DNA of 64,000 bases from Limnohabitans sp. G3-2 (GTDB lineage Bacteria; Pseudomonadota; Gammaproteobacteria; Burkholderiales; Burkholderiaceae_C). The DNA is taken from the NCBI RefSeq assembly GCF_002778275.1, contig NZ_NESG01000006.1, positions 186,001 through 250,000 on the forward strand, given 5' to 3'. The position numbers and the translations under genes were made by a program. Each line of letters begins with the position of its first letter. Within the stretch, counting starts at the first letter, position 1. Below the pieces are notes generated by a model that saw nothing but the letters and a program-made list of their open reading frames with translations, was not told the DNA's origin and ran no database searches. Below, in pieces: positions 1 to 64,000 of this stretch.

Positions 1-82
1 CTTCTTGAATGGACCCCAGGTCAGCGAAGACTTTTTGGCAGAACGTGCCTCGCAAACTCAGCCTGAGCGTGAGTCGCTCTGA
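1..82 (+). CDS. vapB: VapB-type antitoxin, C-terminal end (partial)
   Basis: Only the last 26 codons are inside the window, read from base 2 to the TGA at 80-82. The tail (FLNGPQVSEDFLAER, ending PERESL) resembles the tail of the complete VapB at 51853-52083 (LPSDFMAEGRQDTPPQERE). This is the toxin-binding tail usual in AbrB/MazE-fold VapB antitoxins. The stop overlaps the vapC start (TGATG), so the two are translationally coupled. The DNA-binding N-terminus lies before the window. Identity rests on this tail and on the neighbouring toxin. Confidence 0.75.
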   Translation, partial: FLNGPQVSEDFLAERASQTQPERESL

Positions 83-492
83 TGTTGAAGTACCTGCTCG
101 ACACGAACATCGTGATCTACGTGGTCAAGCGTCGCCCTTTGGAAGTGTTGGCTCAGTTCAATGCCAACGCCGCTCGCATGGCGATTTCGGCGATCACTTT
201 GTCAGAGCTCTACCACGGTGCTGAAAAAAGCGCCAAGGTCTCACAGAACCTGGAAGTGATCGAAGAGTTCGCCAGCCTGCTGGAGGTGCTGCCTTACACC
301 GCCAAAGCTTCGCAGCATTACGGCGCTATCCGAAGCGACCTGGAAAAAGCAGGGCAGACCATTGGGGTCAACGATTTGCACATCGCAGCCCACGCCCGCA
401 GCGAAGGGCTGGTGGTGGTGACCAACAACCTGTCCGAGTTCGCCCGCGTCCCGGGCTTGATGGTGGAGAACTGGGTGGGCTCGTTGAATTGA
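82..492 (+). CDS. vapC: VapC-type PIN-domain ribonuclease toxin
   Basis: A 136-residue single-domain PIN protein, predicted to be the endoribonuclease toxin of a VapBC module that the upstream antitoxin neutralises. The expected acidic residues are present: Asp8 in LLDTN, a Glu in TLSELYHGAEKS, Asp98 in GVNDLHIAAHA, and the C-terminal VVTNN..EFARVPGL motif of the chromosomal VapC group. The ATG overlaps the antitoxin stop. It is similar in length and motif order to the VapC at 52092-52508, but too different to be a recent duplicate. The RNA target cannot be read from the sequence. Confidence 0.9.
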   Translation: MLKYLLDTNIVIYVVKRRPLEVLAQFNANAARMAISAITLSELYHGAEKSAKVSQNLEVIEEFASLLEVLPYTAKASQHYGAIRSDLEKAGQTIGVNDLHIAAHARSEGLVVVTNNLSEFARVPGLMVENWVGSLN

Positions 493-511
493 GGCCCAAC
501 CCAGAGCCTGT

Positions 512-1027
512 TTAGCCCTGCGCACCCAGCAGGTAATCGATCTTGCCCACCTCCACACCGTTGTGGCGCAGGATGGTGTAGGCCGTGGTGATGTGGAAGT
601 ACATATTGGGCAGCATCCAGCTGGTCAGGTAGTCCTGGCCTTGGAGGGTGCGGGTCTTGCCAGGGCCGGCGGGGAAAGTGATCTCTTTGTCCTCGGTGCC
701 GTCGATGGCGGCGGCGGGAACGGTGGCGATGTAGGCCAGCGTTTTCTGGATGCGCTCTTGCAACTGGGCCAAGGTGGTTTCGGTGTCGTCGAACTTGGGC
801 GCATCCACCCCGGACAGGCGGGCTACACCGTTCTTGACGGCGTCGCAGGCGATCAGCACCTGGCGCGTGAACGGGAACATATCGGGGGCAAGGCGGTAAG
901 TGGTCAGCGCCGTGGGGTCAATCTTTTTGGCTTCGACAAACTGCTCGGCCTTGGCCAGGATGTGGCTCAGGTTGGTGAGCATGCGGGTGCAAACGGGCAA
1001 GCAGGCGCTGGACATGGAAATGTGCAT
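512..1027 (-). CDS. DUF1993 family protein
   Basis: A 171-residue soluble protein matching the DUF1993 family, which is predicted to adopt a DinB-like four-helix bundle. The biochemical role is not known. It begins MHISMSSACLPVCTRML, then has a central helical stretch (MFPFTRQVLIACDAVKNG) and a C-terminal WMLPNMYFHITTAYTILRHN segment, all typical of the family. It is the last gene of a minus-strand run that starts with the DUF2126 protein and lies 27 bases after the RidA-like gene. It converges with vapC, with 19 bases between the stops. Confidence 0.85.
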   Translation of the reverse strand: MHISMSSACLPVCTRMLTNLSHILAKAEQFVEAKKIDPTALTTYRLAPDMFPFTRQVLIACDAVKNGVARLSGVDAPKFDDTETTLAQLQERIQKTLAYIATVPAAAIDGTEDKEITFPAGPGKTRTLQGQDYLTSWMLPNMYFHITTAYTILRHNGVEVGKIDYLLGAQG

Positions 1028-1054
1028 GGGAGTCTCCGGTGGATACAGTGAAAT

Positions 1055-1513
1055 TCAGCCGATTTCGGCGATCAATTCGATTTCGACACAAGCGCCCATC
1101 GGGATTTGGGCGACGCCAAAAGCACTGCGGGCATGCGCGCCGACTTGTGGGCCAAACACCTGGCCCAGCAGTTCGCTGCAGCCGTTGGTGACCAGGTGCT
1201 GCTCGGTGAAGTCGCCGGTCGAGTTGACCAGGCTCATCACTTTGACGATGCGCTTGACCTTGTTCAGATCGCCCACGGCCGCATGCAGCGAGCCCATCAG
1301 GTCGATGGCCACGGCGCGAGCGGCTTGTTGGCCTTCGGCGGTGTCGATGTTTTTGCCCAGTTGGCCCACCCAGACTTTGCCGTCTTTTTTGGCGATATGA
1401 CCCGAGAGGAAAACCAAGTGGCCTGTTTGTACAAAAGGCACATAAGCCGCCGCGGGCACAGCCACAGGGGGCAGCTCAATGTTCAGGGATTTCAGGGTGT
1501 CGTAAACGCTCAT
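1055..1513 (-). CDS. RidA/YjgF/UK114 family protein
   Basis: A 152-residue RidA-family protein. Family members hydrolyse reactive enamines or imines formed by PLP enzymes, or act on other small carbonyl and imine compounds. Visible marks are FLSGHIAKKDGKVWVGQLG, the helix ARAVAIDLMGSLHAAVGDL, the conserved Arg in HARSAFGVAQIP that binds the substrate carboxylate, and the closing CVEIELIAEI strand. The start MSVYDTLKSLNIELPPV is the usual one for this longer subgroup. It overlaps the 3' end of the transglutaminase gene by 38 bases in another frame. Substrate and link to the upstream ATP-grasp genes are unknown. Confidence 0.9.
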   Translation of the reverse strand: MSVYDTLKSLNIELPPVAVPAAAYVPFVQTGHLVFLSGHIAKKDGKVWVGQLGKNIDTAEGQQAARAVAIDLMGSLHAAVGDLNKVKRIVKVMSLVNSTGDFTEQHLVTNGCSELLGQVFGPQVGAHARSAFGVAQIPMGACVEIELIAEIG

Positions 1514-2426
1514 GGTCAGGGTCCTCTGGGGTCAAAAGAGGCTCCACTGTAACGCCAACCTCGAGCGTGTGGGCGCCGCCGCCTTGCAGCACACCGCGCA
1601 GCGGTGACACATCGGCGAAGTCACGCCCCACAGCCAGCCGCACGTAATCCTCGCCGGGGCTGGCCCAACCGCTGCGGTTGTTGGTGGGGTCCAGATCCAG
1701 CCAGCCTTGGCAGGCGTGGGTGGCCAGCTCGGGCAGGTACACCGAAGCCCAGGCATGCGTGGCATCACTGCCCACCAGCCGAGGCTGACCGGGGGGCGGC
1801 TGGGTCAGCAGGTAGCCGCTCACGTAGCGGGCCGGCAAGCCCAGCGAGCGCAGGCAGGCCAGCAAGATGTGGGCAAAGTCTTGGCACACACCGCGTTGTG
1901 CTTGCAGGGCTTCAAGGGCCGGGGTGTTGATGTCGGTGCTGGCCGACTCGTAGCGCAATTCGCTGTGCATGCGCGCAGTGAGCTCTTGGGCCGCTTGCAC
2001 CAAAGATCTGCCGGGCGTGAAGCTGCTTTGGGCATAGGCCAAAAATGCCTCGTGCACCGGCGCATGGTGCGAGCCGAACACGAAACCGCTGTGCACATCA
2101 GCCGCATGACCCCCTCGGTAACGGAAATGCTCGCGCACCGCCTCCCAGCTTTGGCCGGTGGTCGCCGCTTCGGTGGGGCGGGTGTCGATTTCGCTGTAGG
2201 CCCGGACCAGCAAGCCCTCGTGCGGGTTCGTCAGCGCCCAATAGGCACGGTGGTTCAGAAATGCGTCGATGTTGTGCTGCACCGTGGCGTTTGGCTCCAC
2301 CTGCATCCAGTGGCGAAGGACCTTTTGGCAGGGCGTGTCAGCCGCTTGCAGATGGGCCACATGCTGCGCCGTTTGCACCGCAGGGCTGTAGCGGTAACGG
2401 GTGTCGTGGGTGATGGCCAAGCGCAT
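1476..2426 (-). CDS. Transglutaminase-like cysteine protease-fold protein (COG1305 type)
   Basis: A 316-residue protein with the N-terminal beta domain (MRLAITHDTRYRYSPAV) and the transglutaminase core. The Cys-His-Asp triad is visible: Cys181 in RGVCQDFAH, His224 in DATHAWASVYLP and Asp246 in WLDLDPTNN. The family includes peptide-bond cleaving and forming enzymes. This subgroup occurs with ATP-grasp and alpha-E proteins and is predicted to process the peptide or isopeptide they make. I chose the ATG at 2426 because it lies 11 bases after the upstream gene; the frame stays open further, but that translation overlaps the alpha-E gene and looks random. It has no signal peptide. Confidence 0.9.
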   Translation of the reverse strand: MRLAITHDTRYRYSPAVQTAQHVAHLQAADTPCQKVLRHWMQVEPNATVQHNIDAFLNHRAYWALTNPHEGLLVRAYSEIDTRPTEAATTGQSWEAVREHFRYRGGHAADVHSGFVFGSHHAPVHEAFLAYAQSSFTPGRSLVQAAQELTARMHSELRYESASTDINTPALEALQAQRGVCQDFAHILLACLRSLGLPARYVSGYLLTQPPPGQPRLVGSDATHAWASVYLPELATHACQGWLDLDPTNNRSGWASPGEDYVRLAVGRDFADVSPLRGVLQGGGAHTLEVGVTVEPLLTPEDPDHERLRHPEIPEH

Positions 2427-2437
2427 GGGGTGTTTGC

Positions 2438-5185
2438 TCAAGCACTCACGCTGTAGCGGGCTTCGCCGCTGTGCGTGAAAAACAAGCCGCACAAATGGTC
2501 CGAGACTTCCCGGGCCGCGTTTTGGCAATCGGTCAGCGTGGCGAGCAAAGGCAAGGGGGCCGAGGAGTCGGTGCTGGGGCCCGGGCTGGGGTAGGGCCAC
2601 AGCGCCTGGGGGGGCATGCCAATCAGTTGGGGCACGCCCTCGGCCAAAGACAAGGTGGCGCCATCGGCCAGCGTGCCCATGCGGCGCAAACGCCCACACA
2701 AGGTGTGCGCCACCCAACCGAGCGAACGCGGGTTGTCTGGGTCGGTCACCAGCAGGTCCATCAGGGCTTGCGGGGTGCGGCTTTGTTGGTGTTGGGCATG
2801 GAAACTGATGGTGCTGTCAAACAGGTCGAGCACGGCATCGAAGCCGGCTTGCTCAGCGATCAGTCCGAGCTGCACAGCTTGCGCCATGGCGTCCGACAAA
2901 AAGGCCAGGCGTTCAATGTGGCGGCCAATCGAGAGCAAGCGCCAGCCGTCGTCGCGGCTCATGCGGTCGGTTTGTGCGCCTGTGAGGGCGGCCAACATCT
3001 GGCTGGTGTCGGCCAGCAGGCTTTGCACGGTCATGGTGTCCAAGCCCGCCATGGCGGTGTGGGGCCCCAGGGGGTCTTCGCTGGGCTTGAAAAACCGGGA
3101 CTCGGCTTGTTCCAGCAAGCGCCAGTGTTCGGGCGAGAGGCGTTCACGCACCGAGGCGGCGGCCAGTCGGACCGAGCGCAAATTGAAGCCCACGCTGGTG
3201 GCCAGTTCTTGGTCCCACAAACCCGAGATCAAGGAGCGCTCGAACACCCGGTGCGCTTGCCCTGCGGCGGGGACTTCGGCGCGCACCAAGCCGTGGCGCG
3301 TGGCCATGCGGGTGATGAAGTGGAGCAAGCAGGGCAGGTTCTGGTTTTCTCCGCTCAGGATCTCCAGGCTCAGCCGAACCAAGCGCAAGGTGTTTTCGGT
3401 GCGTTCGGTGTAGCGGCCCATCCAGAACAAATTTTCGGCTGCGCGGCTCGTCACCAAGCGCTGGCGCTGGGCCGTGGCGTCACTGGCGGCCGGGATGGTG
3501 CTGGCACTTGGGCTTTGCGCTGTTACGGGCGTTGACGGCTGTGACGAAGAGGGTGACTGCGACTGTGACTGTGACTGTGACTGTGACTGTGCGCCTAGGC
3601 TGCTCGGCTTGAACGCTTGGGGGGCGGGGCTTTGCACCCACACGTCGGCGCTGCTGCCGCCGCGCTGCATCGAGGCAATGCCTTCGCGGGTGCCGAGCCG
3701 GGCCAGACCGCCGGGCAAGACCTGCCAGCCGCCTTGCGCGTCGGTGACGGCAAAGACACGCAGGACCACCGGGCGCGACTCGATGCTGGACGGGCCATTG
3801 GGGTGGGTCTGCCAAGTCGGCTGGTGTGACAGCGGCAACCAGGACTGCAGGGTGTGCGCGTCGGGGTCGCGCAAAATGCGGCCCGCCCATTCGTTTTGTT
3901 CTTGGCGAGACAAGCGGTGGCCCAGCACCGGCTCAAAACTTTGGCGATCGGTGTGGTAGGGGTAGGTGGGCTTGATCACGCAGCTTTGGATGCGCGGCAG
4001 CACATCTTGCAGCGCCGCCGCTTCGCCGCACCACCAACTGGGGATGGCGGGCAGTTGCAAGGCTTGGCCCAGCAGCTCACGCGACAGCGCAGGCATGAAG
4101 CCCAGCAGCGCATTGGACTCCAAAAAACCCGAGCCGGGCGTGTTGGCCACCAGCACATGGCCACTGCGCACCGCTTGCAGCAAGCCGGGCACGCCCAGGG
4201 TGGATTCGGCCCGCAATTCCAGGGGGTCAAGCCAATCGTCGTCCACGCGTTTGAGCAAGCCGTGGACGGGCTTGAGCCCTTGCAAGGTTTTGAGGTACAG
4301 CTTTTCATCGCGCACCGTCAAATCGTTGCCCTGCACCAGGCTCAGGCCCAAATAGCGGGCCAGATAGGCGTGTTCAAAATAGGTTTCGTTGTAAGGGCCT
4401 GGCGTGAGCAGCGCAATATGGGCCGAAGAACCCGCTGGGCTTCGCGCTTTGATGCCGTCGATCAGCGTGCGGTAGGTCTCTGCCAGGCGTTGCACCGGCA
4501 AGGCCTCAAAAGCTTGCGGGAACTGGCGCGACACGATTTGCCGGTTTTCCAGCAAATAGCCCAAGCCTGAGGGGGCTTGGGTGCGCTGCGAGAGCAGCCA
4601 CCACAGGCCGTCGGGGCCACGCGCCAAATCAAAAGCGGCCAAGGACAAATACCGCCCACCGACCGGTGCGACGCCGTGCATGGCCGGCAAATACGCGGGA
4701 TGGCCTTGCACCAAGGCGGCCGGCAATTGGCCTTGCCGCACCAGTTGTTGCGGCCCATAAGCGTCGGCCATGATGCGTTCGAGCAATTGCATGCGCTGCA
4801 TCACGCCCGCCTCGATCTGTTGCCAGTCGCCCGGCTCCAGCATGAGCGGAAACAAATCGAGTGACCAAGGGCGCTGCGGCTGGTCGGCGGCGGCGTACAC
4901 GTTGTAAGTGATGCCGTTGTCGCGCACCTGCCGCTGCAAGTTGGCCATGCGCTTGTTCAGCTCCGCCTCGCGGGCCTTGGTCGCCTTGTCCAGCGGATCG
5001 ATGAAACGCTGCCATGTGTCACGGATGGTGGGCGCTTGCGAGCTGGCCGATGGGGCCTTGAGTGGGCTGGCCTCGCCCCGCAGTTCGTCCCAGTGCCCGG
5101 CGGGCGCACGCTCTTGCTGCAGCGACAGCCAAGTCAAGGCTGGGGCTTCGCTGGCGTCGGTCACTGGGGGTGAAGGCTCATGCAT
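2438..5185 (-). CDS. Circularly permuted ATP-grasp protein fused to an alpha-E domain
   Basis: A 915-residue two-domain protein. Residues about 60-500 form a circularly permuted ATP-grasp domain (COG2308 type: SLDLFPLML, LLERIMADAYGPQ, LLTPGPYNETYFEHAYLARY, VKRVDDDWLDPLEL-like). Residues about 575-915 form an alpha-E helical domain (COG2307 type: AAENLFWMGRYTERTENTLR). A Gln/Ser/Pro/Thr-rich linker joins them and contains a run of Gln-Ser pairs. The ATP-grasp half is predicted to make amide bonds; the alpha-E partner is always linked genetically but has no known activity. The ATG overlaps the preceding stop by one base, implying coupled translation. The two halves match the separate proteins at 11551-13002 and 13019-13996. 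Confidence 0.9.
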   Translation of the reverse strand: MHEPSPPVTDASEAPALTWLSLQQERAPAGHWDELRGEASPLKAPSASSQAPTIRDTWQRFIDPLDKATKAREAELNKRMANLQRQVRDNGITYNVYAAADQPQRPWSLDLFPLMLEPGDWQQIEAGVMQRMQLLERIMADAYGPQQLVRQGQLPAALVQGHPAYLPAMHGVAPVGGRYLSLAAFDLARGPDGLWWLLSQRTQAPSGLGYLLENRQIVSRQFPQAFEALPVQRLAETYRTLIDGIKARSPAGSSAHIALLTPGPYNETYFEHAYLARYLGLSLVQGNDLTVRDEKLYLKTLQGLKPVHGLLKRVDDDWLDPLELRAESTLGVPGLLQAVRSGHVLVANTPGSGFLESNALLGFMPALSRELLGQALQLPAIPSWWCGEAAALQDVLPRIQSCVIKPTYPYHTDRQSFEPVLGHRLSRQEQNEWAGRILRDPDAHTLQSWLPLSHQPTWQTHPNGPSSIESRPVVLRVFAVTDAQGGWQVLPGGLARLGTREGIASMQRGGSSADVWVQSPAPQAFKPSSLGAQSQSQSQSQSQSPSSSQPSTPVTAQSPSASTIPAASDATAQRQRLVTSRAAENLFWMGRYTERTENTLRLVRLSLEILSGENQNLPCLLHFITRMATRHGLVRAEVPAAGQAHRVFERSLISGLWDQELATSVGFNLRSVRLAAASVRERLSPEHWRLLEQAESRFFKPSEDPLGPHTAMAGLDTMTVQSLLADTSQMLAALTGAQTDRMSRDDGWRLLSIGRHIERLAFLSDAMAQAVQLGLIAEQAGFDAVLDLFDSTISFHAQHQQSRTPQALMDLLVTDPDNPRSLGWVAHTLCGRLRRMGTLADGATLSLAEGVPQLIGMPPQALWPYPSPGPSTDSSAPLPLLATLTDCQNAAREVSDHLCGLFFTHSGEARYSVSA
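3555..3590. repeat. Hexanucleotide tandem repeat inside the ATP-grasp/alpha-E linker
   Basis: Six head-to-tail copies of GACTGT (the first is GACTGC) on the plus strand. On the coding strand they give alternating CAG-TCA codons, so the protein has a Gln-Ser repeat between its two domains. Six-base units keep the frame, so gain or loss of copies would only change linker length. Confidence 0.95.
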
Positions 5186-8100
5186 CAGACCATTGTCGTT
5201 GATCCACTGCGCCTCAAGTCCAGCGTGTAGGGGAATTCGGGGCTTGCGTGCAACAAGGCATTGGGTGCCAGTGTGGGCAGGTGTTTCATGGCGCCGGGTG
5301 TGTGGCCCATGCGGAAGAAGCGCGCCATGCGCCGGCTCTCGGCCTCGTAGGCGTTGACCGGGAAACCCTCGTAATTGCGGCCACCGGGGTGCACCACATG
5401 GTATTGGCAGCCGCCCAGAGAGCGCTTCATCCAGGTGTCCACCAGGTCCAACGTCAGCGGCGCGTGCACACCGATGCTCGGGTGCAGCGACGAGGGCGGG
5501 TTCCAGGCCTTGTAGCGCACGCTGGCCACGTATGCACCCACCACGCCCGTCGGCTGCAAGGGCAGGGGACGGCCGTTCACCGTCACGGTGTGGCGCGCGG
5601 GGTTCATGCCCGTCACATGCACTTCGATGCGCTCGAGCGACGAATCCACGTAGCGCGCGGTGCCGCCGGCCCCGCTTTCTTCGCCCATGACGTGCCAGGG
5701 CTCCAGCGCATGGCGCAGCGTGAGCACCGCGCCGTCGACCTGGATTTGCCCCACCATCGGAAAGCGGAACTCAAAATGCGGTGCGAACCAGCTGGGGTCA
5801 AAACGAAAGCCTGCGTCGCCCAGCTCGGTGAGCACGTCGTCAAAATCTTGGTGGATCCAATGGGGCAGCATGAAGCGGTCGTGCAACTCGGTGCCCCAGC
5901 GGGTGACCGGCGCCGTGTAGGGGGCATTCCAGAACCGGGCCACCAAGGCCCGCAGCAGCAGTTGCTGCACGATGCTCATGCGCGCGTGCGGCGGCATCTC
6001 AAAGGCCCGCAGCTCCAGCAAGCCCAAACGCCCGGTGCTGCTGTCGGGCGAGTACATCTTGTCGATGCAGAACTCGCTGCGGTGCGTGTTGCCGGTCACG
6101 TCGATCAGGATGTTGCGCAAGGTGCGGTCCACGATCCACGGGGCCATGTCGGCGCCGAACTTTTTGCGATTGCGGGTGATCTCGCGCAGCGCGATTTCCA
6201 GTTCATAGACCTGGTCGTTGCGGGCCTCGTCCACACGCGGGGCCTGGCTGGTGGGGCCGATGAACATGCCGCTGAACAAATAGCTCAAACTGGGGTGGTT
6301 GTGCCAATACAGGATGAGGCTGGCCAGCAGTTCGGGTCGGCGCAAGAAAGGGCTGTCGGCGGGCGTGGCGCCCCCCATCACCATGTGGTTGCCGCCGCCT
6401 GTGCCCGTGTGGCGGCCATCGGTCATGAACTTTTCGGCGGACAGGCGCGTCTCGAAGGCGGCTTTGTACAAAAACTCGGTGTGCTCGACCAACTCGTTCC
6501 AGTTGTGCGCCGGGTGGATATTGACCTCGATCACGCCAGGGTCCGGGGTGACTTGCAAGAGTTTGAGCCTCGGGTCGCGCGGCGGTGGGTAGCCCTCTAA
6601 AACGATGTTCAAACCCAATTCTCGTGCAGTGCCCTCGACTTGGCTGAGCAGCGCCAGGTAGTCTTCCAGCCGCGCCAGGGGCGGCATGAAGACATACAGC
6701 ACGCCGGCCTGTTCACCCTTGTTCATGGCCTCGGCTTCCACTTTGGGGCCGTTGGCGCGCTTCGGATCGCGCACCTCCACGCACAAGGCGGTGCGCACCA
6801 CGGACGGGTCGGATTTGAATTTGGCGGGCGCGACCGATGCTGTCTGGGCTAGGGCATGGCGCGGCTGTGGGGTCACGGCGACTTGGGCGGGCAGGGCGCT
6901 GCGCTGCGCGAGATGGGGCGAAAACGGGTCTTGCGCGATCATGTGCCAGCGCTCGGTGGGCGCAGCCCAAGGCAGCGAGTCCAGCGGCAAACGCCAGCCC
7001 ATGGGGGAGTCGCCGGGCATCAGGTACAGGCGTTCATCGCGGACAAACCAGCGGCCGGTTTGCCACTGCGTGCCCGTCAGCCCAGCCGAGGTCGGCTCGA
7101 CGGCTTGAAGGGGCAGCACATAGCCCACGGCCTGGTCCAAGCCCTGGCTGAAGATGCGGCGCAAGCGGTTGCGTTCCATCTCGTCGTCCAGCCGCGCGTC
7201 AAACGGGTCCACATTGACCGGCAAACGGCGCTCGCGCCAGAGGTAATACCAGGTGTCCTCGTAACCGGGCAGCACGGTGTCGTTGGACAGCCCCAGTCTG
7301 GCCGTCAAGGTGTGCATGAAGCGCTGGGCATCGGCGCTGGTGCAGTGACTGGCCTCGCGTTCATCGGCAAAGACCGCAGGGTCTTGCCAGCAAGCTTGCC
7401 CGTCAGCCCGCCAGTAAATGCTGAGCGCCCAGCGTGGCAACTGCTCGCCCGGGTACCACTTGCCTTGGCCAAAGTGCAAAAAACCGCCTTGGCCGTATTG
7501 CTGGCGCAACTTGTGCACCAGCGCGGTGGCCAGGCCCCGCTTGGTGGGCCCCAAGGCGTCGGTGTTCCATTCGGCGCCATCGCGGTCTTGGGTGGCGACG
7601 AAGGTGGGTTCGCCCCCCATGGTCAGGCGCACATCATCGGCGAGCAACTGGGCATCCACCTCATCGCCCAGGCGCAGCACCTCGGCCCATTGGGCCTCGC
7701 TGTAGGGTTGGGTGACCCGCGGCGACTCGTGGATGCGCGTCACGCCCATCTCGTGGTGGAACTTGACCTCGGCTTCGTCCATCAGGCCTTCGATGGGCGC
7801 GGCCGCCGAGGGCTGGGGTGTGCAGGCCAGTGGAATATGCCCTTCGCCCGCCAGCAGGCCCGAGGTTGGGTCCAAGCCCACCCAGCCTGCACCGGGCAAA
7901 TACACCTCGCACCAGGCGTGCAGATCGGTGAAGTCCACGTCGGTGCCGCTGGGGCCGTCGAGCGACTTCACGTCCGGGGTCAATTGAATCAAGTAGCCCG
8001 ACACAAAGCGGGCGGCGATGTTCATGTGCCGAAACAGCTGCACCAAGAGCCAGGCCGAGTCGCGGCAGGAGCCGCTTTTCAGGCTCAGGGTTTCGTCGGG

Positions 8101-8604
8101 CGTTTGAACACCCGGCTCCATGCGGATGGTGTAGCGGATGTCCTGGTGCAAGCGCTGGTTGATGTGCACCAAAAAGTCGATGGTGCGTTGGCGCTGGCGG
8201 TCCATGCTGGCCAGGTATTTTTTGAACAGCGGGGTCTTGGGGTCTTTGTCCAAGTAAGACTGCAGCTCTTCCCGAACGGTGTCCGAGTACTTGAAAGGCA
8301 CCTCTTCGGCCGAGGGCTCTAGAAAGAAGTCAAAGGGGTTGAACACCGCCATCTCGGTGACCACGTCCACCGTGACCTTGAAGGCGGTGGTTTTTTGGGG
8401 GAAGACCAAGCGCGCCTGGTAGTTGGCAAAAGCGTCTTGCTGCCAGTTGATGAAATGCTCTGCGGGTTCAACCTTGAGGCTGTAGCTCAGGATGCGGCTG
8501 CGGCTGTGCGGGGCAGGGCGCAGGCGAATGACTTGTGGGCCGAGCTGCACGGGGCGGTCGTATTCGTAATGGGTGACGTGGTGCAGGGCAACGTGTATCG
8601 ACAT
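5185..8604 (-). CDS. Transglutaminase-like/DUF2126 protein
   Basis: A 1139-residue protein. Residues 1-280 are a bacterial transglutaminase N-terminal region and core with Cys180 (SGSCRDSAWLL), His229 (DLHAWCEVYLP) and Asp245 (GLDPTSG). The remainder is DUF2126 (TMGGEPTFVATQDRDG, GKWYPGEQLPRWAL, GGGNHMVMGG, GRNYEGFPVNAYEAESRR), typically about 800 residues and linked in other genomes to ATP-grasp/alpha-E genes. I took the start at 8604 (MSIHVALHHVTHYEYDRP) because the homologous fold begins there; the upstream open frame is Cys/Pro-rich and lies opposite the comEC leader. It is the first gene of the minus-strand operon. The reaction is not established. Confidence 0.92.
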   Translation of the reverse strand: MSIHVALHHVTHYEYDRPVQLGPQVIRLRPAPHSRSRILSYSLKVEPAEHFINWQQDAFANYQARLVFPQKTTAFKVTVDVVTEMAVFNPFDFFLEPSAEEVPFKYSDTVREELQSYLDKDPKTPLFKKYLASMDRQRQRTIDFLVHINQRLHQDIRYTIRMEPGVQTPDETLSLKSGSCRDSAWLLVQLFRHMNIAARFVSGYLIQLTPDVKSLDGPSGTDVDFTDLHAWCEVYLPGAGWVGLDPTSGLLAGEGHIPLACTPQPSAAAPIEGLMDEAEVKFHHEMGVTRIHESPRVTQPYSEAQWAEVLRLGDEVDAQLLADDVRLTMGGEPTFVATQDRDGAEWNTDALGPTKRGLATALVHKLRQQYGQGGFLHFGQGKWYPGEQLPRWALSIYWRADGQACWQDPAVFADEREASHCTSADAQRFMHTLTARLGLSNDTVLPGYEDTWYYLWRERRLPVNVDPFDARLDDEMERNRLRRIFSQGLDQAVGYVLPLQAVEPTSAGLTGTQWQTGRWFVRDERLYLMPGDSPMGWRLPLDSLPWAAPTERWHMIAQDPFSPHLAQRSALPAQVAVTPQPRHALAQTASVAPAKFKSDPSVVRTALCVEVRDPKRANGPKVEAEAMNKGEQAGVLYVFMPPLARLEDYLALLSQVEGTARELGLNIVLEGYPPPRDPRLKLLQVTPDPGVIEVNIHPAHNWNELVEHTEFLYKAAFETRLSAEKFMTDGRHTGTGGGNHMVMGGATPADSPFLRRPELLASLILYWHNHPSLSYLFSGMFIGPTSQAPRVDEARNDQVYELEIALREITRNRKKFGADMAPWIVDRTLRNILIDVTGNTHRSEFCIDKMYSPDSSTGRLGLLELRAFEMPPHARMSIVQQLLLRALVARFWNAPYTAPVTRWGTELHDRFMLPHWIHQDFDDVLTELGDAGFRFDPSWFAPHFEFRFPMVGQIQVDGAVLTLRHALEPWHVMGEESGAGGTARYVDSSLERIEVHVTGMNPARHTVTVNGRPLPLQPTGVVGAYVASVRYKAWNPPSSLHPSIGVHAPLTLDLVDTWMKRSLGGCQYHVVHPGGRNYEGFPVNAYEAESRRMARFFRMGHTPGAMKHLPTLAPNALLHASPEFPYTLDLRRSGSTTMV

Positions 8605-8776
8605 ATCTCGTTCAGCGCAACAGGGGCTGCACGGATGGCAAATGCAGCTTGGGCAGTTACAACTAGCAAGACACGCGCCAAGATTCACGCCCCCTGCCCT
8701 GCGAGGCCCGCACGGCGCAGGGCCATGCCAAGAGCGCCAGCGAAAAACAACAACCAGCCATTTCAGGGAGGCTGTC

Positions 8777-8905
8777 ATGACACCATGCGGATGCGCCGTG
8801 TGGCGCGGGGCTGTGCGTCTCAACAGGGCGCGCAAGGCGCGCAAGACAGGCAAGGCATTTGGGGCCAAGGGGGCGCAGGCGTTGGCCTGGCGCGGCTGGG
8901 CATGA
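8777..8905 (+). CDS. Possible 42-codon leader ORF overlapping the comEC start
   Basis: An ATG at 8777 sits 5 bases after a strong GGGAGG Shine-Dalgarno (8766-8771). It opens a 42-codon frame (MTPCGCAVWRGAVRLNRARK...) whose TGA at 8903-8905 overlaps the most likely comEC ATG at 8902 (ATGA). The peptide is Arg/Lys/Trp-rich and has no recognised domain. No comparable ribosome site precedes the comEC ATG, so coupled translation from this frame is plausible. It could also be chance, with comEC starting upstream at 8785. Confidence 0.35.
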   Translation: MTPCGCAVWRGAVRLNRARKARKTGKAFGAKGAQALAWRGWA

Positions 8906-11499
8906 TCGGCATGGGCTGGGCCCGTCACCTGTCTTGGAATTTGTTGGCCTGGTGCTTGGGGGTGGCGCTGCAATTGCAACAAGCCGCTTTGTGGCCATGG
9001 GCCAGCTATGCCAGCGTTTTGCTGGGGGTGGCGGCTTGCGCTTGGTGGCTGAAAAACGCACGCCCATGGCCAGCAGCAGGCTGGGCCGCGCCAATTTTGG
9101 CTTGGGCCTTAGTCTGGGCCGCTGCCGCTTTTTGCACCACGGGTTTGCACGCCTGGACACGGGCGCACACCATCGCCCCAGCGCTGGAAGGGCAAGACCT
9201 GGATGTGGTGGGCGTGGTGCAAGCCATGCCCCAGCGGCAAGATGTGGGCTGGCGCTTTCGCTTTCACATCGAGCAAGCCTGGGCTGTGGACGCGCAAGGA
9301 ACCGCACAAGCAGTGCAGCTGGACGCTGACCTGCCCCGGCAGGTGTATTTGGGTTGGTATGGGCAAGACGGCTTGCAGGGCAGTGGCTGGAGCACGGCGG
9401 CCGTGCCCGAGCCGGTCAAAGCCGGGGAGCGTTGGCGTTTGCGGGTGCGCCTGAAAGCGCCCCACGGCCATTTGAACCCACGGGGTTTTGACTACGAGTT
9501 GTGGCTGTGGGAGCAGGGCATTGGCGCTGCGGGCTCTGTGCGCACAGGCCGCAAAGACCCGGTGCCTCTGCGCTTGGCCAGCACTTGGGCGCACCCGATA
9601 GAAGGCTGGCGGCAGTCGGTGCGCGAGCGCTTGTTGGCGCATTTGTCGCCCGCGGGCAGCCCTGCCGACGCCGCCAAGCGAGCGGGCATCGTGGCCGCCC
9701 TGGTCACGGGCGACCAAGCGGCGATTGACCGCAGCGATTGGGATGTCTTTCGGGCCACCGGTGTGTCCCACCTCATGAGCATTTCGGGTTTGCATGTGAC
9801 CTTGTTCGCTTGGCTGGCCTCGGGCTTGGTGGCTTGGGGTTGGCGGCGCTCGGCCTTGTGGGGTTTTCAGGGGGCTTTGCGCTGGCCTGCACCCCCCGTG
9901 GGGGCTGTGTCGGGCTTGTTCTTGGCGGGTTTTTATGCCCTGTTCAGCGGCTGGGGTGTGCCTGCGCAACGCACCTTGTTGATGCTGTGTGTGGTGGTGG
10001 TGCTGCGCTTGTCGGCCCGCCAGTGGCCTGGTGCGCTGGTGTGGCTGACGGCGTGTGCCGTGGTGCTCACTTGGGACCCTTGGGCCCTGTTGCAGCCGGG
10101 TTTTTGGTTGAGTTTTGTGGCCGTCGGGGTGTTGATGGCCTCGGGTGCAACGCCCAGCGCTGCGCGAGGCGCCGAAGCGGTCACGTTGGCGTCGCCATTG
10201 CGCACCGATGTGGTGCGATCAGGCTTATGGCACCGATGGGGTGCATCCCAAGGCCCTATTTGGGGCTCTTGGGTTTGGCGCCGCGCCGCTGCTTTGCTGC
10301 GCGAGCAAGCGGTGGTCACCTTGGCTTTGGCCCCGCTCACGCTTTTGTTTTTTGGTCAGGTGTCGGTGGTGGGCTTGGTGGCCAATCTGTTGGCCATTCC
10401 TTGGGTGACCCTCATCGTGACCCCTTTGTCCCTCTTGGGTGTGCTCTGGTCCGATGCCTGGCAATGGGCCTCTTGGGCCCTGCAGCCCATGGCTTGGGTG
10501 CTGGCCCGCTTGGCCGCATGGCCTTGGGCCAGTGTGTCGACGGCCATGCCGCCTTGGTACTTGGCCGCGCTCGCGCTGGCCGGGGCTTGGGTGGCCGTGA
10601 CGCCTTGGCCAGCTTCCTGGAAGTGGGCGGTTTTGCCCTTGTTTTGGCCGGTTTTGTTTTGGTCGCACCCACGCCCCGCACCCGGCACCTTTGAGCTGTT
10701 GGCCGCTGACGTGGGGCAAGGCAATGCGGTGCTGGTGCGCACCGCCACCCACAGTTTGTTGTACGACGCCGGGCCGCGCTATTCGGCGGAAAGCGACGCG
10801 GGTCACAGGGTGCTGGTGCCCCTGCTGGCGCAGATGGGTGAGCGCATCGACACCTTGATGCTCAGCCACCGAGACAGCGACCACACTGGGGGCGCGGCGG
10901 CGGTGTTGGCCATGCAAGGGCAGGCGGCGCTGTGGTCATCGTTGGAAGACCCGCACCCTTTGCACGCCTTGCGGCCCGCTTGGACACGCTGCCAGGCTGG
11001 GCAGGTTTGGGAGTGGGATGGCGTGCGCTTTGAGGTGCTGCACCCGCCGCCCCCTGCGGAAAATGGGCCCCCAATGCCCAAGCCCAATGCGCTCAGCTGT
11101 GTCCTGCGCATTGCCAGTCAGGCGCAGGGCATGACAGGCGGCCCTCAGGGCTCGGCCTTGTTGGCTGGCGACATCGAGGCCGCGCAAGAGCTGGCGCTGG
11201 TCCAGGCGGGCCTCAGCCCGGTCGATGTCTTGCTGGTGCCCCACCACGGCAGCAAAACGTCGTCCACCCGGGCATTTTTGGAGGCGCTCAGGCCCCGCTG
11301 GGGTTTGCTGCAAGCCGGTTACCGCAACCGCTACGGGCACCCGGCGCCCGAAGTGGTGGCTCGGTACCAAGCATGGGGCATCGCACTGGCCGACAGCCCC
11401 CGATGCGGCGCTGCCACGTGGCGCAGCAGCGCACCAGAGCTGGTCCGGTGTGAGCGCACGCAGCGACAACGCTACTGGCACCACCGCATTCCGCCCTGA
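8902..11499 (+). CDS. comEC: ComEC/Rec2 DNA-uptake channel protein
   Basis: An inner-membrane protein of 865 residues, with the order expected of ComEC. Several N-terminal membrane segments (LSWNLLAWCLGVALQL onward) come first, then a DUF4131 OB-like region. The competence domain carries the signature VSHLMSISGLHVTLFAWL and many further membrane helices. The C-terminal metallo-beta-lactamase domain starts near LLAADVGQGNAVLV, with SHRDSDHTGG as the metal site and LLVPHHGSKTSS. In transformable bacteria ComEC carries single-stranded DNA into the cytoplasm. The start is uncertain: ATG 8902, 8911 or 8785 are all in frame. I prefer 8902 because the first membrane segment follows at once. The gene diverges from the DUF2126 operon and the 5' parts face each other. 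Confidence 0.92.
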   Translation: MIGMGWARHLSWNLLAWCLGVALQLQQAALWPWASYASVLLGVAACAWWLKNARPWPAAGWAAPILAWALVWAAAAFCTTGLHAWTRAHTIAPALEGQDLDVVGVVQAMPQRQDVGWRFRFHIEQAWAVDAQGTAQAVQLDADLPRQVYLGWYGQDGLQGSGWSTAAVPEPVKAGERWRLRVRLKAPHGHLNPRGFDYELWLWEQGIGAAGSVRTGRKDPVPLRLASTWAHPIEGWRQSVRERLLAHLSPAGSPADAAKRAGIVAALVTGDQAAIDRSDWDVFRATGVSHLMSISGLHVTLFAWLASGLVAWGWRRSALWGFQGALRWPAPPVGAVSGLFLAGFYALFSGWGVPAQRTLLMLCVVVVLRLSARQWPGALVWLTACAVVLTWDPWALLQPGFWLSFVAVGVLMASGATPSAARGAEAVTLASPLRTDVVRSGLWHRWGASQGPIWGSWVWRRAAALLREQAVVTLALAPLTLLFFGQVSVVGLVANLLAIPWVTLIVTPLSLLGVLWSDAWQWASWALQPMAWVLARLAAWPWASVSTAMPPWYLAALALAGAWVAVTPWPASWKWAVLPLFWPVLFWSHPRPAPGTFELLAADVGQGNAVLVRTATHSLLYDAGPRYSAESDAGHRVLVPLLAQMGERIDTLMLSHRDSDHTGGAAAVLAMQGQAALWSSLEDPHPLHALRPAWTRCQAGQVWEWDGVRFEVLHPPPPAENGPPMPKPNALSCVLRIASQAQGMTGGPQGSALLAGDIEAAQELALVQAGLSPVDVLLVPHHGSKTSSTRAFLEALRPRWGLLQAGYRNRYGHPAPEVVARYQAWGIALADSPRCGAATWRSSAPELVRCERTQRQRYWHHRIPP

Positions 11500-11550
11500 A
11501 GCCCGTTTTGGGTATATATCTTGCTAATAGGTGTTGAGGAGTGAAGAGCC

Positions 11551-13002
11551 ATGCGACAATTCGATGAAATGTACAGCCGCCTGCCTGCATCGGGCCAAGA
11601 GGGAGAAGTTCGAGAGCACTACCTGGCCTATGCCCGCTGGTTACAGGCCCAAGCCCCGCAGACCATGGCCGCCCGGCGCGAAGAGGCCGAGATGATTTTT
11701 CGCCGCGTGGGCATCACGTTCGCAGTGTATGGCGACAAAGACGAGGACGGCTCGGGGACTGAGCGATTGATCCCGTTTGACTTGATTCCCCGGGTGATCG
11801 CTGCCCAAGAGTGGAAAAGCATGGAGGCCGGGCTGGTGCAACGCGTCACGGCGCTCAACCGCTTCATCCACGATGTGTACCACGACCAAGACATCCTCAA
11901 GGCCGGCATCATCCCCCGCGAGCAGATCGAACACAACGCGCAGTTTCGCCCCGAGATGGTGGGGGTGGATGTGCCCAACAACATCTATTCGCACATCAGC
12001 GGCATCGACATCGTGCGCGCCCCCGACAGCGCCGGCAAGGGCGAGTACTACGTGCTCGAAGACAACCTGCGTGTGCCCAGCGGCGTGAGCTACATGCTCG
12101 AAGACCGCAAGATGATGATGCGGCTCTTTCCTGAGCTGTTCAGCCAACACCGCGTGGCCCCGGTGGCGCATTACCCCGACCTGCTGCTGGAGACCTTGCG
12201 CGCCAGCAGCCCCGCCACCACGGCCGAGCCCACGGTGGTGGTGCTCACCCCCGGCATGTACAACAGCGCTTATTTCGAGCACGCCTTTTTGGCGCAGCAA
12301 ATGGGCGTGGAGTTGGTGGAGGGGCAAGACCTGTTCGTCAAAGACAAGTTTGTCTACATGCGCACCACACGCGGCCCCAAGCGCGTGGATGTGATCTACC
12401 GCCGGGTGGACGACGACTTTTTGGACCCCAATGTGTTCCGTCCCACCTCCACACTGGGCTGCGCGGGCCTGATGGAGGCCTACAAGGCCGGCCATGTGGC
12501 GATCTGCAACGCGGTGGGCACGGGCGTGGCCGACGACAAGTCGGTTTACCCCTATGTGCCCGACATGGTCCAGTTTTACCTGGGCGAGGAGCCCATCCTC
12601 AAGAATGTGCCCACATTTCAGTGCCGCAAGCCCGACGATCTGAAATACACCCTGGCCAACCTGAAAGACCTGGTGGTCAAGGAAGTGCACGGCGCAGGCG
12701 GCTACGGCATGCTGGTGGGACCGGCCTCCACCCAGGCCGAAATCGAGCGATTCCGCGGCGCACTGCTGGCCAACCCCGAGGGCTACATCGCCCAGCCCAC
12801 GCTCAGTTTGTCCACGTGCCCGACTTACGTGGACAGCGGCATCGCACCGCGCCACATCGACCTGCGCCCCTTTGTGCTGAGCGGCCGCACGGTGCAGATG
12901 GTACCCGGCGGCTTGACCCGCGTGGCGCTGAAAGAAGGCTCTTTGGTGGTGAACTCGTCCCAAGGCGGCGGCACCAAAGACACCTGGATCTTGCAGGACT
13001 GA
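11551..13002 (+). CDS. Circularly permuted ATP-grasp protein (COG2308 type)
   Basis: A 483-residue stand-alone circularly permuted ATP-grasp protein. Marks are AEMIFRRVGITFAVYGDK near the N-terminus, IPFDLIPRVIAAQEW, a DNLRVPSGVSYMLEDRKM core, LTPGMYNSAYFEHAFLAQ, YRRVDDDFLDPNVFRP and the late SSQGGGTKDTWIL. The fold ligates a carboxylate to an amine through an acyl phosphate; the substrate is unknown, though a peptide or peptide tag is predicted for this family. It has a good ribosome site (GAGGAG) before ATG 11551. It lies 16 bases before the alpha-E gene and is the unfused paralogue of the N-terminal part of the 2438-5185 protein. Confidence 0.93.
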   Translation: MRQFDEMYSRLPASGQEGEVREHYLAYARWLQAQAPQTMAARREEAEMIFRRVGITFAVYGDKDEDGSGTERLIPFDLIPRVIAAQEWKSMEAGLVQRVTALNRFIHDVYHDQDILKAGIIPREQIEHNAQFRPEMVGVDVPNNIYSHISGIDIVRAPDSAGKGEYYVLEDNLRVPSGVSYMLEDRKMMMRLFPELFSQHRVAPVAHYPDLLLETLRASSPATTAEPTVVVLTPGMYNSAYFEHAFLAQQMGVELVEGQDLFVKDKFVYMRTTRGPKRVDVIYRRVDDDFLDPNVFRPTSTLGCAGLMEAYKAGHVAICNAVGTGVADDKSVYPYVPDMVQFYLGEEPILKNVPTFQCRKPDDLKYTLANLKDLVVKEVHGAGGYGMLVGPASTQAEIERFRGALLANPEGYIAQPTLSLSTCPTYVDSGIAPRHIDLRPFVLSGRTVQMVPGGLTRVALKEGSLVVNSSQGGGTKDTWILQD

Positions 13003-13018
13003 ACAGGGGAGAACACAC

Positions 13019-13996
13019 ATGCTTTCAAGAACCGCCGATCACCTTTTCTGGATGTCCCGCTACATGGAGCGGGCGGAGAACACCGCCCGCATGCTCAATG
13101 TGAGCTACGAAACCTCCTTGCTGCCGCAATCGGCCGCCGCTGTCGAAGCCGGCTGGGAAGGCATTTTGTCCATCAGTGAATTGCTGCCCTCGTACCTGGC
13201 GCTCTACAAAACCATCACGCCACGCGATGTGATGGCGTTCATGGTGAAAGATGCCGACAACCCCTCGTCGATCATCTCCTGCCTGCGCGCCGCCCGTGAG
13301 AACGCCCGTGCCGTGCGCGGCACCCTGACCACCGAGGTGTGGGAGACGCAAAACCAGACCTGGCTCGAGGTCAACCGCATGCTCAAAAGCGGCGAGTTCG
13401 AGCGCGACCCGGGCCAGTTTTTTGAGTGGGTGAAGTTTCGCTCGCACCTCTCGCGCGGCGTGACGGTGGGCACCATGCTGATGGACGAGTCGCTGTACTT
13501 CATGCGCATGGGCACGTTTTTGGAGCGGGCCGACAACACCGCGCGTTTGGTGGATGTGAAGTTCCACGCCATGCAAAACGACTTTTTTGGCGCCCCGCAA
13601 TACGGCGCGGCAGAGACCGAGAGTGCGCAGGAATACGACTTCTACCATTGGAGCGCCATCTTGCGCAGCGTCAGCGGTTTTGAGGTCTACCGCAAGGTTT
13701 ACCGCGATGTGATCCGCCCTGAGCGCGTGGCGGAGTTGCTGATTCTGCGGCCCGACATGCCGCGTTCGCTGCACGCCAGCCTGAACGAAGTGGTGTCCAA
13801 CCTCGCGCTGGTCTCGCATGACCGCGAAAGCGACACCTTGCGCCACGCCGGGCGTCTGCGCTCGGAGCTGGCCTTTGGCCGCATCGACGAGATTCTGGCG
13901 ACCGGCCTGCACGCCTACCTGACCCAGTTCTTGGAGCGCGTCAACGTCCTGGGCGGCCGCATCAGCCGCGAATTTTTGATGCCACAGGCGGCCTGA
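13019..13996 (+). CDS. Alpha-E domain protein (COG2307 type)
   Basis: A 325-residue all-helical protein of the alpha-E family. It begins MLSRTADHLFWMSRYMERAENTARML, the family signature seen also at the start of the alpha-E half of the 2438-5185 fusion. Other marks are MAFMVKDADNPSSI, YFMRMGTFLERADNTARLVD and ILRPDMPRSLHASL. It is a predicted partner of the ATP-grasp gene 16 bases upstream, and its own activity is not known. In many genomes a transglutaminase and a proteasome-like (Anbu) subunit follow this pair; here the unit ends at a REP cluster and the convergent xthA. Confidence 0.93.
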   Translation: MLSRTADHLFWMSRYMERAENTARMLNVSYETSLLPQSAAAVEAGWEGILSISELLPSYLALYKTITPRDVMAFMVKDADNPSSIISCLRAARENARAVRGTLTTEVWETQNQTWLEVNRMLKSGEFERDPGQFFEWVKFRSHLSRGVTVGTMLMDESLYFMRMGTFLERADNTARLVDVKFHAMQNDFFGAPQYGAAETESAQEYDFYHWSAILRSVSGFEVYRKVYRDVIRPERVAELLILRPDMPRSLHASLNEVVSNLALVSHDRESDTLRHAGRLRSELAFGRIDEILATGLHAYLTQFLERVNVLGGRISREFLMPQAA

Positions 13997-14013
13997 CCCG
14001 TTCGGAAGGTCTT

Positions 14014-14125
14014 TGTGGGAGGCCGCCCCCGCGGCCGAATCTTCACCCCTGTGGGAGGCCGCCCCCGCGGCCGAATGCTTGTTGACCCCCAACCCTCATT
14101 CGCGAGCAGGGGCTCGCTCCTACAA
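14014..14125. repeat. REP-like hairpin cluster A (3 units)
   Basis: Two direct copies of GTGGGAGGCCGCCCC plus GCGGCCGAAT (about 14014-14040 and 14050-14076) and one inverted copy of the GCGAGC/GCTCGC type (14098-14125). The cluster sits between the convergent alpha-E and xthA genes, where it may help end transcription. No transposase is next to it. Confidence 0.9.
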
Positions 14126-14136
14126 AGACAGACGGC

Positions 14137-14931
14137 TCAGGGGGCCAGGGTCAGCACCACGGGCGTGTGGTCGCTGGGGCGTTCGTTTTTGCGCGGGGCC
14201 CGGTCGATCACGCAGGCCGATGCTTTGGCTTTGAGCGCGTCTGAAATCAAAATGTGGTCGATGCGCAAACCCCGGTTTCGCCTGAACGCAAACTCCCGGT
14301 AGTCCCACCAGCTGTAGCTTTTTTCGGGCTGCTCAAACAGGCGAAAACTGTCGGCGAGGCCCAAGTCTGTCAAGGCTTGCAGTTTTTCACGCTCGGCCAC
14401 TGTGCAGTGGATGGTGTCCTTCAGGCCCACCGGGTCCCACATGTCGAGTTCGTCGAAAGTGATGTTGAAGTCCCCTGTGAGCACCAGTTGCGGGTGGCGC
14501 GTCATTTCGCTGTGCACCCAATCGCGCAGCGCGTCGAGCCAGCGCATTTTGTAGACAAACTTGTCGCTGTCCGGGGCCTGGCCGTTTGGAAAGTAGGCCC
14601 CGATCACGCGCAGGCTGCCACCTGCGCCGTCGGGGTAGGTGGCCGCCAACACGCGTGACATGTCGTCTTCGAAACCGGGGATGTTTTTGACCACCTCGGT
14701 CCCCTCGGCCACAGATATCAGGGCCACGCCGTTGTAGGTTTTTTGGCCAAACCACTGCGCTTGGAAACCCGCCTCTTGGAAGGCCGCGATGGGGAATTTG
14801 TCGTCGGTCAGCTTGAGTTCTTGCAAGGCCAGCACGTCAATGCCGCCCGACTCTTTTTGAGCGGCCAACCAGTCCAGCACTTGGGGCAGGCGAACCGACA
14901 GTGAGTTGACGTTCCAGGTGGCGATTTTCAT
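14137..14931 (-). CDS. xthA: Exodeoxyribonuclease III
   Basis: A 264-residue AP endonuclease/3'-5' exonuclease of the endonuclease-exonuclease-phosphatase fold, acting in base-excision repair. Motifs in order are MKIATWNVNSLSVRL, ALQELKLTDDKFP (metal-binding Glu), GAYFPNG, LTGDFNITFDELD and the terminal SDHTPVVL with catalytic Asp-His. The start at 14931 is set by the conserved MKIATWN; 11 extra codons upstream are not family-like. It is the last gene of the thyA-folA-DUF4337-xthA run, 7 bases after its neighbour. Confidence 0.97.
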   Translation of the reverse strand: MKIATWNVNSLSVRLPQVLDWLAAQKESGGIDVLALQELKLTDDKFPIAAFQEAGFQAQWFGQKTYNGVALISVAEGTEVVKNIPGFEDDMSRVLAATYPDGAGGSLRVIGAYFPNGQAPDSDKFVYKMRWLDALRDWVHSEMTRHPQLVLTGDFNITFDELDMWDPVGLKDTIHCTVAEREKLQALTDLGLADSFRLFEQPEKSYSWWDYREFAFRRNRGLRIDHILISDALKAKASACVIDRAPRKNERPSDHTPVVLTLAP

Positions 14932-14938
14932 ACGGGCC

Positions 14939-15511
14939 TCAAATGTGGAAGGCGGCCAATGCACCCACGCCCACGCCGATCACTCCCGCGCCGAACATCA
15001 CGTACTCCAGCCATTTTTTGCGCGACAGCAAGGCAATCGCAGCCATGGCAATGGCCACTTGCAGCACGGTGGTGGCCTGGGCCCAGCGGTGGTGCTGGTG
15101 CATTTGTTCGTCCGACTGTTTGTCCCAGTGTTGGGATTCGGCTTCCAGCTTTTCGGCTGCGGCCTTGATCTCGGCTTTTTCGCCCTTGTAGCGTTTGATT
15201 TCGTCCTGGTAAAACTCTTTTTTGGACGGGGTCAATTCCATGGCCAACTCGCTCAGATTTTGCTTGCTGCTTTTGGCCTGGTAATAGTTCCACTGGTTGG
15301 AGGCTTCGGTCTTCTTGATCGCAGCGTTGTTTTTGTAGAGGCCCGCATTCGCTTGCGTGGCGCCACCCATGTAGCCGAACAGGGCGCCCACCGTGGCGAT
15401 GATGGCGGTGAACATGGCAATGCTGTTGGTGTGGTTGCCGCCGTGGCCTTGCGCGGCGTGTTCGAGTTCGTGGTCGTGCGGGCCGTGCACATGAAATCCG
15501 TGTCCTGACAT
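14939..15511 (-). CDS. DUF4337 family membrane protein
   Basis: A 190-residue protein with a His-rich N-terminus (MSGHGFHVHGPHDHELEHAAQGHGG written in part: HGPHDHELEHAA) and a membrane segment at about residues 30-52 (IAMFTAIIATVGALFGYM). A charged helical middle, probably coiled coil, with many Lys/Glu/Gln follows, then two C-terminal membrane helices (VLQVAIAMAAIALL and YVMFGAGVIGVGVGAL). This is the DUF4337 pattern; the function is unknown. It lies 10 bases after folA and 7 before xthA, so it is probably cotranscribed with nucleotide and repair genes, though no direct role there is shown. Confidence 0.88.
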   Translation of the reverse strand: MSGHGFHVHGPHDHELEHAAQGHGGNHTNSIAMFTAIIATVGALFGYMGGATQANAGLYKNNAAIKKTEASNQWNYYQAKSSKQNLSELAMELTPSKKEFYQDEIKRYKGEKAEIKAAAEKLEAESQHWDKQSDEQMHQHHRWAQATTVLQVAIAMAAIALLSRKKWLEYVMFGAGVIGVGVGALAAFHI

Positions 15512-15521
15512 GGCTGTGTCC

Positions 15522-16010
15522 TCAAATGGCGTGTTGGAAGGTGACGAAGCTGAAGGGCAGGCCATTTGCCCCCACATGGGTTTCGCGGTGGATCTCTTGC
15601 CAGGCCGCCCCCAGCTCGGGTGCAAAAGCGTCGCCGTCAAAGTCGGCGTCGATCTCGGTGACGACCGCCGTGCTGGCCAGCGGTTCGGCTTGGCGGTAAA
15701 TCTCGGCCCCGCCCATGATCCAGGCATCGGGCACATCGCCACACAGGCGCATCGCTTCTTCGATGGATGCCGCACGCGATGCGCCATCGGCGCTCCAGTC
15801 GGCCTGACGGGTGATGACGATGTTGGTGCGACCCGGCAGGGGCCTGAAGCGCGCGGGCAGTGAGTCCCAGGTCTTGCGGCCCATGATGACCGGCTGGCCC
15901 AGCGTGACGCGCTTGAAATGCGCCAGGTCTTCCGGCAGATGCCAGGGCATCTGCTGGTCTTTGCCAATCGTGCCGTTGCGGGCGCGGGCGTAAATCAGGT
16001 GCAGCTTCAT
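15522..16010 (-). CDS. folA: Dihydrofolate reductase
   Basis: A 162-residue DHFR that regenerates tetrahydrofolate with NADPH, needed after thymidylate synthase action. Motifs are MKLHLIYARARNGTIGKD, MPWHLPEDLAHFK (Asp28 is the proton donor equivalent), VIMGRKTWDSLP, PGRTNIVITR and AWIMGGAEIYRQ. The start is at the conserved MKLHLIYA. The thyA stop is 11 bases upstream, the standard thyA-folA arrangement. Confidence 0.97.
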   Translation of the reverse strand: MKLHLIYARARNGTIGKDQQMPWHLPEDLAHFKRVTLGQPVIMGRKTWDSLPARFRPLPGRTNIVITRQADWSADGASRAASIEEAMRLCGDVPDAWIMGGAEIYRQAEPLASTAVVTEIDADFDGDAFAPELGAAWQEIHRETHVGANGLPFSFVTFQHAI

Positions 16011-16021
16011 CGGTCCCCGCC

Positions 16022-16873
16022 TCAGACAGCGACAGGCGCTTTGATGGCGGGGTGGCATTCGTAGCCCACGACCTCGAAGTCTTCAAACTCATAGTCGAAG
16101 ATGGAAGCAGGCTTGCGCTTGATGTTGAGCGTGGGGTAGGCCATGGGCGCGCGGCTCAGTTGCAGTTCCACCTGATCGTGGTGGTTGCTGTAAATGTGGC
16201 AATCCCCACCTGTCCAGATGAAGTCGCCCACATCCATGTCGCACTGCTGCGCCACCATGTGGGTGAGCAGGGCATAGCTGGCGATGTTGAAGGGCACGCC
16301 CAAAAAGATGTCGGCGCTGCGCTGGTAGAGCTGGCAGCTGAGCTTGGGCTTGTCGCCCGCCTTTTGGGGCGGCGCCACATAAAACTGAAAGAAGGCATGG
16401 CAAGGCATCAGCGCCATCTGGTCGAGTTCGGCCACGTTCCAGGCGCTCACGATGATGCGGCGCGAGTCGGGGTTGTTTTTCAGCGTGTCCAAGACCTGCT
16501 GCATCTGGTCAATGTGGCCGCCGCCCGGCGTGGGCCAGCTGCGCCACTGCACGCCATAAACCGGGCCGAGCGAGCCGTCTTCGCGCGCCCATTCGTCCCA
16601 GATGGTGCAGCCGCGCTCTTGCAGCCACTTCACATTGCTGTCGCCGCGCAAAAACCACAGCAACTCCACGATGATGGCCCGCAAAAACACCTTCTTGGTG
16701 GTGACCAGCGGGAAGCCTTCGTTCAGGTCAAAGCGCATCTGATGGCCAAACACGCTGCGCGTGCCGGTGCCGGTGCGGTCCCCCTTTTGCACGCCCGTCG
16801 TGTAGACGTGGCGCATGAAATCTTCGTACTGGCTGCGGACAGGGCGCAGAGGGGGCTGGGCAGGGGTGTTCAT
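16022..16873 (-). CDS. thyA: Thymidylate synthase
   Basis: A 283-residue ThyA that methylates dUMP to dTMP using methylene-tetrahydrofolate. It shows [19 protein letters not shown], the nucleophile Cys158 in [30 protein letters not shown] and the C-terminal [12 protein letters not shown]. It is a little longer than the 264-residue E. coli enzyme, partly through a [10 protein letters not shown] insert after the active site. The start MNTPAQPPL at 16873 is the first Met close to the family start. It heads the four-gene minus-strand operon. Confidence 0.97.
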
Positions 16874-17095
16874 GGTGCTTGAGTTTAAGCCACCCGCCCG
16901 CGGCACTCGGCGCAAGGATCGCTTCAGAGGGCGACATTGTTACCATTCTGCTTGTCCATCCCATCCTGTAATCCAAAAGAAAACATGTCCAGTCACCGCC
17001 CTTGGGGTTCTCTGCTGCAGCGCTGGGTGTGGGTGGTATCTATGCCGGCAGTGCCTTTTAACTCACTAAATAGTTAGCGCCAGACTTCACGTTCA

Positions 17096-17491
17096 ATGTT
17101 GAGTCACTGTCGGCAACCAAATTGCTTTGGGTATAGACAGTCAGCAGGTTTTGAGTGTTCCGATGATGTTCACCCTGATGCGCCGCAGTGGCCAGCGGCT
17201 TACCAAGTGACCGTGCTCAAGCTGCCTCAAGACAATGAGGCGGGGGCGGTCCACATTGCGCTGCGCGAGGGCTGGGCGGATGCTGACATCCCACTGCCAG
17301 CGGCTTTGCAAAACTGGCTCCAGGCGGCGGGTGCGTCGCTCAGACTGCAAGGTGCACCAGATGGCGTGGCGCTGTCACCCCAGCGCGATGCCATTCGCCT
17401 GACGGATTCGGCGCTGCGCCGCTTCCCCTTGCAATGGGCCTTGCAAAGCGGTGAGCAGCGTGTCTCTTTCTGGATCGTCCAGCGTCCTTGA
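17096..17491 (+). CDS. Hypothetical protein
   Basis: A 131-codon open frame ending 39 bases before the PpiC-type gene. The part from about residue 36 onward looks protein-like (QVTVLKLPQDNEAGAVHIA, LPAALQNWLQAAGASLRL, WALQSGEQRVSFWIVQ), while the first 35 residues are Cys/Gln/His-rich and doubtful. A GTG at 17207 is an alternative start, giving 95 residues. No family was recognised and no signal peptide is visible. The 220 bases between it and thyA hold no clear gene. Confidence 0.45.
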   Translation: MLSHCRQPNCFGYRQSAGFECSDDVHPDAPQWPAAYQVTVLKLPQDNEAGAVHIALREGWADADIPLPAALQNWLQAAGASLRLQGAPDGVALSPQRDAIRLTDSALRRFPLQWALQSGEQRVSFWIVQRP

Positions 17492-17530
17492 TACGATAGA
17501 TGGTCTATTTGTGATTTGTTGGAGTTCATT

Positions 17531-18337
17531 GTGAAAATTCGTTCTCAGTTTTGCTTGTCTGCATTGGGTCTTTCTGGTGCGCTGTGTTTTTCGGGTCTGG
17601 CTTTGTCGGCGGACGCCCCTGTGGCCGTGGTCAACGGCGTGTCCATCGCGGCCCGCCTGATGGACCGCAATGTCCAGGCCAATGTGGCCCAGGGCCAAAA
17701 AGACACGCCCGAGCTGCGTGCCGCGCTCAAGCAAGAGCTGGTGGCGCGTGAGCTGATGGCGCAAGAGGCGCAAAAGCGCGGCCTCGACAAACTGCCTGCC
17801 ACGCAAGACGCGTTGGCGACGATGCGCCAAAACCTGCTGATCGAGTTGGTGCTGAACGACGAGTTCACCAAAAACCCGATCGCCGAGGCCGAGCTCAAAG
17901 CCGAGTACGAGCGCCAGGTCAAAGCCTTGAAGGCAGCCGGCGACCTGCAGCAGTTCCAGATTTCGACCATTGTGTTGTCCTCGGAGGCCGATGCCCGTTC
18001 GGTCATGACCGCCCTGCGCTCAGGGCAGGCTTTTGATGCGTTGGCCAAATCCCGCTCCATGGACCCGAGCAAAGACAAGGGCGGTGAACTGGGCTGGTTC
18101 TTGCCCGACCAAATTGCGCCGGCCATTTCCAATGTGGTGGTCAATTTGGCCTCAGGCGCGGTGTCGGCTGCACCCATTCAGGTGGGCCCTTACTGGCATG
18201 TGGTTAAGCTGACAGGCAAGCGCCCATACCAGGTGCCCGGCTTTGACGAGAGCAAAAACCTGCTGCAAGCCGCCGTGGTCCAAAACCGCCGCGCCGCCTT
18301 GCTCAAGAAATTGACCGATGCGGCTGTGGTGAAGTGA
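17531..18337 (+). CDS. PpiC-type peptidyl-prolyl isomerase, exported
   Basis: A 268-residue parvulin-type isomerase. An N-terminal signal peptide (MKIRSQFCLSALGLSGALCF, cleaved near ALSA) sends it to the periplasm. An N-terminal helical SurA-like region follows, then a rotamase domain at about residues 140-235 (FQISTIVLSSEADARSVM, KDKGGELGWFLPDQIAPAI, VGPYWHVVKLTG). Such proteins help fold outer-membrane and secreted proteins. I chose the GTG at 17531 because GGAG sits 6 bases upstream and the signal peptide then starts properly; a TTG 15 bases upstream is possible. Confidence 0.93.
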   Translation: MKIRSQFCLSALGLSGALCFSGLALSADAPVAVVNGVSIAARLMDRNVQANVAQGQKDTPELRAALKQELVARELMAQEAQKRGLDKLPATQDALATMRQNLLIELVLNDEFTKNPIAEAELKAEYERQVKALKAAGDLQQFQISTIVLSSEADARSVMTALRSGQAFDALAKSRSMDPSKDKGGELGWFLPDQIAPAISNVVVNLASGAVSAAPIQVGPYWHVVKLTGKRPYQVPGFDESKNLLQAAVVQNRRAALLKKLTDAAVVK

Positions 18338-18403
18338 GCTTTTGACAGGGTGATTGAGCATCAGACCCCTCCTGGGTGAAGCGGGTGGGGCTTCAATAAA
18401 TTT

Positions 18404-18419
18404 TACGAATTAAGTCGTA
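18404..18419. promoter_or_regulatory. Candidate operator in AT-rich leader of the DUF4160/DUF2442 pair
   Basis: An inverted repeat TACGA-N6-TCGTA in an unusually AT-rich stretch (18395-18445), about 70 bases before the DUF4160 start. Its arms are only 5 bp, so chance is possible. The position fits the control region of the pair. Confidence 0.35.
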
Positions 18420-18487
18420 TATTTATTTCATTTTAGGGTTTATATGGATTCAATCAGTGGCCGTGTCCTCAGCCATTGGAGTCCTTC

Positions 18488-18748
18488 ATGCCCACCATCA
18501 GTTCCTTTTACGGTATCCTGATTCAAATGTACTTTAATGACCATGCACCACCGCATTTTCATGTGCAGTACGCTGAGTACAAAGCAACCGTAGACATTGC
18601 GATGCTCACAATTTCAGGTGGTGATTTGCCTCGAAGGGCGCAAGAATTGGTTCTGGATTGGGCTGAATTGCATCAGGAAGAATTGTTGGAAGATTGGCGT
18701 TTGTGCATGGAAAAGCAAGCGCCAAAACCGATCGCACCACTCAAATAA
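18488..18748 (+). CDS. DUF4160 domain protein
   Basis: An 86-residue protein of the DUF4160 family: MPTISSFYGILIQMYFNDHA, PPHFHVQYAEYKATVDI and ELVLDWAELHQEEL are the family marks. It is found very often directly before a DUF2442 gene, as here (8 bases). The constant two-gene pairing and small size resemble a toxin-antitoxin module, but no activity is established to my knowledge. The ATG at 18488 gives the canonical start; an ATG-less extension of 4 codons upstream was dropped. Codon use and the leader are more AT-rich than the surroundings, suggesting recent acquisition. Confidence 0.9.
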   Translation: MPTISSFYGILIQMYFNDHAPPHFHVQYAEYKATVDIAMLTISGGDLPRRAQELVLDWAELHQEELLEDWRLCMEKQAPKPIAPLK

Positions 18749-18756
18749 GGTCACAC

Positions 18757-19011
18757 ATGGATTGGGATGTTATCTCTGTCAAACCTGTGGCGCATTTGGC
18801 GCTCAAGGTTCAATTTGCAGATGGCACTGAAGGACGGGTACGGTTTGAACCCAGCCACCTGACGGGTGTGTTTGTAGCACTCCAAGACCCCTTGGTTTTT
18901 GCGCAGGCCTTTGTAGAAGGTGGCGCAGTCTCGTGGCCCGGGGACTTGGATTTGGCACCCGATGCGATGTACCAGGCCATCAAATCCCACGGTGAGTGGG
19001 TGTTGCGCTGA
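18757..19011 (+). CDS. DUF2442 domain protein
   Basis: An 84-residue DUF2442 protein (MDWDVISVKPVAHLALKVQF, ADGTEGRVRFEPSHLTGVF, WPGDLDLAPDAMYQAIK). It is the usual partner of DUF4160 proteins. The family adopts a small alpha/beta fold, and a DNA-binding or antitoxin-like role has been suggested only from gene pairing. It starts 8 bases after the DUF4160 stop and ends 9 bases before the convergent FAD-oxidase stop. Confidence 0.9.
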   Translation: MDWDVISVKPVAHLALKVQFADGTEGRVRFEPSHLTGVFVALQDPLVFAQAFVEGGAVSWPGDLDLAPDAMYQAIKSHGEWVLR

Positions 19012-19020
19012 CTTGCTCTT

Positions 19021-20445
19021 TCAGCCCAGCACCCGCCCTGGGTTGAGCAAGTTTTGCGGGTCCAAGGCTTTTTTCACCGCCCGCATCATGGCCAGGGCCG
19101 TGGGGTCTTTGTAAAGCGGCAGTTTGTGCACTTTTTGCTCGCCCACGCCGTGTTCGGCGCTGATGGAGCCGCCAAATTTTTTGACCTGGTCAAACACCCA
19201 GGTGTTCACCTTGTCTTCGAACGCGCGTAAGAAGGCTTGGCCATCGGCCCCTTCGGGCGCTTGCACGTTGTAGTGCAGGTTGCCGTCGCCCAAGTGCCCA
19301 AAGTCCACCATGCGCACGCCGGGCACTTCACGCGCCAGCAGGGCGTCGGTCTCGGCCACAAAGGCGGGGATGCGCGAGACCGGGATGCTGATGTCGTGTT
19401 TGATGTTCAGGCCCTCGGTGGCCTGCGCCATCGTGATGCTCTCGCGGATGTGCCACAAGCCTTTGGCCTGCGTCAGGTTTTCCGCCACCACCGCATCGGT
19501 CACGCAGCCCAGTTCCAGCGCGGCTTCGAGCAGGGCTTCGAACTGTCCGCGGGCGTGTGCTTCGCTTTCGCTGTCCGAGTTCTCGAGCAGCACACACCAT
19601 GGCGTTTCTTGCCACAGCGGCACCCGCAGCTGCGGGTAGTGTTTGTCCACCAAGCTCAGCGCGAACTGGCCCATGACTTCAAAACCCGTCAGGCCCGGCC
19701 CCAGCCGCTGGTGGGCCAGGCCCAGCAGTTGCACGGCCGCTTCCATGCTGGGCACGGCGGCCCAGGCGGTCAGTTGCGCAGCGGGCTGGGGGTAAAGCTT
19801 CAGGGTGGCCGCGGTGATGATGCCCAGCGTGCCTTCGCTGCCGATCATCAGGTTGCGCAGGTCGTAGCCGGTGTTGTCTTTGCGCAGGCCGCTCAAGCCG
19901 TGCCAGACCTCGCCTTGGGCGTTCACCACTTCCAGGCCCAGGCACAGCTCGCGGGTGTTGCCGTAGCGCACCACCTGCGTGCCGCCCGCATTGGTGCCCA
20001 AGTTGCCGCCGATGGTGCAGCTGCCTTCGGCGCCCAAGCTCAGGGGGAACAGAAAACCCGCCGCTTCGGCGGCGGCCTGCAGGTTTTGCAGCACGCAACC
20101 GGCCTCGACCGTGATGGTGAGGTTGGCCGGGTCGATGGCCCGCACGGCGTTCATGCGGGTCATGCTCAGCACAATTTGTGTGCCCGAGCCGTTGGGCACG
20201 CCGCCCACCACCAGCCCGGTGTTGCCGCCTTGCGGCACGATGGGCGCGCCCACCGCGGCACAAGCTTTGACCACGGCGGCCACTTGTGCGGTGTCACCCG
20301 GACGCACCACGGCCAAGGCACGGCCTTTGACGCGTTTGCGCCAGTCTTGCTCCCAGGGGCTGAGGTCGGTGGCCGGGTCTTCGTGGGTGAGCACGTGGGC
20401 GGGGCCACAAATCTGGCGCAATTGATCTAACAAGGCAGCGGTCAT
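19021..20445 (-). CDS. FAD-linked oxidase (D-2-hydroxyacid dehydrogenase/GlcD-like)
   Basis: A 474-residue flavoprotein of the vanillyl-alcohol-oxidase fold. The FAD-binding domain shows RPGDTAQVAAVVKACAAVGA, VPQGGNTGLVVGGVP, GAEGSCTIGGNLGTNAGGT and GSEGTLGIITAATLKLYP. The C-terminal cap has VDFGHLGDGNLHYN (metal-binding His) and GGSISAEHGVGEQK. The family oxidises D-lactate, glycolate, D-2-hydroxyglutarate and similar acids; the exact substrate cannot be told. The start is MTAALLDQLRQICG at 20445, 5 bases after the DUF2069 gene, with which it is probably cotranscribed. Confidence 0.92.
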   Translation of the reverse strand: MTAALLDQLRQICGPAHVLTHEDPATDLSPWEQDWRKRVKGRALAVVRPGDTAQVAAVVKACAAVGAPIVPQGGNTGLVVGGVPNGSGTQIVLSMTRMNAVRAIDPANLTITVEAGCVLQNLQAAAEAAGFLFPLSLGAEGSCTIGGNLGTNAGGTQVVRYGNTRELCLGLEVVNAQGEVWHGLSGLRKDNTGYDLRNLMIGSEGTLGIITAATLKLYPQPAAQLTAWAAVPSMEAAVQLLGLAHQRLGPGLTGFEVMGQFALSLVDKHYPQLRVPLWQETPWCVLLENSDSESEAHARGQFEALLEAALELGCVTDAVVAENLTQAKGLWHIRESITMAQATEGLNIKHDISIPVSRIPAFVAETDALLAREVPGVRMVDFGHLGDGNLHYNVQAPEGADGQAFLRAFEDKVNTWVFDQVKKFGGSISAEHGVGEQKVHKLPLYKDPTALAMMRAVKKALDPQNLLNPGRVLG

Positions 20446-20450
20446 GGCGT

Positions 20451-20858
20451 TCAGTCCCGGGGAACGGGCACAAAATGGCCTGTGGCTTTGGCGGCTTTGA
20501 AGCGGATGCGCACATGCAAAGCGCAGGCCACAAACAGGGTGGTGCACAGCAGGGTTTGCAGCCCGGCCAGCGCGTTGGACGGCCAGGCGTCGCCCCAGGC
20601 CCGCACCACACCCTCTACAAAATAAAGCCACACCAGCATGCTGACCCAGCGGTAGGTGTACATGCGGTTTTTGAGCAAACCTGCCAGCGGGATGCACAGC
20701 GGCAAAACCTTGATGGCCCACCAAGAGCCACCCGGGCGCAAGGGCGCCAGCCAAAGTTCCCATGCCAAGCCCAAAGCGATGAGGCCGAGCAAGCTGCCCA
20801 CGGCCATCCAGCGGGTGAAATCGACGCCTGCGGGGTTGTTTTCTGTGTGTGTGTTCAT
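20451..20858 (-). CDS. DUF2069 family membrane protein
   Basis: A 135-residue inner-membrane protein with four predicted helices (WMAVGSLLGLIALGLAWELW, WWAIKVLPLCIPLAGLL, WVSMLVWLYFVEGVVRAW, LLCTTLFVACALHVRIRF). This matches DUF2069, a family common in beta- and gammaproteobacteria with no known function. The ATG at 20858 lies only 21 bases from the divergent yihY-type start, so the two promoters must overlap each other's coding regions. Confidence 0.9.
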   Translation of the reverse strand: MNTHTENNPAGVDFTRWMAVGSLLGLIALGLAWELWLAPLRPGGSWWAIKVLPLCIPLAGLLKNRMYTYRWVSMLVWLYFVEGVVRAWGDAWPSNALAGLQTLLCTTLFVACALHVRIRFKAAKATGHFVPVPRD

Positions 20859-20879
20859 TGCGGTGGCATCATACCGGGC

Positions 20880-22121
20880 ATGCAATCTTCTCTGTCCAAG
20901 ACCACTTTACGCGCCCATGCCGCTCTATGGTGGCAAGAGTTGTTGGTTTTTCCGTGGCGCCAAATGGCCGGCGTGTTGGCCGAGCGCTTTCGCGATGCCC
21001 GCTTGGGCGTGAGCGCCAGCTCGCTCACCTTCACCACCGTGCTGGCTTTGGTGCCTTTGTTTGCGGTCGGTTTGGCCGTGTTTGCGGCGTTTCCGGTGTT
21101 TGGCAAGTTCCAAGACACGATTCAGCGCTGGTTGATTGAAAGTCTGGTGCCCGAGAGCATTGCCCGCCAGGTGCTGAGTTATTTGACGCAGTTTTCGCGC
21201 AAAGCCAGCCGTCTGGGGTCGGTCGGTTTGGTGGCGGTGTTGATGTCGGCCGTGTTTTTGATGGTCACGATCGAGCGCACTTTGGGGCAGATTTGGGGCT
21301 TGCAGCGGCAGCGGCCTTTGGCGCAAAGGGTCTTGCTGTATTGGTCATCAATCACCTTGGGGCCTTTGTTTTTGGGGGCCAGCCTGGCCATCACCTCTTA
21401 TGTGGTGACGGCTTCAAGCGATGTGGTCAATGTGCTGCCGGGCTCCATCCGGTGGTTGCTCGACAGTTTTGAGTTTTTGCTGCTCACCGCCTGTGTCAGT
21501 GGTTTGTATTTTTATGTGCCCTACACACGCGTGCGCTGGCGCCACGCCATCACGGCCGGCTTTTTTGTCGCTGGGGCCTTGGAGCTGGCCAAAAAAGGCA
21601 TGGCGGTGTACCTGCTGCAAGTGCCCACTTATTCCTTGATTTACGGCGCCTTCGCGGCGCTGCCGATTTTGCTGGTCTGGATTTACGTGACTTGGCTGCT
21701 GGTGCTCTTGGGGGCCGTGTTGGCCGCCAGCTTGCCCGAGTTGGGCCGGCAAGAGTGGCGCAAACCCCAGGGGGCGGGCTGGTCCTTCAGGCTGGCTTTG
21801 GAGGTGTTGGGTGCGTTGAACGCGGCCAAGGCCTGCGAGCAGCGGGGCTGGAGCACCGACGAGTTGGCCCTGCGCTTGCGGGTGGAGTCGAGCGAGCTGC
21901 GGCATGTGCTGGAGGTATTGCGAAGCCTCGATTGGGTGGGCCGCCTGACGGAGCAAAACGACCAGGGCCAAGCCCGCCAGGTCTTGCTGGTGGACCCTGC
22001 GCTGGCGACGGTGGCCCCGCTGGCCGACCGCTTGCTGGTGCTGCGCGGGGCTGCAAGCGATCCGATTTGGCAGCAAACGGGTCTGGACCAGATCCGTTTG
22101 GCGCAGCTGCTGCCCAAGTGA
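20880..22121 (+). CDS. YihY/BrkB family membrane protein
   Basis: A 413-residue inner-membrane protein of the YihY family, once mislabelled ribonuclease BN. It has SASSLTFTTVLALVPLFAVG, FLMVTIERTLGQIWGLQRQR, YVPYTRVRWRHAITAGFF and YSLIYGAFAALPILLVWIYV, with six helices in about residues 40-290. A soluble C-terminal region of about 110 residues looks like a winged-helix (WSTDELALRLRVESSELRHV). The transport role proposed for the family is not proven. It converges with the DUF962 gene; the short inverted repeat GTGAGC/GCTCAC at 22118-22137 spans both stops. Confidence 0.9.
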   Translation: MQSSLSKTTLRAHAALWWQELLVFPWRQMAGVLAERFRDARLGVSASSLTFTTVLALVPLFAVGLAVFAAFPVFGKFQDTIQRWLIESLVPESIARQVLSYLTQFSRKASRLGSVGLVAVLMSAVFLMVTIERTLGQIWGLQRQRPLAQRVLLYWSSITLGPLFLGASLAITSYVVTASSDVVNVLPGSIRWLLDSFEFLLLTACVSGLYFYVPYTRVRWRHAITAGFFVAGALELAKKGMAVYLLQVPTYSLIYGAFAALPILLVWIYVTWLLVLLGAVLAASLPELGRQEWRKPQGAGWSFRLALEVLGALNAAKACEQRGWSTDELALRLRVESSELRHVLEVLRSLDWVGRLTEQNDQGQARQVLLVDPALATVAPLADRLLVLRGAASDPIWQQTGLDQIRLAQLLPK

Positions 22122-22125
22122 GCGT

Positions 22126-22449
22126 TTAAAAGCTCACCCGGCCGCGCCACATGTCGCGGTACATGACCCAGTCGCCCATGAAGCTGTAGAGCGGGCGTTT
22201 GAAGCTGGCCGGCTTGTTTTTCTCAAACACAAAATGCCCGATCCAGGCGCAGGCGTAACCACACAGCAGGCCATACAAAAAGTACTGGGGCTTGCCGGTC
22301 ACGGCCAACATGGCCAGGCACATCAGGCCCAAGGTGCTGCCCACAAAATGCATGCGCCGGCAGTTTCGGTTGCTGTGCTCGCTCAGGTAAAAAGGGTAGA
22401 AGTCGGCAAAGCAGGTGTGGCGAGGCGCGGGGGTTTCGGTGCTGTCCAT
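22126..22449 (-). CDS. DUF962/Mpo1-like membrane protein
   Basis: A 107-residue protein of the DUF962 (Mpo1-like) family: FADFYPFYLSEHSNRNCRRM, HFVGSTLGLMCLAMLAV, YACAWIGHFVFEKNKPASFK and YSFMGDWVMYRDMWRG carry the conserved His and Asn/Asp residues. The yeast homologue Mpo1 is an iron-dependent dioxygenase for 2-hydroxy fatty acids. Many bacterial members are this short and membrane-bound, with function inferred only. It lies 17 bases after the P450 gene. Confidence 0.88.
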   Translation of the reverse strand: MDSTETPAPRHTCFADFYPFYLSEHSNRNCRRMHFVGSTLGLMCLAMLAVTGKPQYFLYGLLCGYACAWIGHFVFEKNKPASFKRPLYSFMGDWVMYRDMWRGRVSF

Positions 22450-22466
22450 GGTGTGTCTCCGGGTGC

Positions 22467-23807
22467 TTAGCAGGTTGAGAACGGCGCGTGCAAGAAGCCG
22501 CGAAACCGCGCTCGGCCCCCGCGCACGGGGGCTTGGCTGAGTTGGTAGTCGGGAAAGCGCTGCAAAAACCGCCCGATGGCGATGCGCCCCTCCAAGCGCG
22601 CCAAACTCAAACCCGCACACTGGTGCACGCCAAAGCCAAAGGCCAGGTGCTTGTTGCCGGTGCGGCGCAGGTTCAGTTGTTCGGGCTTGTCGTACACGGC
22701 AGGGTCGCGGTTGGCGGCGCCAATGCACAGCGTGACCAAGGCGCCGGCGGGCAAGTCCATGCCGTTGACCTGGGTGGCTTCAAGCGCGCGGCGGTTGCTC
22801 AGTTGGTTGGACGATTCAAAGCGCAAGAACTCGTCCACCGCAAGGCCCATGATCTGATCACGTTCTGCCTCAGTGGCCGCTTGCTTCAAGTCCGCCTGGA
22901 GCTGTTGGCGCTGCCCTGGCCATTCTTGCAATGAGATGAGCGCATTGCCGATCAGGTTGGTGGTGGTCTCGTGCCCGGCATTGAGCAAAAACACGCAGTT
23001 TTGCAGCAGCTCGACTTCGCTCAGGGCATCGACACCATTTTTGTCGTCTTTTTCGCCCTGAATCAAGCGGGTCAGCACGTCGCGCTCCGGGTCGCCGGGG
23101 TGCTGTCGGCGATCGGCCACCAAACGGCGCAGGTAAGCCAAAAATTCACTCACGCTGCGGTTGCCCAATGCTTCTTGCTCAGGGCTCAGGGTCGGCTCGA
23201 GCGCCCCCAAAATGGCCAGCGACCAGCCGCGCAAAGGCTCGCGCTCGGCGTGCGGCACGCCCAGCAAGTTGCCGATGATCTCCACCGGAATGGCCGAGGC
23301 AAAGTCTTCGATCAGGTCGCCGCCGCCTTGGGCCTGGAGCTTGTCCAGCAGGCTGTCCACCAGCAGCACCAGGCCAGGCTCCATGGCTTCAATGGCGCGG
23401 CGGGTGAGGGCGCCCATGATGAGCCGCCGCACCCGGGTGTGCAGTGGTGGGTCGTTGAAGACCAGGCTGCTGGTGTGGTGTTCGAACAGCGGGGCCAGGC
23501 CGCTCGCCGTGGCGAAGGGCGGCTGGTTGAAAGGCGCGTGGTTGTATTTGGGGCCGAACTCGACTTGTTTGTCAGAGCTGAAGACCTTGGCGTCGCGGTA
23601 CACCGCCACCACATCGGCAAGGCGCGTGAGGAAATACGAGCCGTCGGGCATGCGCTTGAAGGGCTCGGACTCGCGCAGTGCGGCATAGACCGGGTAAGGG
23701 TTGTCCAAAAAGTCGCGCGGCAAGGCCCGCAGGTCGAGCGTCCGAGCGATCTCTTGCGCCCTGTCCGCCGACAGGGGCGGGGTGATGTGAGCAGTCAGTG
23801 TGTTCAT
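22467..23807 (-). CDS. Cytochrome P450
   Basis: A soluble bacterial P450 of 446 residues. The heme-ligand loop AFGFGVHQCAGLSLARLEG places the thiolate at Cys397; the I-helix oxygen-activation motif is LLNAGHETTTNLIG; the K-helix motif is EFLRFESSNQLSNR. No signal peptide or membrane anchor is visible, as usual for class I bacterial P450s that need a separate ferredoxin and reductase; neither gene is nearby. The substrate is unknown. The start MNTLTAHITPPLSADRAQE at 23807 lies directly next to the REP array, so the promoter must lie in or beyond that array. Confidence 0.95.
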   Translation of the reverse strand: MNTLTAHITPPLSADRAQEIARTLDLRALPRDFLDNPYPVYAALRESEPFKRMPDGSYFLTRLADVVAVYRDAKVFSSDKQVEFGPKYNHAPFNQPPFATASGLAPLFEHHTSSLVFNDPPLHTRVRRLIMGALTRRAIEAMEPGLVLLVDSLLDKLQAQGGGDLIEDFASAIPVEIIGNLLGVPHAEREPLRGWSLAILGALEPTLSPEQEALGNRSVSEFLAYLRRLVADRRQHPGDPERDVLTRLIQGEKDDKNGVDALSEVELLQNCVFLLNAGHETTTNLIGNALISLQEWPGQRQQLQADLKQAATEAERDQIMGLAVDEFLRFESSNQLSNRRALEATQVNGMDLPAGALVTLCIGAANRDPAVYDKPEQLNLRRTGNKHLAFGFGVHQCAGLSLARLEGRIAIGRFLQRFPDYQLSQAPVRGGRARFRGFLHAPFSTC

Positions 23808-23812
23808 GTCGT

Positions 23813-24297
23813 AGGCGCGAGCCCCCGCTCGCGAATGTCCACCAAAACGTGTTCCGTGGGAGCGAGCCCCTGCTCGCGAATGCCCCTCAAAACCCAAGCC
23901 GTCCTTCGGCTGCAGGGGCAGCCTCCCACAAAAGCCAAGTGCTTGCCGTGTTCCGTGGGAGCGAGCCCCTGCTCGCGAATGTCCCTCAAAACCCAAGCCG
24001 TCCTTCGGCTGCAGGGGCAGCCTCCCACAAAAGCCAGGTGCGAGCCGTGAAAAGCTGGGTGCTTGCGGTGTTCCGTGGGAGCGAGCCCCTGCTCGCGAAT
24101 GTCCCTCAAAACCCAAGCCGTCCTTCGGCTGCAGGGGCAGCCTCCCACAAAAGCCAAGTGCTTGCCGTGTTCCGTGGGAGCGAGCCCCTGCTCGCGAATG
24201 TCCCTCAAAACCCAAGCCGTCCTTCGGCTGCAGGGGCAGCCTCCCACAAAAGCCAAGTGCTTGCCGTGTTCCGTGGGAGCGAGCCCCTGCTCGCGAT
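23813..24297. repeat. REP-like tandem array B, 99-bp period
   Basis: Nearly 490 bases filled with two alternating hairpins in opposite orientation: GTGGGA-GCGAGC-CCCT-GCTCGC-GAA, and the reverse complement of GTGGGA-GGCTGC-CCCT-GCAGCC-GAA. Full units begin at 23851, 23950, 24070, 24169 and 24268, that is a 99-base period except for one unit of 120 bases with a 21-base insert (about 24040-24060). A diverged unit precedes them (23813-23850). The copies are almost identical, so the array expanded recently. No gene is supported here. Confidence 0.95.
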
Positions 24298-24303
24298 GGC
24301 TTG

Positions 24304-25128
24304 TCATGCGCACGGTTTTAAAAAATCCTTGAGCGCCTGCAACACGCCCTCGGGCGCTTCGGTCATGAGCGAATGGCCTGCAGGCAGCGTCACCACTTGA
24401 GGCCTGGCACACAGCTCGATCAGGCTTTGTGCGGCTTTGGGCGGCGTCATCTGGTCGGCGCTGCCCAGCACCAACAGGGTGGGGCAGGCCACTTGCGGCA
24501 TGGCCGACTCCGCTCCTCGGTAGTCGTCGCAGGCCTTGAAGCCGGTGTGGAACACGTTGACCTGGGTGTTGCTGGCCAGCACCCGGCGCATCAGCGCCTT
24601 GCTGCCGCCATACAGCCAGGTGCCGGGGCCCAAGGCCGAAGGCGGTGGAGCGAGTGTGGAATGCGAGAAGCTGTTGACCATGTCGATGGCTTTGAAGGGG
24701 GCGCTGACCGACAGTTCGAGCAAGGCGGGCGACACGCGCATCGGGTAGGCCGTGCCCACCATGACCAAGTGGCTCACGCGCCCGGGGTGGGCTGCCGCGT
24801 CGCGGGCCGCAGCCTCCAAGGCAATGAGCGAGCCAAAGCTGTGGCCGATCAGCGCGGCTTTTTCGATCTTGAGCGCATCGAGCAGCGCGATAACGGTGTC
24901 GGCGGCGGCTTCCACGCTTGGGGGCGGGGTGCCTGCGCTTTTGCAGTGCCCGGGCAGGTCGATGGCCAGCACGTTCCAGCCGTGGTGCGCCATGTAGCGG
25001 GTTTGCAAAATCCAGACGCTGTGGTCGTTGAGCACCCCGTGGATGAACACCGCAGTGGGCTGCTCGGGGTTGAAAGGCTTGCCACCGGTGTAGGCGTAAA
25101 GGTCATGGCCTTGAACGGAGATCTTCAT
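24304..25128 (-). CDS. Alpha/beta-fold hydrolase
   Basis: A 274-residue alpha/beta hydrolase with an oxyanion region FIHGVLNDHSVW, the nucleophile elbow ALIGHSFGSLIALEAA, a late acid in LLVLGSADQMTPP and the catalytic His in LPAGHSLMTEAPEG. It is probably an esterase or thioesterase; the substrate is not predictable. It starts 2 bases after metY and is likely cotranscribed with it. The 3' end touches the REP array. Confidence 0.92.
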   Translation of the reverse strand: MKISVQGHDLYAYTGGKPFNPEQPTAVFIHGVLNDHSVWILQTRYMAHHGWNVLAIDLPGHCKSAGTPPPSVEAAADTVIALLDALKIEKAALIGHSFGSLIALEAAARDAAAHPGRVSHLVMVGTAYPMRVSPALLELSVSAPFKAIDMVNSFSHSTLAPPPSALGPGTWLYGGSKALMRRVLASNTQVNVFHTGFKACDDYRGAESAMPQVACPTLLVLGSADQMTPPKAAQSLIELCARPQVVTLPAGHSLMTEAPEGVLQALKDFLKPCA

Positions 25129-25130
25129 GG

Positions 25131-26432
25131 TCAGGCTCCCGCTTTTTCGGCCGCTTTGAGCGCTTTTTTCAGGTCGTCGATCAGGTCAGCCGGGTCTTCC
25201 AAACCGATCGACAAACGGATGGTGCCGGGGCCGATGCCGCCTGCGGCCAGGGCTTCGTCCGTCATGCGGAAATGCGTGGTGCTGGCCGGGTGGATCACCA
25301 GGCTGCGGCAGTCGCCCACATTGGCCAGGTGGCTGAAGACCTTGAGGGTCTCGATGAACTTTTGGCCTTGGGCTCGAGAGCCCTTCATGTCGAAGCTGAA
25401 CACCGAGCCCGCGCCGCGCGGCAAGAGCTTTTGCGCCAAGGCGTGCGAGGGGTGGCTGTCCAGCAGGGGGTGGCCCACGCGGCTGACCAGCGGGTGCGCG
25501 GCCAAAAACTCGACCACTTTGGCGGTGTTTTCCATGTGCCGGGCCATGCGCAAGGGCAGGGTTTCGATGCCTTGCAAAATCAGCCAGGCGGTGTGCGGGC
25601 TCATGCAGGCGCCAAAGTCACGCAGGCCCTCGCGCCGCGCCCGCAGCAAAAAGGCGCCCACGGTGCTCTCTTCACTGAAGACCATGTTGTGAAAGCCCGC
25701 GTAGGCTTGGCTCAGCTCGGCAAATTTGCCCGATCGGTCCCAGTCAAAACTGCCGCCATCGACCACCACACCGCCCACCACCGTGCCGTGCCCCGACAGG
25801 AACTTGGTGGCCGAGTGGTAAACGAGGTCGGCCCCGTGGTCAAAGGGCTTGATGAGCCAAGGCGAGGTGAGGGTGGAGTCCACCAGCAGCGGCACGCCTG
25901 CTTCGTGTGCGATGGCGCTCACGGCTTCGATGTCCAGCACGTCCATGCCGGGGTTGCCCACGGTTTCGCCAAAAAAGAGTTTGGTGTCGGGCTGCACGGC
26001 GGCCCGCCAGGCATCCAAGTCGCCGGGTTTGACAAAGGTGGTGCGGATGCCAAAGCGGCTCAGAGTGTAGTGCAGCAGGTTGTGCGAGCCGCCATACAGG
26101 GCCGACGAAGCCACGATGTGCGAGCCCGCGCCCATGAGGGTGGCGATGACCAGGTGCAGCGCGGCCTGGCCGCTGGATGTGGTGATGGCCCCAATGCCGC
26201 CCTCCAATGCCGAGATGCGCTGCTCCAGCACCGCGTTGGTGGGGTTGCTGATGCGGCTGTACACATGGCCTGGGCGCTCTAAATTGAAAAGGGCGGCGGC
26301 TTGGTCCGAAGACTCGAACACAAAGGAGGTGGTCAGGTGGATGGGCACAGCGCGTGCGCCCGTGCTCGGGTCGGGCGCCGCGCCTGCGTGCAGTGCCAAA
26401 GTGTCAAAACCGGGATCGCTGTAACCCGCCAT
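25131..26432 (-). CDS. metY: O-acetylhomoserine sulfhydrylase (PLP-dependent)
   Basis: A 433-residue enzyme of the Cys/Met-metabolism PLP family. It begins GFDTLALHAGAAPDPSTGAR and has VYSRISNPTNAVLEQRI, the PLP lysine in YHSATKFLSGHGTVVGG and the C-terminal HPASTTHFRMTDEALAAGGI, RLSIGLEDPADLIDDL. The length and DPSTGAR-type start fit MetY, which makes homocysteine from O-acetylhomoserine and sulfide, better than the shorter MetZ/MetB. A strong ribosome site (GAGGAG) precedes ATG 26432. It is divergent from the CBS-domain gene, with 113 bases between. Confidence 0.92.
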   Translation of the reverse strand: MAGYSDPGFDTLALHAGAAPDPSTGARAVPIHLTTSFVFESSDQAAALFNLERPGHVYSRISNPTNAVLEQRISALEGGIGAITTSSGQAALHLVIATLMGAGSHIVASSALYGGSHNLLHYTLSRFGIRTTFVKPGDLDAWRAAVQPDTKLFFGETVGNPGMDVLDIEAVSAIAHEAGVPLLVDSTLTSPWLIKPFDHGADLVYHSATKFLSGHGTVVGGVVVDGGSFDWDRSGKFAELSQAYAGFHNMVFSEESTVGAFLLRARREGLRDFGACMSPHTAWLILQGIETLPLRMARHMENTAKVVEFLAAHPLVSRVGHPLLDSHPSHALAQKLLPRGAGSVFSFDMKGSRAQGQKFIETLKVFSHLANVGDCRSLVIHPASTTHFRMTDEALAAGGIGPGTIRLSIGLEDPADLIDDLKKALKAAEKAGA

Positions 26433-26545
26433 GGGTGGTCTCCTCAAAAAGAAAGCTTGGGTGCGGCCTGGGCGCTGTCTTGAGCGTTCATTGTGGGCTA
26501 TATTGACAACACCTCTAACCCGGATCGACCCTCAGGAGACACACC

Positions 26546-27013
26546 ATGAAAGTCAGCGACATCCTCCGCGTCAAAGGCGGTACCCTGTTCACGGTCCAAT
26601 CGGACGAGCTTTTGGGTCGCGCCATGACCGACATGGCCGAAAAAGACCTGGGGTCTTTGGTCGTGATGGCCAAAGGGGCCTTGGCGGGCATGCTTACTTT
26701 CCGGGAGGTGATCCTGCAAATCGTCAAAAACGGCGGTCAGGCCGGGGCCTCTTTGGTGAGCGATGCCATGGATGCCCAACCGCTGACCTGCACGGGTGAG
26801 ACCGATATTGACGATGTGCGCCGCATGATGCTGGAGCACCATGCCCGCTACATGCCGGTCATGGAGGGCCACATGCTGATGGGTGTGATCAGCTTTTACG
26901 ACGTGGCCAAAGCTGTGGTGGATGGCCAGAACTTCGAAAACAAGATGCTCAAAGCCTACATCCGCGACTGGCCCGAAGGCTCGGCCCCCGAGGCCGAAGA
27001 CGTCAAACTCTGA
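26546..27013 (+). CDS. CBS-domain-pair protein
   Basis: A 155-residue protein made of two CBS domains. The first is at about residues 8-60 (LFTVQSDELLGRAMTDMAEKD, GSLVVMAKGALAGMLTFREV) and the second at about 75-132 (DAMDAQPLTCTGETDIDDVR, RYMPVMEGHMLMGVISFYDV). CBS pairs bind adenine nucleotides and usually regulate a partner, which is not identifiable here. A good site (AGGAGA) precedes the ATG. A REP cluster follows the stop. Confidence 0.93.
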   Translation: MKVSDILRVKGGTLFTVQSDELLGRAMTDMAEKDLGSLVVMAKGALAGMLTFREVILQIVKNGGQAGASLVSDAMDAQPLTCTGETDIDDVRRMMLEHHARYMPVMEGHMLMGVISFYDVAKAVVDGQNFENKMLKAYIRDWPEGSAPEAEDVKL

Positions 27014-27044
27014 TTCTTTCCGCTGGCGGCCCCCCGCCCTCACT

Positions 27045-27314
27045 TAGTAGGAGCGAGCCCCTGCTCGCGAATGCTCGAACTGCCCAAGCGTGCACCAATT
27101 CGGCCGCAGGGGCGGCCTCCCACAAAATACCTTCTCCATCTGTGGGAGCGAGCCCCTGCTCGCGAATGCCCGAACTGGCCCAATGTGCGCAGATTCGGCC
27201 GCAGGGGCGACCTCCCACGGGGAACCAAGCGCGGGTCCATTCATTCTGTGGGAGCGAGCCCCTGCTCGCGAATGCTTGAACTGCCCCAGCGCGCACCAAT
27301 TCGGCCTCCCACAC
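27045..27314. repeat. REP-like cluster C (three two-hairpin units)
   Basis: Three units of about 95-105 bases fill the gap between the CBS gene and aroC. Each pairs a GCGAGC/GCTCGC hairpin (about 27045-27072, 27141-27168, 27247-27274) with an inverted GGCCGC/GCGGCC-type hairpin (27098-27126, 27192-27219, 27298-27312). The last inverted hairpin is cut short: the loop and one arm are missing. The array stops about 33 bases before the aroC ATG. No gene is supported in this stretch. Confidence 0.93.
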
Positions 27315-27346
27315 AACACGAAGCGCCGCTCTGGGATAATGGCTTC

Positions 27347-28444
27347 ATGAGCGGCAATACATTCGGACATCTTTTCTCGGTCACCAATTTTGGTGAATCC
27401 CACGGCCCGGCCATTGGCTGCGTGATCGACGGCTGCCCTCCGGGCATGCCCTTGAGTGAGGCCGACATCCAGCCCGATCTGGACCGACGCCGCCCTGGCA
27501 CCAGCAAATACGTCACCCAGCGCAACGAGCCCGATGCGGTGCAAATCCTCTCAGGTGTGTACCAGGGCCTGACGACCGGCACCCCCATTTGCCTGCTGAT
27601 CCAAAACACCGACCAGCGCAGCAAAGACTACGGCGACATCCTGCAAACCTTCCGCCCGGGCCATGCCGACTACACCTACTGGCGCAAATACGGCCTGCGC
27701 GACCCGCGAGGCGGTGGCCGCTCATCGGCTCGCCTGACCGCCCCCATGGTGGCTGCCGGCGCAGTGGCCAAGAAGTGGCTCAAGGAAAAGTTTGGCACCA
27801 CCTTTGTGGGCTGCATGACCCAAATCGGCGATGTGCCGATCGGCTTTGAGAGCTGGGACCATGTGCCGAACAACCCGTTTTTTGCACCGGTGGCCGATGT
27901 GTCGGCGCTGGAGGACTACATGGGCGCCCTGCGCAAGTCGGGTGACTCGTGTGGGGCTCGGCTGCGGGTGGTGGCGCGAGGCGTGCCCGTCGGTTTGGGT
28001 CAGCCCTTGTTTGACAAGATCGACGCTGACATCGCTTTCGCCATGATGGGCATCAACGCGGTCAAGGGCGTGGAGATCGGTGCGGGTTTTGGCTGTGTCA
28101 CGCAAAAGGGCAGCGCCGCAGGCGACACGCTCACGCCAGAAGGCTTTGTCGGCAACAACGCGGGTGGCGTGCTCGGCGGCATCAGCACCGGGCAAGACAT
28201 TGAGGTGGCCATTGCCGTCAAGCCCACCAGTTCCATTTTGATCGCCCGTGAATCGATTGACTCAGCGGGCCAGCCGACCGAGGTCATCACCAAAGGCCGT
28301 CATGACCCGTGCGTGGGCATCCGTGCCACGCCCATTGCCGAGGCGATGCTGGCCCTGGTGGTCATGGAGCACGCTTTGCAGCACCGCGCGCAGTGCGGTG
28401 ATGTGTCGCACGACCTGGCCCCGATTCCAGCGGCCAAGCCCTGA
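27347..28444 (+). CDS. aroC: Chorismate synthase
   Basis: A 365-residue AroC, the FMN-dependent last step of the shikimate pathway. Signatures are [20 protein letters not shown] (His17 region), [56 protein letters not shown] and [18 protein letters not shown] placed the start at the ATG of MSGNTFG (27347); an upstream open frame of 92 codons reads through REP repeats and is not real. A GATAAT-like -10 lies about 10 bases before the ATG, so the leader may be very short. Confidence 0.97.
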
Positions 28445-28454
28445 TGCCTTTGTT

Positions 28455-28535
28455 TGTGGGCGCGAGCCCCTGCTCGCGAATGCTCGATCCCTTGCCCCGA
28501 GCGCAGATTCGGCTGCAGGGGCAGCCTGCTACAAG
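28455..28535. repeat. REP-like pair D
   Basis: One GCGAGC/GCTCGC-type hairpin (28455-28482) and one inverted GGCTGC/GCAGCC-type hairpin (28506-28534), followed by a second partial CCTCCTACAGGGGC at 28540-28555. They lie between aroC and the MFS gene. Confidence 0.9.
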
Positions 28536-28565
28536 GGAAGCCTCCTACAGGGGCTGTGATGGTCT

Positions 28566-29738
28566 ATGACTGAGCGGCGGCAGCTCTTGCCATTTGCCGC
28601 CTTGTCGGCGAGCTACTTTGCGCACATCGGGTTCTTCAACCCCTACTTGCCGCTGTGGTTGCAAGACATGGGGCTGAGCCTGCTGACCATCAGTGTGCTC
28701 ACGGCTGTGCAAGCCACCACCCGTTTGTTTGCCCCTTACGCCTGGGGCGCTTTGAGCGACCGCACGGGCGAGCGTGTGAAGCTGCTGCGCATCGGCGCAG
28801 GGGTGGCGTTTGCCTCGGCTTGCCTGCTGTTTTGGGATTGGGGGCCTTTGGGCCTGGGCTTGGTGTTGTTGCTCATGTTCACCCACACCAGCGCCATGAT
28901 GCCCATGAGCGAGGCGGCCATGGCCCACTTGGTCAGTCAGGGGGGTGCTTTTGACACCAAGCGCTATGGCCGAGTCAGGCTGTGGGGCTCCATGGGGTTT
29001 TTGATCACGGTGTTCGTTGCCGGGGCCTGGTTCGAGGCCTTTGGCATGCAGCATTTTCCAGCTTGGACGGTGTTGACTTTGGGGGCTGTTTTGCTCAGCG
29101 TGGGGTGGATGCCGGACGTGAAAGAGTCGAGCCACCATGCCCAAACCCATCTGCCTGTGCGGCCGGTGCTCAAGCAAAAACCGGTGCAATGGTTTTTTGC
29201 ATCCACTTTTTTGCATGTGTTGTCGCACATTGGCATTTACGTGTTTTTTTCCCTGTACCTCGATTCATTGGGTTACAGCAAAACCATGATCGGCTTGCTG
29301 TGGGCGGTGTCGGTGGCGGTTGAAATTGTGTGGTTCTTCAGCCAATCGCGCTGGTTGCCGCGCATGCCCCTGACGGCTTGGCTGGTGCTGTGTTCGGCCA
29401 CCATGCTGCTGCGCATGGGCATGACAGCGGCTTGGGCGGATGTGCTGTGGGTGCTGCTGTTGGCGCAAACGCTGCATGCCATCACATTCGCGACCCACCA
29501 CACGGTCTGCATCGCTTTGATTTCGCACCATTTCCCGGGCCGTTTGCGTGGCCGGGGCCAAGCGCTCTACACCGTCATCGCTTACGGTTTTCCGGGCGTG
29601 ATCGGCGCTTTGCTCGGCGGGCTCATCAGCGAGCATTGGGGTTTGCGCAGCGTGTTTGTGCTCAGCGTTGTCACCAGTGCCGTGGCCACGGCAGCCGCCT
29701 TCAAAGTCTGGCGCTTGCAGCACCCCCGGCTGCCTTGA
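28566..29738 (+). CDS. MFS transporter (HcaT/nucleoside-symporter-like)
   Basis: A 390-residue membrane protein with about 12 helices. Its N-terminus (ALSASYFAHIGFFNPYLPLW) and the loop YAWGALSDRTGERVKLLRIG are typical of the MFS_1-like group that includes the putative 3-phenylpropionate transporter HcaT and nucleoside symporters. Other marks are SEAAMAHLVSQGGAFDTKRY, GRVRLWGSMGFLITVFVAG and LRGRGQALYTVIAYGFPGVI. The substrate is unknown. It is the first of a plus-strand chain of seven genes; the next starts 26 bases downstream. Confidence 0.9.
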   Translation: MTERRQLLPFAALSASYFAHIGFFNPYLPLWLQDMGLSLLTISVLTAVQATTRLFAPYAWGALSDRTGERVKLLRIGAGVAFASACLLFWDWGPLGLGLVLLLMFTHTSAMMPMSEAAMAHLVSQGGAFDTKRYGRVRLWGSMGFLITVFVAGAWFEAFGMQHFPAWTVLTLGAVLLSVGWMPDVKESSHHAQTHLPVRPVLKQKPVQWFFASTFLHVLSHIGIYVFFSLYLDSLGYSKTMIGLLWAVSVAVEIVWFFSQSRWLPRMPLTAWLVLCSATMLLRMGMTAAWADVLWVLLLAQTLHAITFATHHTVCIALISHHFPGRLRGRGQALYTVIAYGFPGVIGALLGGLISEHWGLRSVFVLSVVTSAVATAAAFKVWRLQHPRLP

Positions 29739-29764
29739 GTCCGGTACCCCCAGATCGATCGGTC

Positions 29765-30655
29765 ATGAGCCCACCCACGATTCATCCGGCGGATTTGCCC
29801 CATTTTTTGCCTGAGGCCTTGGCCCTGTCTTTGGCGGGTGCTCAGCGCTGCGTCAGCACACACCAGCAGGCCAAGACCGTCTGGCACGTGTGGGGCGATG
29901 CCTCGCAGCCGGTGGTGGTTTTGCTGCATGGCGGCAGCGGGAGCTGGACGCACTGGGTGCGCAACATCGCGCCTTTGCGCCATGCCGGTTACCGCGTGCT
30001 GGTGCCCGATTTGCCAGGGTTTGGCGACTCGGATCTGCCTGCAGGCTGCACCGATGTGGATCACTTGCCAGAGCATTTGCACGCGGGCTTGTTGCAGTTG
30101 CAAGGCGAGGGGATGTGCGGGCAAGGGGTCCATTTGGCGGGTTTTTCGTTTGGTGCCATGGCTGGGGCCTTGTGGCTGGCGCAATACCCGCAGGATGCCG
30201 AGCAACTGGTGTTGGTGGGTGCGCCCGGCATGGGCCTCACCGTCCCTGAGCGCGTGCGTCTCAAGGGTTGGCGGCATTTGCCCACCCTTGAGGCGCAAGT
30301 GCAAGTCCATCGCCACAACCTGATGGCCTTGATGCTGCAAAAGCCCGAGTCGCTGGACGGGCTGGCGCTGAGCCTGCACACGGCCAATGTGCAACGCGAC
30401 CGTATGCCCCGCAGGCGCTTGTCGTCGACCGATATCCTGGCGCAAACTTTGCCGCGCATTCAGTCAAGGGTCAGCGCCATTTATGGCGAGCACGACGCTT
30501 TGTACCGAGGCCGATTGCCAGAACTGCAATCGGCCATGCCTGCTTTGTCTGCGAATTGGGGGGGCTGGCAGACCGTGGCCGATGCAGGGCATTGGGTGCC
30601 TTATGAAGCCGATGCAGCGTTCAATGCCGCCTTGCTCAAAGAGTTGTTGTTTTGA
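29765..30655 (+). CDS. Alpha/beta-fold hydrolase
   Basis: A 296-residue alpha/beta hydrolase: oxyanion region VVVLLHGGSGSWTHWVRN, DLPGFGDSDLP, nucleophile elbow HLAGFSFGAMAGALWLA, acid region AIYGEHDALYRGRLPE and His in VADAGHWVPYEADAAF. It resembles meta-cleavage-product hydrolases and other small esterases, but nothing nearby confirms an aromatic pathway. The ATG at 29765 follows the MFS stop by 26 bases; the upstream open frame overlaps the MFS gene and is not coding. Confidence 0.9.
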   Translation: MSPPTIHPADLPHFLPEALALSLAGAQRCVSTHQQAKTVWHVWGDASQPVVVLLHGGSGSWTHWVRNIAPLRHAGYRVLVPDLPGFGDSDLPAGCTDVDHLPEHLHAGLLQLQGEGMCGQGVHLAGFSFGAMAGALWLAQYPQDAEQLVLVGAPGMGLTVPERVRLKGWRHLPTLEAQVQVHRHNLMALMLQKPESLDGLALSLHTANVQRDRMPRRRLSSTDILAQTLPRIQSRVSAIYGEHDALYRGRLPELQSAMPALSANWGGWQTVADAGHWVPYEADAAFNAALLKELLF

Positions 30656-30774
30656 AGTGCCGCCCTTGCGGGGACTGGGTTTTTGCAGGGACAAGGGAGC
30701 AAATCCCAGCCGCTGCATAGAAAATGCCATCAATGCCTGACTGTGTGCAGGCGCCTTTTGCGGAAAGTCTGCGC

Positions 30775-31434
30775 ATGACCCCCCTTTTGAAAATCGATTT
30801 TGTCTCTGACATTGCTTGCCCCTGGTGCGCTGTGGGGCTGGGCGCGCTGGAAAAAGCCTTGGAGCGGCTGGACGGCCAGGTCCAGGCCGAGCTGCACTTT
30901 CAGCCCTTTGAGCTGAACCCCCACATGCCAGCGGGGGGACAGGATTTGGGTGAACACCTGACCGAAAAATACGGCTCCACGCCCGAGCAGCAGGCGCAAA
31001 TTCGCCAAAACATTGCCGCACGAGGGGCAGAGGTGGGTTTTGAGTTCCACCCCGGTGGTCGGGGGCGGGTGTACAACACCTTCAATGCCCACCGTTTGCT
31101 GCATTGGGCCGAGGCCCAAGGCGAGGGGGCTCAGCATGCCCTGAAAAAATCCTTCCTGCAGGCCTACCAAGGCCGCGCCGAGTGCATGGAAGACGCCGAA
31201 GTTTTGTTGGCCGCCGTGGCCAGCGCCGGGCTGGATGTGGCGGCTGCCCGCGCGGTGTTGGACAGCGATGCCCATGCAGCCGAAGTGCGCGAGCGCCAGC
31301 AGTTCTACACCCAAGCGGGCATCCGCTCGGTGCCGGCCATCATCATCAATGACAAGCACTTGATCTCTGGCGGGCAGCCGGTCGAGGTGTTTGAGCAAGC
31401 CCTGCGCCGCATCGCCTCTGGCGAAGTGGGTTGA
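30775..31434 (+). CDS. DsbA-family FrnE-like oxidoreductase
   Basis: A 219-residue cytoplasmic thioredoxin-fold protein with an inserted helical domain. The CXXC motif is SDIACPWCAVGLGALEKAL, the helical insert has RVYNTFNAHRLLHWAEAQG, and the cis-Pro loop is SVPAIIINDKHLISGGQP. This matches the FrnE/2-hydroxychromene-isomerase-like DsbA group. No signal peptide is visible, so it is not a periplasmic DsbA. The start MTPLLKIDFVSD at 30775 follows a GGAAAG ribosome site. Confidence 0.93.
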   Translation: MTPLLKIDFVSDIACPWCAVGLGALEKALERLDGQVQAELHFQPFELNPHMPAGGQDLGEHLTEKYGSTPEQQAQIRQNIAARGAEVGFEFHPGGRGRVYNTFNAHRLLHWAEAQGEGAQHALKKSFLQAYQGRAECMEDAEVLLAAVASAGLDVAAARAVLDSDAHAAEVRERQQFYTQAGIRSVPAIIINDKHLISGGQPVEVFEQALRRIASGEVG

Positions 31435-31437
31435 GCC

Positions 31438-32058
31438 ATGAACCGGCATGACTGGGATGGGCCCGCGCAGTGGCAACGGCGAAGCGCGCTGGCTGGCTTG
31501 GCGCTCGCGGTGTCCGCGCCCCTGTTGTCGCTGCTGCCCCGCCCGGTGGGGGCGCAAACGGGCAGCGCATTGACCGAATTGGCCACGCTTTGGCGCCGAG
31601 AGGGCGGGGTGCTGTTGGTGCGCCATGCCGTGACCGAAGCGGGTTTGGGCGATCCGCCCGAATTTGTTTTGGGCCAGTGCCGCACGCAGCGCAACTTGAG
31701 CCCAGAGGGGCAACGCGCCTCGCGGGCCATGGGCGAGTGGGCCCGCGCCCAGGGCTTGAAGCCCGATGCGGTGCGAACCAGCCAATGGTGCCGTTGCCAA
31801 GACACGGCGCGTTTGGCGTTTGGGCAGTACGAAGACTGGCCAGCGCTCAACAGCACCTTTGCAGGCCAAGGCAACCCGGCAGCGCAAATCCAGGCCTTGC
31901 GCGAGCGCTTGCTGGCCATGCCCGCCGGGCGCACCGAGGTGTGGGTGACCCACCAAGTCATCATGACCGCCTTGACCGGCGCCTACCCCGAGATGGGCGA
32001 AGGCTTTTGGGTCGATGCCCAAGGGCGTTTGCGCGCGCGTGCGCGGGTGGCGGCATGA
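31438..32058 (+). CDS. Exported histidine phosphatase-like protein
   Basis: A 206-residue protein with a twin-arginine-like export signal (QRRSALAGLALAVSAPLLSL, cleavage near VGAQ) and a histidine-phosphatase fold. The phosphoacceptor is in LLVRHAVTEAG, with NLSPEGQRASRAMGEWARAQ, VRTSQWCRCQDTARLAFG and the second His in WVTHQVIMTALTG. The substrate is unknown. It starts 3 bases after the FrnE-like gene, and its stop overlaps the next start (ATGA). Confidence 0.88.
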   Translation: MNRHDWDGPAQWQRRSALAGLALAVSAPLLSLLPRPVGAQTGSALTELATLWRREGGVLLVRHAVTEAGLGDPPEFVLGQCRTQRNLSPEGQRASRAMGEWARAQGLKPDAVRTSQWCRCQDTARLAFGQYEDWPALNSTFAGQGNPAAQIQALRERLLAMPAGRTEVWVTHQVIMTALTGAYPEMGEGFWVDAQGRLRARARVAA

Positions 32059-32432
32059 ACACCGCCGCCTACCCGATCTTGACGGTGTATTTCGATGGCT
32101 CGTGCCCCCTGTGCCGCGCCGAGATCGCCATTTACCGCCGTTTGCCCGAGTCACAGGCCATGACGTGGGTGGACGTGAGTGCCGGCCAAGACTTGGGCGG
32201 TCTGAGCTGCCAAGCGGCCATGGCCCGCTTCCATGTGCGCGACAGCCAGGGCCGCATGTTCAGTGGCGCGGCGGCGTTTTCGCAGATGTGGCGTTTGTTT
32301 GCGGGCTGGCGCTGGCTGGGCTGGTTGTCGGCTTGGCCGCCCCTGTCTTGGTGTTTTGAACTCGGTTACCGCATGTTTTTGAAGGTTCGCCCGCAAATGC
32401 AGAAATGGGTGCGGCGTTGGTCTGAAGGCTAA
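32055..32432 (+). CDS. DCC-family (DUF393) thiol-disulfide protein
   Basis: A 125-residue DUF393 protein. The hallmark DGSCPLC motif (VYFDGSCPLCRAEIAIYRR) has a CXXC, and the rest is thioredoxin-like with a basic, hydrophobic C-terminus (WPPLSWCFELGYRMFLKVRP) that may touch the membrane. The family is predicted to be redox-active. The ATG overlaps the preceding stop by 4 bases. Confidence 0.9.
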   Translation: MNTAAYPILTVYFDGSCPLCRAEIAIYRRLPESQAMTWVDVSAGQDLGGLSCQAAMARFHVRDSQGRMFSGAAAFSQMWRLFAGWRWLGWLSAWPPLSWCFELGYRMFLKVRPQMQKWVRRWSEG

Positions 32433-32443
32433 AGGGTTTGAAC

Positions 32444-33208
32444 ATGTTCAATCGCGTGATTTCCAGTGTTTGGCCTTGGGGCTCGCTGTGGGGTGCGGGC
32501 GCGCTGATCGCTGCTTGCACGAACCTGGCGTTCGCCCAAGTGGGTGAGAAGGTGGCTTTGGGCGATTGGGCCCTGGACCGCACCGAAGTCACCATTGGCC
32601 AGTTTGAGCGCTATGTGCGCGCGACCGGCACCGTGACCCGCGCCGAAAAAGAGGGCGGTGGTTTTGAGTACGTGGGCGGATGGGTACGCCGTCCCGGTTG
32701 GTCTTGGCGCCAACCGGATGGCGTTTCAGCGAGTGCCGATTTGCCTGCGGTGCATCTGGACTTTGCCGAGGCGCAGGCTTACTGCCGCTGGGCCGGCGGG
32801 CGCCTGCCCACCGGCGCGGAATGGCAAAAAGCCGGCTTCACCGAGTTGCGCGACAAGCCACCGGCGCCTTGGGTCAAAGGCAAAACGTATGCCTGGAGCA
32901 CGGGTGACAGCCCGCAAGGCGCGAACACCAGCGACCCCGACCCTTGGCCCCGGGCAGCGCCCGCCGGTGCCACGCGCCAGGGCGTGAATGGCTTGTACGA
33001 CATGGGTGCCAATGTGTGGGAGTGGACCACCGATGAGCAGGGTGGCCAGCGGCGCACCGTGGGCGGCTCGTGGTGGTACGGCGCTTACAACATGAAGGCC
33101 GATGTCCAGGCCTTCAAGCCGGCGGATGTGTATGTGGTGTACCTCGGCTTTCGCTGTGCCTACGACCTGCCGCTCAACAAACCCAAGCCGAGCAAGACCC
33201 CTTCATGA
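32444..33208 (+). CDS. SUMF1/formylglycine-enzyme-fold protein, exported
   Basis: A 254-residue protein with a signal peptide (SSVWPWGSLWGAGALIAA, cleavage near AFAQ) and a sulfatase-modifying-factor fold. Family marks are WALDRTEVTIGQFERYVRAT, PAVHLDFAEAQAYCRWAGGR, LPTGAEWQKAGF, GLYDMGANVWEWTTD and YLGFRCAYD. The cysteine pair of true formylglycine-generating enzymes after GGSW is absent (GGSWWYGAYNMKAD), so it is unlikely to make formylglycine. Many such proteins act as binding or enzyme-associated domains. ATG 32444 is preferred to a TTG 6 bases earlier. Confidence 0.9.
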   Translation: MFNRVISSVWPWGSLWGAGALIAACTNLAFAQVGEKVALGDWALDRTEVTIGQFERYVRATGTVTRAEKEGGGFEYVGGWVRRPGWSWRQPDGVSASADLPAVHLDFAEAQAYCRWAGGRLPTGAEWQKAGFTELRDKPPAPWVKGKTYAWSTGDSPQGANTSDPDPWPRAAPAGATRQGVNGLYDMGANVWEWTTDEQGGQRRTVGGSWWYGAYNMKADVQAFKPADVYVVYLGFRCAYDLPLNKPKPSKTPS

Positions 33209-33903
33209 TGCTGTCCCTGCCTGAGGGCTATCGCGCCCTGGTGATCGGTGCGAGCGGCGCCATCGGCCAAGCCTTGCTGCGGCAGCTGCAAAGCGACCCG
33301 CGCTGCGCTGGCGCTTTGGGCGTGTCGCGCCAAAGCGAGCCGGGTCTGGATCTGTTGAACGAAGCCAGCATCGCCCACTGCGCCCAGTCGCTGGCCGGGC
33401 AGGGGCCTTTCCATCTGGTGCTGGACGCGACGGGCGCACTCACATTGAACGGCCGCGGCCCTGAAAAACGGCTGGATGAGCTGGACGCGGCGCATTTGCT
33501 GGCAGCGCTCCAGACCAACGCCGTTGGGCCAGCCTTGGTGCTCAAACATGTCGCGCCCTTGTTGGCGACGGGCCAGCGCGTCATCTGGGGCAAGTTGTCG
33601 GCGCGGGTGGGCAGCATCGAAGACAACCGCAAAGGCGGCTGGTACGGCTACCGCGCGGCCAAAGCCGCGCTCAACATGCTGTTGCAAACCGCTGCCATTG
33701 AAATCGCGCGGCGCAGGCCGATGGCTGTGGTCGCCGCTTTGCAACCGGGCACGGTGCAGTCCGCATTGAGCCAACCCTTCGTGGGCGACGACGCCCTCCC
33801 GCCCGATGAAGCGGCCCGGCGCTTGCTGAGCGTGCTGGACCACTTGCAGCCCACCGGGCGAGCGCAGTTTGTGGACCACCTGGGGCGGCACATCCCCTGG
33901 TGA
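33205..33903 (+). CDS. Short-chain dehydrogenase/reductase
   Basis: A 232-residue SDR: nucleotide-binding GASGAIGQALLRQL, an NAVGPALVLKHVAPLL helix, and the catalytic YXXXK in GWYGYRAAKAALNMLL. The glycine motif is GxxGxxG-like but the N-terminal strand carries few charged residues, so cofactor choice is unclear. It resembles CsgA-like SDRs of unknown substrate. The ATG at 33205 overlaps the preceding stop (ATGA); a second ATG follows at once. It closes the plus-strand chain and converges with the radical SAM gene. Confidence 0.9.
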   Translation: MMLSLPEGYRALVIGASGAIGQALLRQLQSDPRCAGALGVSRQSEPGLDLLNEASIAHCAQSLAGQGPFHLVLDATGALTLNGRGPEKRLDELDAAHLLAALQTNAVGPALVLKHVAPLLATGQRVIWGKLSARVGSIEDNRKGGWYGYRAAKAALNMLLQTAAIEIARRRPMAVVAALQPGTVQSALSQPFVGDDALPPDEAARRLLSVLDHLQPTGRAQFVDHLGRHIPW

Positions 33904-33925
33904 AGGGGGCGTCAACGCTTCTCTA

Positions 33926-35851
33926 TCAGCCCAGCGCCTTGGCGATCTTGTGTCGGGGCACGGTGGTTTTGGGGCACTGGCCTTTGGGCAGCTCAAACCA
34001 CTGGCGCACATCGGCCTCCACGCCCACGCCGTGCATGTAGTTGTAGATGGCTTTTTTCAGGCCCTGGCCCAGCAGGTCGTGGTCCACGCCCGCAGGCATG
34101 GGGGTGGGATCGGTGAAGCCCACATCGTTTTTGGCGAACGTGCCTTCGGGCAGGGGCAGCAACGACACGCCATAGGCCTCGGGGTTTTGGCCCACGGGCG
34201 AATGCACGGTGCAGACAAAGCGGTGGAAAAAGCCGCTGTGGATGCAGCCGTTTTCAAACAGCTGGCGCACGTATTCGAGCGCGTCCACCGTGTCCTGCAC
34301 GGTTTGTGTGGGAAAGCCGTACATCAGGTAGGCGTGCACCAGCACGCCCGCATCGGCAAAGCCTTTGGTGACCTGCGCCACCTGCTCGACCGAGACGCCT
34401 TTTTTCATCAGCGCCAGCAAGCGGTCAGACGCGACTTCGAGCCCGCCCGACATGGCAATACACCCGCTTTGGGCCAGCAGCTCGCACAGCTCGGGCGTGA
34501 AGGTTTTCTCAAAGCGGATGTTGCCCCACCACGAGATTTGCACGCCCCGGCGCAGGATTTCCTCGGCCAGCGCCTTGAGGGCTTTGGGCGGCGCGGCTTC
34601 GTCCACAAAGTGAAAGCCGGTCTGGCCCGTTTCGGCCACGATTTGTTCGATGCGGTCCACCAGGGTGCTGGCCTGCGCGGTCTCGTAGCGGCTGATGTAG
34701 TCCAGGCTCACGTCGCAAAAGCTGCATTTCTTCCAGTAGCAGCCGTGCGCCACCGTGAGCTTGTTCCAGCGCCCGTCGCTCCACAGCCGGTTCATGGGGT
34801 TGAGCATGTCGAGCAGCGACAAATATTGGTGCAGCGGCAGGCCATCCCAAGTGGGTGTGCCCACGTCTTCAAAGGGGATGTCGGGCTCAGCCAAGTTGAT
34901 GTACTGCACTAGGCCTGCGGCATTCTGGATGAAGGTGCGCTGCAGGCGCTGAGCGCTGCGCTGGCCTTGCAGGTGCTCGATCAGGCTCAGCAAAGGGCGC
35001 TCGCCGCCGTCCAAGGTCACGAAATCCACATGGTCAAAGACCCGGGCGTCTTGGAGCTCGCGCAGCTCGGTGTTCACAAAGCCGCCGCCCAGGGCCATGC
35101 GGATGTGCGGGTGCGAGCGCTTGATGCATTGGGCGATGCGAAACGCCGCGTAGACCGAGCCGGGGAAGGGCACCGACAGCAGCACCAATGTGGGCTGGTG
35201 CCGCGCCACGGCCTGCAGCGCCAGGCGCTCCAGCGTGCGGTCGATCAGGTTGGGCGGCTGCGCCAGCGCTTCGGCCAGCGCGTCAAAGCTCGGTTGGCTG
35301 GCGGCCAGGCGCTCGGCGTAGCGCACGAACTCAAAGCCTTCGTCCACCGCGTCACGCAGCACATCGGCCAGGTCATTCAGGTACAGCGTGGCCAGGTGCC
35401 GGGCGCGGTCGGTCTGGCCCAAAGCGCCAAAGGCCCAGCCAATCGGGTCGCCTGTGCCGTCGTCTTCGTAGGCGTCGAGCGCCGCAAAGCGCGGGCCTTC
35501 GGGTAAAAAGCCCCGGCCTGCAATGCGGTGGCTCAGGGTGCTGTCGCGCCCTTGCAAAAAGGCGATCACCGGCGCGATGCTGACCGCGTAGTCATGAAAG
35601 TGGTCAAGGAAAAAGTTCACCGGGCCCGAGCGGTCTTCGACGGGCAGAGCCAGCGCCGCGTCGCGCAAGTCCGTCAGCCCCTGGCGGTTGAGCAAGGCCA
35701 GCACGGTGGCCAGTGCCAAGTCTTCTTGCACCGCATCGAAACCCCGTGAACGCAAAAAACCCGTCAGGTAGGCCGTTGAAGGGTAGGGCGTGTTCAGCTG
35801 CGTCATCGGCGGGATGAGGCTGAGCACTTTGAATGGGGTGGGGCTGGGCAT
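33926..35851 (-). CDS. B12-binding-domain radical SAM protein
   Basis: A 641-residue protein. An N-terminal cobalamin-binding-like domain (VLSLIPPMTQLNTPYPSTAY, LTGFLRSRGFDAVQEDLALA, later LVLLSVPFPGSVYAAFRIAQ and RMALGGGFVNTELRELQD) precedes a radical SAM core. The iron-sulfur motif is HGCYWKKCSFCD, that is CX4CX2C rather than the usual CX3CX2C. Further core marks are ISWWGNIRFEKTF, AMSGGLEVASDRLLALMKKG and HAYLMYGFPTQTVQDT. The reaction is unknown; relatives methylate or cyclise unactivated carbons. The start MPSPTPFKVLSLIPP at 35851 fits the fold; the longer upstream frame crosses a REP element and the antisense of the next gene. Confidence 0.9.
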   Translation of the reverse strand: MPSPTPFKVLSLIPPMTQLNTPYPSTAYLTGFLRSRGFDAVQEDLALATVLALLNRQGLTDLRDAALALPVEDRSGPVNFFLDHFHDYAVSIAPVIAFLQGRDSTLSHRIAGRGFLPEGPRFAALDAYEDDGTGDPIGWAFGALGQTDRARHLATLYLNDLADVLRDAVDEGFEFVRYAERLAASQPSFDALAEALAQPPNLIDRTLERLALQAVARHQPTLVLLSVPFPGSVYAAFRIAQCIKRSHPHIRMALGGGFVNTELRELQDARVFDHVDFVTLDGGERPLLSLIEHLQGQRSAQRLQRTFIQNAAGLVQYINLAEPDIPFEDVGTPTWDGLPLHQYLSLLDMLNPMNRLWSDGRWNKLTVAHGCYWKKCSFCDVSLDYISRYETAQASTLVDRIEQIVAETGQTGFHFVDEAAPPKALKALAEEILRRGVQISWWGNIRFEKTFTPELCELLAQSGCIAMSGGLEVASDRLLALMKKGVSVEQVAQVTKGFADAGVLVHAYLMYGFPTQTVQDTVDALEYVRQLFENGCIHSGFFHRFVCTVHSPVGQNPEAYGVSLLPLPEGTFAKNDVGFTDPTPMPAGVDHDLLGQGLKKAIYNYMHGVGVEADVRQWFELPKGQCPKTTVPRHKIAKALG

Positions 35852-35908
35852 CAGGCGAGCGGTTTTCGGATCAGTGGGGGGATTATCGACGGTCAAGCCA
35901 CCTTCCCC

Positions 35909-35940
35909 CCTTCGGCCGCAGGGGCGGCCTCCTACAAAAG
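35909..35940. repeat. Single REP-like hairpin E
   Basis: One inverted GGCCGC/GCGGCC-type unit (TTCGGCCGCAGGGGCGGCC followed by TCCTACAAAA) in the 192-base gap between the divergent radical SAM and J-domain genes. It therefore lies where promoters for both are expected. Confidence 0.9.
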
Positions 35941-36043
35941 CCAGGCAGCCCTCTGCACTGGGCAAGCAGTCAGCTTCCCTCAAGGACAGCCTTCCACAGG
36001 GGGTTAACATCCAGCAGCCCACAAGTCTCCGCTCTTTTTCCAA

Positions 36044-37204
36044 ATGACCCCCTCGCCCGAAGCGCCTCTGGACGCTGCCTTGCCTTTGTCTGCCTTGATG
36101 GTGCAGGCATCGGCACAGGCCCCACTCACCGCCACTCAGCAGCGCTTCAACGACTTGTTGGCCAGGATTGAGCGCTTGTCGGGCCAGATCCAGCGGCTGG
36201 AAAGTTGGTCGGACCGGCACCGCTATGGGCACATTCAGGCCCTGCGTGAATGGGTGATGCAGGCGCAGGTGCACCGCAAAAGCTTGCTCCTGTTTGTGCA
36301 CGAACGCTTGCAAACCAGCGACTTCACCGACCGCCAGCAGCGCATGGCCCGGGGGCTGGTGCGTGGCTTGATCGCGCAACTGTCGGCCAGCGCCGACCCG
36401 CAAGTGCAGGCTTTGTCCGAGCTGTACGTGAGCGAAGAAGACACGCAGGAAGCCGCCGAGGAGCAGGCCGAGGCGGCGCAGCTGCTGCGCGAGCGCATCG
36501 AAGAAGCGCTGGGCCAGCCGCTCAACAAACCCAGCCAATACCAAACACCTGAAGAGATGATGCAGGCGGGCATGCGCCAGTGGCAGCAGCAGCAAGAGGC
36601 GAACGAGGCGCGCAAAGCGGCCAAGCGTGCCGCCCGCAAAGCCCAAAAACAGGCGCAAAAGACAAGCGCAGCCTCTGAAAAAGGCGACGTGCCCCTCGCC
36701 GTGCTGCGCGAGCTGGACGCCAAAAGCGCCATCCGCACCATTTTTCGGCAACTGGCCAGCGCCCTTCACCCCGACCGCGAGCCCGATGCGCAAGAGCGCT
36801 TGCGCAAAACCGGTTGGATGAGCGAGGTCAACGCCGCCTATGAAAAAAACGACCTGAGCACCTTGCTTCGCCTGCAAATGCAGGTCACGCAGGGTGGCAC
36901 CCAAAGTACGGCCCGCATGGCCGATGACAAATTGATGGCCATGTCGGTCTTGCTCAAAGAGCAAGTCGCCGCACTCGAAGACGATCTGGACCAACTGCAA
37001 AGCCGCTTGAGCCGGGAGTTGTGTGTGCCCGTGCGGGCCGACGCGGACGAGGCGGTGATGGCCCAGTCGCTGCAGCGCCTGCAGGCCGATCAGCGCCACA
37101 TCGCGGAAAGCTTGGTATCGGATTTGCGCCGCATTGAGAACGATGCCGAACTCAAGCGCTGGCTGAAAGAGCAGTGGCAGCTGGCTAAAGCCACTTCTGC
37201 ATGA
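36044..37204 (+). CDS. J-domain-like protein with coiled-coil segments
   Basis: A 386-residue hydrophilic protein. Residues about 210-275 form a degenerate J-domain (SAIRTIFRQLASALHPDREP, then WMSEVNAAYEKNDLSTLLRL) with the HPD tripeptide that stimulates DnaK-type chaperones. Charged, Ala/Gln/Lys-rich helices flank it (QWQQQQEANEARKAAKRAAR; VLLKEQVAALEDDLDQLQSR), probably coiled coils. It has no Gly/Phe or zinc-finger regions, so it is not a standard DnaJ. The partner is unknown. Its 3' end overlaps the convergent GNAT gene by 20 bases. Confidence 0.85.
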   Translation: MTPSPEAPLDAALPLSALMVQASAQAPLTATQQRFNDLLARIERLSGQIQRLESWSDRHRYGHIQALREWVMQAQVHRKSLLLFVHERLQTSDFTDRQQRMARGLVRGLIAQLSASADPQVQALSELYVSEEDTQEAAEEQAEAAQLLRERIEEALGQPLNKPSQYQTPEEMMQAGMRQWQQQQEANEARKAAKRAARKAQKQAQKTSAASEKGDVPLAVLRELDAKSAIRTIFRQLASALHPDREPDAQERLRKTGWMSEVNAAYEKNDLSTLLRLQMQVTQGGTQSTARMADDKLMAMSVLLKEQVAALEDDLDQLQSRLSRELCVPVRADADEAVMAQSLQRLQADQRHIAESLVSDLRRIENDAELKRWLKEQWQLAKATSA

Positions 37205-37667
37205 AGCTGGCCTGGCCCGCCGCAGGGTCCAGGGCATAGGGCTCAAAACCAAAGCCGAGGTAACTCTTCAAGGCCCGCGTGTTGCCCGTCAGCACTTCCA
37301 GTGTGAGCTTGCAGCAGCCACGCGCTTGGGCGTGTTGCTCGGCCGCGGCCAGCAAAGCCTGACCGACCCCCGCACCTCGGTGGCCCGGCAGCACGGCGAT
37401 GTCGTGGATGTTCATCAGGGGCTGCGCTTTGAAGGTCGAATACCCCTCGATGCAGTTGACCAGTCCCACAGGCGCATCGTCCAGCCAAGCGATGAAGCTG
37501 GCCGCATCGGTGCGCGCGGCCAAGTCATCGCACAGCCGCGCTTTCACATCCTGCGCCAGCGCTTCGCCCCCACCCATCGGGTCTTGGGCATAGGCGTCCA
37601 GCAGCATCACCAAGGCTTGGCGGTGTGCAGGGTTCTGGTAATCAACGGGCAGGATGTGAAGCGGCAT
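37185..37667 (-). CDS. GNAT family N-acetyltransferase
   Basis: A 160-residue acetyltransferase. The acetyl-CoA motif A is IHDIAVLPGHRGAGVGQALL, followed by a CCKLTLEVLTGNTRALKSYL motif B and a terminal GFEPYALDPAAGQASFMQKW. It probably acetylates a small amine or amino acid; the substrate is unknown. The start MPLHILPVDYQNP at 37667 is just 2 bases after the dadA stop, so it may be cotranscribed with dadA under the glycine riboswitch. Confidence 0.92.
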   Translation of the reverse strand: MPLHILPVDYQNPAHRQALVMLLDAYAQDPMGGGEALAQDVKARLCDDLAARTDAASFIAWLDDAPVGLVNCIEGYSTFKAQPLMNIHDIAVLPGHRGAGVGQALLAAAEQHAQARGCCKLTLEVLTGNTRALKSYLGFGFEPYALDPAAGQASFMQKWL

Positions 37668-37669
37668 GG

Positions 37670-38944
37670 TCAGGCGTGGGCAGGGGACAGGAAGGAGCGC
37701 CCATTGTCCTGCACAGAAGCCATCACATGGCCGGCCAATTGGTGCGCCGTGATGGCCGACAAGGTCCAGCCCAAGTGGCCGTGGCCGGTGTTGTAGAACA
37801 CATTGGCTTTCTTGCCTGCCCCCACACGCGGCAACATGTTGGGCATCATGGGGCGCAGACCGGCCCAGGGCTCCACACGGCGGGTGTCCACACCGGGGAA
37901 GCATTGGTTGACCCAGTTGACCAGCGGCTTGATGCGGTCGGCGCGGATGTCCAGGTCAATGCCGTTGAACTCGGCGGTGCCCGCCACGCGGAAACGGTCT
38001 GTGCCCAAACGGCTGGTGACCAGCTTGGTTTCGTCGTCCAGCAGGCTCACCTGCGGTGCGGCGGCCTGGCTGGTGGCGTCGTTCAAGCCCACGGTGATCG
38101 AATAGCCTTTGACGGGGTAGATGTTCAAGCGGTCGCCCAGTTGCTCGGCCAGTTTGCGCCCATGCACGCCTGCGCAAATCACGATGCTGTCAAAGCTGAG
38201 GGTCTCGCTCTGGCCTTGGTGCTGCACCTGCACCGTCGCGGTTTGGCCATTGGACGCGACATTCAGCACCTGGTGCTCGGTCAGGATCTTCACCCCCAGG
38301 CGCTCGCAAGCTTTGGCCAAACCAAAGGTGAACTTGTGGATGTCGCCTGTCGAGTCGCTTTCGGTGAAGTAACCACCGTAGTACTGGCCTTGCAGGGTCG
38401 GCTCGATGGCTTTCATCTCGTCTGGCGTCACGGCGCGGCGGGGCAGGCCGCCTTGGGCCAGCAGTTTGGAGACTTCGCCTGCGTGGTCAAAGCCTTTTTT
38501 GTCGCGGTAGATGTGCAAGATGCCTTCGCGCTTGTGGTCAAAGTCGATGCCTTCTGCTTGGGCCCAGGCAAAGTGGTGCTCGCGCGATTGAATGGCCAAC
38601 TGGGCGGTGGCAATGGTGTTGTCTTTGTACTTGGGAATGGCGGCCACGAACTCGGCCATCCAGCTGAGTTTGTGCCAAGTGGGCGCGGGGTTCATGAGCA
38701 AAGGGGCATCGCTCTTGAGCATCCATTTGAGGCCCTTGACGAGGGTGGACGGGTGGGTCCAGACCTCGGCGTTGGAGGCGGACAGCTGGCCGCCGTTGGC
38801 GTACGACGTCTCCATGCCGGGGTAGCGGTTTTTTTCGATCAGGGTGACTTGCAGGCCTTGCTGGGCCAGGGCGTAGGCGGAGGTGACGCCCGTGATACCG
38901 CCGCCCACAATAACGATATGTCTTTTGACAATGGGATTTTTCAT
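37670..38944 (-). CDS. dadA: D-amino acid dehydrogenase, DadA-type FAD oxidoreductase
   Basis: A 424-residue flavoprotein. It has the dinucleotide-binding HIVIVGGGITGVTSAYALAQ, METSYANGGQLSASNAEVW, the GILHIYRDKKGF and YFTESDSTGDIHKFTFGLAK regions, and the closing YNTGHGHLGWTLSAITAHQL. DadA deaminates D-amino acids (classically D-alanine) to oxo acids, passing electrons to the membrane quinone pool. The tandem glycine riboswitch in its leader suggests that glycine, or an amino acid whose catabolism links to glycine, is relevant here, and related enzymes such as glycine oxidase make direct glycine oxidation a possibility. The ribosome site GAGAGA lies 7 bases before the ATG. Confidence 0.9.
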   Translation of the reverse strand: MKNPIVKRHIVIVGGGITGVTSAYALAQQGLQVTLIEKNRYPGMETSYANGGQLSASNAEVWTHPSTLVKGLKWMLKSDAPLLMNPAPTWHKLSWMAEFVAAIPKYKDNTIATAQLAIQSREHHFAWAQAEGIDFDHKREGILHIYRDKKGFDHAGEVSKLLAQGGLPRRAVTPDEMKAIEPTLQGQYYGGYFTESDSTGDIHKFTFGLAKACERLGVKILTEHQVLNVASNGQTATVQVQHQGQSETLSFDSIVICAGVHGRKLAEQLGDRLNIYPVKGYSITVGLNDATSQAAAPQVSLLDDETKLVTSRLGTDRFRVAGTAEFNGIDLDIRADRIKPLVNWVNQCFPGVDTRRVEPWAGLRPMMPNMLPRVGAGKKANVFYNTGHGHLGWTLSAITAHQLAGHVMASVQDNGRSFLSPAHA

Positions 38945-39009
38945 CGGATTTTCTCTCAGTGAAACGTCTCAAACGGATGGACGCACCGCACACCGCATGT
39001 GTGCAGAAC

Positions 39010-39203
39010 GACCCCCTCTGTTTGAAACCTGAGAGATTCACCCGGCAGCCACAAAGGCTGGGGGCTTGCTCCTGCGGTGTGCCGGGGGACGAATCCCGGC
39101 AGCTCTTCAGAGTGCTTTGTTCACCACGGTCCTTTTGCCTGAGAGTTTCCGGGGTGGTTGCTCCTTCGGCGTTGAGGGCTGTTGGCCCCCAAGCTCTCCC
39201 ACA
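39010..39203 (-). ncRNA. Tandem glycine riboswitch in the dadA leader
   Basis: Read on the minus strand, aptamer 1 (39203 to about 39124) has GTGGGAGAGC, CGCCGAAGGAGCAACC and GGAAACTCTCAGGCAAAAGG, the hallmark glycine-aptamer core. After a short linker, aptamer 2 (about 39113 to 39012) has CTCTGAAGAG, CCGCAGGAGCAAGCC and GAATCTCTCAGGTTTCA, closing with CAGAG. The dadA ATG is 66 bases after the end. No U-tract terminator follows, so control is probably translational. A small hairpin GCACAC/GTGTGC (38988-39004) and the SD region come next. gcvH lies upstream on the same strand, so the switch serves dadA, not gcvH. Confidence 0.92.
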
Positions 39204-39313
39204 GTGAACGTCGGACTGGTTCCGACTCGGGGCAACGGTTGCAAAACCGGCGTCGCCCCTGTGTTGCAGATTCTACGGCCTGAATTCAAGTCTGGCAGGC
39301 CCAAGACAAAAAA

Positions 39314-39685
39314 TCAGTCGGTGAACTTCTGGTAGCTGGCCTCGTCGTGCAAGGCGTCCAGGTCCGACAGCTGGGTCAGCTTGACCTTGAAGAACCAGCC
39401 GGCCCCCAAAGGGTCGGAGTTGGCCAAAGAGGGGTCGCCGCGCAGGGCTTCATTGACCTCGATGATTTCGCCTGCGGCAGGCATGTGCACGTCGGCCGCG
39501 GCTTTGACCGATTCCACCACCCCGGCCACTTCTCGCGCCGCAAAAGTTTTGCCGATGTCGGGCAAATCCACAAACACGATGTCGCCCAAAGTGTCTTGGG
39601 CATGGACGGTGATGCCCATGGTGGCGGTCAGGCCATCGTCATTGCGCTTTAGCCAGGTGTGGTCTTCGGAGTATTGGATGGACAT
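39314..39685 (-). CDS. gcvH: Glycine cleavage system H protein
   Basis: A 123-residue lipoyl carrier that shuttles the aminomethyl group of glycine between the P, T and L proteins. Marks are YSEDHTWLKRNDDG, GITVHAQDTLGDIVFVDLP, the lipoylation site Lys61 in VVESVKAAADVHMPAAGEI, and NSDPLGAGWFFKVKLT. It is alone here: no gcvT or gcvP is in the window. It starts 11 bases after the run of Ts of a strong terminator, and no Shine-Dalgarno is visible, so its expression signal is unclear. Confidence 0.96.
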   Translation of the reverse strand: MSIQYSEDHTWLKRNDDGLTATMGITVHAQDTLGDIVFVDLPDIGKTFAAREVAGVVESVKAAADVHMPAAGEIIEVNEALRGDPSLANSDPLGAGWFFKVKLTQLSDLDALHDEASYQKFTD

Positions 39686-39695
39686 GTTGAACCAT

Positions 39696-39724
39696 AAAAA
39701 AGCCTGGCCCTCAAAGGGCCAGGC
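39696..39724 (-). terminator. Rho-independent terminator after dctM
   Basis: On the minus strand GCCTGGCCC-TTTGA-GGGCCAGGC is followed by TTTTTT: a perfect 9-bp stem with a 5-base loop. It ends the dctPQM operon, directly before the gcvH start. Confidence 0.95.
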
Positions 39725-39751
39725 GGTGTGAGATTGCGGGAAATTCTAGCT

Positions 39752-41029
39752 TTATTTGGCGTAGACCAGATCCCGCAAAGTCAAGGACAGGGCCGGCACA
39801 TAGGTCACCACCATCAGGCAAACCAGGATCACCAGCACAAAGGGGATCAAGTCCTTGATGATGCGGTCCAGCGAGATGCGCGCCACCGTACAAGCCGCAA
39901 AGAGGTTCACCCCAAAAGGCGGTGTGATCATGCCCAAAGCCAGGTTGACCACCATGACCAGACCAAAGTGAACCGGGTCAATGCCGAAGTGCATGGCCAC
40001 AGGGGCCAAGATCGGGGCCAGCACGATGATGGCGGCGCTGGTCTCGATGAACATGCCAATGAGGAACAAAGCGGCGTTGACACCCAGCAAGAAGTAAGCA
40101 GGTGACTTGAGCACGTCTTGCAACCAGTGGCCAATCGCTTCGGGCACACCCGCGCGGGTGATGAGGAAAGCGAACAAGCCCGCGTTGGCAATGATGAACA
40201 TGATCACCGCGCTGGACAGCACCGATTTGCGCATGATGATGGCCAAGTCTTTCAGCTTGATCTCACGGTAAATCACGGTGCCGACGATCAGGGCGTAGAA
40301 CACCGCCACGGCTGAGGCCTCTGTCGGGGTGAACACCCCGCCGTAGATGCCGCCCAGAATGATCACAGGCATCATGAGCGCCCAACCGGCTTGCCATGAG
40401 GCTTTGCCAAAGCTCAGCCGGCCCTCGCCGTCGTTCTTGCCCCAGCCTTTGTATTTGCAATAGATCCAGACCCAGAACATCAGCGCCAAGCCAATGAACA
40501 GGCCAGGGCCGAAACCGGCAATGAACAATTCACCGATCGACACTTCGGCACTGACGCCGTACAAGATCATGGGGATCGAGGGCGGGATGATCACGCCCAA
40601 CTCGGCCGACGTGGCTTGCAAAGAAGCCGCGTAAGTGGTGGGGTAGCCGTGCTTGATGAGGGCTGGGATCAGGATGGTGCCGATGGCAAAAGTGGTGGCC
40701 ACCGACGAGCCCGAGACGGCCGCAAAGATCATGCAGGTCAGCACGCAGGTCATGGGCAAGCCGCCTTGCACGCCACCCACGATGCTCTTGGCGAACTCCA
40801 CCAGGCGGCGGGAGATGCCACCGGTTTCCATGATGTTGCCCGCCAAAATGAAGAAGGGGATGGCGGCCAGCGGGAATTTGTTGATCGAATTGAACATCTC
40901 TTTGACGGAGATGAGCATGTTGGCGTTGCCAATTTGGATGCCGACAATCGCCGACAAACCAATGGACACGGCCACGGAGATGGTGAGTGCAAAGCACAGC
41001 ACCATGGTGCAAAGCATGACGACGCTCAT
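39752..41029 (-). CDS. dctM: TRAP transporter large permease (DctM)
   Basis: A 425-residue inner-membrane protein with about 12-13 helices and the DctM signatures: AAIPFFILAGNIMETGGIS, GSSVATTFAIGTILIPAL, ATSAELGVIIPPSIPMILYG, GGIYGGVFTPTEASAVAVFY and NLALGMITPPFGVNLFAAC. It is the transport subunit driven by a sodium or proton gradient. The start overlaps the dctQ stop (ATGA). Confidence 0.96.
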   Translation of the reverse strand: MSVVMLCTMVLCFALTISVAVSIGLSAIVGIQIGNANMLISVKEMFNSINKFPLAAIPFFILAGNIMETGGISRRLVEFAKSIVGGVQGGLPMTCVLTCMIFAAVSGSSVATTFAIGTILIPALIKHGYPTTYAASLQATSAELGVIIPPSIPMILYGVSAEVSIGELFIAGFGPGLFIGLALMFWVWIYCKYKGWGKNDGEGRLSFGKASWQAGWALMMPVIILGGIYGGVFTPTEASAVAVFYALIVGTVIYREIKLKDLAIIMRKSVLSSAVIMFIIANAGLFAFLITRAGVPEAIGHWLQDVLKSPAYFLLGVNAALFLIGMFIETSAAIIVLAPILAPVAMHFGIDPVHFGLVMVVNLALGMITPPFGVNLFAACTVARISLDRIIKDLIPFVLVILVCLMVVTYVPALSLTLRDLVYAK

Positions 41030-41520
41030 TGTGCGGTCTCCAATTCAAGGCGCTGGGGATCGAGCCAATTGCCGATGATGCTGATCACGCTGAAACAGGC
41101 GCCCACAGGCAAAGCCATGTAGGCCCAAAACATGGAGACGTCTTCCAAGCCAATCATGGACTGAACCTTGCCGCGATTGGCGTAGTCCCAGCCCCACCAA
41201 AGGATGATGCAGACCAAGGTGAGCGCGGCCAAAGCCACGGCGGTGTCGAGGACTTTTTTCATGCGCGGGCCGCTCCAGCGGTAAAGCACATCCACGCTGA
41301 CCATCGCACCCTGGCGGAAAGCCATGGGGATGCCCATGAAGACCATCCAAATGAGGCTGAAGCGGATGAGCACTTCTGTCCACTCCACCGGAACTTCGAG
41401 CACAAAGCGGGTGAAAATTTGCAGCATGCCCAAGAGGGATGCCAGTGCCAACATCAAGCAGGCTACAAGCATGGAGAACCCAGTGGTCCACTTTTCCATG
41501 CTCAGATAGAGCGAGCGCAT
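41026..41520 (-). CDS. dctQ: TRAP transporter small permease (DctQ)
   Basis: A 164-residue four-helix membrane protein. TGFSMLVACLMLALASLLGM, VPVEWTEVLIRFSLIWMVFM and GIPMAFRQGAMVSVDVL are characteristic of DctQ, which clamps to DctM and docks the binding protein. It follows dctP after a terminator-like hairpin and is coupled to dctM by a 4-base overlap. Confidence 0.95.
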   Translation of the reverse strand: MRSLYLSMEKWTTGFSMLVACLMLALASLLGMLQIFTRFVLEVPVEWTEVLIRFSLIWMVFMGIPMAFRQGAMVSVDVLYRWSGPRMKKVLDTAVALAALTLVCIILWWGWDYANRGKVQSMIGLEDVSMFWAYMALPVGACFSVISIIGNWLDPQRLELETAQ

Positions 41521-41543
41521 AAAAAATCCTTCACGACAAAATC

Positions 41544-41580
41544 AAAAAACGCCCGCCAATCTGGGATTGGTCGGGCGTTT
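41544..41580 (-). terminator. Intra-operon terminator/attenuator between dctP and dctQ
   Basis: On the minus strand AAACGCCCG and CGGGCGTTTTTT form the outer stem, with CCAATC/GATTGG inside: a long hairpin followed by a T run. It lies 15 bases after the dctP stop and before dctQ. Partial termination here would give more binding protein than permease. Confidence 0.9.
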
Positions 41581-41594
41581 GCACACACTTCAGA

Positions 41595-42566
41595 TCACTT
41601 GGTGTTGCGGATGCGGTCCAGGTTGGCTTTGCCGAACTGCTTTTCAAACTCGGCAATGGCCGGGGCCATGGTGGCAATGAACTTGGTCTTGTCGACGTTC
41701 TCGATGATGTTCATGCCTTTTTTGCGCAGCTCAGCCACGCCGTTGGCATCGTCTTTGTCCACGCGTGCACGGTTGGCTTTGACTGCCTCTTTGGCTGCGT
41801 CGAGGAAGATTTGCTTGTCGGCAGCGCTGAGCTTGTCAAACGAGCCCTTGTTCATCAAGATCACCACGGGTGAGTAGACGTGGCCAGTCAGTGTCAGGTG
41901 CTTTTGCACTTGGTCAAAGTTGGAGGCCATGATCACCGACAGGGGGTTTTCTTGACCGTCCACAGTGCCTTGCTGCAAAGCGGTGAACACTTCAGGGAAG
42001 GCCATCGGTGTGGTCACAATGCCCAAGCTTTTGTAGGCCGCAACGTGCACGGGGTTTTCCATGGTGCGCATCTTCAGACCTTTGAGGTCATCGGGCAGGT
42101 TCACAGGGCGCTTGCTGTTGGTCATGTGGCGCACGCCGTTTTCACCCCAGGCCAAAGCCTTGAAGCCTTTGGAGTCGAACTTGGTCAGCAACTCTTGGCC
42201 AATGGGGCCATCGAGCACAGCGCGTGCGTGTGCTTTGTCACGGAACAAGAAGGGCACGTCCAGAATGCGCGCTTCGGGCACAAAGTTGGGGACCGGGCCG
42301 GTCGATGTGGTGGCCAATTCTTGGGTGCCCAATTGCACCGATTCAATGGACTCGCGCTCGCCGCCCAAAGAGCCGGAGTAGAAGTTCTGAATCTTGATGC
42401 GACCGTTGGTGCGCTTTTCGACTTCTTTGGACAGGGTGTCGATGGCTTCACCTTGGTGGGAGTTTTGGCCCACCGAAATGCTGTTGCGCATGACGGTTTG
42501 TGAAGATGCCGTGGACATGATGCCGATGGCCAAGCTCAGGCCCAACATCAATTTGCTCAATTTCAT
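41595..42566 (-). CDS. dctP: TRAP transporter solute-binding protein (DctP family)
   Basis: A 323-residue periplasmic binding protein with a signal peptide (MKLSKLMLGLSLAIGIMSTA). DctP marks are YSGSLGGERESIESVQLGTQ, ILDVPFLFRDKAHARAVL, the carboxylate-binding Arg in LKGLKMRTMENPVHVAAYK, and FPEVFTALQQGTVDGQENPL. It probably binds a C4-dicarboxylate or related organic acid; the exact ligand is not readable. A strong site (GAGGAG) precedes ATG 42566. It is the first gene of dctPQM. Confidence 0.95.
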   Translation of the reverse strand: MKLSKLMLGLSLAIGIMSTASSQTVMRNSISVGQNSHQGEAIDTLSKEVEKRTNGRIKIQNFYSGSLGGERESIESVQLGTQELATTSTGPVPNFVPEARILDVPFLFRDKAHARAVLDGPIGQELLTKFDSKGFKALAWGENGVRHMTNSKRPVNLPDDLKGLKMRTMENPVHVAAYKSLGIVTTPMAFPEVFTALQQGTVDGQENPLSVIMASNFDQVQKHLTLTGHVYSPVVILMNKGSFDKLSAADKQIFLDAAKEAVKANRARVDKDDANGVAELRKKGMNIIENVDKTKFIATMAPAIAEFEKQFGKANLDRIRNTK

Positions 42567-42614
42567 GGGATAACTCCTCGTGGGTGGGTGGATGACGACA
42601 AGCTGGACATCAAC

Positions 42615-42625
42615 TTGTCATACAA
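42615..42625. promoter_or_regulatory. Candidate GntR (FCD-type) operator upstream of dctP
   Basis: The sequence TTGTCATACAA is a near-perfect palindrome matching the TNGTNNNACNA pattern described for FadR/VanR-like GntR repressors. It lies 49 bases before the dctP ATG. No GntR gene is in the window, so the regulator would be elsewhere. Confidence 0.5.
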
Positions 42626-42695
42626 ATTTGATTATGGGGTCTGGGTGGCGCGCTGGGCCTACGGGTTTTCGCGGGGGTGCTGATGCCTAGGTGAC

Positions 42696-42752
42696 GCACC
42701 CGCAGGGTGCGGGATCCACCCCCAAGAGGCCATTTTGGCCTCTGGAGGGGGA
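42696..42752. other. Stem-loops downstream of the ETF-QO gene
   Basis: Two hairpins: GCACCC/GGGTGC (42696-42710), and a long one built on AGAGGCCA/TGGCCTCT flanked by C and G runs (about 42718-42752). They end 9 bases before the ETF-QO stop side and probably stop or protect its transcript. There is no T run, so intrinsic termination is uncertain. Confidence 0.55.
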
Positions 42753-42760
42753 TGGCGGCC

Positions 42761-44473
42761 TCACATGCCGGTGTAGTTGGGCCCGCCGCCGCCCTCGGGC
42801 GTGACCCAAACGATGTTTTGCGTCGGGTCTTTGATGTCGCAGGTTTTGCAGTGCACGCAGTTTTGCGCGTTGATCTGCAGGCGGTCCGAGTTGTCTTCGT
42901 TTTTCACGTACTCGTACACCCCCGCTGGGCAGTAGCGGCTCTCGGGGCCAGCGTATTTCGCCAGGTTGATGCCCACGGGCACCGACGCGTCTTTCAGCGT
43001 CAGGTGAGCCGGCTGGTTTTCTTCGTGGTTGGTGTTGCTGATGAAAACACTCGAGAGGCGGTCAAAGGTCAGCTTGCCATCGGGCTTGGGGTAGTCGATC
43101 TTGGGGCAATCGGCCGCTGGCTTCAAATAGGTGTGGTCGGCCTTGTCGCGGCGCAGTGTCCACGGAATGTGGCCGCGCAGCACGAACTGCTCGAAGCCGT
43201 TCATGAGTGTGGCCACCGTCAGGCCCTTCTTGAACCAGGTCTTGAAATTGCGGGACTTGTTGAGTTCGGTGTGCAGCCAGCTGGCTTCAAACGCTTCGGG
43301 GTAGGCGCTCAACTCATCATGCTGGCGACCGGCCACCACCGCGTCGTAAGCGGCTTCGGCGGCCAGCATGCCGGTCTTGATGGCGGCGTGGCTGCCTTTG
43401 ATGCGGCTGACGTTCAGATAACCGGCGTCACACCCGACCAAGGCACCGCCTGGGAACACGGTCTTGGGCAGGCTCATCAGGCCGCCCGCCGTGATGGCGC
43501 GGGCGCCGTAGCCGATGCGCTTGGCATTGACTTCGCCTTGGGCGTTGGTGAAGTACCACTTGATGTTGTTGTGGGTTTTCCAGCGCTGGAATTCTTCAAA
43601 AGGGCTGAGCCAAGGGTTGGCGTAGTCCAGGCCCACCACATAGCCGATGGCGATTTTGTTGTCTTCCATGTGGTACATGAAAGCGCCGCCGTAGGTGTCG
43701 TTGTTCATGGGCCAGCCGGCGGTGTGCATGACAAAACCAGGGGTGTGGCGTGAGGGGTCGATTTCCCAAACTTCCTTGATGCCGATGCCGTAGGTCTGCG
43801 GGTCACGGCCTTCGTCGAGTTTGTATTTGGCGATCAGCTGCTTGCCCAGATGGCCGCGTGCGCCTTCGGCAAACACGGTGTACTTGGCGTGCAGTTCCAT
43901 GCCCAGCTGGAAGTTGTCGGTGGGCTCGCCATCTTTGCCCACGCCCAGATTGCCGGTGGCCACGCCCTTTACCGAAGGTAAACCCCCGTTCGCGCTGCCG
44001 TCGTCGTTGTAGAGCACCTCGGCGGCGGTGAAGCCGGGGAAGATTTCCACGCCCAAATTCTCGGCCTGCTGGCCCAGCCAGCGGGTGAAATTACTCAGGC
44101 TGATGATGTAGTTGCCGTGGTTTTGTGCGCACTCGGGCAGAAAGATGCCGGGGGTGCGGGTGGCGCCGGTTTCGCTCAAAAAGCTCCAGGCGTCGTCGGT
44201 CACGGGCTGATTGAGCGGCGCGCCCAGTTCCTTCCAGTTGGGAAAGAGTTCGGTCAGGGCCTTGGGGTCCATGATCGCGCCGGACAAAATGTGCGCGCCG
44301 GGCTCGCCGCCTTTTTCCAGGACCACGACCGACACGTCCTGGCCTTTTTCAGCGGCCAGTTGTTTGAGCCGAATGGCTGTGGACAGGCCGCCAGGGCCGC
44401 CACCGACCACGACCACGTCGTATTCCATGGATTCGCGGGGGCCGTAAGTGCTCAGGATTTCTTCGGGGCTCAT
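42761..44473 (-). CDS. Electron transfer flavoprotein-ubiquinone oxidoreductase
   Basis: A 570-residue ETF-QO that passes electrons from acyl-CoA dehydrogenases, through ETF, to ubiquinone. It has the FAD motif YDVVVVGGGPGGLSTAIRLKQ (in part), GGEPGAHILSGAIMDPKAL, FAEGARGHLGKQLI, GGLMSLPKTVFPGGALVGCD and the C-terminal 4Fe-4S cluster site (SRYCPAGVYEY, QNCVHCKTCDIKDP). It is membrane-attached. It fits the downstream acyl-CoA dehydrogenase gene as its electron outlet; ETF itself (etfAB) is not in the window. It is divergent from the SDR gene, with 151 bases between. Confidence 0.97.
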   Translation of the reverse strand: MSPEEILSTYGPRESMEYDVVVVGGGPGGLSTAIRLKQLAAEKGQDVSVVVLEKGGEPGAHILSGAIMDPKALTELFPNWKELGAPLNQPVTDDAWSFLSETGATRTPGIFLPECAQNHGNYIISLSNFTRWLGQQAENLGVEIFPGFTAAEVLYNDDGSANGGLPSVKGVATGNLGVGKDGEPTDNFQLGMELHAKYTVFAEGARGHLGKQLIAKYKLDEGRDPQTYGIGIKEVWEIDPSRHTPGFVMHTAGWPMNNDTYGGAFMYHMEDNKIAIGYVVGLDYANPWLSPFEEFQRWKTHNNIKWYFTNAQGEVNAKRIGYGARAITAGGLMSLPKTVFPGGALVGCDAGYLNVSRIKGSHAAIKTGMLAAEAAYDAVVAGRQHDELSAYPEAFEASWLHTELNKSRNFKTWFKKGLTVATLMNGFEQFVLRGHIPWTLRRDKADHTYLKPAADCPKIDYPKPDGKLTFDRLSSVFISNTNHEENQPAHLTLKDASVPVGINLAKYAGPESRYCPAGVYEYVKNEDNSDRLQINAQNCVHCKTCDIKDPTQNIVWVTPEGGGGPNYTGM

Positions 44474-44624
44474 GAACGTCTCTTCTAGGGAAGGGTCAAA
44501 ACAAATGTCCAGACACGGGGGGTGTCGGGCGTGTGACTCATTTTATGCGGCTCTTTTCCGCTTGCCCCGCACAATGGCGTCAGCAGTTTTGCCCCGCAGG
44601 GGTTTCCATCTTGAAGGAGTTGTC

Positions 44625-45407
44625 ATGGCTTATGAAATCGATTTGTCGGGCCGCGTGGCTTTGGTCACCGGTGCTTCGGGTGGTTTGGGGGCGCAATTTG
44701 CCCGAACACTGGCCGCCGCAGGGGCGGGCGTGGTGTTGGCCAGTCGCCGCATGGACAAGCTCAAGGACCTGCGCGCCGAGATCGAAGCGGCGGGCGGCGA
44801 CGCCCATGTGGTCGAGATGGATGTGACCGACCGCCACAGCATTGCCGCGGCCGTGGCGCACGCCGAAACCGAGATGGGCAGCATCGACATTCTGGTGAAC
44901 AACTCGGGCGTGAGCACCACCCAGCGCATCCAGGACGTGACGGAAGAAGACTACGACTTCATCATGAACACCAATGTGCGCGGCGCGTTTTTTGTGGCGC
45001 AAGAGGTGGGCAAACGCATGCTGGCCAGGGCCAAGGGCTCGGCGCCGGGCAGCTTCACGGGCGGGCGCATCATCAACATCGCCTCGATGGCGGGCCTGAA
45101 GGTGCTGCCGCAAATCGGTGTGTACTGCATGAGCAAGGCCGCCGTGATCCAGATGACCAAGGCTTTTGCGGTGGAGTGGGGCAAATTTGGCATCAACGTG
45201 AACGCGATTTGCCCGGGCTACATCGACACCGAGATCAACCACCACCACTGGCAGACCGAGCAAGGCCAAAAGCTCATCAGCATGCTGCCGCGCAAGCGCG
45301 TGGGCCAGCCGCAAGACCTGGACGCTTTGCTGATGCTGCTGGCCAGCGACCAGAGCCACTTCATCAACGGTGCGGTGGTGTCGGCCGACGACGGCTTCGC
45401 GGTGTGA
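44625..45407 (+). CDS. Short-chain dehydrogenase/reductase (FabG-like)
   Basis: A 260-residue SDR with LVTGASGGLGAQFARTLAAA, VNNSGVSTTQRI, NIASMAGLKVLPQIGVYCMS and the catalytic YXXXK within GVYCMSKAAVIQMTKA; GYIDTEINHHHW follows. It is likely a 3-hydroxyacyl or other alcohol dehydrogenase in acyl-CoA breakdown, given the thioesterase 10 bases downstream and ETF-QO next door. Ribosome site GAAGGAG precedes ATG 44625; the open frame further upstream is intergenic. Confidence 0.93.
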   Translation: MAYEIDLSGRVALVTGASGGLGAQFARTLAAAGAGVVLASRRMDKLKDLRAEIEAAGGDAHVVEMDVTDRHSIAAAVAHAETEMGSIDILVNNSGVSTTQRIQDVTEEDYDFIMNTNVRGAFFVAQEVGKRMLARAKGSAPGSFTGGRIINIASMAGLKVLPQIGVYCMSKAAVIQMTKAFAVEWGKFGINVNAICPGYIDTEINHHHWQTEQGQKLISMLPRKRVGQPQDLDALLMLLASDQSHFINGAVVSADDGFAV

Positions 45408-45417
45408 GGGCCAAGCC

Positions 45418-45840
45418 ATGAAGCTGGAGCTGCCTGCGCACAAAAAGCAAGTGTTTGAGTTGGTGATCCCCATCCGCTGGGGCGATATGGACGCCATGGG
45501 CCATGTCAACAACACGGTGTACTTCCGCTACATGGAGACGCTGCGCATCGACTGGTTTGAGGCCATCGGTTGTCAGGTCAACCCGCAAGGGCAGGGCCCG
45601 GTCATCGTGAACGCGTTTTGCAATTTCTACAAACAGTTCGAGTTTCCGGGCGACATCTTGGCCAAGATGTTTGTGAGTGACCCGGGCCGCACCACCTTTG
45701 AGAGCTGGTGCACATTGGAGCGCACCGACCAGCCGGGAGTGATCTTTGCCGCCGGTGGCGCCACCACGATTTGGGTGGATTTCCCGAACCAAAAAGCCGT
45801 GACCCTGCCCGACTGGATGCGGGCCTTGGTCAGCGACTGA
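45418..45840 (+). CDS. Acyl-CoA thioesterase (4HBT hot-dog fold)
   Basis: A 140-residue 4-hydroxybenzoyl-CoA-thioesterase-like protein. IRWGDMDAMGHVNNTVYFRY carries the catalytic Asp, then METLRIDWFEAIGC and the hot-dog strands (FCNFYKQFEFPGDILAKMFV). It hydrolyses some acyl-CoA thioester. It starts 10 bases after the SDR stop and is probably in the same operon. Confidence 0.93.
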   Translation: MKLELPAHKKQVFELVIPIRWGDMDAMGHVNNTVYFRYMETLRIDWFEAIGCQVNPQGQGPVIVNAFCNFYKQFEFPGDILAKMFVSDPGRTTFESWCTLERTDQPGVIFAAGGATTIWVDFPNQKAVTLPDWMRALVSD

Positions 45841-45883
45841 GCTGTCGCCCTGGTGTGGGAGTGCACCTCCGTGCGCGAAGGCC

Positions 45884-46780
45884 TCAAGCCGCAGTTGACG
45901 CCGTGCCGCCCACCGCACGCCACTGGTCGGCGTGCTGGTTCAGCCAGTCTTGTGACAGCGTCGCGCTGCCCACTTGCATGGGGTGGAAGTCTTTGCGGGT
46001 GTACGCCATGATGGGCTTGGCCACGCGCCAAACCATGCCGTGGCGACCGAACAAAAACTTGCCTGCCGACCACCAGGTGGACGGCTTGAACAGCGTCTTG
46101 TCGTGCCAGAGGTTGTTGACGGTTTGGCGCAGCACGTCGGTGCTGAACTGGATGGTCACGTACCAGAACCAGCGCATGCGCCAGGCGTGGTTGCCGCCCA
46201 AGCGCTGGTACAGGTCAAAGGCCACGCATTTGTGCTCGGACTCTTCTGCCGCGTGCCAGCGCCACAAGGTTTTGAGGGGCTCTTCGGCCCCGGCAAACCA
46301 GTCGCCTGGCTGGTCCAGGCGGTCCAGGGTCAGGTCACCAAAGATTGAGGTGTAGTGCTCAAAAGCGGCGGTGATCGCCAGCTCGTGCAAATAGCCTTTG
46401 TCGCTTTTGCTGAAAAATTCTTCGCGGCCTTGTTTCAGTCGCCGCTCCGCGCGGGGGCCCCAGTGGTTGACCAGCCCTTGTTTTTCCAGGTGGGCGTTGT
46501 ACAGCGCGTGCAGGTGGCGGTGGGTCGCTTCCTGGCCCACAAAGCCCTTGGCGATCTGCTTGAGTTCGGCGTTTTCTGGCGTGTCCGGCAGGTTTTTCGC
46601 GCCCGCCTTGACCGCGTCAATGAAGGACTGCTCGCCCACGGGGAAGCTCATGGACAGGGCGTTGGCATAGGCGGTCAAAAACGCATTACCGCCGTTCCAG
46701 TGCCGAGAAAAACCTTGGCTCAGGTCCACGCTGAGTCGGCGAACGGTCAATTCGGTGGGGGCTGCAGGGTAGGTGCTCAT
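45884..46780 (-). CDS. Predicted metal-dependent hydrolase (PF10118-type)
   Basis: A 298-residue helical protein with repeated acidic and His motifs: SFPVGEQSFIDAVK, GFVGQEATHRHLHALYNAH, AITAAFEHYTSIFGD and WHAAEESEHKCVAFDLY. This is the pattern of a ferritin-like dimetal site and of the family annotated as predicted metal-dependent hydrolases. Activity is unproven. Divergent from the TetR gene over 101 bases; that regulator is the natural candidate to control it. Confidence 0.88.
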   Translation of the reverse strand: MSTYPAAPTELTVRRLSVDLSQGFSRHWNGGNAFLTAYANALSMSFPVGEQSFIDAVKAGAKNLPDTPENAELKQIAKGFVGQEATHRHLHALYNAHLEKQGLVNHWGPRAERRLKQGREEFFSKSDKGYLHELAITAAFEHYTSIFGDLTLDRLDQPGDWFAGAEEPLKTLWRWHAAEESEHKCVAFDLYQRLGGNHAWRMRWFWYVTIQFSTDVLRQTVNNLWHDKTLFKPSTWWSAGKFLFGRHGMVWRVAKPIMAYTRKDFHPMQVGSATLSQDWLNQHADQWRAVGGTASTAA

Positions 46781-46827
46781 GGGGTGTGCTTTGGGAGATC
46801 GGTCAGAATCTGAGCATTGTTCATGTT

Positions 46828-46844
46828 TTGCAAAGACCTTGCAA
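46828..46844. promoter_or_regulatory. Candidate TetR operator between divergent genes
   Basis: TTGCAA-N5-TTGCAA, a symmetric 17-base site midway between the divergent metal-dependent hydrolase and TetR genes (47 bases from the first start, 37 from the second). Its placement fits autoregulation plus control of the hydrolase. Confidence 0.5.
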
Positions 46845-46881
46845 CTCGCGATCTGCTCACATTTTGGAAGAGGTTTTTTCG

Positions 46882-47592
46882 ATGCCCAGACCGAAACCCG
46901 ATCAAGCAACAGCGCCGCTGCAAGGCCCACCGAGCCTCAGGCGCCAGCCTTCACAAGCCCGTGCCCAGCAAACCATGCAAACCTTGTTCAAGGCGGCTGC
47001 TCAGATTTTGGACAAGGACGGCGAGGCCGGTTTGACCACCAACAAAGTGGCCGCCGCTGCGGGTTTTTCAATTGGCACGCTGTACCAGTACTTTCCGAGC
47101 AAGGAGGTGCTGGTGCGGGCCATGGCGGCCAAAGGGCAAGACATGGTGTTGCAAGCCCTGGAACAATACTTGGCGGCGCTCGAGTTGCGGCCCGATGTGT
47201 CCCAGATGGATCCGCAAGACCTGCTGCGGCAAGCGATGCGCATCTTGCTGCAGGGCTTTGCCAGCGGTAAAGGCTTTAGCCAAAGCCTGATCCGCTTGGG
47301 CTGGGTGATGGAGCAACCCCAGGAGACGGCCAGCGTGGTGCGCCAAGTGGCCGATCGCTTGGCGATCTTCTTTGAGCGCATCAACCACCCGGCCTTGAAG
47401 TCACCATCGCCCGCACAGTTGTTTGTGCTCAGCCGCTCGGTGATCGGCACTTTGCGCAGCGCCAGCCTCGAAAAATCGCCGCTCTTGGGCGGAGCGGCGC
47501 TCGAAGACGCGCTGGTGCAGGTGGCCTGGGCCTTGTTGGCCCGGCCGGATCAGGCCGCGGGTTTGGCTTTGGGCGCACGGCCCATCAGATAA
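46882..47592 (+). CDS. TetR family transcriptional regulator
   Basis: A 236-residue regulator. After a basic/Pro-rich N-terminus, residues about 28-75 form the TetR helix-turn-helix (LFKAAAQILDKDGEAGLTTN, KVAAAAGFSIGTLYQYFPSK). The C-terminal ligand domain is not recognisable to a class. ATG 46882 follows a GGAAGAGG ribosome site. Its last 43 bases overlap the convergent AhpD-like gene. Confidence 0.93.
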   Translation: MPRPKPDQATAPLQGPPSLRRQPSQARAQQTMQTLFKAAAQILDKDGEAGLTTNKVAAAAGFSIGTLYQYFPSKEVLVRAMAAKGQDMVLQALEQYLAALELRPDVSQMDPQDLLRQAMRILLQGFASGKGFSQSLIRLGWVMEQPQETASVVRQVADRLAIFFERINHPALKSPSPAQLFVLSRSVIGTLRSASLEKSPLLGGAALEDALVQVAWALLARPDQAAGLALGARPIR

Positions 47593-48158
47593 AACTCGGG
47601 GTTGGGCATCATGCCGCTGAAGCTGGCCATGCGGTTGGAGAGGCCAAAGAAGGCGGTGATCGCTGCGATGTCCCAGATGTCCTCGTCGTTGAAGCCGTGG
47701 GCGTGCAGGGCGGCAAAGTCGGCGTCTTCGACCTGGTCGGAGTGCTGGCAGACCTTCATCGCAAAGTCCAGCATGGCGCGCTGGCGCGGGCTGATGTCGG
47801 CCTTGCGGTGGTTGATGGCCACCTGATCGGCCACCAGCGGTTTCTTTTCGTAGATGCGCAGGATGGCGCCGTGCGCCACCACGCAATACAGGCAGTGGTT
47901 GGCCGCGCTGGTGGTGGTCACGATCATCTCGCGCTCGCCTTTGGTCAGGCCACTCTCGCGCCCCACCGACTCGGGCACCATCAGGGCGTCGTGGTAGGCA
48001 AAAAAAGCGCGCCACTCGGCCGGGCGGCGGGCCAAGGCCAGAAAGACGTTGGGCACAAAACCGGCTTTTTCTTGGACTTCGAGCACCTTGGCTTGGATGT
48101 CTTCGGGCAGGTCATGGATTTCGGGGGCGGGGTACCGCGGGGTGGGCGCTGTGCTCAT
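47550..48158 (-). CDS. AhpD-like peroxidase-related protein
   Basis: A 202-residue protein of the carboxymuconolactone-decarboxylase/AhpD superfamily. The redox motif is TSAANHCLYCVVAHGAILRI (CXXC plus His), with GFVPNVFLALARRPAEWRAF upstream and GFNDEDIWDIAAITAFFGLS downstream, as in the uncharacterised peroxidase-related family. It probably acts in thiol-based peroxide handling. Start MSTAPTPRYPAPEI at 48158; it overlaps the TetR 3' end convergently and is divergent from the next gene (57 bases). Confidence 0.92.
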   Translation of the reverse strand: MSTAPTPRYPAPEIHDLPEDIQAKVLEVQEKAGFVPNVFLALARRPAEWRAFFAYHDALMVPESVGRESGLTKGEREMIVTTTSAANHCLYCVVAHGAILRIYEKKPLVADQVAINHRKADISPRQRAMLDFAMKVCQHSDQVEDADFAALHAHGFNDEDIWDIAAITAFFGLSNRMASFSGMMPNPEFYLMGRAPKAKPAA

Positions 48159-48215
48159 GGTGTCTCCAGGTTGCAATGCTTTTGATTATGCTCACTCCAC
48201 TTCAAGGAGCCTGAC

Positions 48216-48641
48216 ATGTCCAACACACCCGCACGTTCACCCATTGCGCAAGCCCGCGAGGCCCACCCTGATGACGCCGCCTTCCAGGCGGGCCTGACCA
48301 CCCGCACCCAGGTCATGGGCCCCGAGTACGTGGACCGCGCCCTGGGCGCCGCCACCGACTACACCCTGCCCATGCAGGAATTCATCACGGCCAATGCCTG
48401 GGGCAATGTCTGGCAGCGCCCGGGTCTCGACATGAAAACCCGCAGCCTGATCACCGTGGCCATGCTCACGGCCCAGGGCAAGCAGCACGAGCTCAAAGCC
48501 CATGTGCGCGGCGCCATCAACAACGGCGCCACACCCGAAGAGTTGCGCGAAGTGATGCTGCACGCCACCGTGTACTGCGGCTTTCCGACCGCCATCGACG
48601 CCTTCCGTTCCGTCACCGAAGTGGTCGAGTCCATGGCCTGA
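48216..48641 (+). CDS. Carboxymuconolactone decarboxylase family protein
   Basis: A 141-residue protein resembling PcaC (gamma-carboxymuconolactone decarboxylase): RTQVMGPEYVDRALGAATDY, ITANAWGNVWQRPGLDMKTR, SLITVAMLTAQGKQHELKAH, VRGAINNGATPEELREVMLH and YCGFPTAIDAFR. No pca genes are nearby, so it may serve a related lactone or hydroperoxide reaction. Ribosome site AAGGAG precedes the ATG. Confidence 0.92.
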   Translation: MSNTPARSPIAQAREAHPDDAAFQAGLTTRTQVMGPEYVDRALGAATDYTLPMQEFITANAWGNVWQRPGLDMKTRSLITVAMLTAQGKQHELKAHVRGAINNGATPEELREVMLHATVYCGFPTAIDAFRSVTEVVESMA

Positions 48642-48738
48642 GCGCGCTTGGGCCATGGCGGGGCGAGTAACGCAGGCAACAGGGCTGCATTGACGGCTTG
48701 GGGCTTTTCACCGATTCTCGGATGAGGAGACAAACCCC

Positions 48739-49410
48739 ATGGAATTTTCAGAACTCATCAAGGCCCGAAAAAGCGTTCGCGGCTACCTGCCCAAACCCGT
48801 GCCCCGTGAGGTGATCGAAGAGATCATCGAGGTGGCCAAGTGGTCGCCCTCGTCCATGAACACCCAGCCTTGGTATGTGCATGTGGTCACGGGCGAGCCC
48901 TTGGACCGCATTCGCCGGGGCAACACCGAGAACATGGTCAAGGGCGTGCCGCCCAAGCGCGACTTTCCGATGAAAGAGTCCTATGAGGGCATCCACCGCA
49001 AGCGCCAAGTCGACATCGCCATCCAGCTGTTCGACGCCATGGGCATCGCCCGCGACGACAAAGAGCGGCGCACCGATTGGGTGATGCGCGGTTTTCGGCA
49101 GTTCGATGCGCCCGTGTCGCTGGTGCTGACCTACGACAAATACCTCGAGCCTGCGGCCATCAGCCAGTTTGACCTGGGCGCTTTGTCGCACGCCTTGGTG
49201 CTGGCCGCGTGGGAGCGAGGCCTGGGCAGCGTCATCAACGGCCAAGGCATCATGCAGTCGGCGGTGGTGCGCGAGCACGCGGGCATCCCCGACGACCAGA
49301 ACATCATGATCTGCATCGCCATGGGTTACCCGGACGAAGACTTTGTGGCCAACAGCGTCAAGTCGGTGCGCGAAGACGCCGCCAACTTTGTGCGTTACGT
49401 CGGCTTCTGA
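48739..49410 (+). CDS. Nitroreductase family protein
   Basis: A 223-residue FMN-dependent nitroreductase-fold protein: MEFSELIKARKSVRGYLPKP, WSPSSMNTQPWYVHVVTG, then LVLAAWERGLGSVINGQGI and the terminal IAMGYPDEDFVANSV. The family reduces nitro groups, quinones or enones with NAD(P)H. It lies 57 bases before the double acyl-CoA dehydrogenase, so it may act in the same pathway. Confidence 0.94.
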   Translation: MEFSELIKARKSVRGYLPKPVPREVIEEIIEVAKWSPSSMNTQPWYVHVVTGEPLDRIRRGNTENMVKGVPPKRDFPMKESYEGIHRKRQVDIAIQLFDAMGIARDDKERRTDWVMRGFRQFDAPVSLVLTYDKYLEPAAISQFDLGALSHALVLAAWERGLGSVINGQGIMQSAVVREHAGIPDDQNIMICIAMGYPDEDFVANSVKSVREDAANFVRYVGF

Positions 49411-49467
49411 ACCTTTTTATTCATTGGCCATCGGGCGATGGCGACGGACGCTTGGAGTGAAGACCCC

Positions 49468-51795
49468 ATGAACTTGAGCAAAGACGAGATGGCTTTTCGT
49501 GACGAGGTGCGAGCCTTTTTGGCGGCCGAGTTGACCGACGAGATTCGCTTGGGCGGGCACCGCACCTCGGGCATTTTTTCCGACTACGAAGTCGGGATCC
49601 CCTGGCAGCGGGTTCTGGCCAAGCGCGGCTGGGCTGCGCCACATTGGCCAGTCGAGTGGGGGGGCTGCGGCTGGACACCCCGGCAGCACGACATTTTTGC
49701 CAGCGAGATGGCGGCGGCCGATGCCCCCAAAGTCTCGCCCCTGGGGCTGGTGATGGCCGCGCCCGTGCTGGTGGCCTTTGGCACACAGGCCCAAAAAGAG
49801 CGTTGGCTCGCGGACATCCGCAACGGTGAGAGCTACTGGTGTCAGGGCTACAGCGAGCCGGGGTCGGGTTCGGACCTAGCATCGCTGCAATGCCGCGCCC
49901 GCCGCGAAGGCAACGAGTGGGTGATCAACGGCTCCAAAATCTGGACCACCCACGCCCACCGCGCCACGCACATGTTTTGCCTGGTGCGCACCGACAACAG
50001 CGGCAAGCCCCAGCAAGGCATCAGCTTTTTGATGTTCGAGTTGAACCAACCGGGTATCCAGATCCGGCCGATCATCAGCATCTCGGGCGACCACGAATTC
50101 AACCAGGTCTTTTTTGACGAAGCCCGTGTGCCCGCTGACGCGCTGATCGGCGAAGAGAACCAGGGCTGGACGATTGCCAAATTTTTGCTGGAGCATGAGC
50201 GGGGCGGCTCGTCTGCGCCGTTCCTGCGGGGCCGGCTGGCCCGCTTGCGCGAATCCTTGCAAGAGGCCTTTGCGCAAAGCGCGCCGGGCACCGAACACGA
50301 AGACATCGCCGTGAGCTTGGCCAACGCACAGTGCCGCATTGACGCCTTGCACGCTTGGGAGCAGCAGGTGCTGACCGCGCGCATTGGCGGCGGCACGCAG
50401 CCCAGCTGGATGCCGGCTGCGCCCTCCATGGGCAAGGTGCTGGCGACCGAGCTCAAGCAACACCTGACCGAGCTGGGCCTGGACATTGCGGGCCCCTATG
50501 GCAGCACCAGCCTGACCATCGAAGAAGCCACGGCCCACGCGCTGCCTGTGCCCGAAGAGTCGGTGTTCGCGACCCGGGCGTATTTGAACGACCGCGCCGC
50601 CTCGATTTATGGCGGCACCAACGAAGTGCAGCGCAACCTGATTGCCCGCCACATTCTGGGGGCCGAGGTGGTGGAGCCTGTGTTGCCGCTTGACGAGACG
50701 CAGGCCATGCTCGTGGACAGTCTGCAAGGTTGGTTGCAAGACAAATTACCGTTTGACCAACGCGCACCCATGATCGCCACACCAGAGGCGATGGGGCCGC
50801 TGTGGCAAGGCCTGGCGCACGAGTTGGGTCTCTTGGGCGCAGCGCTGCCGGAACATCTGGGCGGCATGGGCGGTGGTTTGCCCGAGCAGCTGCTGATCTG
50901 CCAGGCCCTGGGCGCGGCTTTGGTGGCCGAGCCCTACAGCAGCGCGGCCGTCTTGGGCGCCAACTTGCTGCAGGCGCTGGCCGACCCGGCGGCCGACGCG
51001 CTGCTGCAAGGCCTGGCCGAGGGCCAAGTGCGTGTGGCCGTGGCGGCTTTGGAGCCGGCAGGGCGCAGCGATTTGAGCCGCGTGCAGACCCGGTTGCACA
51101 ACCTGAACGGCCAGTGGCGCATCAGTGGGCACAAAGCCATGGTGCGCGGCGCACCCGGGGCTACACACTGGCTGGTGAGCGCACGGGACGACGCAGGCCA
51201 GCTGCGCATCGCGCTGCTTGACCCCGCAGCCAGCGGCGTGCAGCGGCGCGATGTTCGGCTGATTGACGGCGCGTGGGCAGCTGAATTGGCGTTTGAGCAA
51301 ACGCCCGTGCAGGCCATCATCGGCCAAGGCAATGCACTGTCAGCGCTCTCGCATGCTTGGGACTCGGCCACGCTGGCCGCAGGCGCCGAGGCCGTGGGCG
51401 TGATGCAAGCCTTGATGCGCGACATGCTGAACTACACCAGCCAGCGCAAACAGTTCGGCCAGCCCCTGGCGGCCTTCCAGGCTTTGCAACACCGCATGGC
51501 CGACATGTACATGGCGCTGGTGCAAGCCGCGGCGGCGGTGGGCGCTTGTGCCGATGTGCTGGGCGAGCGCCCCGAACGCCGCGCCGAGCGCGTGTCATCG
51601 GCCCATGTCACGGTGCTGCGTGCGGCGCGGCTGGTGGGGCAGGGCGCGGTGCAGTTGCATGGCGGCATGGGCATGACCGACGAGCTGGCCGTGGGCCACG
51701 GCTTCAAGCGGCTCACGGTCATCGAGCAGCAGTTTGGTGGGGTGGCGCAGCACCTGCGGCGGGTGGCGGCATCCACGATCCATTCAGAGGGGTAG
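49468..51795 (+). CDS. Double acyl-CoA dehydrogenase (two ACAD domains fused)
   Basis: A 775-residue fusion of two acyl-CoA dehydrogenase units. Domain 1 (about 1-400) has WGGCGWTPRQHDIFASEMAA, CQGYSEPGSGSDLASLQCRA (substrate/FAD loop) and ASIYGGTNEVQRNLIARHIL. Domain 2 (about 410-775) has LGGMGGGLPEQLLICQALGA, NYTSQRKQFGQPLAAFQALQ and LHGGMGMTDELAVGHGFKRL. The usual MCAD catalytic Glu position in domain 1 is Gly (YGGTNEVQ), a pattern found in heteromeric two-subunit ACADs that act on bulky or steroid-like acyl-CoA. It probably represents such a pair fused. ATG 49468 follows GGAGTGAAG. Confidence 0.93.
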   Translation: MNLSKDEMAFRDEVRAFLAAELTDEIRLGGHRTSGIFSDYEVGIPWQRVLAKRGWAAPHWPVEWGGCGWTPRQHDIFASEMAAADAPKVSPLGLVMAAPVLVAFGTQAQKERWLADIRNGESYWCQGYSEPGSGSDLASLQCRARREGNEWVINGSKIWTTHAHRATHMFCLVRTDNSGKPQQGISFLMFELNQPGIQIRPIISISGDHEFNQVFFDEARVPADALIGEENQGWTIAKFLLEHERGGSSAPFLRGRLARLRESLQEAFAQSAPGTEHEDIAVSLANAQCRIDALHAWEQQVLTARIGGGTQPSWMPAAPSMGKVLATELKQHLTELGLDIAGPYGSTSLTIEEATAHALPVPEESVFATRAYLNDRAASIYGGTNEVQRNLIARHILGAEVVEPVLPLDETQAMLVDSLQGWLQDKLPFDQRAPMIATPEAMGPLWQGLAHELGLLGAALPEHLGGMGGGLPEQLLICQALGAALVAEPYSSAAVLGANLLQALADPAADALLQGLAEGQVRVAVAALEPAGRSDLSRVQTRLHNLNGQWRISGHKAMVRGAPGATHWLVSARDDAGQLRIALLDPAASGVQRRDVRLIDGAWAAELAFEQTPVQAIIGQGNALSALSHAWDSATLAAGAEAVGVMQALMRDMLNYTSQRKQFGQPLAAFQALQHRMADMYMALVQAAAAVGACADVLGERPERRAERVSSAHVTVLRAARLVGQGAVQLHGGMGMTDELAVGHGFKRLTVIEQQFGGVAQHLRRVAASTIHSEG

Positions 51796-51811
51796 ACGCA
51801 TTGGGGTGGGG

Positions 51812-51834
51812 TGTATATACTTCCCGTATATACA
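51812..51834. promoter_or_regulatory. Perfect inverted-repeat operator of vapBC
   Basis: TGTATATAC-N5-GTATATACA: two perfect 9-bp arms, 18 bases before the vapB ATG. Its AT-rich arms can also supply the -10 box. VapB-VapC complexes typically bind such palindromes to repress their own operon. Confidence 0.85.
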
Positions 51835-51852
51835 TCGAATGGGGAGGCGCGA

Positions 51853-52083
51853 ATGGCATTGGCTCGTATTTTTCAATCAGGCAACAGCCAAGCAGTTCGT
51901 CTGCCCAAAGAGTTTCGATTTGATGCCGACCAAGTTGAAATTTTTCGACAGGGCAATGACATCGTTTTGCGGCAAGTGCCTTCCCATGCCGCCGCCGTTT
52001 TTGACCTGTTGAGCAGTTTGCCTTCTGACTTTATGGCAGAAGGCAGACAAGACACTCCGCCGCAAGAACGCGAGGGGTTTTGA
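51853..52083 (+). CDS. vapB: VapB-type antitoxin (AbrB/MazE fold)
   Basis: A 76-residue antitoxin. Residues 1-45 are the swapped-hairpin DNA-binding domain (MALARIFQSGNSQAVRLPKE, FDADQVEIFRQGNDIVLRQV). The tail VFDLLSSLPSDFMAEGRQD binds the toxin. A strong site (GGGGAGG) precedes ATG 51853; the longer frame upstream runs through the operator. vapC follows with at most a few bases between. Confidence 0.95.
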   Translation: MALARIFQSGNSQAVRLPKEFRFDADQVEIFRQGNDIVLRQVPSHAAAVFDLLSSLPSDFMAEGRQDTPPQEREGF

Positions 52084-52091
52084 CCTTGGCC

Positions 52092-52508
52092 ATGGGCGCC
52101 CAACGCTATCTGTTGGACACCAACATTTGCATCTACATTGCCAAAGGCCAGCCATTGGCCGTACGCCACCGTTTTGAAAAGCAGCCGCTGCAGACGCTGG
52201 CCATGTCGACCATCACGGTGGGGGAGCTGCGTTTTGGCGCAGAAAAAAGCCAATTCCGTGATCGTGCTTTGGCGACCTTGGACCAGTTGGTTCAGATGAT
52301 TCGCCCGAGTGCTTTGCCCATGGCTGCCGCAGAGCACTATGGAAATATCCGCGCGATCTTGCAACGGCAGGGCTTGCCGATTGGCAACAACGACTTGTGG
52401 CTGGCTGCCCACGCCTTGGCAGAGGACTGGACTTTGGTCACCAACAATACCCGGGAGTTCGAGCGTGTGCCGGGTTTGCGGGTCGAAAATTGGGCGCTTG
52501 CAGATTGA
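52092..52508 (+). CDS. vapC: VapC-type PIN-domain ribonuclease toxin
   Basis: A 138-residue PIN protein. Acidic residues are in YLLDTNICIYIAKGQ, TVGELRFGAEKS, GNNDLWLAAHALAEDW and VTNNTREFERVPGLRVENW. The start is not fixed: ATG 52092 is used here, but TTG 52086 has the better spacing (8 bases) from GAGGGG, and TTG 52080 overlaps the vapB stop. It is neutralised by the upstream VapB; the RNA target is unknown. Confidence 0.93.
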   Translation: MGAQRYLLDTNICIYIAKGQPLAVRHRFEKQPLQTLAMSTITVGELRFGAEKSQFRDRALATLDQLVQMIRPSALPMAAAEHYGNIRAILQRQGLPIGNNDLWLAAHALAEDWTLVTNNTREFERVPGLRVENWALAD

Positions 52509-52525
52509 TTTCACCCGATGTGGGC

Positions 52526-53086
52526 TCACCCCCGCATCAACTTCTGAATCAGATCCGCTGCCCCTGAGGCCTGGTATTTGCGCATCAACTTGACGCGGTA
52601 GATCTCGACCGTGCGGTGGCTGATGCCCAGGGCTTTGCCAATCTCTTTGCTGGTCAGGCCATCCATCAGGTGGGCGGCGACTTCGCGTTCGCGGGCGGTG
52701 AGCTCGGCTTTGACCGGTTTGCGGGCCGAGAGGTCTTCAAAGGTCCAGATGCCGGCTTCGTGTGGGGCGTCGCGGTTGAGCGCACGTCCCGTCACATGGC
52801 ACCAAAAAGTCTCGCCCTTGAATCGGCCGTCCACGCGCTTCATCACCCGGTCGTCGGCGTACACGCCCTTGGCGTTCAGGATGGGGGTGATGCGCTGGCC
52901 GGTGCGCTCGTACTCGTCGGCGCTGGGGTAGAGCAGCTGGAAGGTCTGCCCAATCAGTTGTTCGCGGGGCACGCCAAACATCTCGCACACGCGCTGATTG
53001 CAGTCGACCATGGTGCGGTTGCGCGAAAGCACCATGCCGATGGGGGCGAGGTCAAAAGCGAGGCGGTAGTCGATGTCGGTGTTCAT
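52526..53086 (-). CDS. PAS-LuxR transcriptional regulator
   Basis: A 186-residue regulator. Residues about 1-115 are a PAS domain (YRLAFDLAPIGMVLSRNRTM, VDCNQRVCEMFGVPREQLIG). Residues about 125-186 are a LuxR/FixJ helix-turn-helix (LTAREREVAAHLMDGLTSKE, IGKALGISHRTVEIYRVKLM). No phospho-acceptor receiver domain is present, so the PAS domain probably senses a ligand or partner directly. Its gene faces away from scoAB across a REP array and a nested palindrome; it is the nearest candidate regulator for that operon. Confidence 0.93.
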   Translation of the reverse strand: MNTDIDYRLAFDLAPIGMVLSRNRTMVDCNQRVCEMFGVPREQLIGQTFQLLYPSADEYERTGQRITPILNAKGVYADDRVMKRVDGRFKGETFWCHVTGRALNRDAPHEAGIWTFEDLSARKPVKAELTAREREVAAHLMDGLTSKEIGKALGISHRTVEIYRVKLMRKYQASGAADLIQKLMRG

Positions 53087-53155
53087 GGTGTTGCTGCGCC
53101 TCTGTGTGGGCGGTTACGCCCACGGCCGATTCAGGGTGGCTCAAAGACGCATCCT

Positions 53156-53340
53156 TGTAGGAGGCCGCCCCCGCGGCCGAATGAGATTGGTCCCAAAACG
53201 TATCCGTGTAGGAGGCCGCCCCCGCGGCCGAATGAGCTTGGCCCCAAAACGTATCCGTGTAGGAGGCCGCCCCCGCGACCGAATGAGATTGGTCCCAAAA
53301 CATATCTTTGTAGGAGGCCGCCCCCGCGGCCGAATGAGGG
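53156..53340. repeat. REP-like tandem array F, 51-bp period
   Basis: Four direct copies of a 51-base unit beginning at 53156, 53207, 53258 and 53309. Each has TGTAGGAGGCCGCCCCCG then CGGCCGAATGAG and a spacer GATTGGTCCCAAAACGTATC. Unit 3 has an A in one arm (GCGACC), which breaks one base pair; a partial tail continues to about 53360. It fills much of the 350 bases between the PAS-LuxR gene and scoA. All units face the same way, unlike arrays B and C. Confidence 0.95.
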
Positions 53341-53372
53341 TGGGCCCAAGACGTCGGCCTCAGGTCCAGCCA

Positions 53373-53410
53373 CTACGAAAAACTACGTAATCCAATACGT
53401 AGTATCGTAG
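53373..53410. promoter_or_regulatory. Nested palindrome of four CTACG half-sites before scoA
   Basis: An inner perfect palindrome ACTACGTA-N6-TACGTAGT (53382-53403) is flanked by CTACGA (53373-53378) and TCGTAG (53405-53410), themselves complementary. So four CTACG-type half-sites lie 28-65 bases before the scoA GTG. The TACGTA core resembles sites of LuxR-type regulators; the PAS-LuxR protein encoded next door is the inferred binder. Confidence 0.8.
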
Positions 53411-53437
53411 CGCTTTCATCTTCTACCGGAGACTGGC

Positions 53438-54145
53438 GTGAACAAGATTTTTCCTTCCGCAGCCGAGGCCTTGAAGGGCATCGTGGCTGACGGTCAACTC
53501 ATCGGTGTGGGCGGTTTTGGCCTGTGCGGCATCCCCGAAGCCCTCATTGCTGCCCTGCGCGACAGCGGTGTGCAGAACCTGACCGCGATTTCCAACAACG
53601 CGGGTGTGGACGATTTCGGTTTGGGCTTGCTGCTGCAGACCCGCCAGATCAAGAAGATGATTTCGTCTTATGTGGGTGAGAACAAAGAGTTCGAGCGCCA
53701 GTACCTGGCGGGCGAGCTGGCCCTGGAATTCACCCCCCAAGGCACGCTGGCCGAGAAGCTGCGTGCGGGCGGTGCGGGCATCCCGGCCTTCTTCACCAAG
53801 ACCGGTGTGGGCACCTTGGTGGCCGAAGGCAAAGAGCTGCGCGAGTTCGATGGCGAGACCTATGTGATGGAGCGTGCCTTGGTGCCCGATGTGGCGCTGG
53901 TCAAAGCGCACCGCGCCGACAAGTCCGGCAACCTGCAGTTCCGTTACACCTCGCGCAACTTCAACCCCGCCGTCGCCATGGCCGGCAAGATCTGCGTGGT
54001 CGAGGTCGAAGAGATTGTGGAAACCGGCGACATGCACCCCGACAGCGTGCACCTGCCCGGCATTTATGTGCACCGCATCGTGCTCAACACGAAACCTGAA
54101 AAGCGCATCGAGAAACGCACCATCACTGAAAAGGCGGGAGTCTGA
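53438..54145 (+). CDS. scoA: 3-oxoacid CoA-transferase subunit A
   Basis: A 235-residue alpha subunit: [55 protein letters not shown] and [20 protein letters not shown]. With ScoB it moves CoA from succinyl-CoA to acetoacetate or another 3-oxoacid. The start codon is GTG (53438), after CGGAGAC. scoB follows directly. The promoter region holds the four-half-site palindrome. Confidence 0.95.
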
Positions 54146-54146
54146 T

Positions 54147-54788
54147 ATGAGCTGGAGTCAAGACCAAATGGCCGCCCGTGCGGCCCACGAACTGGAAGAC
54201 GGTTTTTATGTGAACCTGGGCATCGGCATCCCCACGCTGGTGGCCAACTTTGTGCCCGCCGACAAGGAAGTCTGGCTGCAGAGCGAAAACGGCATGCTGG
54301 GCATTGGCCCGTTTCCGACCGAAGACGAGGTCGATGCCGACCTCATCAACGCGGGCAAGCAGACCGTGACGACCATCAAAGGCTCGTCCATCTTTGGCAG
54401 CGAGCAGTCCTTTGCCATGATCCGCGGCGGCAAGATCAACCTGTCCATCCTGGGCGCGATGCAAGTCACCGACAAGGGCGATCTGGCCAACTGGATGATC
54501 CCCGGCAAGATGGTCAAGGGCATGGGCGGCGCGATGGACTTGGTGGCGGGCGTCAAGCGCGTGATCATCCTGATGGAACACGTGGCCAAGAAGAAAGACG
54601 GCACCGAAGACATGAAGATCCTGCCCGAGTGCACACTGCCGCTGACCGGCAAGGGCGTGGTCGACCGCATCATCACCGACCTGGCCGTGATGGACGTGAC
54701 CGACGCGGGCCTCAAGGTCGTCGAGCTGGCCCCGGGCGTGACGCCTGAGGCGCTGCAGGCCAAGACGGGTGTGAAGCTGATCTTCTGA
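54147..54788 (+). CDS. scoB: 3-oxoacid CoA-transferase subunit B
   Basis: A 213-residue beta subunit. It has the catalytic Glu in [16 protein letters not shown], with [20 protein letters not shown] upstream and [40 protein letters not shown] downstream. It starts one base after the scoA stop triplet. The transcript ends at the bidirectional terminator at 54811-54836. Confidence 0.96.
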
Positions 54789-54810
54789 TCTGGTCTTCAA
54801 ACTGCCAATG

Positions 54811-54836
54811 AAAAGGCCCCGTGAGGGGCCTTTTTG
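54811..54836. terminator. Bidirectional terminator shared by scoAB and tRNA-Gly
   Basis: AAAAGGCCCC-GTGA-GGGGCCTTTTT: a 10-bp stem with A and T runs on both sides, so it works on either strand. It lies 22 bases after scoB and 2 bases from the CCA end of the convergent tRNA gene. Confidence 0.95.
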
Positions 54837-54838
54837 TT

Positions 54839-54912
54839 TGGAGCGGGTGATGGGAATCGAACCCACGTTATTTGCTTGGGAAGCAAGAGTCCTACCATTG
54901 AACGACACCCGC
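54839..54912 (-). tRNA. tRNA-Gly, anticodon CCC
   Basis: Read on the minus strand: acceptor GCGGGTG paired with CACCCGC, discriminator T and an encoded CCA; D-arm GTTC/GGAC; anticodon loop TTCCCAA giving anticodon CCC (reads GGG); T-arm GTGGG/CCCAT around TTCGATT. Length 74 with CCA. The anticodon stem CTTGC/GCAAA has a C27-A43 mismatch at its top, unusual but tolerable. Confidence 0.95.
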
Positions 54913-54925
54913 GAAGGTGTGGAGT

Positions 54926-56398
54926 TTACTTCAGGATGTCACCCATGCAGAGGTACTTGATTTCCACATAGTCGTCCATGCCGTGGTGTGAGCCTTCGCG
55001 GCCGAGGCCTGATTGCTTGACGCCGCCAAAGGGCACATGCTCGGTGGCCAAAATGCCCACGTTGATGCCCACCATGCCGTACTCCAGGGCTTCGCTCACG
55101 CGGAAGATGCGGCCCACATCGCGGCTGTAAAAGTAGCTGGCCAGACCAAACTCGGTGTTGTTGGCGGCAAAGATGGCGTCTTGCTCGGTCTTGAACTTGA
55201 AGATGGGCGCAAACGGACCAAAGGTTTCTTCTTTGGCGCAGACCATGTCGGCGGTTGCGTCGGCGATCACGGTGGGTTCAAAAAACTGCCCGTCCAGGCG
55301 CTTGCCCCCAGTGAGCACACGCCCGCCCTTGGCGATGGCGTCTTTCACATGGCGCTCGACCTTGTCAAGAGCCGAGGGCTCGATCAGCGGGCCTTGGTTC
55401 ACGCCCTCGGCAAAGCCGTTGCCGACTTTGGCGGTGTTGACTTTGGCCGCGAACTTGCTGGTGAACTCTTCGTACACCGACTCCTGCACATAAAAGCGGT
55501 TGGTGCACACGCAGGTCTGGCCTGCATTGCGGTATTTGCTGGCGAATGCACCTTCCACAGCGCTGTCGATGTCGGCGTCGTCGAACACGATGAAGGGGGC
55601 GTTGCCACCCAGCTCCAGCGACATCTTCTTGACGGTGGGGGCTGATTGCGCCATCAGAATGCGACCCACTTCGGTGGAGCCGGTGAAGCTGATGTGGCGC
55701 ACCACGTCGCTGGCGCACAGCACCTTGCCGATGGCGATGCTTTGCGGGCCATCGGCGGTGATGATGTTGAGCACCCCGGCCGGGATGCCGGCGCGGATCG
55801 CCAGCTCCGCCGCTGCCAAGGCTGTGAGTGGGGTTTGCTCGGCCGGTTTGATGACCACGGGGCAGCCGGCGGCCAGCGCGGGGGCCACTTTGCGGGTGAT
55901 CATGGCCAGCGGGAAGTTCCAGGGCGTGATGGCCGCGCACACGCCAATAGGCTGCTTGAGCACCAAGAGGCGGCGGTTGTTGTCAAACTGCGGCAGGGTC
56001 TCGCCGTTGACGCGCTTGGCCTCTTCGGCAAACCACTCCACAAAACTGGCGCCATAGGCCACTTCGCCGCGAGACTCGGCGATGGGCTTGCCGTTTTCTG
56101 CGGTCATGAGGCGGGCCAGGTCTTCGGTGTTGGCGATCAAGAGATCAAACCACTTGCGCAAGATGATGCTGCGCTCTTTGGCGGTCTTGGTTTTCCAGGG
56201 GCCCCAGGCGGCGTTGGCCGCGGCAATGGCGGCTTCGGCTTCGGTCGCTCCGAGGTTGGCCACGTTGGCCAAATGCCCGCCCGTGGCCGGGTCGGTCACC
56301 TCAAACCGCTGGCTGCCCGTGACCCATTGGCCGTTGATCAGGGCGTCGGTTTTGAGCAAAGTGGGGTCGTTGAGCAAGGCAAGGGGGGAGGTGGTCAT
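54926..56398 (-). CDS. gabD: NAD(P)-dependent succinate-semialdehyde dehydrogenase
   Basis: A 490-residue aldehyde dehydrogenase of the GabD type. Marks are LINGQWVTGSQRFEVTDPAT, ITPWNFPLAMITRKVAPALA, FTGSTEVGRILMAQ, the general-base Glu in SLELGGNAPFIVFDDADID, and the nucleophile Cys in NAGQTCVCTNRFYVQESVY. The ending EGSHHGMDDYVEIKYLCMGD is typical. It converts succinate semialdehyde to succinate. ATG 56398 is preferred; a TTG 9 bases upstream is possible. Confidence 0.93.
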   Translation of the reverse strand: MTTSPLALLNDPTLLKTDALINGQWVTGSQRFEVTDPATGGHLANVANLGATEAEAAIAAANAAWGPWKTKTAKERSIILRKWFDLLIANTEDLARLMTAENGKPIAESRGEVAYGASFVEWFAEEAKRVNGETLPQFDNNRRLLVLKQPIGVCAAITPWNFPLAMITRKVAPALAAGCPVVIKPAEQTPLTALAAAELAIRAGIPAGVLNIITADGPQSIAIGKVLCASDVVRHISFTGSTEVGRILMAQSAPTVKKMSLELGGNAPFIVFDDADIDSAVEGAFASKYRNAGQTCVCTNRFYVQESVYEEFTSKFAAKVNTAKVGNGFAEGVNQGPLIEPSALDKVERHVKDAIAKGGRVLTGGKRLDGQFFEPTVIADATADMVCAKEETFGPFAPIFKFKTEQDAIFAANNTEFGLASYFYSRDVGRIFRVSEALEYGMVGINVGILATEHVPFGGVKQSGLGREGSHHGMDDYVEIKYLCMGDILK

Positions 56399-56555
56399 GG
56401 TGTTCAAGTTGAAATGAAAAGGCTCGGCAGCTTGGGGTTGGCTGGTTCAAACGTGAGCATAGCGGTCAACAAAGCGGCGCTGTGTCGCGCATTTAACGTC
56501 TGGATCCATGGCGCATGGTGGCCCATCCAGCCATTCATGGGCATGCTCGGTGCGC

Positions 56556-57026
56556 TCATCCAGTCCAGTCGAAGGGGTTGACCAATTTCACCCCGGCCAA
56601 CATCTCCCCGTTGCCCATGTCCTCTGTGAGCAGCACCGAACACCCCGCAATGTGGGCGCTGGCCACGATGAGGGCATCCCAGTAACTCAAAGCGTGTTTT
56701 TGGTGCAAATCCAGTGCCATGTCGATGGTGTCTGGCGTGACGGCAGCGATGTCCAGCTGACGGTAGCAGTGCAGCTGTTCTCGAATGTGAACATGCGTCA
56801 GGCCCAGTTTGCGCAGGCCGACCTGGATGTATTCGTTGAGCACCTGTGTAGACAGCACGCCCAAACGCTCAAATCGGAGGTGGCGCAGCAAATCGATGGC
56901 GATGCGCTGTTTGCGGGGTTCATCGGTGCTGTCGGCATAGACCAGAACGTTGGTGTCGATGAAGCATCGGGCTTTGGGCAGGCTCAACAATGGGCCCCAA
57001 GGTGGCGTGGGCTCAGCTGCGATCAT
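56556..57026 (-). CDS. PIN-domain toxin-like ribonuclease
   Basis: A 156-residue PIN protein. Acidic residues are Asp24 in CFIDTNVLVYADS, Glu in STQVLNEYIQVGLRKL, Asp in HALSYWDALIVASAHIAG and the LTEDMGNGE motif near the C-terminus. It belongs to a different PIN subgroup from the two VapC proteins in this window. The ATG at 57026 lies inside the upstream antitoxin gene (14-base overlap). It is predicted to be an RNase held inactive by that protein. Confidence 0.9.
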   Translation of the reverse strand: MIAAEPTPPWGPLLSLPKARCFIDTNVLVYADSTDEPRKQRIAIDLLRHLRFERLGVLSTQVLNEYIQVGLRKLGLTHVHIREQLHCYRQLDIAAVTPDTIDMALDLHQKHALSYWDALIVASAHIAGCSVLLTEDMGNGEMLAGVKLVNPFDWTG

Positions 57027-57240
57027 GCAGGGCGTCTCGGTCCAATGTGTAGCCCTGCAGACGTCCGCCACCGTTCAGGCAACGCTGCTCCCAAAGTTGC
57101 CATTCGGCGGCTTGTCGTTCTTGACCCGCCAGTTGTTCCAGATAGTCGCGCACAGCTTGGTTCAGACTTTTGCCCATCTTGCGGGCGGCTTCCCGAGCGG
57201 CTTGTGCGACGCGTTCGTCAACGGACAGGGTGATGTTCAT
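57013..57240 (-). CDS. Ribbon-helix-helix-type antitoxin
   Basis: A 75-residue small protein: MNITLSVDERVAQAAREAAR, then KMGKSLNQAVRDYLEQLAGQ, the strand-helix-helix pattern of an RHH DNA-binding domain, and a charged Trp-rich tail (AAEWQLWEQRC) that probably binds the toxin. It is coupled to the PIN gene by overlap. A GAAAGG ribosome site and a palindrome (57295-57307) lie upstream. Confidence 0.85.
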   Translation of the reverse strand: MNITLSVDERVAQAAREAARKMGKSLNQAVRDYLEQLAGQERQAAEWQLWEQRCLNGGGRLQGYTLDRDALHDRS

Positions 57241-57294
57241 GGCGGGCCTTTCTCAAGGGTTCAGAGGGGTGGACCCCACCGAATGGCAAATTCA

Positions 57295-57307
57295 CACATA
57301 TTATGTG
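57295..57307. promoter_or_regulatory. Palindrome upstream of the RHH antitoxin/PIN operon
   Basis: CACATA-T-TATGTG: a perfect 6-bp palindrome around one base, 55 bases before the antitoxin start. It is a likely site for autoregulation by the RHH antitoxin. It lies between that operon and alaS, so it could affect both. Confidence 0.6.
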
Positions 57308-57371
57308 CGAGCCGGTTGGGGGATGCAAATCAGCCCCGCCGAAAAGCCCATGGACCCAGAGGCCCCAAACT

Positions 57372-57377
57372 TATAAT
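57372..57377 (+). promoter_or_regulatory. alaS: Consensus -10 box before alaS
   Basis: A perfect TATAAT 29 bases before the alaS ATG. No good -35 is found at 16-18 bases; TGGACC at 57351-57356 is the closest match. Confidence 0.55.
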
Positions 57378-57406
57378 GCACGGTTGCACTTTGAGCGAAA
57401 CACCCC

Positions 57407-60058
<2,652 letters not shown>

Positions 60059-60100
60059 TGCCGTCCCTGGAGGCCGCAGTGGGTTTGGATCCCGCGCCGA

Positions 60101-60245
60101 TGTGGGAGCGAGCCCCTGCTCGCGAATGGTTCAAGAAATTCAAACGCCTGTGCTAAGCCACCCTTCGGCAGCAGGGGCTGCCTCCTACAAAACGACAGCA
60201 GGGGCTGCCTCCCACAAATCGGCAGCTGGGCCTGCCTCCTACAAA
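60101..60245. repeat. REP-like cluster G with three in-frame 27-bp repeats
   Basis: One GCGAGC/GCTCGC hairpin at 60101-60127. Then three tandem 27-base copies at 60165-60191, 60192-60218 and 60219-60245. They are based on the reverse complement of GGAGGCAGCCCCTGCTGCC, a further stem variant. Being 27 bases long, the copies keep one reading frame, translated as SAAGAASYK, TTAGAASHK and SAAGPASYK, open into the TlpA-like gene. Confidence 0.93.
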
Positions 60246-60821
60246 CAGATTTTTTTTGGGGGTTTGCTGTGTGGCTTGCCGCTGCTGGCGCATGCCCAGT
60301 TTGACAAAACCCCCTGGCCCCGCGCGCAAGCCACGCCGGCCATCGATGTGGTGGACCTGCAGGGCCAGCGCTGGACCAGCGCTGCGCTGAAGGGCCGGGT
60401 GGTGGTGCTCAACTTCTGGGCCACGTGGTGCGCCCCTTGCCAAGAGGAGATGCCGTCCTTGCAGGCCTTGCACCAAGACCCCAAGCCGGGCCCCGGCGAC
60501 GCGCGGCCAGCGGTCGTGATCGCCATCAATGTCAAAGAATCGCCCAGCACGGTGCGCCGATTCATGGCGGCCCACCAGCTGGATTTGCCGGTGGTGCTGG
60601 ACGCTCAGGGCGATTTGACGCGCCAGTGGGGCGTGCGCATTTACCCGACCACGGTCTTGATCGGGCCCGAAGGCCGGGCGCGTTGGCGTGTGGTGGGCGA
60701 GCTGGATTGGAGCGGCCCCACCGCCCGGGCTTGGTTGAAGGATTTGCAAGCTCCGACAGCGACCGCCAAGTCCGCTGCCATGTCCACCGACAAGTCAACC
60801 GCCAAGCCAACCGCCCAGTAA
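60126..60821 (+). CDS. TlpA-like thioredoxin-fold protein with REP-encoded N-terminus
   Basis: The recognisable part is a signal-peptide-like FFGGLLCGLPLLAHAQ, then a TlpA/ResA redox domain (VVVLNFWATWCAPCQEEMPS with CXXC; GVRIYPTTVLIGPEGRARW with the cis-Pro), and an Ala/Thr/Lys-rich tail. It would act in the periplasm in disulfide reduction. The start is a puzzle: no ATG lies between the REP repeats and the signal peptide. ATG 60126 would give a 231-residue protein with 40 extra REP-derived residues before the hydrophobic segment; TTG 60264 would give a weak signal peptide without basic residues. Confidence 0.8.
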   Translation: MVQEIQTPVLSHPSAAGAASYKTTAGAASHKSAAGPASYKQIFFGGLLCGLPLLAHAQFDKTPWPRAQATPAIDVVDLQGQRWTSAALKGRVVVLNFWATWCAPCQEEMPSLQALHQDPKPGPGDARPAVVIAINVKESPSTVRRFMAAHQLDLPVVLDAQGDLTRQWGVRIYPTTVLIGPEGRARWRVVGELDWSGPTARAWLKDLQAPTATAKSAAMSTDKSTAKPTAQ

Positions 60822-60981
60822 GGCTCTGGGCCCCGCATCCGTTCAAGCAGGCCCAGGCGGTCGGTCATAATCGCCGGGCCCTGCGCGCTTTGTGCCGGGC
60901 GACCTGCCTTCGGGGCATTGGCGTTTTCTGCAACGCCTTGCATGTGCCGACAGGTCTCACCTCAATATCGGAGTTCTTTCC

Positions 60982-62097
60982 ATGACCACCGCTCGCCGCT
61001 CTTTGCTCCAAGGAGGCGCCGCTCTGGGCGCCCTGTTCGCTGCACCCACTTGGTTGCACGCCCAAACCACGGCCCCGGCCGAACGCCGTTTTGCCCCCGA
61101 AGTGGGCACCTGGCGCACCTTTGAGGTGACCACCCGTGTGGAGATCGCCGACCCTCAGGGGGCGACCCGAGTCTGGTTGCCCGTGCCCAGCATGGACACC
61201 GCTTGGCAACAATCTTTGGACACCCGCTTCAGCAGCAACGGCGCGGCCCGCATGGGCAGCGATTTGGTGGAAGGCGCTCGTTTTGTGTCGGCCGAATTCG
61301 CCGCAGGTGTGCGCCCTGTGATCGAGGTCACCAGCCGCGTGAGAACACAGAACCGTGCTGCCGAATTGAGCGCGGGCCGCGTGTTCGTGGCCGAAAGCGC
61401 CGACACCTTGCGCCACTACACCCGCCCCACCCGTTTGCTGCCCACCGACGGCATCGTGCGCACCACGGCCTTGGCGGCCACCAAGGGCGCCAAGAGCGAC
61501 GAGCAAAAAGCCCGTGCCATCTACGACTGGGTGGTGACCAACGCTTTCCGCGACCCCAAGACACGCGGTTGCGGCGAAGGCGACATCAAGACCATGCTGG
61601 AGACCGGCAACCTGGGCGGCAAGTGCGCCGACCTGAACGCCTTGTTTGTGGGCCTGTGCCGCGCGGTCGGTTTGCCTGCGCGCGATGTGTACGGCATCCG
61701 CCTGGCGCCATCGGCTTTTGGCTACAAGGAACTGTCGGGCAACCCGGTCAGCCTCAAGGGCGCGCAGCATTGCCGTGCCGAGGTGTATTTGCAAGCGCGT
61801 GGTTGGGTGGCGATGGACCCGGCCGACGTGGCCAAGGTCATGCGCCTGGAAACCGCCGAGTGGATCAAGAAGACCGATCACCCTGTGGTGGCCCCGGTGT
61901 ACAAACACCTGTTTGGCGGCTGGGAAGGCAACTGGATGGCGTGGAACAGCGCACACGATGTGAATTTGCCGGGTGCCAAAGGCGGTGTGGCCAATTTCTT
62001 GATGTACCCCGTGGCCGAAACCGCCGAAGGCCGTTTGGACTCTTACACCCCCGACGCTTTCAAGTACACGATCACCGCCACCGAGATCAAGGCCTGA
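60982..62097 (+). CDS. Exported transglutaminase-like protein
   Basis: A 371-residue protein with a Tat-like signal (TTARRSLLQGGAALGALFAA, cleavage near LHAQ) and a transglutaminase core. The triad is visible: Cys215 in NLGGKCADLNALFVGLCRAV, His263 in GAQHCRAEVYLQA and Asp279 in GWVAMDPADVAKV. It is a periplasmic member of the family and is only distantly related to the two cytoplasmic transglutaminases at 1476-8604. Ribosome site GGAG precedes ATG 60982. Confidence 0.92.
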   Translation: MTTARRSLLQGGAALGALFAAPTWLHAQTTAPAERRFAPEVGTWRTFEVTTRVEIADPQGATRVWLPVPSMDTAWQQSLDTRFSSNGAARMGSDLVEGARFVSAEFAAGVRPVIEVTSRVRTQNRAAELSAGRVFVAESADTLRHYTRPTRLLPTDGIVRTTALAATKGAKSDEQKARAIYDWVVTNAFRDPKTRGCGEGDIKTMLETGNLGGKCADLNALFVGLCRAVGLPARDVYGIRLAPSAFGYKELSGNPVSLKGAQHCRAEVYLQARGWVAMDPADVAKVMRLETAEWIKKTDHPVVAPVYKHLFGGWEGNWMAWNSAHDVNLPGAKGGVANFLMYPVAETAEGRLDSYTPDAFKYTITATEIKA

Positions 62098-62122
62098 TGG
62101 GACGGGCTGACCTTCAAGCCTG

Positions 62123-63031
62123 TCACAGCTTGAGGCTCAGCTGACTTTCAAACACACGGGCTTGGCCCGTGTGGGGGTCGGTGAAGGCGATCGATTGCGC
62201 CAGCAGTTGCAAGGGCCGGCTGAAGTCCTCGGGCGCATCCGGGCCGCGCAAAACGGTGGGGTAGAAGGGGTCGCCCTCAATCGGCAGCCCCAAGGCGCTC
62301 ATGTGGACCCGCAGCTGGTGGCGTTTGCCGGTGACGGGTTCGAGTTGGTACAGCGCCCGCTCGCCTTGCGTCTTCAACACCCGGATGCGGGTTTCGCTGT
62401 TGGCGGGGCCTGCCACTTCCTTCGTTCTGAAAAATGGCTCGCCGGGCACCAAGCGGCTGGCGTACACCGCGGGCAAGGCCGAGTCACGCGGCGCAGCGGC
62501 GAGCGCGTGGTAAGTCTTGTGGATGTCTTTGTCGCGAAACAGCGCGTGGTAGGCATCGCGGTCGGGCAGGCGTTTGCCCAGCAGCACCAGACCTGCCGTT
62601 TCGCGGTCAATGCGGTGCAGCGGCACCAGCTCGGCGCAGCCCGTCAGGCGCTTGAGCTGCACCAACAGGCTTTGCTGCAAATAACGGCCCGAGGGCGTGA
62701 CGGGCATGAAATGCGGTTTGTCGGCCACCAGCAAATGCGCGTCTTCAAACAGGATGTGCGCCTGAAACGGCAGGGCCGGCTCATCGGCCAGATGGCGGTA
62801 GTAATACAGGCGATGGCCGGGCGGGCAGCTGTGCTGGGGCAGGGCGGTTTGCCCGTCTTCGTGCAGCACCAGCCCATGGGCCAAGCGCTCGGCCCATTCG
62901 CTGCGCGAGATGCCAGGCATGCGCTGGGCCAAAAAATCGAGCACGTTGGCGGCGCCCTGGGGCAAGGAGACCACGCTGGCGCTCACGCCATCGCGCATGG
63001 GCAAGGGGACGGCGTGCCCTGCTGCGCGCAT
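62123..63031 (-). CDS. RluA-family pseudouridine synthase
   Basis: A 302-residue pseudouridine synthase. The catalytic motif PLHRIDRETAGLVLLGKRLP contains the nucleophile Asp142, with LLVADKPHFMPVTPSGRYLQ before and YQLEPVTGKRHQLRVHMSAL, LGLPIEGDPFYP after. There is no strong S4 domain signal at the N-terminus. It modifies uridine in rRNA or tRNA; which one is not readable. It starts one base after the trmB stop triplet, so the two RNA-modifying genes are cotranscribed. Confidence 0.93.
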   Translation of the reverse strand: MRAAGHAVPLPMRDGVSASVVSLPQGAANVLDFLAQRMPGISRSEWAERLAHGLVLHEDGQTALPQHSCPPGHRLYYYRHLADEPALPFQAHILFEDAHLLVADKPHFMPVTPSGRYLQQSLLVQLKRLTGCAELVPLHRIDRETAGLVLLGKRLPDRDAYHALFRDKDIHKTYHALAAAPRDSALPAVYASRLVPGEPFFRTKEVAGPANSETRIRVLKTQGERALYQLEPVTGKRHQLRVHMSALGLPIEGDPFYPTVLRGPDAPEDFSRPLQLLAQSIAFTDPHTGQARVFESQLSLKL

Positions 63032-63032
63032 C

Positions 63033-63773
63033 TCAGACGCGGCGGAACACCAGGTCCCACACGCCGTGGCCGAGTTTCAGGCCCCGGTTTTCAAATTTGG
63101 TCAGGGGGCGGTAGTCGGGCTTGGCGGCAAAGCCATCGACGGCGTCGCTGGTGTTGACCAGCAAGGGCTCGGCACGCAGCACGCCCATCATTTGTTCGGA
63201 ATAGGGCTGCCAGTCGGTGGCCAAGTGCAGGTAGCCGCCGGGTTGGATGTGTTGGGCCAAACGCTGGATGAAAGGGGACTGGATCAGGCGGCGTTTGTGG
63301 TGTCGGCTTTTGTGCCAAGGGTCCGGAAAGAAAATGTGCACGCCGTCCAGGCTGTTGGGGCCGAGCATGTGGTCCATGACCTCGATGGCATCGTGCTGGA
63401 CGATGCGGATGTTGCCAATGCTTTCCTCGCCGCAGCGCTTGAGCAAGGCGCCCACGCCCGGCTCATGCACTTCGCAACACAAAAAGTTGTCGCCCGGGCG
63501 CACGTGGGCGATCTTGGCGGTGGCATCGCCCATGCCAAAACCGATTTCCAGAATCAGGGGGGCGCTGCGCCCAAAGGCGGCCGGCACATCCAGACGCGCT
63601 GCGCTGTAGGGGACCAAAAACTTCGGGCCGAACTGCTCAAACGCCCGCACCTGGCCCGAGCCCATGCGACCCGCGCGCAGCACATAGGTTTTGATTTGCC
63701 GCATGAAGGGCGTGTCTTGGGCCTCTTGGCCAACAGGTGCCGGGGCGGTGGTGGTGTCTTCAGGCATCGTCAT
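63033..63773 (-). CDS. trmB: tRNA (guanine-N7-)-methyltransferase
   Basis: A 246-residue SAM-dependent enzyme methylating G46 of tRNA. The SAM motif is [17 protein letters not shown], with the [20 protein letters not shown] signature and [16 protein letters not shown]. The N-terminus is longer than usual and variable; ATG 63773, ATG 63767 or a TTG at 63797 are all possible starts. Confidence 0.95.
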
Positions 63774-63806
63774 GGGGGGAGCGGCTGGGTGGAGCAAAGA
63801 CTGTGA

Positions 63807-64000
63807 TTATCGGGGCGATCGGTCCTGTGTCGTCCAATTTTCGAGCGCTTGCGTGATGGCGGTGGATTCAGGCGCTGGCGGCAAACCCAGAACCCGCGCC
63901 GCGGCGTTGAGGGCGGTCAGGGCTGCGGCTGGCGTTTGCAAATCCAGCGCCAGCGCCCCGTTTTGTTTGCTGAGTTTTTCACCATTCGTGCCCAGCACCA
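63807..64000 (-). CDS. gluQ: Glutamyl-Q tRNA(Asp) synthetase, C-terminal part (partial)
   Basis: Only the last 63 or so codons are in the window; the gene continues past its right edge. The class I signature KLSKQ in [17 protein letters not shown], followed by [16 protein letters not shown], is typical of GluQ (YadB), which attaches glutamate to queuosine of tRNA-Asp. A full GluRS C-terminal anticodon domain is missing, which supports GluQ rather than gltX. It lies 33 bases before trmB, in the same direction. Confidence 0.85.

Follow-up and report, generated by a model that had tools for sequence, protein, structure and literature searches.

The window analysed here, a 64,000-nt stretch of the genome of Limnohabitans sp. 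G3-2 (3.25 Mb in 25 contigs, rated 100% complete), carries on its minus strand a tandem glycine riboswitch in front of a gene for a DadA-type oxidoreductase, with a GNAT acetyltransferase gene on the downstream side and gcvH and TRAP transporter genes on the upstream side:

39752–42566, minus strand: TRAP transporter genes dctM, dctQ and dctP, upstream of gcvH (PF06808, PF04290, PF03480)
39314–39685, minus strand: gcvH, the only GCV_H match found in the genome (TIGR00527, 127 bits, cut-off 115.85)
39270–39298, minus strand: weak promoter-like site upstream of aptamer 1 (9 of 12 consensus matches; a consensus match only)
39117–39211, minus strand: glycine riboswitch aptamer 1 (Rfam RF00504, 64.7 bits, E 3.7e-11)
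39008–39120, minus strand: glycine riboswitch aptamer 2 (RF00504, 40.6 bits in the whole-genome search)
37670–38944, minus strand: dadA-type gene for a FAD-dependent oxidoreductase of 424 aa (NF009074/PRK12409, 695.3 bits, cut-off 494; PF01266)
37185–37667, minus strand: GNAT acetyltransferase gene, 2 nt downstream of dadA (PF00583, E 6.5e-19)

Both aptamers exceed the RF00504 gathering score of 32, and aptamer 2 still does so, at 33.8 bits, when a stretch cut at 39117 is searched by itself, which bears out the original prediction of a tandem glycine riboswitch ahead of a DadA-type gene. The two matches overlap by 4 nt and form a tandem with a single expression platform, and this overlap is probably the reason that aptamer 2 went unlisted in window-level RF00504 searches. 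The dadA ATG lies 63 nt past the end of aptamer 2 on the minus strand; the location first assigned to the riboswitch was right, but the interval began at the ATG and cut off 8 nt of aptamer 1. No RF00504 match beyond the tandem pair was found elsewhere in the genome (150 of 190 first-look candidates scored), and an isrK match in the window (17 bits, cut-off 50) was dismissed as chance. Aptamer 2 has five consecutive C in its P3b region (39064–39060) and five consecutive G where its P1 ends (39016–39012), and these could form a pseudoknot, a feature mentioned for gcvT glycine riboswitches in the accessible text of PMC13104608. The only other Rfam match in the window above its gathering score is a tRNA at 54842–54912 with the anticodon loop UUCCCAA, which, as read from its alignment, would be a glycine tRNA with the anticodon CCC.

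The NCBIfam name of the DadA protein is D-amino acid dehydrogenase PRK12409. Its match to the ThiO glycine oxidase model (TIGR02352) falls below the cut-off (148.6 versus 250.8 bits), and it is 22% identical to 4ysh; the fold that it shares with ThiO and the D-amino acid dehydrogenases of the DAO superfamily does not in itself show its substrate. The GNAT gene begins 2 nt after dadA, as described originally, but the tie to glycine suggested for it is loose, given that it adjoins dadA in only 27 of the 35 Limnohabitans-type loci, being displaced or not found in the other eight, and that no GNAT match was found in the loci of other types.

Within the dadA leader, TCTCTCAG at 39036–39029 is the exact reverse complement of CTGAGAGA at 38959–38952, and 7 nt (38951–38945) separate the latter from the ATG at 38944. 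The sequence thus confirms the 8-nt complementarity between the aptamer-2 core and the Shine-Dalgarno (SD) region that had been predicted, as it does the 7 complementary bases in aptamer 1, where CTCTCAG at 39145–39139 matches the dadA start region. As an account of the switch, however, the octamer is merely the outer part of a longer predicted OFF duplex. Folding places a second helix of 9 bp including one G-U pair (helix A), which had been missed, directly beside the octamer helix (helix B), with a 6-nt bulge on the 3′ side separating the two and a hairpin (39013–38979) inside:

39029–39036, minus strand: 5′ strand of helix B, the conserved aptamer-2 core UCUCUCAG (sequence)
39020–39028, minus strand: 5′ strand of helix A, GUUUCAAAC, the aptamer-2 stretch between core and P1 (duplex folding and Limnohabitans-type alignment)
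38979–39013, minus strand: hairpin within the OFF duplex, with compensatory changes (5 of 13 pairs changed on both sides in the same alignment)
38966–38974, minus strand: 3′ strand of helix A, GUUUGAGAC (pairing in the same alignment and RNAalifold consensus)
38952–38959, minus strand: 3′ strand of helix B, CUGAGAGA, which holds the SD 5-mer AGAGA (38956–38952; paired with the core in the minimum free energy fold of the whole leader)

The match exceeds what chance provides in several controls. Dinucleotide shuffling of the start region reproduced the octamer match 11 times in 5000, and none of 70 other ORF starts in the window had it, the longest match there being 6 nt; any 8-nt match to the 32-nt core arose in 169 of 5000 shuffles. 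The duplex between core and start region reached −28.5 kcal/mol, and none of the 70 other starts equalled this, their mean being −16.0 (sd 4.0); these starts belong to mechanically called ORFs of more than 200 codons, many surely non-genes, and they test chance pairing rather than SD composition, which the shuffles cover. When left free, the window leader folds as a long hairpin in which aptamer-2 nucleotides pair with the translation start region. The unpaired probability of the SD 5-mer rose from 0.02 in the free leader to 0.60 when the core was withheld, in folding that disregards ligand, tertiary contacts and co-transcriptional kinetics. Folding with and without the aptamer constraint had been proposed as a check, and the outcome with the core withheld agrees with the masking of the SD by the aptamer-2 core and with the ON logic put forward originally, as do the gcvT mutants of Neisseria gonorrhoeae described below.

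To place the leader among its relatives, we considered 80 loci with a close DadA relative, the best 80 of 216. The core CTCTCAGG was present within 420 nt upstream of dadA in 78 of these 80, in two exact copies in 76 and in one copy in L127 and L131, and was not found within that distance in L088 and L107. Together with the window, the 78 core-bearing loci gave a set of 79 leaders, whose start codons were picked by rule (by hand for L121, L122 and L124). All 79 contain an identical UCUCUCAG, a count to be read in the light of the selection of these leaders by the word CTCTCAGG. Pairing between core and start region was stronger than with shuffled start regions (z < −1) in 73 of the 79 leaders, with a mean z of −2.44. 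When start regions were exchanged among all 79 leaders, the own pairing averaged −25.6 versus −24.1 for permuted pairs, with none of 5000 as low; with one representative for each of 14 core-variant groups, defined by differences in the stretch after the core, the values were −24.5 and −22.4, and on average 0.2% of permutations reached so low a value. The match is only modestly specific, since on average 34.6% (median 29.6%) of the start regions from other core-variant groups pair with a leader's core as well as or better than its own.

Accessibility followed the same pattern across the set. The mean unpaired probability of the SD 5-mer was 0.22 in the free leaders versus 0.48 with the core withheld, rising by more than 0.2 in 50 of the 79 and falling in 2. 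An 11-nt measure of the start region, a blunt one for which the SD 5-mer was substituted, gave a smaller opening (a rise of over 0.2 in 35 of the 79 leaders and a fall in 3).

The literal octamer is far less conserved than the pairing itself. Four of the 35 Limnohabitans-type leaders have the match at 8 nt and another four at 7 nt; it shrinks to 6 nt in 19 and to 5 nt in 8, and in the 44 other leaders it is at most 6 nt. The 8-nt match was rejected as a conserved principle on these counts, with 4 of 35 and 0 of 44 leaders showing it in full. Absence of the complementarity from related leaders had been named as a result that would speak against the switch; the octamer is indeed absent from most of them, but the principle of core/start pairing recurs in the 73 leaders noted above.

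In the alignment of the 35 Limnohabitans-type leaders (34 distinct rows), the whole predicted structure had 89.3% of its cells paired, compared with at most 56.6% for slid versions, and a covariation score of 0.116 versus 0.081 in shuffled alignments, none of 500 being as high. Helix A was paired in 98.7% of cells, with six of its nine pairs never varying. Helix B was paired in 74.5%, a count that is somewhat low because the SD sits 2–3 columns off in L062, L065, L069 and L080; the match owes its length of 8 nt to the two inner pairs of this helix, and these are broken in 26 and 25 of the 34 rows. All five pairs that changed on both sides lie in the enclosed hairpin and none in helix A or B, so that these two helices, the former mostly invariant, are unproved by covariation within the genus. 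RNAalifold returned helix A (8 of 9 pairs) and the hairpin from this alignment, without helix B. From 44 hand-picked leaders of the 79, whose variable region MAFFT could not align, the output was limited to an apical hairpin and a local one formed by the core and P1, the OFF duplex being absent on this poorly alignable set.

The register of the pairing varies by lineage. Limnohabitans-type leaders use helix A plus GAGAG, GAATCTCTC pairs with GAGAGATTC in L090 (Hydrogenophaga taeniospiralis) and L100, and TCCAGAAC pairs with GTTCTGGA in the Curvibacter loci L121, L122 and L124. The constant pairing in Limnohabitans-type leaders is helix A, and other genera use other stretches of the same core. 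The 79 dadA leaders thereby offer a comparative view of how one unchanging aptamer core serves as an anti-SD sequence in different registers.

Leaders of gcvT from the same group of contigs likewise carry a glycine riboswitch with the CTCTCAGG core, but their core/start complementarity is weaker than that of the dadA leaders: of 18 gcvT leaders tried, 14 were usable, and 5 of these had z < −1 (mean −0.75). A second DadA subfamily (L189–L201, L203–L206 and L208) also has a glycine riboswitch core upstream, as a single copy in 16 of 18 loci and as two loose matches in 2, and its leaders gave z < −1 in 10 of 18 (mean −1.06). With start codons chosen by rule, strong complementarity is most marked for the PRK12409 dadA leaders. 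In the family, PRK12409 matched 46 of 150 genomes at E ≤ 1e-100, and in 25 the score exceeded the cut-off; by a loose core motif, rather than a covariance model (although some motif hits coincide with RF00504 matches), at least two cores lie upstream in 24 of these 25 (the exception is L174), and the core is present in 18 of the 21 genomes below the cut-off, these being the 18 loci of the second subfamily just described. The three without it include L188, which starts inside the gene, and L202, with little upstream DNA. All four tested of the 21 below-cut-off genomes belonged to PRK00711. Class-wide, a PRK12409 match above the cut-off was found in 2 of 114 genomes, both of them in this family.

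The surroundings of the riboswitch point to glycine metabolism. No riboswitch match lies in front of the window's gcvH, and a complete glycine cleavage system (gcvT, gcvH, gcvP) was not found in this genome, where gcvH stands alone: gcvP gave no match (PF02347), and the best gcvT score (TIGR00528) was only 21.2 bits, under the cut-off of 235.85. The sister genome G087, by comparison, has the order TRAP genes, riboswitch, gcvT, gcvH, gcvP, riboswitch, dadA and GNAT. Upstream of the dadA riboswitch, gcvP was found in 35 of the 80 loci, of which 24 belong to the 34 of Limnohabitans type and 11 do not, several contigs being too short to tell; in L062 a GNAT match lies in between. Within the genus, 10 of 40 genomes, and 5 of the 24 of good quality, gave no gcvP match. 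The arrangement with gcvH alone occurs in the window and in 7 other loci, each with a dadA riboswitch. Among 10 hand-picked proteins encoded downstream of dadA elsewhere, three were sdaA products (L-serine ammonia-lyase) and one an AgcS amino-acid carrier, and the remaining six had no evident link. A connection between DadA and glycine had been presented originally as unusual; this is weakened by the frequency of the core in front of dadA (78 of 80 loci), of gcvP upstream and of sdaA downstream in some loci.

Taking these observations together, we consider it probable that the tandem riboswitch is a translational ON switch for dadA. When glycine is absent, the 3′ part of aptamer 2 (UCUCUCAG, GUUUCAAAC and the start of P1) would pair with the dadA start region, helix A joining 39028–39020 to 38974–38966 and helix B joining 39036–39029 to 38959–38952, with the 3′ bulge of 6 nt and the hairpin inside, and this OFF duplex would bury the Shine-Dalgarno sequence. 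When glycine is bound, aptamer 2 would fold and retain both the core and the P1 strand, the SD would be released, and the enzyme would be made when glycine is plentiful. Good in silico support for this proposal comes from the two aptamers, from a complementarity that exceeds its controls and recurs in relatives, and from the glycine-metabolic neighbourhood; from these we infer the binding of glycine, the direction of the response, and an enzyme acting on glycine or a close amino acid.

Both the riboswitch type and the translational ON design are already known, and the published precedent is the gcvT riboswitch of N. gonorrhoeae. In the accessible text of PMC13104608, glycine raises gcvT expression, and deletion and point mutants support pairing of CTCAGG in aptamer 2 just before the start codon without glycine. 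The window leader shares this proposed pairing of the 3′ core of aptamer 2 with the start region, the ON logic having been measured in N. gonorrhoeae (PMC13104608), but differs in the gene controlled and adds helix A and the enclosed hairpin kept in relatives. With tandem RF00504 riboswitches in general it has in common two adjacent aptamers that fit the model, one platform and a glycine-metabolism neighbourhood in relatives, whereas its target is a PRK12409-family dadA rather than gcvT or a symporter.

Control could instead be transcriptional, by intrinsic or Rho-dependent termination, with the duplex acting only through termination or degradation of the untranslated mRNA and not by direct SD masking. 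We regard this as unlikely: transcript changes are reported for such a leader in N. gonorrhoeae, with a discussion of Rho, in the accessible text of PMC13104608, and the window leader does form a long hairpin, but no terminator-like sites were found in 38900–39400 (shuffles: mean 0.8), in keeping with the lack of a terminator noted originally, and the SD 5-mer had an unpaired probability below 0.3 in 62 of the 79 free leaders, pointing to masking of the start. An OFF switch, by which glycine would repress dadA as in the tandem glycine riboswitches of sodium-alanine symporters, belongs to a type that exists according to the same available text (PMC13104608), yet it is very unlikely here. The free leader already masks the SD with aptamer nucleotides, so that ligand binding should open it, and the neighbours include glycine- and serine-breaking genes.

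The genome in which gcvP and an above-cut-off gcvT were not found, with an orphan gcvH just upstream, might also suggest that the riboswitch survives from a lost gcvTHP operon as a relic with no useful regulatory role. We rejected this reading as highly improbable, given that gcvT and dadA each have a tandem riboswitch of their own in G087, and that by comparison with it the window's riboswitch sits in dadA's place; moreover, in all 7 other loci with gcvH alone both cores are present and the dadA reading frame is open. Nor does the history of gcvH itself read simply. The window GcvH shares 65.6% identity with its counterpart in the gcvTHP operon of G087 and 79–97% with the GcvH proteins of the seven other gcvH-only loci, and on a quick DadA tree of 37 rows the gcvH-only arrangement takes 4 changes, at least 3 of them forced by well-supported branches; in view of these identities and this tree, we claim neither a single loss event nor that gcvH is an operon remnant.

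Returning to the ON switch, the riboswitch, of a known type, most likely induces a glycine-oxidase-like enzyme by exposing the translation start of the gene, and it persists in a genome in which neither gcvT nor gcvP was found. An inducer is thereby suggested for an oxidoreductase family known to us only by a homology-based name, and the question arises whether DadA oxidises glycine and takes over from the glycine cleavage system in genomes that lack gcvT and gcvP. We speculate, as a possibility that we would not call probable, that glycine induces the PRK12409 enzyme, that this enzyme is a dehydrogenase converting glycine to glyoxylate, and that in Limnohabitans without the glycine cleavage system it has become the main glycine-breaking route, its riboswitch having outlived gcvT and gcvP. 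A glycine riboswitch before a PRK12409 DadA was not found in the literature searched, where the supplementary gene lists of PMC3766115 and PMC2211319 may include dadA; the available portions of PMC6944388, PMC2211319 and PMC2258182 do not mention dadA. Sun et al. 2013 counted twelve glycine-metabolism orthologs and named sdaA in beta-proteobacteria in the portion available (PMC3766115), and in the accessible text of one paper thiO is placed under TPP riboswitches.

Two further observations concern the genes upstream. The window GcvH keeps the stretch ESVKAAADV, whose K we take to be the lipoylation site, in a genome where gcvT and gcvP were not found. The TRAP genes beside gcvH are of two clearly different types among the gcvH-only loci, those of L055, L067 and L081 best matching the genes of G087 and those of the window, L054, L070 and L092 being of another type, so that the TRAP module next to gcvH may be an exchanged one.
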